A DNA stretch of 15,833 nt from positions 1 to 15,833 of the forward strand of contig ONPH01000014.1 in the NCBI GenBank assembly GCA_900319655.1, read 5' to 3'. Below are positions 1-15,833 of this stretch, one piece after another; position 1 is the stretch's first letter, and each line of letters begins with the position of its first letter. Source of the DNA: an uncultured Eubacteriales bacterium. GTDB lineage: Bacteria; Bacillota; Clostridia; Oscillospirales; Acutalibacteraceae. The translations under genes and the position numbers were made by a program. A model generated the notes under the pieces. The model had not been told where the DNA came from and made no database searches. It saw only the letters and a list, made by a program, of their open reading frames with translations.

Positions 1-236
1 CCTAAATTCGTGAATATTATCGCGAGCTTGTCCAGATTGGTAAGTCCGAAAACTATGTGCGCAAAAATGAACAGCGATATCGCGAGGACAATCATGACAA
101 GAGCAAAGTCTTCCCACATAATTTTGAATTTTTTTATCAGATTAAGCCCGACAGCAACGCACAACGCCGCGCCGAGTACCGTCATTACGCCGTACATTCC
201 GACTGTAAATCCGAAAATCTCAAATGAAGGGAACAT
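1..236 (-). CDS. Lgt-like membrane protein, N-terminal part (runs off the window)
   Basis: An open frame runs on the minus strand from an ATG at 236 to the window edge with no stop, giving about 78 residues. An AGGAGAGG ribosome binding site at 242-250 precedes it. The protein begins MFPSFEIFGFTVGMYGVMTV and has two hydrophobic segments, about residues 8-30 and 41-62, separated by a basic LIKKFKIMWED loop. A short N-terminus, a M-Y-G motif at the start of the first helix, a basic loop and a second helix are the pattern of prolipoprotein diacylglyceryl transferase and its divergent clostridial relatives, which add diacylglycerol to the lipobox cysteine of prolipoproteins. The conserved Lgt catalytic region would lie outside the window, so activity cannot be judged. 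A terminator-like hairpin lies directly upstream of the ribosome binding site. The Lgt assignment is moderate; membrane location is more secure. Confidence 0.55.
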   Translation of the reverse strand, partial: MFPSFEIFGFTVGMYGVMTVLGAALCVAVGLNLIKKFKIMWEDFALVMIVLAISLFIFAHIVFGLTNLDKLAIIFTNL

Positions 237-250
237 AAAAATCCTCTCCT

Positions 251-282
251 AAAACAATACAGCCAGCCATAGGGCTGACTGT
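251..282 (-). terminator. Terminator hairpin after the 305-652 gene
   Basis: On the minus strand, ACAGTCAGCCC pairs with GGCTGGCTGT around a short loop (259-282), followed by ATTGTTTT (251-258). It sits 22 bases past the stop of the small membrane protein gene and ends one base before the ribosome binding site of the Lgt-like gene, so it may act as an intergenic attenuator as well as a terminator. Confidence 0.65.
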
Positions 283-304
283 AGATTGTTTGTTTTAAGT
301 TCTC

Positions 305-652
305 TTATTTAGCTGCTGAAACAGCGCTGTTGAGAGCACTGCTGAGCTGGCTTGCAAGCTTAGGATCCTTAGCAACTTCGCTTGCCATGCAAGCGCCGCA
401 AACTGTGCAGGTGAAGAAACCGATTGCAGCAAGTGCAAGACCGATGATTGAAAGTACCAGACCAACTGTGGGAACAGGTGATGTCTGACCTGCCTCTTTG
501 AAGCTCTTCTTAGAAAGAATTGCAAGAACAAGACCTACGATACCGCAAATAAGTGAGAAAACGTTAAATACGGGAATGTAGAATGTTACGATAGCAATAG
601 CACCGAGAACAATAGCAACAATGCCGAGAACCTTATTACCCTGTTTTTCCAT
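305..652 (-). CDS. Small membrane protein with CxxCxxC cluster (DUF4190-like)
   Basis: This 115-residue protein has ATG at 652 and an AGGAGG site at 661-667. Hydrophobic segments cover about residues 8-26, 29-47 and 62-81, in the pattern of DUF4190-type small integral membrane proteins, where a repeated (V/I)LGI(V/I)..(I/V)LG motif and a GLVLAILSKK stretch are typical. After the third segment lies a cysteine cluster, C82-x2-C85-x2-C88, then a short alanine- and serine-rich tail. The cysteines could bind metal or form disulfides, but nothing else supports either role. The gene has its own consensus promoter and a following hairpin, so it is probably transcribed alone or with leaky read-through into the Lgt-like gene. 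No function can be assigned; similar proteins are usually annotated as hypothetical. Confidence 0.75.
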   Translation of the reverse strand: MEKQGNKVLGIVAIVLGAIAIVTFYIPVFNVFSLICGIVGLVLAILSKKSFKEAGQTSPVPTVGLVLSIIGLALAAIGFFTCTVCGACMASEVAKDPKLASQLSSALNSAVSAAK

Positions 653-679
653 AATGAAAATCCTCCTGATAAATAATAT

Positions 680-699
680 TGTGATTGTATCCCATCACA
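680..699 (-). promoter_or_regulatory. Inverted repeat over the start site of the 305-652 transcript
   Basis: TGTGAT and ATCACA form perfect 6-base arms separated by 8 bases, placed just after the -10 box and covering the expected +1. It could be a repressor operator or a hairpin at the 5' end of the RNA. The spacing is too wide for a CRP-type site. Confidence 0.35.
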
Positions 700-704
700 C
701 GAAT

Positions 705-733
705 ATTATAGAATAAAAAAATTTGCGTGTCAA
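705..733 (-). promoter_or_regulatory. Consensus sigma-A promoter of the 305-652 gene
   Basis: On the minus strand TTGACA (728-733) and TATAAT (705-710) are both perfect matches, with exactly 17 bases between them. Transcription should begin near 698, leaving a leader of about 45 bases. Confidence 0.85.
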
Positions 734-775
734 TAATTATCAAGCTTTTTGTGTAAATCATACATATATTAGTGA

Positions 776-789
776 TTTAGCACGCTAAA
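776..789. repeat. Short perfect palindrome TTTAGC-AC-GCTAAA
   Basis: Six-base arms flank two bases in an AT-rich stretch upstream of the 305-652 promoter. It lies 43 bases upstream of the -35 box and could be an upstream protein-binding site, but there is no second copy nearby to support this. Confidence 0.25.
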
Positions 790-918
790 ATGTACACTAT
801 TTTATCATTCCGCTTAAATAAAAAGTCGAAAAAAGCTGAGACGCTTAAAACTGTTACATAATTTTAACCATATTGTATCAGTTAATTAAATCTGTTTTTC
901 CGCCGATAATTTCATCAG

Positions 919-1016
919 AAGCGGTACGGTCAGCTATGCATGGGTGATGTTATCCAAATCAAGATTTGGACATCACCTCAAAGACCGTACCCTACAACCT
1001 CAATGGATAGGTTGGC
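919..1016. repeat. Long nested hairpin element, MITE-like or structured RNA
   Basis: An outer stem GGTACGGTC (923-931) pairs with GACCGTACC (983-991). Inside it, GGTGATGT (943-950) pairs with ACATCACC (970-977), continuing into CCAAATC (954-960) with GATTTGG (963-969), with only a 3-base bulge. Immediately downstream, CAACCT (995-1000) and AGGTTG (1009-1014) form a third hairpin. There is no coding frame here. The arrangement suggests a non-autonomous palindromic repeat, perhaps one inserted within another, or an unknown structured RNA. The strand of any RNA is not determined. Confidence 0.5.
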
Positions 1017-1059
1017 GACACGTTATATTTATATCGGAAAGCTCGTATTAATTCACACG

Positions 1060-1120
1060 CAGCCCCCTCAGTCAGCTAAAGCTGACAGCTCCCCCATAAC
1101 AAAGTGATGAGGGAGCCTTT
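1060..1120. repeat. Extragenic palindromic repeat of gut-Firmicutes type
   Basis: The core is GTCAGC-TAAA-GCTGAC (1071-1086), flanked by CCCTCA (1065-1070) and TGAGGG (1108-1113), with a second possible stem GCTCCC...GGGAGC inside. Read on the minus strand it starts AAAGGCTCCCTC and contains GGGGGAGCTGTCAGC, which matches from memory a repeat found in many copies between genes of Ruminococcus, Faecalibacterium and relatives. It lies 60 bases after the carB-dapF stop and may double as a transcription barrier for that operon, though no U-tract follows it. Confidence 0.6.
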
Positions 1121-1142
1121 AAAAGTTTTCCTAACAGTATAT

Positions 1143-1171
1143 TAAACTCTAAACTCTCAACTCTTAACTCT
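1143..1171. repeat. Heptamer tandem repeat downstream of carB-dapF
   Basis: Four adjoining 7-base units: TAAACTC twice, then TCAACTC and TTAACTC, followed by TGAGAG. The tract ends 7 bases from the carB-dapF stop codon. It has no coding potential and is too short for a CRISPR or a variable-number locus of note. Confidence 0.6.
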
Positions 1172-1177
1172 GAGAGA

Positions 1178-4100
1178 TTAAACCTCAACTTCGCCCTCAA
1201 ATACCTTCTCGGCGTTACCGGTCATATAGACGGTTTCGTCGGTGTAGTTGATGATGAGGTCGCCGCCGATAAGCTTAACCTTGATGTCGTCGCCCTTCTT
1301 GCAGAAGCCGTTTTCGCAAGCCGCTACGGCAACCGCGCAGGCGCCTGTTCCACAAGCCCAGGTTTCGCCCGAGCCGCGTTCCCAAACTCTCATTTTGAGC
1401 GTTTTGTCGTTGAGCACGGTGACAAACTCGGTGTTAACCCTCTCGGGGAAGAGCTTGTTGTTCTCAAACTCAGGGCCGATTTTTTCAAGGTCGAGGTGGT
1501 CAACGTCACCCTCTACAAATACAACGCAGTGCGGATTACCCATTGAAACGCAGGTGATGTTGTACTCCTTACCGCCGATTGTTACGGCTCTGTTTACAAC
1601 CTTGTCGCCGTCGAGAGCAACGGGGATGTCCTTGGGATTGAGCACAGCCTTGCCCATATCAACTCTGAGGCGTGTAACCTCGCCGTCCTGGGTGTAAGCC
1701 TTGAGCGACTTGATACCGCTGAGGGTTTCGATTGTGATTTCGTCCTTTTCCTTGATGTCAATCATACCGTGGTCGTAGAGGAACTTACCTACGCAGCGGA
1801 TACCGTTGCCGCACATCTTTCCCTCGGAACCGTCGCGGTTGTACATCTTCATCTTTGCGTCGGCAACCTTTGAGGGAGCTACAAGAATAACTCCGTCAGC
1901 GCCGATGCTGAAATGACGGTCTGAAAGTCTAACCGCCAGAGCCTCGGGGTTGTTAATCCACTGCTCAAAGGTCGAGAAGTAGATGTAGTCGTTGCCGATG
2001 CCCTGCATTTTTGTAAATTTAAGCTTCTGCTTTGTCTCTCTCATATTGTTGATGTCAACAAGCTCGGTGCTGTGCTGTGAGAAACGGCTCTTTAAGCAGT
2101 CCGCAAGCGCGTTTGCGGTGTCGAGCGAGGTAAGGCACGGAATGTTGCGCTCAACGGTTTTACGGCGGATTTTAACGGAATCTCTTGAGGGGATTCTGCC
2201 CTTTGCCGAGGTTGAAATTACGTAATTTACCTTGCCCGATTCAATCAGGGTGAGGGTGTTGTTAGCCTCGGACTCGTGAATCTTCTTAACGGCGATTGCG
2301 TCGATACCGTACTTTGTAAGCACCTTGGTTGTGCCCTCTGTGGCGTAAATCTTAAAGCCGAGGTCGGCGTACTTCTTGGCGATTTCACCGATTTCCGCCT
2401 TGTCGGAATCGCGGACGGTAATAAACACGCCGCCGTCCTTCTTCATCTTGTAGCCTGCGGCGATAAGTCCCTTGTAAAGCGCTTCCTCGAGCGAGCCTGC
2501 GATACCGAGAACCTCACCGGTCGACTTCATCTCAGGGCCGAGGTGGTTATCAACGTTGATAAGCTTTTCAAAGCTGAATACCGGAACCTTAACGGCGATG
2601 TACGGGCTCTTGCGGTAAAGACCTGTGCCGTAGCCCATATCGGCAAGCTTTTCACCGAACATTGCGCGCGTTGCCAGGTCAACCATCGGCACGCCCGTTA
2701 CCTTGCTGATGTACGGAATTGTACGCGATGAACGCGGATTTACCTCGATTACGTACAGCTCGTCCTCATAAATGAGGTACTGGATATTTACAAGACCTTT
2801 TGTCTTAAGCTCAATAGCAAGGTTGCGCGAGCTTTCAACAATGATGTCTGTCATTTTATCGGAAATATTCCAAGCCGGATAAACGGCGATTGAGTCGCCC
2901 GAGTGAACGCCTGCGCGCTCAACGTGCTCCATAATTCCGGGGATGAGGATGTCCTCGCCGTCGCAGATTGCGTCAACCTCAATCTCGGTACCCTGCAAAT
3001 ATTTGTCAATAAGAATCGGGTTTTCGATATTCTGCGCGAGGATAATCGCCATATACTCCTTAACGTCGGCGTCGTTGAAGGCGATAATCATATTCTGACC
3101 GCCGAGCACGTAGGACGGACGGAGAAGAACCGGATAGCCGATTTTGTCCGCAACGTCGAGCGCTTCCTCGGTTGTCATAACAGTAACGCCTCTGGGACGC
3201 TTGATGTGGTACTTTTCAAGCAGCTCGTCAAAGCGCTCTCTGTCCTCTGCCATGTCGATAGCGTCATAGGATGTGCCGAGGATGTTAACGCCGTTGTCGC
3301 TCATAAACTTTGTCAGCTTAATCGCGGTCTGTCCGCCGAACGCTACAACTACGCCGTAGGGATTTTCGGTCTTGATAATTCCCATTACGTCCTCGTTGGT
3401 GAGGGGCTCAAAGTAAAGCCTGTCGGCGGTGTCAAAGTCGGTTGAAACCGTCTCGGGGTTGTTGTTGACGATAACAACATCGTAGCCTGCCTTTTTCAGC
3501 GCCCATACGCAGTGAACGGAAGCGTAGTCAAACTCGATACCCTGGCCGATTCTGATAGGCCCTGAGCCGAATACGATAACGGTCTTTTTGCCGCTCTTGC
3601 GCTCCTCGATAAACTCTGCCGCCTCGTTCTCCTTGTCAAAGGTCGAGTAGAAGTATGGCGTTTCAGCCTCGAACTCAGCCGCGCAGGTGTCAACCATTTT
3701 ATATACCGGAGTGAGCGGATTTTTGACAGTCTGTCCGCTGAACTCCTCAATTGTCTTGTCGAGGTAGCCGATTTTCTTTGCCTTGGCGTAGAGCTCGTCG
3801 GTGAGCTCCTTGGTCTTTAGCTCCTCGCCCATGTCGATGATGTTCTGGAGCTTGTATAAGAACCACTCGTCAATCATGGTGATTTCGTGGATTTTATCAA
3901 CGCTTACGCCGCGCTTAAGCGCCTCGTAAACGCAGAAGATACGTCTGTCGTCGCAAACGCTGAGCTGGTCAATAAGCGAAGCGTTTGAAAGCTTTGCGTA
4001 CTCCTTGTCGTCGAGAGTGTTGTGCGAGATTTCTGCGCCTCTGATAGCCTTCATAATCGCCTGCTCAAAGGTCGGCGCGATAGCCATAACCTCGCCGGTA

Positions 4101-5233
4101 GCCTTCATCTGTGTTCCGAGTGTGCGCTTAGCGTAAACGAACTTGTCGAACGGCCACTTGGGGAACTTAACAACAACGTAGTCGATTGCAGGCTCAAAGC
4201 AGGCGTAGGTTGTGCCTGTTACGGCGTTCTTAATCTCGTTGAGGGTGTAGCCGATTGCGATTTTCGCCGCAACCTTGGCGATGGGATAGCCTGTCGCCTT
4301 TGAAGCGAGCGCCGAAGAACGCGATACACGCGGGTTAACCTCGATTACGGCGTACTCGAAGGTCTCGGGGTCGAGCGCGAACTGACAGTTACAGCCGCCC
4401 TCTACCTTAAGCTTTGAGATAATGCTCAGAGCCGCCGAGCGGAGCATTTGATACTCCTTGTCGGAGAGCGTAACGGTAGGCGCGATTACGATTGAGTCGC
4501 CGGTATGTACGCCGACGGGGTCGAAGTTTTCCATCGAGCAGATTGTGATTACGTTGCCCTCGCTGTCGCGCATAACCTCGAACTCGATTTCCTTCCAGCC
4601 CGAGATACACTTTTCTACAAGCACCTGGGTGATAGGTGAAAGCTCAAGTCCGTTTGAGGTGATTTCGCGGAGCTCCTCCTCGTTGTTAACGATACCGCCG
4701 CCTGTTCCACCGAGGGTGAACGCCGGGCGGATGATAACGGGGTAGCCGATTTCGTCGGCAAACTTAACAGCGGCTTCAACGTCGTTTACGACCGTCGAGG
4801 GGATAACCGGCTGGTTGATTTCGAGCATAGCGTCCTTAAAGAGCTGTCTGTCCTCTGCCTGGTCGATAGTCTCGGGCTTTGCGCCGAGAAGCTTAACGCC
4901 GTATTTGTCGAGGAAGCCCTCCTTTGCAAGCTGCATTGACAGGGTGAGTCCGGTCTGTCCGCCGAGGGTTGACAGCAGGCTGTCGGGACGCTCCTTGCGG
5001 ATAATTCTCTTGATAGTTGTAAGCGTGAGCGGCTCAATATAAACCTTGTCCGCCATCGCGTTGTCTGTCATAATTGTCGCGGGGTTGGAGTTGACGAGGA
5101 TTACCTCTAAGCCCTCCTCCTTAAGCGCGCGGCACGCCTGAGTTCCGGCGTAGTCAAATTCGGCAGCCTGACCGATAACAATCGGGCCCGAGCCGATTAC
5201 CATAACTCTTTTTATGTCTTTTTTAAGTGGCAT
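1178..5233 (-). CDS. carB-dapF: Carbamoyl-phosphate synthase large subunit fused to diaminopimelate epimerase
   Basis: A single 1351-residue frame joins two complete enzymes. Residues 1-1063 are CarB: first carboxyphosphate half with GSGPIVIGQAAEFDYAGTQA (14-33) and ATP-grasp EVNPR (298-302), a helical middle (about 403-548), second half with GSGPIRIGQGIEFDYAS (556-572) and EVNPRSSR (830-837), and an MGS allosteric domain (about 934-1052). CarB makes carbamoyl phosphate from bicarbonate, ATP and CarA-derived ammonia for arginine and pyrimidines. Residues 1064-1351 are DapF, which converts LL- to meso-diaminopimelate for lysine and peptidoglycan; both active-site cysteines are present, C1141 in MCGNGIRC and C1294 in ACGTGAC, as is MGNPHCV. 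CarB ends at its usual ELVDIN and DapF follows with almost no linker. The internal ATG at 2044 has no ribosome binding site upstream. The start at 5233 has AAGGTAAGGA before it; carA ends 43 bases upstream. Confidence 0.95.
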   Translation of the reverse strand: MPLKKDIKRVMVIGSGPIVIGQAAEFDYAGTQACRALKEEGLEVILVNSNPATIMTDNAMADKVYIEPLTLTTIKRIIRKERPDSLLSTLGGQTGLTLSMQLAKEGFLDKYGVKLLGAKPETIDQAEDRQLFKDAMLEINQPVIPSTVVNDVEAAVKFADEIGYPVIIRPAFTLGGTGGGIVNNEEELREITSNGLELSPITQVLVEKCISGWKEIEFEVMRDSEGNVITICSMENFDPVGVHTGDSIVIAPTVTLSDKEYQMLRSAALSIISKLKVEGGCNCQFALDPETFEYAVIEVNPRVSRSSALASKATGYPIAKVAAKIAIGYTLNEIKNAVTGTTYACFEPAIDYVVVKFPKWPFDKFVYAKRTLGTQMKATGEVMAIAPTFEQAIMKAIRGAEISHNTLDDKEYAKLSNASLIDQLSVCDDRRIFCVYEALKRGVSVDKIHEITMIDEWFLYKLQNIIDMGEELKTKELTDELYAKAKKIGYLDKTIEEFSGQTVKNPLTPVYKMVDTCAAEFEAETPYFYSTFDKENEAAEFIEERKSGKKTVIVFGSGPIRIGQGIEFDYASVHCVWALKKAGYDVVIVNNNPETVSTDFDTADRLYFEPLTNEDVMGIIKTENPYGVVVAFGGQTAIKLTKFMSDNGVNILGTSYDAIDMAEDRERFDELLEKYHIKRPRGVTVMTTEEALDVADKIGYPVLLRPSYVLGGQNMIIAFNDADVKEYMAIILAQNIENPILIDKYLQGTEIEVDAICDGEDILIPGIMEHVERAGVHSGDSIAVYPAWNISDKMTDIIVESSRNLAIELKTKGLVNIQYLIYEDELYVIEVNPRSSRTIPYISKVTGVPMVDLATRAMFGEKLADMGYGTGLYRKSPYIAVKVPVFSFEKLINVDNHLGPEMKSTGEVLGIAGSLEEALYKGLIAAGYKMKKDGGVFITVRDSDKAEIGEIAKKYADLGFKIYATEGTTKVLTKYGIDAIAVKKIHESEANNTLTLIESGKVNYVISTSAKGRIPSRDSVKIRRKTVERNIPCLTSLDTANALADCLKSRFSQHSTELVDINNMRETKQKLKFTKMQGIGNDYIYFSTFEQWINNPEALAVRLSDRHFSIGADGVILVAPSKVADAKMKMYNRDGSEGKMCGNGIRCVGKFLYDHGMIDIKEKDEITIETLSGIKSLKAYTQDGEVTRLRVDMGKAVLNPKDIPVALDGDKVVNRAVTIGGKEYNITCVSMGNPHCVVFVEGDVDHLDLEKIGPEFENNKLFPERVNTEFVTVLNDKTLKMRVWERGSGETWACGTGACAVAVAACENGFCKKGDDIKVKLIGGDLIINYTDETVYMTGNAEKVFEGEVEV

Positions 5234-5276
5234 ATTATCAATCCTTACCTTTAAGATTTCGGTTATTTTCGGTTAA

Positions 5277-6359
5277 TCAGTTTTTGTTTTCCTTCATCAT
5301 ATCAATGAAGCGGTCGAACAAAAACGCCGTGTCGAGCGGTCCGCCGCATGCCTCGGGATGGAACTGCACCGAGAAAGCAGGCATATCCAGGTAGTCAACG
5401 CCCTCGCAGGTGTTGTCGTTGCCGTTTGTAAAGCTTAGGGCGCCGTTTTCGGGAAGGCTGTCGGAAACTACCGCGTAGCCGTGGTTCTGCGAGGTGATGT
5501 AAACTCTGCCGCTCTTGAGCTCCTTAACGGGCTGGTTAGCGCCGCGGTGGCCGTATTTGAGCTTTTCGGTCTCGCCGCCTTGTGAAAGCGCAAGGAGCTG
5601 ATGACCGAGGCAAATGCCGAACATCGGAATTTTGCTGTCGCAGAGCTTTTTAATCTCTGCGATAATCGCGGTGTTTTCGGCAGGATCTCCCGGACCGTTT
5701 GAAAGCATTACGCCGTCGGGGTTCATCGCCAAAATTTCCTCGGCTGAGGTATGAGCCGGAACAACGGTCAAATCGCAGCCGCGCTTTAGCAGCTCGCGGT
5801 CGATGTTGTGCTTTGCGCCGAAGTCCATAAGCACTACCTTAAGCTCGGGATTTTCCGCGTCATAGTGCACGGGCTTTTCAAGGGTTGTGCTCTCGACAGC
5901 CTTAACCACCTTGTAGTTTTTAAGCTCCTCGAGCTCCTCGGCTGTAACGCCCTGCGTGTATTTAATTTTGCAGTTCATAACGCCGTACTCGCGCACAATA
6001 CGTGTGAGCGCTCTGGTGTCGATTCCGCAAACTCCGGGGATACCGGATTTTTTTAAAAAGGTGTCAAGATCGCCCTCACTGCGGAAGTTGGACGGAGCCT
6101 GACACCATTCTCTTACGATATAACCTTTCAAAGCGGGAGAATCGCTCTCAAAATCAGAGGGAATTACCCCGTAGTTGCCGATAAGCGGAAATGTCTGAAT
6201 AATCACCTGACCGTAGTAGCTGGGGTCGGTGATTGTTTCAAGATAGCCTGTCATAGCTGTTGTAAAAACAAGCTCTCCTACCGTTTCCTTTTCAGCGCCA
6301 AATGACTCGCCCTCAAAAACAGTTCCGTTTTCAAGAACCAAGTACGCAGCTCGACTCAT
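5277..6359 (-). CDS. carA: Carbamoyl-phosphate synthase small (glutaminase) subunit
   Basis: At 360 residues this is the usual length for CarA. The N-terminal half (about 1-150) is the CPSase small-chain domain, with TTAMTGYLETITDPSY and GIPGVCGIDTRALTR. The C-terminal half is a class I glutamine amidotransferase with the full triad: Cys250 in FGICLGHQ, His334 and Glu336 in QFHPEA, plus the SNGPGDP loop (220-226) and TSQNHGYAV. It hydrolyses glutamine and channels ammonia to CarB. An AAAGGATG site precedes the ATG. The fused carB-dapF gene starts 43 bases downstream on the same strand with no terminator between, so the two subunits are cotranscribed. The ANTAR gene ends 52 bases upstream, also without a GC-rich hairpin, so it probably heads the same operon; I see no convincing promoter in that gap. 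Confidence 0.97.
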   Translation of the reverse strand: MSRAAYLVLENGTVFEGESFGAEKETVGELVFTTAMTGYLETITDPSYYGQVIIQTFPLIGNYGVIPSDFESDSPALKGYIVREWCQAPSNFRSEGDLDTFLKKSGIPGVCGIDTRALTRIVREYGVMNCKIKYTQGVTAEELEELKNYKVVKAVESTTLEKPVHYDAENPELKVVLMDFGAKHNIDRELLKRGCDLTVVPAHTSAEEILAMNPDGVMLSNGPGDPAENTAIIAEIKKLCDSKIPMFGICLGHQLLALSQGGETEKLKYGHRGANQPVKELKSGRVYITSQNHGYAVVSDSLPENGALSFTNGNDNTCEGVDYLDMPAFSVQFHPEACGGPLDTAFLFDRFIDMMKENKN

Positions 6360-6411
6360 ATTATCATCCTTTCGTTTTTATATAATGGAGAATTGAAATT
6401 GGATTAAAAAT

Positions 6412-6987
6412 TTAATTTTCGTACGTTGATATTACCTGCTTTGCGACAGCGAGCTTGCTTGTGCGCATATCCATAGCCTGTTTTTCGAGGTACTTATGCG
6501 CCTGGCTCTCGCTCATATTAAGGCAGGTGACGAGCAGCAGCTTTGCGCGGTCGATTATTTTGATATCCTCAACCATGCTTTTTAACCGCTCGTTTTCGCG
6601 TTCTACGCTGAGAATTCGCGTGCGGAAGCAGTCCGTAAACTGCAAATAATGGTGAAACAAATGCTTGTTTATCGGCTTTGCGATTACGAGCACGCCGTGC
6701 TTTGTGAGCAAATCGTTTACCTCGTCGGCACTTTTTTGCGGAACGATTATCACGACGCTCGAACGCGACGACGCGGCAAGCTGACTTGACAGCTCAATTC
6801 CGTTTTCGTCGGGAAGCGGAGCGTTGATACAGATTAAATCAAACTCCTTTTCGCACTGCGAGGCCTCTTCCCTCGCGCCGTAAGCCGAAAACGACGTGGT
6901 GATTTTTACATAGCCCTCGTTCCTGAGAAGCTGGGCAAGCGGCTGTGCGCTTTGGTTTGAACCGGTTATCAGTAACGCACTTTTCAC
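6412..6987 (-). CDS. ANTAR-domain regulator with degenerate receiver (glnA-associated, NitR-like)
   Basis: This protein of about 191 residues has an N-terminal receiver-like domain (about 1-115), a helical linker (VERENERLKSMVEDIK) and a C-terminal ANTAR RNA-binding domain (about 130-190) with DRAKLLLVTCLNMSESQAHKYL and an alanine/methionine-rich third helix. ANTAR proteins prevent transcription termination by binding paired stem-loops in leader RNA. The receiver lacks the acidic pair after strand 1 (ALLITGSNQ) and has Asn instead of the phosphoacceptor Asp in ICINAPLPDENG, though the KP motif (IAKPIN) remains; it probably does not use phosphorylation. The same type of protein adjoins glnA in several clostridia. 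I prefer the GTG at 6987, which puts the family-typical KSALLITGS at the N-terminus and has GGTGGTGA before it; an in-frame ATG at 7005 adds six residues but has a poor binding site. It lies between glnA and carA. Confidence 0.85.
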   Translation of the reverse strand: MKSALLITGSNQSAQPLAQLLRNEGYVKITTSFSAYGAREEASQCEKEFDLICINAPLPDENGIELSSQLAASSRSSVVIIVPQKSADEVNDLLTKHGVLVIAKPINKHLFHHYLQFTDCFRTRILSVERENERLKSMVEDIKIIDRAKLLLVTCLNMSESQAHKYLEKQAMDMRTSKLAVAKQVISTYEN

Positions 6988-7036
6988 TCTCTCACCACCG
7001 CACATCTGTCTTCAACATATTATTTTACAAGATTTG

Positions 7037-7067
7037 AAGGTTTTATAATTTACTTTATGGAATTAAA
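7037..7067 (-). promoter_or_regulatory. Possible promoter of the ANTAR-carA-carB-dapF operon
   Basis: On the minus strand TTGCTT is followed after 17-18 bases by TTATAA/TATAAA in the AT-rich gap between the glnA terminator and the ANTAR gene. The match is moderate. It is the best candidate because the terminator after glnA makes an independent start likely. Confidence 0.35.
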
Positions 7068-7132
7068 GCAATATTTTTAGAGCTTTACTAAATCCGTCCT
7101 TTTGAGGTGAGGTTTTTGTTTAAATTATCCCT

Positions 7133-7163
7133 CGCAAAAAGAGCCGCCATTAGGCAGCTCTTT
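7133..7163 (-). terminator. Terminator of the glutamine synthetase gene
   Basis: On the minus strand AAAGAGCTGCC-TAAT-GGCGGCTCTTT forms an 11-pair stem with one T.G wobble and runs into TTTTTGCG. It begins 13 bases after the stop codon. Confidence 0.88.
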
Positions 7164-7176
7164 AAAATTATACATC

Positions 7177-9270
7177 TTATACGCCGAACAAGAGGTCGTA
7201 GTATGAGGGATAGGGCCAGTAATCCGCGGCGGTCTCGGTCTCCATGCTGTCGCCCACGGCTCTGAGCTCCTGCATTTTTGAGAATACGCTCTCGCGGAAA
7301 TAGGTGGCGTAAGCCAAGCCGTCGTCCTTGTACTCGCCTGCGCCCATAACAGCTTCCTCAAGCTCTGCGGTCTTTTTAACAAAGCAAACGAGCTTGTTGG
7401 AAAGGCTTGTGATAAGCTCCTCCTCAACGCTTGTTGGGATAGCTTCGGACAGCGCTTTTTTGGCAAGGGCAGTCTCGGTGAGCTCGCGTACAAATTCGCT
7501 AACCGCAGGTGTGATGTTCTTTCTCGCCATATCAATCATGGTAAGAGCTTCAATGTTAATCTGCTTTGAGTAGCTTTCGAGCTCAATTTCATATCTTGCC
7601 CTGAACTCGGCCTCGGTGCAGATGTTGTTCTTGACAAAGAGGTCGATGTTCTTTTTGTCCATAAAGTGAGCGAACGCCTCGGGGAGCGATTTGAGGTTGA
7701 GAAGTCCTCTTCTCTCTGCCTCGCCTACCCATTCGTCGGCATAGTTGTCGCCGTTGAAGATAATTCTTCTGTGCTCGGTAAATACCCTCTTTACGAGCTT
7801 CCTTACGCCTGCCTCAACATCAGCGGCTGTGCAGAGCTCCTTGTAAAACTGCGAGAGCTCCTCGGCAACCATTGTGTTGAGCATATAGTTGGGACAGCCG
7901 ATATTGAGCGCCGAGCCGAGAGCACGGAACTCAAATTTATTGCCTGTGAACGCAAACGGTGAGGTGCGGTTGCGGTCTGAGGTATCCTTTTTGAAGTCAG
8001 CGAGAACGTCAACGCCGGTCTGCACCCTCTCCTTGCCCTGACTTACGTACTCTCCGCCCTCAATCATAGCGTCAACCATTGCGCCGAGGTCGTCACCGAG
8101 GTACATTGAAATAATCGCAGGCGGTGCTTCGTTAGCGCCGAGACGGTGGTCGTTGCCTGCGGAAGCTACGGTAATTCTGAGCAAATCCTGATACTCATCG
8201 ACAGCCTTAACTACAGCCGCGAGGAAAAGCTGGAACTGAATATTATCCTCGGGATGCTTGCCGGGAGAAAGCAGGTTTTCGCCTGTATTTGTCGAGATTG
8301 ACCAGTTGTTGTGCTTGCCCGAGCCGTTAACTCCGGCAAAGGGCTTTTCGTGGAGAAGGCAGACAAGGCCGTGCTTTTCGGCGGTCTTTTTCATAATCTC
8401 CATTGTCAGCTCGTTGTGGTCGTTCGCGATATTTGAGGTGGTGTAAATAGGAGCGAGCTCGTGCTGTGAGGGGGCAACCTCGTTGTGCTTTGTCTTTGCG
8501 AGCACGCCGAGGCTCCAGAGCTCCTCGTCGAGGTCCTTCATAAACGCCGCTACCCTTGTTTTGATAGCGCCGAAGTAGTGGTCGTCAAGCTCCTGTCCCT
8601 TGGGGGCTTTCGCGCCGAAAAGGGTTCTGCCTGTGAGCTTTAAGTCCTCGCGCTGATTGTACAGCTCGCGGTCGATAAGAAAATACTCCTGCTCGGGACC
8701 TACGGTAGTGATTACCCTTGTAACGTCGGTCTTGCCGAGAAGGTGAAGAAGCTTAACCGCCTCTGTGCTGAGCCTTTCCATTGAGCGGAGAAGCGGAGTT
8801 TTCTTGTCGAGAACCTCGCCTGTGTATGAGCAGAACGCTGTGGGAATGTACAGCGAGCCGTCCTTTACAAAAGCAGGAGACGTCGGGTCCCAGGTTGTGT
8901 AGCCCCTTGCCTCAAAGGTCGCGCGGATTCCGCCGCTGGGGAACGACGAAGCGTCGGGCTCGCCCTTGATGAGCTCCTTGCCCGAGAATTCCATAATTAC
9001 CTGACCGTCGCCATTGGGGGTGATAAAGCTGTCGTGCTTTTCGGCTGTAACGCCGGTCATCGGCTGGAACCAGTGGGTGTAGTGGGTACAGCCGAGCTCG
9101 ATAGCCCAGTCCTTCATTGCGGCGGCAACAACGTTAGCCACGCTCAAATCGAGCGGCTCGCCGTCCTGAATTGTCTTTTTAAGCGCCTTGTAAGTTGATT
9201 TGGGAAGTCTTTCCTGCATTTTCTGGTCGTTAAAAACCTTGCAGCCGAACATCTCGGGAACCTTAGACAT
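7177..9270 (-). CDS. glnA: Glutamine synthetase type III
   Basis: The protein of 697 residues has the length of type III glutamine synthetase (about 700), well above type I (about 470). It makes glutamine from glutamate, ammonia and ATP in the cytoplasm. The type III N-terminus is present ([17 protein letters not shown], 8-24), as are the metal-binding GPEQEYF (191-197), the [14 protein letters not shown] loop (261-274), the ATP-binding [11 protein letters not shown] (314-324) and the glutamate-site [12 protein letters not shown] (372-383). I place the start at the ATG at 9270, which has AGGAGAG eight bases upstream. The frame stays open up to 9438, but that extension covers the promoter and leader hairpin and is not translated. 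Glutamine is the CarA substrate, and the carA operon follows downstream with an ANTAR regulator between. Confidence 0.96.
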
Positions 9271-9301
9271 AACAACTCTCCTGTCTGCTAATTTAAAATA
9301 G

Positions 9302-9331
9302 AGGCACTGTAAGCCTATGCTTACAGCGCCT
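9302..9331 (-). promoter_or_regulatory. Leader hairpin of glnA mRNA
   Basis: In the minus-strand RNA, AGGCGCUGUAAGC pairs with GCUUACAGUGCCU around the tetraloop AUAG: 13 continuous pairs including one G.U. On the plus strand the same position is an A.C mismatch, so the structure is made for the glnA transcript. It starts about 8 bases after the expected 5' end and is followed by CTATTTTAAATT, a weak U-tract. It may stabilise the 5' end, act as a weak terminator, or be the target of a regulator. It is not a canonical ANTAR target, which needs two hairpins with six-base loops. Confidence 0.6.
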
Positions 9332-9345
9332 TTGCTGTTATTGTC

Positions 9346-9374
9346 AGTATATTCTCTTTTTATGATTTTGTCAA
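9346..9374 (-). promoter_or_regulatory. Sigma-A promoter of glnA
   Basis: On the minus strand TTGACA (9369-9374, perfect) and TATACT (9346-9351) are 17 bases apart. The expected start is near 9339, giving a leader of about 69 bases that carries the hairpin at 9302-9331. Confidence 0.85.
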
Positions 9375-9443
9375 GATTTTTTTGAACGGTCTTTAGGTGT
9401 TTTGCCGCGTGATTTTTAGGTAATTTGCGGAAAAACATTTTTA

Positions 9444-9472
9444 TTGATTTATTCTCCGCGTAATGATAGAAT
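9444..9472 (+). promoter_or_regulatory. Promoter of the rlmD-like gene
   Basis: TTGATT (9444-9449) and TAGAAT (9467-9472) are 17 bases apart on the plus strand. This divergent promoter leaves a leader of about 22 bases and overlaps the in-frame ATG at 9463, which therefore cannot be the translation start. Confidence 0.6.
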
Positions 9473-9501
9473 ATATTTGTACAATCTCAGGAGGAAAGAT
9501 T

Positions 9502-10665
9502 ATGAGCAAGGCGGTTATCACAAACAAAAATATCTGCCCCGTTTACAAAAAGTGCGGCGGATGTCAGCTTCAAAATATGAGCTACCCCGAGCAGCTTAAA
9601 TATAAGCAGAACAAGGCTGAGCGTTACCTGAAGCGCTTCGGCAAAGTCCTGCCGATTATCGGTATGGACAACCCCTACCACTACCGCAACAAGGTTCAGG
9701 CGGCGTTTTACACAAGCCGCAACGGAAAGATAATCTCGGGCGTTTACCAGTCGGGCAGTCACAACGTCGTCGGAATCGACAGCTGCCAGATTGAGGACGA
9801 GCTTGCCGACAAAATTATCGTCGGCGTGCGAAAGCTGATGCCGTCCTTCAAAATGACGACCTACAACGAGGACACAAGGCGCGGATTTTTGCGGCATATT
9901 CTCGTAAAGCGCGGCTTTGCGACCAATCAGGTTATGCTCGTGCTCGTCACCGGCAAGCCGATGTTCCCCTCGAAGAACAACTTTGTTAAGGCTATCCGCG
10001 AGAAATTCCCCGAGATTACCACAATCGTGCAGAACATCAATCCCTATCAGACAAACCTTGTGCTCGGAGACCGTGAAAACGTGCTCTACGGCAAGGGATA
10101 TATCGAGGATATTCTCTGCGGCTGCCGTTTCAGGATTTCGCCGAAAAGCTTTTACCAAATCAACCCTGTCCAGACCGAGGTTTTGTACTCCACCGCCATT
10201 AAATACGCGGATTTGAAGGGCGACGAAACCGTGCTCGATACCTACTGCGGAATCGGCACAATCGGAATTATCGCCGCCAAAAACGGCGCAGGCAAGGTTA
10301 TCGGCGTTGAATTAAACGGCGACGCCGTCCGCGACGCGATTGTCAACGCCAAGGCGAACGGACTTAAAAATATCAGGTTCTATAAGGGCGACGCCGGCGA
10401 TTTTATGCGCGCCGCCGCACAGGAAGACGAAAAGCCCGACGTTGTGTTTATGGATCCGCCGAGGGCAGGCAGCAGCGAGGTTTTCCTCGATTCGCTGATA
10501 AAGATGTCTCCGAAAACCGTGGTTTACGTCTCCTGCAACCCCGAGACATTGGCGCGTGATTTGCGTTATCTCGAGCAAAAGAGCAGGTACAGAGCGAGAA
10601 AAATCCAGCCGGTGGATATGTTCCCCCACACAAATCACATTGAGTGTGTTGCAATTATCAGATAA
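9502..10665 (+). CDS. rlmD: 23S rRNA (uracil-C5)-methyltransferase, RlmD/RlmCD type, without TRAM domain
   Basis: The 387-residue protein starts at ATG 9502, seven bases after AGGAGG (9489-9494). It transfers a methyl group from S-adenosylmethionine to C5 of a uracil in rRNA. The iron-sulfur cysteines are C12, C18, C21 (CPVYKKCGGC) and C95 (IDSC). The methyltransferase domain has QINPVQTEVLY (219-229), the SAM loop DTYCGIGTIG (246-255), FMDPPRAG (316-323), the nucleophile C345 in VSCNPETLARDL and the base E381 in the terminal HIECVAI. Most family members (about 450 residues) begin with an RNA-binding TRAM domain; here the protein begins directly at the cluster. Which uracil (747, 1939 or both) is modified cannot be told from sequence. 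Its stop codon lies inside the operator of the next operon. Confidence 0.9.
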   Translation: MSKAVITNKNICPVYKKCGGCQLQNMSYPEQLKYKQNKAERYLKRFGKVLPIIGMDNPYHYRNKVQAAFYTSRNGKIISGVYQSGSHNVVGIDSCQIEDELADKIIVGVRKLMPSFKMTTYNEDTRRGFLRHILVKRGFATNQVMLVLVTGKPMFPSKNNFVKAIREKFPEITTIVQNINPYQTNLVLGDRENVLYGKGYIEDILCGCRFRISPKSFYQINPVQTEVLYSTAIKYADLKGDETVLDTYCGIGTIGIIAAKNGAGKVIGVELNGDAVRDAIVNAKANGLKNIRFYKGDAGDFMRAAAQEDEKPDVVFMDPPRAGSSEVFLDSLIKMSPKTVVYVSCNPETLARDLRYLEQKSRYRARKIQPVDMFPHTNHIECVAIIR

Positions 10666-10677
10666 TTGTGGTACAAT
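10649..10677 (+). promoter_or_regulatory. Promoter of the toxin-antitoxin operon
   Basis: TTGCAA (10649-10654) and TACAAT (10672-10677) are 17 bases apart. The -35 box and most of the spacer lie within the last codons of the rlmD-like gene. The expected start is near 10684, leaving a very short leader ahead of AAAGGAGA at 10686-10693. Confidence 0.7.
10652..10668. promoter_or_regulatory. Palindromic operator in the toxin-antitoxin promoter
   Basis: CAATTAT-CAG-ATAATTG is a perfect 7-base inverted repeat lying between the -35 and -10 boxes. Phd/YefM antitoxins, alone or with their toxin, repress their own operon by binding such palindromes, so this is the likely autoregulatory site. Direct evidence is position and symmetry only. 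Confidence 0.6.
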
Positions 10678-10700
10678 AATAACACAAAGGAGATGTTATT

Positions 10701-10961
10701 ATGCCGCAGATTATACCAATCAGAGATTTGAAAAATACAAGCGAGATCTCTCAGCTCTGCCACAGCACCGACAACCCGGTTTTTATCACAAAAAACGGCT
10801 ACGGCGATATGGTAATTATGAGCATTGAGGCGTATGAGAAAGCGATGTTTTTGCAGAATGTTTCGGAAAAGCTCGCCCTTGCCGAAAAACAGATTGAAGC
10901 AGGAGAAGTTACCGACGCCGCCGAATCGCTCAAAGAGCTGAGGAATAAATATGGCTTATAA
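10701..10961 (+). CDS. Antitoxin, Phd/YefM family
   Basis: The 86-residue protein begins MPQIIPIRDLKNTSEISQLC, the typical opening of Phd/YefM antitoxins, where the N-terminal half forms a dimeric DNA-binding fold. ITKNGYGDMVIMSIEAYE (about 29-46) matches the family's (I/V)TKNG...VVMS.E.YE signature. The C-terminal half (about 50-86) is a charged helical region (EKLALAEKQIEAGEV) expected to wrap around and neutralise the toxin. AAAGGAGA precedes the ATG. The gene overlaps the toxin by 11 bases, the usual coupling for antitoxin-first modules, and it has its own promoter and operator. Confidence 0.9.
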   Translation: MPQIIPIRDLKNTSEISQLCHSTDNPVFITKNGYGDMVIMSIEAYEKAMFLQNVSEKLALAEKQIEAGEVTDAAESLKELRNKYGL

Positions 10962-11262
10962 TGTTTCTATAACCGATGGCGCTTCCGCTGAGCTCGGTGA
11001 AATTCTCGGTTATATCATCAACCGTCTGCAAAACCCTAGTGCCGCCAAAGATTTTTTGGATAAGGTCGGGGAATGCTACGGCAGATTGGCGGGAAATCCG
11101 AAAATTTATCAGCTTTGCGATTATGAAAATTTTAAAGAAAAAGGCTACCGCAAGGCTGTAGTAAAAAACTATGTATTAATATATAGAATTGACGAAGCCG
11201 CAAAAGCGGTTTATATTCTTCATATTTTTTACGGCAGGCAGAATTATTACTCTTATATTTAA
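10951..11262 (+). CDS. Toxin, RelE/ParE family
   Basis: At 103 residues this has the size and plan of a RelE/ParE toxin: an N-terminal beta strand (YNVSITDGA), two helices containing AELGEILGYIINRLQNPSAAKDFLDKV, and a C-terminal sheet with YRKAVVKNYVLIYRIDE and the closing VYILHIFYGRQNYYSYI. RelE members cleave mRNA on the ribosome and ParE members poison gyrase; the sequence does not decide between them, although the -YRIDE...IFYGRQ(N/D)Y ending is common in clostridial RelE-type toxins. Translation is coupled to the antitoxin by the 11-base overlap. The amidohydrolase start follows 13 bases after the stop. Confidence 0.88.
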   Translation: MAYNVSITDGASAELGEILGYIINRLQNPSAAKDFLDKVGECYGRLAGNPKIYQLCDYENFKEKGYRKAVVKNYVLIYRIDEAAKAVYILHIFYGRQNYYSYI

Positions 11263-11275
11263 CACGGAGAAAATT

Positions 11276-12088
11276 ATGATTATAGATTCTCACGCGCATA
11301 TCGGGAAAATTTTGAAATTCAATATGAAAACCAATGAGCTGCTTTACTCGATGGAAAAGTACGGCGTTGATTTTTCGCTGTTCAGCAACATCGAGGGCGC
11401 GGAGTTCAGCCACAGCGGAATTAAGGTTCCGTTCTTTTTGACGAAGAAGCAGAACAAGCTGCTGAAAAATTCGATTGCCGAGGCGCGCAAGGCCCCCGAC
11501 AAGCTCGGCGTTTTGGTTTGGTGCAAGCTCCACAGCGAAAGTCCCGACAATGAATTCAGGCAGCTTATAAAGGACAACCGCGATATTATTTACGGCTTAA
11601 AGTTTCATCCCTTCCACTCTCTGACAAGCCCCGACAGCGACAACGCGGAGCCGTTTTACGAGCTTGCCGAGGAGTTTAATCTTCCGGTTGTGTCGCACAC
11701 CGGCGGATGTGAGCTTGCGATGTCCGAGCACCTTTACCGCGCCGCCGAAAAACATCCCGATATAAACTTTGTGATGGTTCATATGGACTTGGGCACGGAC
11801 AACCGCGACGCGCTTGAATACCTCGGAATGTTGCCGAACCTCTACGGCGACACAACGTGGGTACCCATCAAGACCACGGTTGAGGCGATACGCCGCTACG
11901 GCAGTAAAAAAATGCTCTTCGGCACAGACAACCCGATTGACGGCAAGGACACTTTGCTTACGAACAAGACGGGCGACCGCTCGATTTATCAGGAGTATTT
12001 TAACGAGCTCAGGGATATGATAACGCCCGATGAATACGACGATTTGATGTACCGCAACGCCCAAAAATTATTCGGAATAAAAATGTAA
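11276..12088 (+). CDS. Metal-dependent amidohydrolase (TIM-barrel, amidohydrolase-2 type)
   Basis: This 270-residue protein starts at ATG 11276 after GGAGA (11266-11270). All metal-site positions of the superfamily are visible in order: D-x-H-x-H near the start (H6, H8), K109/H111 in GLKFHPF, H141 in VVSHTGG, H169 in MVHMDLG and D218 in LFGTDNPI. Such enzymes hydrolyse or decarboxylate small substrates with one or two metal ions; the substrate is not evident. The size and the FGTD(N/S)P motif fit amidohydrolase-2 rather than TatD nucleases. The frame is open upstream into the toxin gene, but those residues have no ribosome binding site. It lies 13 bases after the toxin stop with no terminator between, so it is probably cotranscribed with the toxin-antitoxin pair. 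A strong terminator follows the stop. Confidence 0.85.
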   Translation: MIIDSHAHIGKILKFNMKTNELLYSMEKYGVDFSLFSNIEGAEFSHSGIKVPFFLTKKQNKLLKNSIAEARKAPDKLGVLVWCKLHSESPDNEFRQLIKDNRDIIYGLKFHPFHSLTSPDSDNAEPFYELAEEFNLPVVSHTGGCELAMSEHLYRAAEKHPDINFVMVHMDLGTDNRDALEYLGMLPNLYGDTTWVPIKTTVEAIRRYGSKKMLFGTDNPIDGKDTLLTNKTGDRSIYQEYFNELRDMITPDEYDDLMYRNAQKLFGIKM

Positions 12089-12097
12089 AAAGCATAA

Positions 12098-12132
12098 AAG
12101 CTCTCCCAAATCAAAGCAGTTTGGGAGAGCTT
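12098..12132. terminator. Two-way terminator between convergent genes
   Basis: AAGCTCTCCCAAA and TTTGGGAGAGCTT form a perfect 13-pair stem around a 9-base loop. The plus strand continues TATTGTTTA and the minus strand TTTATGCTTTTT, so it can end both the amidohydrolase transcript and the CotH-dockerin transcript, whose stops lie about 10 and 6 bases away. Confidence 0.92.
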
Positions 12133-12137
12133 ATTGT

Positions 12138-13631
12138 TTATATAACCCTTTTGAATTTGCTAAGCATATCAGACGAGTATTTTTGGATTTCCGTCGCGTC
12201 GAGCGCGTCAACCGTGTTGTCGTTGTTAACGTCAGCGATTATCTTCTGCTCGCCTGTGAGCTCGGCATTTTCCACGATATATTTTTGAACCAGCGTCGCG
12301 TCAAAAACATCAATCGACTTGTCGCCGTTGACGTCTCCGATTTTATAATCCTCACCGAAGGGATTAAAATGAACCGTCATCCAGTCGTTGCGGACGTCAA
12401 GCCAGTCTTTAAGGTAGTCGTAATTTGCGGCGTAGGTCGGCAGGGGCTTTTTGTAGTTGTTGAGCCACCACTTGGAGATATTCCAGCCGGCTTCCTTGTA
12501 GTTGCGCTCAAAAACATCCTTGTACTGAGCGTAGGTGGTGTCGAGGAAGCCGCCGTCGGCGGAGATGTTTTCGATAAACTCATAGTGGTCGCGGTAAACC
12601 TCGGACACCATCTCGTTGAACCAACCGTACTTTGCGAGGTAAATGTAGAGGTTTTTGTCCGCAAAAATTCCGTTATAGTCCGCGGCGTTCTTCGCACGGG
12701 CTGAAAAATCGGGATAGGCGTTGCCTGCGCATAGGTCATAGTCCCACGCAGGACCTGCGTAGAGCTTGCCGTCCTTGTAGTAAAAATAAACCGAGGTTCG
12801 CTCAAAATCAAAGGTCTTTAAATACTCGTTGAGCAGGTAATACTTTGCGAACGACGGCAAGTCGATTTTCTGCTCAATCTGCGCCTTATCGCCGGTTTTA
12901 ATCGCGGCAACAATGTCGTCCATAATCTCCTGAACATAAGCCTGCTGTTCCTCGGTCGGCTCTTCCGGATCTTTGAAGGCGAACCTGAAACGCTTATCGG
13001 CAACAAGATAAGTCTTGTCGTCCTCCTCGGTCACAGCCTCGAACTCGAGCAAAAAGTCCTTTTTTCCGCCGTTCGACTCGATGTCGATATTAACCCTGTC
13101 CTTGCCCTCCTGAACAGGCTCGTACAGGGTGTAGCAGCCGCGGAAGTTGCCGTCAACCCATAGCTCGCAAATCTTCTGATTTGAGGTGTATTCAAGTCCG
13201 AGCTCGCGCGCGAGCTCAAAGGCGGTGTAGTTGCGCAAAAGCGTGGGGTCAAAGGCGTTTGCAAGCAAAAACCACTTTTTGCCGCTGCCCATTGAGAGCA
13301 CGTTCTTTTTCTTGGCAAACTTAAATGTAAATGCTTTTTTCGTCACCCAGCTCAGGGCGGTTGTGTTGCCCCTCACCTTAAACTGAACGGCGTCGCTGAG
13401 CTCAGTACCGTCGGTGTCCTTAATCGTAATCTGAGCGTTAACGTAGTCGTCCTCTTTTTGAAGCGTTGTGCCGTTGCCGTTTTCGGTGACAACCCTGATT
13501 TGCGGAACGTCAAGGTGCTCGCCGTCATAAACCTGAGCGGCAGATACCGACGGTGCAAAGCAAAGCGCGCTTACCGCGAGCGTTAGGCAGAGCATTACCG
13601 CCGAGGCTCTTTTTAATATTTTTATTTTCAA
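12138..13631 (-). CDS. Secreted CotH-kinase family protein with C-terminal type I dockerin
   Basis: A 497-residue exported protein. The signal peptide (about 1-32) has KIKILKRAS, a hydrophobic core and a VSA-A cleavage site. The middle (about 40-420) is a CotH domain: VQFKVRGNTTA near the N-terminus, FDFERTSVYFYYKDGKLYAG and GPAWDYDL, the residues that bind ATP and metal in CotH protein kinases. Residues 431-497 are a type I dockerin with two calcium loops, DVNGDKSID and DVNNDNTVD, each followed by a helix with DATxxQKY or DATEIQKY. Dockerins plug enzymes into cohesin scaffoldins of cellulosomes. The start codon is TTG at 13631, seven bases after AGGAGG; no better ATG exists. No other dockerin, cohesin or glycoside hydrolase gene is in the window. 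Whether this CotH domain phosphorylates anything is unknown. Confidence 0.93.
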   Translation of the reverse strand: MKIKILKRASAVMLCLTLAVSALCFAPSVSAAQVYDGEHLDVPQIRVVTENGNGTTLQKEDDYVNAQITIKDTDGTELSDAVQFKVRGNTTALSWVTKKAFTFKFAKKKNVLSMGSGKKWFLLANAFDPTLLRNYTAFELARELGLEYTSNQKICELWVDGNFRGCYTLYEPVQEGKDRVNIDIESNGGKKDFLLEFEAVTEEDDKTYLVADKRFRFAFKDPEEPTEEQQAYVQEIMDDIVAAIKTGDKAQIEQKIDLPSFAKYYLLNEYLKTFDFERTSVYFYYKDGKLYAGPAWDYDLCAGNAYPDFSARAKNAADYNGIFADKNLYIYLAKYGWFNEMVSEVYRDHYEFIENISADGGFLDTTYAQYKDVFERNYKEAGWNISKWWLNNYKKPLPTYAANYDYLKDWLDVRNDWMTVHFNPFGEDYKIGDVNGDKSIDVFDATLVQKYIVENAELTGEQKIIADVNNDNTVDALDATEIQKYSSDMLSKFKRVI

Positions 13632-13685
13632 AACGTTTCCTCCTATGCCGATTTACAGCAATATTATAAAACTTTTCGCCCTTAT

Positions 13686-13712
13686 ATTATAAGTGATAAA
13701 GAAAAAAGTCAA
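13686..13712 (-). promoter_or_regulatory. Probable promoter of the CotH-dockerin gene
   Basis: On the minus strand TTGACT (13707-13712) precedes a perfect TATAAT (13686-13691) with a short 15-base spacer. The leader would be about 45 bases. Confidence 0.5.
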
Positions 13713-13722
13713 TAAGAAAATG

Positions 13723-14157
13723 TTAAAACAATTTTCCTTTATATGCCGTTTTCGGCAAGGCTTCAAAATCATAGCTTTTAAGCTCATCAAGGCTGATGTT
13801 CGCATTACAGCTTTCGCTTATCATAATGTTTGAATCGGCGGCTTCGTCTATATGCACCACGATAACGGGAATACACTTTCCGCAGGCGTAGCCACATTCC
13901 CAAGCCGTTCCGCTGTCGCTGTATCCGCCGTGGTAGAGCATTACCATATAGTCGGCGCGGTCGATGTTGTCCCTGTCCATTTCAAAGGTCTTTTGTGCCC
14001 AGAGAGAAAGGTTTTCGTCTTTATTTTCGCGCACCTCGTGGAGTCTGGGGCTGAAAAGCTCAAACCCTCTGTCTGATAAAATTTTCTCGGCACGCTTTAC
14101 ACATTCAAGCTCGAATTCATTAAAAAACGGCGAGGCAAGGTAAATCAACTTTGGCAT
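13723..14157 (-). CDS. Nucleoside 2-deoxyribosyltransferase family protein
   Basis: A 144-residue protein starting at ATG 14157, with AGGAGA upstream. The open frame extends to 14262 but that part is a terminator and promoter. The N-terminal LIYLASPFF (4-12), the MDRDNIDRADYMVML strand (60-74) and DSGTAWECGYACGKCIPV (81-98) are the signatures of nucleoside 2-deoxyribosyltransferases, with Glu87 at the position of the nucleophile in the G-T-x-x-E-x-G motif. The family moves deoxyribose between bases in nucleotide salvage, and some members are 2'-deoxynucleoside 5'-phosphate N-hydrolases or act on other modified nucleotides. The exact reaction is not certain. It has its own promoter, lies downstream of a terminator and is therefore a single-gene unit, unless it reads into the CotH gene. 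Confidence 0.85.
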   Translation of the reverse strand: MPKLIYLASPFFNEFELECVKRAEKILSDRGFELFSPRLHEVRENKDENLSLWAQKTFEMDRDNIDRADYMVMLYHGGYSDSGTAWECGYACGKCIPVIVVHIDEAADSNIMISESCNANISLDELKSYDFEALPKTAYKGKLF

Positions 14158-14187
14158 AACAATTCTCCTGAATAAATAATACAAATT

Positions 14188-14216
14188 ATTATAGCTTAAT
14201 ATCAAAGCGCAGTCAA
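14188..14216 (-). promoter_or_regulatory. Sigma-A promoter of the deoxyribosyltransferase gene
   Basis: On the minus strand TTGACT (14211-14216) and a perfect TATAAT (14188-14193) are exactly 17 bases apart, giving a leader of about 25 bases. Confidence 0.8.
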
Positions 14217-14228
14217 CTTTATACTGCA

Positions 14229-14260
14229 AAACGCCCCTGACAGCGCAAGCTGTCAAGGGC
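14229..14260 (-). terminator. Terminator of the DUF348/G5 lipoprotein gene
   Basis: On the minus strand GCCCTTGACAGC-TTGC-GCTGTCAGGGGC forms a 12-pair stem with one T.G wobble, followed by GTTTTGC. On the plus strand the wobble becomes a C.A mismatch, which supports action on the minus-strand transcript ending at 14305. Confidence 0.8.
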
Positions 14261-14304
14261 ATTTTTCATAAAACACACATCAATGTTTGAGGACTGTATT
14301 AAGC

Positions 14305-15345
14305 TTAAAAATCCTGACGTTCAACGCTGCCGTCGGAATATTTAATCTCGTAATAGCCGTGGCCTGAGCCGTCGCAGTCGTAAATTGGAGTTTTAGAAAC
14401 AACGGTTTTTCCGCCCTGCTCCGCCTTGCTCTCGCTTTCGGCAGGCTTATTATCGGCGGAGTTGTTGTTTGACTGAGCGGCTTCGTTTGAGCCGTTATCT
14501 TGTGGAGCGTCGCTCTTTGTGCCGTAGGTTGTGATTTCATCTACGGGATTTTTGGTAGTCTTTTCAGACTTTTTCTCGCGCGATTCTTCCTTGCCGTCAA
14601 CATACTTTACGGTGTAAACGACCTCTTTTTCGCCCTTTTCGCCCTGTTGAGTAACCTTGCTCTCGCCTTCGCTCAATGAGTCGCTGTACTCCTTTTTGCT
14701 CTCAAAGTCTATCGCTTCGGTCTTTTTTTCTTCCTTAAACTCAACGCGCTTAACGACAATTTTCATTCCGTTTTTAAGCGGAGTTTCCAATTTTTCGCTT
14801 ACGGTGTCGTCCTTGCCGAGCTTAATTTTCTGCTCGTCAAGGAAGCTCTTAACGTCCTTTGCCGAGGTGCTTACCTCGGTGGTCTTACCGTCAACGGTTA
14901 AAGTGACCTTAAGCGCAGCGGTGATGGTGATTGTCATACCGTCCTTTAGGTAAGCGCTTTTGTCGGCGTCAAGGGCGTCGTTTGCACCGAGGGTAAAGCC
15001 TGCCTTTTTAACGGCTTCCTCTACCGTTCCGCCGACGAGCTCGACTTCTTTTTTCTCAGTTCCCTTAACAACCGTAACCTTCGCGTAGCGCTTGATTGTG
15101 ATTTCGGTTGTGTCCTCGGTGATTTTTTCGTCCTTTTCGGGAGTGGTCTCGTCCTTTTCGCCAAGCGAAAGTCCGCCCTTTTCAACGGCTTCGCTGACTG
15201 TCATTCCCGTTGTCGCCTCGACCTCGGTTTTTGTGCCGCTGTCGTTAATCGTGACGGTTACAGCCTTTGCCGAGCACGCCGCAAAAGAGAGCGCAAAGCA
15301 GCAAATCAGCACGAGGCAGGTTGCGATTTTTGCAATTTTTTTCAT
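14305..15345 (-). CDS. DUF348/G5-domain lipoprotein (YabE-like, no catalytic domain)
   Basis: A 346-residue exported protein. The signal peptide ends in ALSFAAC, with Cys24 as the likely lipid-modified residue. Three DUF348 ubiquitin-like repeats follow, at about 29-89, 90-146 and 147-203, each opening VTVT/VTVV/VTLT and ending in a DGMTITI or NGMKIVV strand. A G5 domain (about 204-283) has YTVKYVDGKEESREKKSEKTT and is expected to bind cell-wall glycans. A Ser/Asn/Glu/Gln-rich linker (about 284-318) leads to a short tail with YDCDGSGHGYYEIKYSDGS. In YabE-type proteins a 3D or resuscitation-factor hydrolase domain follows G5; here there is none. I chose ATG 15345 (AGGAGG nine bases away) over ATG 15351, which overlaps the upstream stop as TAATG and may contribute to coupling. 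Confidence 0.85.
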   Translation of the reverse strand: MKKIAKIATCLVLICCFALSFAACSAKAVTVTINDSGTKTEVEATTGMTVSEAVEKGGLSLGEKDETTPEKDEKITEDTTEITIKRYAKVTVVKGTEKKEVELVGGTVEEAVKKAGFTLGANDALDADKSAYLKDGMTITITAALKVTLTVDGKTTEVSTSAKDVKSFLDEQKIKLGKDDTVSEKLETPLKNGMKIVVKRVEFKEEKKTEAIDFESKKEYSDSLSEGESKVTQQGEKGEKEVVYTVKYVDGKEESREKKSEKTTKNPVDEITTYGTKSDAPQDNGSNEAAQSNNNSADNKPAESESKAEQGGKTVVSKTPIYDCDGSGHGYYEIKYSDGSVERQDF

Positions 15346-15350
15346 ACTCA

Positions 15351-15833
15351 TTATCCTCCTATTTCATAAAATCCATCGCCGTTTTTCGCGATGATTTTAA
15401 CATCCGCATTTGTGCCGGCAGGGAATATCTCCGACGGCAAATAAAGCTTAAAGCCGTTTTCGTTTTCGTAAGTGCAAATGCCGAAAGCTTCATACACTGC
15501 GGTTTTGCCGTTACCGTCCGTCAAAGAAACATAGAACACGGCGTCGTCATGCAGGCTTTCACAATCTACCTCTCCCGAGATTTCCGTGTATAAAGGTGAA
15601 AACTCACATTCGGCAATTTCGGTTTTAACGCTGCCGCCGAGCTTTCCGTCTGTCTTAAATAATGTGACCTCGGGAGCTGTGAAAATCGGCGGTCTTGTAA
15701 CGAGCCAATCGAGGTTTCTCTCTACAAGCTCCATAACGAAGGTGTCGGGCTTCGCCTCATTAAAATCCTGCTCGAGCAGCATTGGGAAGCTCTTGGTAAA
15801 CGCCGCCGTTTTGTACGCGGAAGCGAAGTACGG
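15351..15833 (-). CDS. C-terminal part of a probable AlgX/DHHW-type SGNH-fold protein (runs off the window)
   Basis: The frame enters from the window edge and ends with TAA at 15351-15353, giving about 160 residues. The visible N-terminal part reads PYFASAYKTAAFTKS then EQDFNEAKPDTFVMELVERNLDWLV. A KPD-xxx-ELVERNL segment near the end of the globular domain is typical of AlgX/AlgJ-like SGNH acyltransferases and DHHW proteins, which acetylate secreted polysaccharides. The remaining 110 or so residues are beta-rich (VYEAFGICTYENENGFKLYL) and resemble an appended beta-sandwich domain. The catalytic residues would lie outside the window. The stop overlaps an ATG of the DUF348/G5 gene, whose ribosome binding site lies within this gene's last codons, so the two are an operon. 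The family call is moderate. Confidence 0.6.
   Translation of the reverse strand, partial: PYFASAYKTAAFTKSFPMLLEQDFNEAKPDTFVMELVERNLDWLVTRPPIFTAPEVTLFKTDGKLGGSVKTEIAECEFSPLYTEISGEVDCESLHDDAVFYVSLTDGNGKTAVYEAFGICTYENENGFKLYLPSEIFPAGTNADVKIIAKNGDGFYEIGG

Follow-up and report, generated by a model that had tools for sequence, protein, structure and literature searches.

CarB-DapF in Clostridia: a diaminopimelate epimerase domain at the end of carbamoyl-phosphate synthase, with and without its catalytic cysteines

The window, i.e. the whole stretch of 15,833 nucleotides that was analyzed, contains a gene in which the large subunit of carbamoyl-phosphate synthase (CarB) continues into diaminopimelate (DAP) epimerase (DapF). 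This arrangement raises the question of whether the joined domain is retained for its epimerase activity or for some other function.

The fused gene and its genomic context

The fused gene (carB::dapF; 1178..5233, minus strand) is one ATG-started frame of 1351 amino acids comprising a complete CarB and a complete DapF, each above the curated cut-off of its profile. The CarB part (residues 1-1065; 2039..5233, minus strand), delimited by profiles and by the end of unfused relatives, matched TIGR01369 across both CarB halves at 1476 bits (cut-off 1027) over residues 3-1046 and NF003671 at 1510 bits, the two profiles together covering residues 1-1050. It includes the MGS-like (allosteric) domain (residues 948-1035; 2129..2392, minus strand), located by profile and by alignment to E. 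coli CarB (1bxr), with equivalents of K954, T974, T977, and K993, which we take to be the residues that bind UMP. The DapF domain (residues 1073-1351; 1181..2017, minus strand) was delimited by TIGR00652 and by its cysteine motifs, and is full length, with 288.6 bits (cut-off 114.65) over residues 1072-1349, or positions 2-268 of the 270 in the profile. Both catalytic cysteines are present, in the motifs CGNGIRC and CGTGAC, and by these features the domain looks to be a working epimerase in the window organism. A preliminary description of an intact CarB fused in frame to an intact DapF is confirmed by the single frame, the profiles, and the cysteines. Its border at residues 1063/1064 shifts to approximately residue 1065: unfused cousins stop at the equivalent of ELVDINNMR (residues 1057-1065), the natural CarB tail, and the similarity to DapF sets in at residue 1072-1073.

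Comparison across fused loci identified a conserved tail and linker (2018..2071, minus strand). From ELVDI to the first DapF residue the linker measures 11 residues in 103 of 106 fused loci and 18 in three, and its sequence is conserved as well as its length. This conservation argues against a DapF that is also made separately, by linker cleavage or by internal initiation, which appears quite improbable. A scan for start codons near the junction found an internal ATG (2042..2044, minus strand) 9 codons ahead of the first DapF residue and no Shine-Dalgarno-like sequence preceding it, as the preliminary description had stated of its ribosome binding site. Near the junction, 22/106 fused loci had a start codon accompanied by at least 4 bases of Shine-Dalgarno-like match and the remaining 84 had none, although the same test was positive in just 22/40 stand-alone genes and is therefore not very sensitive. 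Separate production would also be compatible with the low confidence of the tail preceding the linker in the AlphaFold model of the window protein (residues 1051-1062, pLDDT <50; pTM 0.72), a model that gave no sign of rigid CarB-DapF coupling.

The fused gene adjoins carA, encoding the carbamoyl-phosphate synthase small subunit (5277..6359, minus strand; NF009475/TIGR01368). Profile searches identified a response regulator carrying an ANTAR (RNA-binding antiterminator) domain (6412..7005, minus strand), which lies upstream of carA, and a type III glutamine synthetase, GlnA3 (7177..9438, minus strand). Of the 21 loci in the genus whose flank spanned 1500 bases or more, 19 had the ANTAR response regulator upstream. 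In the window's own genome (81% complete) the fused domain was the only DapF match, answering the earlier suggestion to look there for a separate dapF. Genes for meso-DAP dehydrogenase and DapL are both present, so DapF need not be the sole route to meso-DAP. DapL was searched with TIGR03542, which replaced TIGR03540 since the latter gave only below-cut-off matches.

Distribution and origin of the fusion

Fused frames were detected in 35/59 near genomes (own included), at least 58/147 genomes of the order sample, 19/137 of the class sample, and 6/149 of the phylum sample; a long frame without CarB (L219, genome G115) was removed ahead of the counts. The search for this architecture in relatives, proposed in the preliminary description, thus found it across the class Clostridia and beyond, and the fusion is widespread in gut and environmental Clostridia. 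The window groups with the Ruminococcus bromii group, and in its genus the fused copy was the only DapF found in 23/23 fused genomes, with both cysteines kept. The junction was open in frame in 105 other genome loci and in 80 named contigs, isolates among them (the two sets partly overlap); 67 of the contig frames exceeded 1100 amino acids, 11 were ended by the contig end, and two were broken further upstream (L112, L125). An assembly or sequencing artefact, for which the window offers nothing and one related metagenome-assembled genome a split carB frame (L259), is refuted, as is a frameshift, by the identical open junction in so many other loci, and its probability is negligible. In a plasmid search all 25 matches listed, of 356 records, aligned to the CarB part only; two of the 356 covered at least 80% of the query, both outside the 25 listed. 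No description of a CarB-DapF fusion was found in the literature searched.

Both the CarB and the DapF trees indicate that the fusion arose once. All 86 fused rows of the CarB tree fell in one branch (100*) with two unfused genes within, and in the DapF tree one branch separated 88 fused from 39 solo rows (97*), as it did 72 fused from 37 solo rows under a mixture model (96*). Fused and unfused states changed four times on the first CarB tree and three times on a later one, in which class and phylum rows were added, the genus was thinned, and L066 (the same gene as L100) and the long branches L226 and L099 were left out. The DapF tree omits L066, L226, L219, and the larger part of the genus; near-copies and two solo rows on long branches, L261 and L073, are further missing from its mixture-model version. 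Two separate fusions are unsupported by the CarB tree or the DapF trees. Taken together with the CarB tree, in which the DapF domain was lost again in two or three members, these topologies suggest that dapF joined the end of carB once, long ago, in an ancestor within Clostridia.

Loss of catalytic cysteines and conservation of the domain

Both cysteines were present in 55 of 106 fused loci (CC loci) and one or both were missing in 51 (cysteine-less), as compared with 40 and none, respectively, among 40 stand-alone DapF loci (39 distinct genes); the intact pair is therefore a property of the window protein and not of the fused family as a whole. In cysteine-less loci it was mostly Cys73 that was replaced, by Ala, Gly, Phe, Ser, or Thr. 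Its state changed eight times on the best CarB tree, four of them forced by starred branches, and six times on the mixture-model DapF tree. Cysteine-less fused domains, although DapF by descent, should not work as epimerases. In Corynebacterium glutamicum DapF, changing either cysteine to Ala leaves almost no activity, and the two lobes close when DAP binds (PMC5296763). Three CC loci (L222, L228, L265) carry other pocket changes, so that two cysteines are no proof of activity.

Cysteine-less domains are nevertheless conserved. DapF dN/dS was 0.010-0.301 in the eight of ten cysteine-less pairs with a computable ratio (dS was saturated in L204/L207 and L193/L059), with many dS values above 1; one small clade supplied four of the ten pairs. 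The DapF ratio exceeded the CarB ratio in 6/8 cysteine-less and 3/6 CC pairs, and some relaxation of selection on cysteine-less domains is likely. A useless domain in decay is unsupported, as dN/dS is well below 1. Among the 43 cysteine-less rows of the first 82 fused loci, the eight DAP-contact residues (positions from PMC5296763) were on average 96% kept, slightly above the 91% of other invariant columns. N64, N190, E208, and T219 were kept in 43/43 rows, N157 and R209 in 42/43, and Asn11, the weakest, in 35/43, being Asp in the other 8.

These values bear on whether the domain is a structural passenger that CarB needs for folding, solubility, or oligomerisation, its pocket being kept as a by-product of the fold. 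The low dN/dS over the whole domain, the small gap between pocket and other invariant columns, and the dimeric state of DapF proteins (PMC5296763) are all consistent with this, but a mere scaffold would not obviously need the near-invariant contact residues, and a few lineages do without the domain; we regard this explanation as somewhat unlikely. More improbable is that one-cysteine domains catalyse some other reaction, with a single base, on DAP or a different amino acid. Cys217 is kept in 40/43 cysteine-less rows even though epimerisation needs both cysteines, and relatives of the proline racemase fold with one Cys replaced are dehydratases; the varied substitutes for Cys73, however, provide no common new catalytic residue.

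Cysteine state was also compared with gene content and neighbourhood. Among the 58 fused genomes listed in the order sample, cysteines were kept in 11 where the fused domain was the only DapF and DapL was present and in 6 otherwise, and lost in 1 and 40, respectively; this correlation comprises only three phylogenetically independent pairs, none contrary, and does not reach significance once phylogeny is accounted for. It was weaker in the class and phylum samples, where other-DapF matches alone were counted, another DapF match occurring in 7/16 CC vs 6/8 cysteine-less genomes. Within fetched flanks, dapL lay downstream in 24/51 CC vs 0/47 cysteine-less loci, and argF upstream in 26/45 cysteine-less vs 0/51 CC loci. 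In those 26 the fused gene sits beside argF and carA, and 19/45 lack argF; the argF linkage is mostly one clade and close to one event. In this clade the MGS residues that presumably bind UMP are altered. The isolate R. bromii ATCC 27255 has the order carA (identified by likeness to the window carA), carB-dapF, pyrG, dapL, indirect support for the link between pyrimidine and cell-wall synthesis on which the preliminary description had speculated.

Such neighbourhoods might suggest mere convenience of co-expression, i.e. a chance fusion of neighbouring genes that, in the window, simply yields a bifunctional protein without cross-talk. That many CC loci have dapL and pyrG close by fits this, as does the retention of cysteines in those genomes of the order sample that have DapL and no DapF besides the fused one. 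It leaves unexplained the purifying selection that persists in several lineages after catalytic cysteine loss, and we consider it unlikely.

Proposed role and relation to known systems

Since about half of the fused loci are cysteine-less yet conserved, epimerase output cannot be the sole purpose of the fusion. Retention of DAP-binding residues and linker in cysteine-less domains, with dN/dS well below 1, suggests that the fused domain probably has a second, non-catalytic job. We favor, with some reserve, one old fusion in two states, in which this job would most likely be to regulate or stabilise carbamoyl-phosphate synthase. In the first state (the window, R. bromii, and other lineages), with both cysteines and often near dapL, the protein would be bifunctional, a glutamine-dependent carbamoyl-phosphate synthase and LL-DAP epimerase, and may combine catalysis with the non-catalytic job. 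In the second, one catalytic cysteine (rarely both) is lost while purifying selection still acts on fold, most of the pocket, and linker; genomes of the order sample in this state nearly always have another DapF match or lack DapL, and in one large clade the fused gene adjoins argF. We infer that the domain most likely binds DAP, or an amino acid related to it, and closes like DapF, and that closure would regulate or stabilise the synthase. A bolder version is possible but doubtful: an epimerase-fold allosteric sensor whose catalysis was lost several times while the DAP pocket was kept, through which a lysine and cell-wall intermediate would control carbamoyl phosphate for arginine in the argF clade, sensor and enzyme still being one in the R. 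bromii group. The preliminary account of what the fusion means stands as to an intact protein and no separate start, and the fused copy is the only DapF found in the genome; it did not foresee the wide spread or the cysteine loss.

Known proteins resemble each half. E. coli CarB (1bxr, 1a9x) is like the window CarB over its length (1038 bits, residues 1-1049) but has no epimerase domain, and none of the five distinct sequences matched in the PDB at E 1e-100, CPS1 (5dot) among the PDB matches, covers the query past residue 1049. Stand-alone DapF (2otn, 9mro, 1bwz) shares the whole fold and the catalytic motifs (263 bits to 2otn); the fused DapF differs in being joined to CarB, in forming its own branch apart from 39 stand-alone sequences, and in lacking a catalytic cysteine in 51/106 loci. 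Eukaryotic CAD and mitochondrial CPS1 also join carbamoyl-phosphate synthase to another part in one chain. Their partners (a small-subunit-like part, ATCase, DHOase) serve the reaction or pathway of the synthase itself, whereas DapF comes from outside it.

Among 13 rows with a source-given name, 11 were named as the synthase only and two as the epimerase only; with such single-function names, annotated genomes and metabolic models may seem to lack dapF. Through the fusion, a single polypeptide links two core pathways in much of the Clostridia, the gut species R. bromii among them. Furthermore, because a conserved fused domain has repeatedly lost one catalytic cysteine, the question of whether a pseudo-enzyme regulates carbamoyl-phosphate synthase becomes directly testable with soluble proteins.

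The fused gene and its surroundings

The proposed in-frame joining of a carbamoyl-phosphate synthase large subunit (CarB) to diaminopimelate epimerase (DapF) proved real. In Pfam and NCBIfam searches, a single minus-strand frame (5233-1178, 1351 residues) matched both families over their full extent, a complete CarB being followed by a complete DapF with both equivalog models above curated cut-offs. The internal ATG at 2044, described as lacking a ribosome binding site, is preceded by no Shine-Dalgarno-like sequence. Pfam/NCBIfam searches placed carA (6359-5277) directly upstream of the fused frame, and an ANTAR response regulator (6412-7005) between carA and a type III glutamine synthetase (7177-9438). 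An ANTAR regulator was found upstream in 19 of the 21 loci of the genus (Ruminococcus bromii group) with enough flank, and nitrogen-responsive antitermination of the car operon is a possible reading of this layout. Elsewhere in the window, two small ORFs (10701-11262) resemble by eye an antitoxin of the Phd type and a toxin of the RelE/ParE type, and an ORF at 12138-13631 a CotH-like secreted protein bearing a dockerin at its C-terminus.

The question of a separate dapF was addressed in the genome of the window (1.6 Mb, 81% complete), in which no second DapF match was detected. The genome also encodes the LL-diaminopimelate aminotransferase DapL (TIGR03542, 501 bits; on a different contig) and meso-diaminopimelate dehydrogenase (TIGR01921, 448 bits). 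The fused product is probably a working bifunctional protein. An AlphaFold model of residues 930-1351 had a mean pLDDT of 88.3 and a pTM of 0.72; pLDDT fell below 50 at residues 1051-1062 (the end of the allosteric MGS part together with most of CarB's ELVDIN tail), and no fixed arrangement of the MGS and DapF domains can be claimed from this model.

Distribution and one fusion

The CarB-DapF architecture, which the preliminary description had proposed to seek in relatives, was present in near, order, class, and phylum samples, all non-random and with the genus over-represented. DapF lay within the CarB frame in 35/59 near genomes including that of the window (33 intact, 2 truncated at contig ends), in at least 58 of 147 genomes of the order sample, and, with these two samples combined, in 19 of the 25 family codes of the order. 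Of the 36 genomes in the genus, 23 carried the fusion, 11 a stand-alone dapF, and 2 no DapF match. The class sample contained DapF in frames longer than 1300 aa in 19/137 genomes (17 of them outside the order), plus one contig-end-cut fusion (L260) and one with carB broken into two overlapping frames (L259 in G293; 741 and 644 aa, the second joined to dapF), possibly a frameshift or an assembly slip. The fusion occurred in 6/149 genomes of the phylum sample, five outside the class. A scan of named contigs confirmed 253, of which the best 80, mostly uncultured Ruminococcus or Clostridia, included R. bromii ATCC 27255, YE282, and 5AMG; both catalytic cysteines of DapF were present in all 80. A protein search limited to long proteins scored 7993 candidates, of which 7215 matched at E 0.001, and architecture was examined among the best 120. 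No paper on a CarB-DapF fusion was found by title and abstract opening, preprints and most subscription papers lying outside the scope of the search.

In unfused relatives, CarB of this type stops at motifs such as VDINTIR; the fused proteins run on from that point. In 103 of the 106 fused loci, 11 residues separate ELVDI, the start of the natural CarB tail, from the first DapF residue; the other three have 18. Among the 103, junction residues were nearly uniform (E at -16 in 102 and R at -8 in 101; F at 0 and K at +2 without exception). In a FastTree CarB phylogeny, whose supplied outgroup did not form one side of a branch, all 86 fused rows fell inside one branch of 88 (starred mark 100); the other two, unfused L082 and L100, are read as losses of the domain. 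A single branch (97, starred) parted 88 fused from 39 stand-alone rows in the DapF tree, and a mixture-model tree of 72 fused and 37 stand-alone rows gave the same split (96, starred). The CarB tree omits L066 (the same gene as L100) and the long-branch rows L226 and L099, with the genus thinned; both DapF trees omit L066, L226, L219, and the bulk of the genus, and the mixture-model tree also near-copies and the long-branch stand-alone rows L261 and L073. L082 (G037), L081 (G039), and L100 (G054) are unfused CarBs placed inside the fused clade or at its base; inspection by eye of the downstream frames in the carB direction showed no dapF remnant in these three. A second juxtaposition occurs in a congeneric genome (L035, G010:C75), where carA, a pyrimidine-type carB differing in type from the fused one, and dapF are adjacent separate genes, the carB stop nearly touching the dapF start.

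Loss of the catalytic cysteines and retention of the domain

At the two catalytic positions (Cys73 and Cys217 in H. influenzae numbering), both cysteines (CC) were kept in 55 of 106 fused loci, the remainder being AC 28, GC 11, FC 5, SC 3, CS 2, GS 1, and TS 1. The 40 stand-alone loci, representing 39 distinct genes, were CC throughout. Fused loci were CC in 23/23 cases within the genus and 32/83 outside it. Among the best 120 matches, which are nearest relatives and non-random, a cysteine-less query returned 115 AC and 5 GC, and the window query 120 CC. The state at Cys73 changed eight times on the best CarB tree (four forced by starred branches) and six times on the mixture-model DapF tree. 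In C. glutamicum DapF, Ala in place of either cysteine all but eliminates activity, and the two lobes close when DAP binds (PMC5296763). CC is no proof of activity, because a few such rows (L222, L228, L265) have other pocket changes.

Cysteine state correlated with genomic context in the order sample. DapL without another DapF match accompanied 11 CC cases (6 otherwise) and 1 cysteine-less case (G062; 40 otherwise; Fisher p 5.8e-7, other DapF matches being counted irrespective of activity). Allowing for phylogeny, three independent pairs remained, none contrary, so the correlation is suggestive only. The contrast was weaker in the class and phylum samples, where another DapF match was present in 7/16 CC and 6/8 cysteine-less genomes.

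Neighbourhoods differed likewise. Among loci with an upstream flank of 1500 bases or more before the frame, argF lay upstream of carA in 26/45 cysteine-less loci (none in the other 19) versus 0/51 CC loci, ArgF identity being checked in four. Within the fetched flank (at least 900 bases), dapL lay downstream in 24/51 CC versus 0/47 cysteine-less loci. The genes of R. bromii ATCC 27255 are arranged as ANTAR-like regulator, carA, carB-dapF, pyrG, dapL, the first two recognised by likeness to the window's genes; pyrG was present in 15/106 fused loci, all CC, and in 33/80 named loci. Alignment to E. coli 1bxr showed that the MGS equivalents of K954, K993, N1015, and T1017, residues with a role in UMP binding, were altered in the 26 argF-linked loci: K954 survives in 3 and K993 in 7, while N1015 is replaced by Tyr, and T1017 by Gly, in 23 loci apiece. 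The 55 CC proteins kept K954 in 52 and K993 in 55, with Ser at the other two positions in all.

Ten cysteine-less and six CC pairs were compared for dN/dS; several dS values exceeded 1 and are rough. DapF ratios were 0.010-0.301 in eight cysteine-less pairs (dS was saturated, leaving no ratio, in L204/L207 and L193/L059) and 0.016-0.108 in the CC pairs; CarB ratios in all ten cysteine-less pairs were 0.018-0.108. The DapF ratio was above that of CarB in 6/8 cysteine-less and 3/6 CC pairs, indicating strong selection on DapF, somewhat laxer than on CarB. Over the first 82 fused loci, a residue named as DAP-binding in PMC5296763 was retained by a mean of 96% of the 43 cysteine-less rows, and any other column that does not vary in stand-alone DapF by a mean of 91%. 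N64, N190, E208, and T219 were kept in all 43, N157 and R209 in 42, N75 in 39, and N11 in 35 (Asp in 8).

That the epimerase domain outlives its own catalysis in this family is a more interesting fact than the fusion itself. It is best explained by a non-catalytic role of the fused DapF domain in carbamoyl-phosphate synthase, and we infer that this role would be the sensing of DAP.
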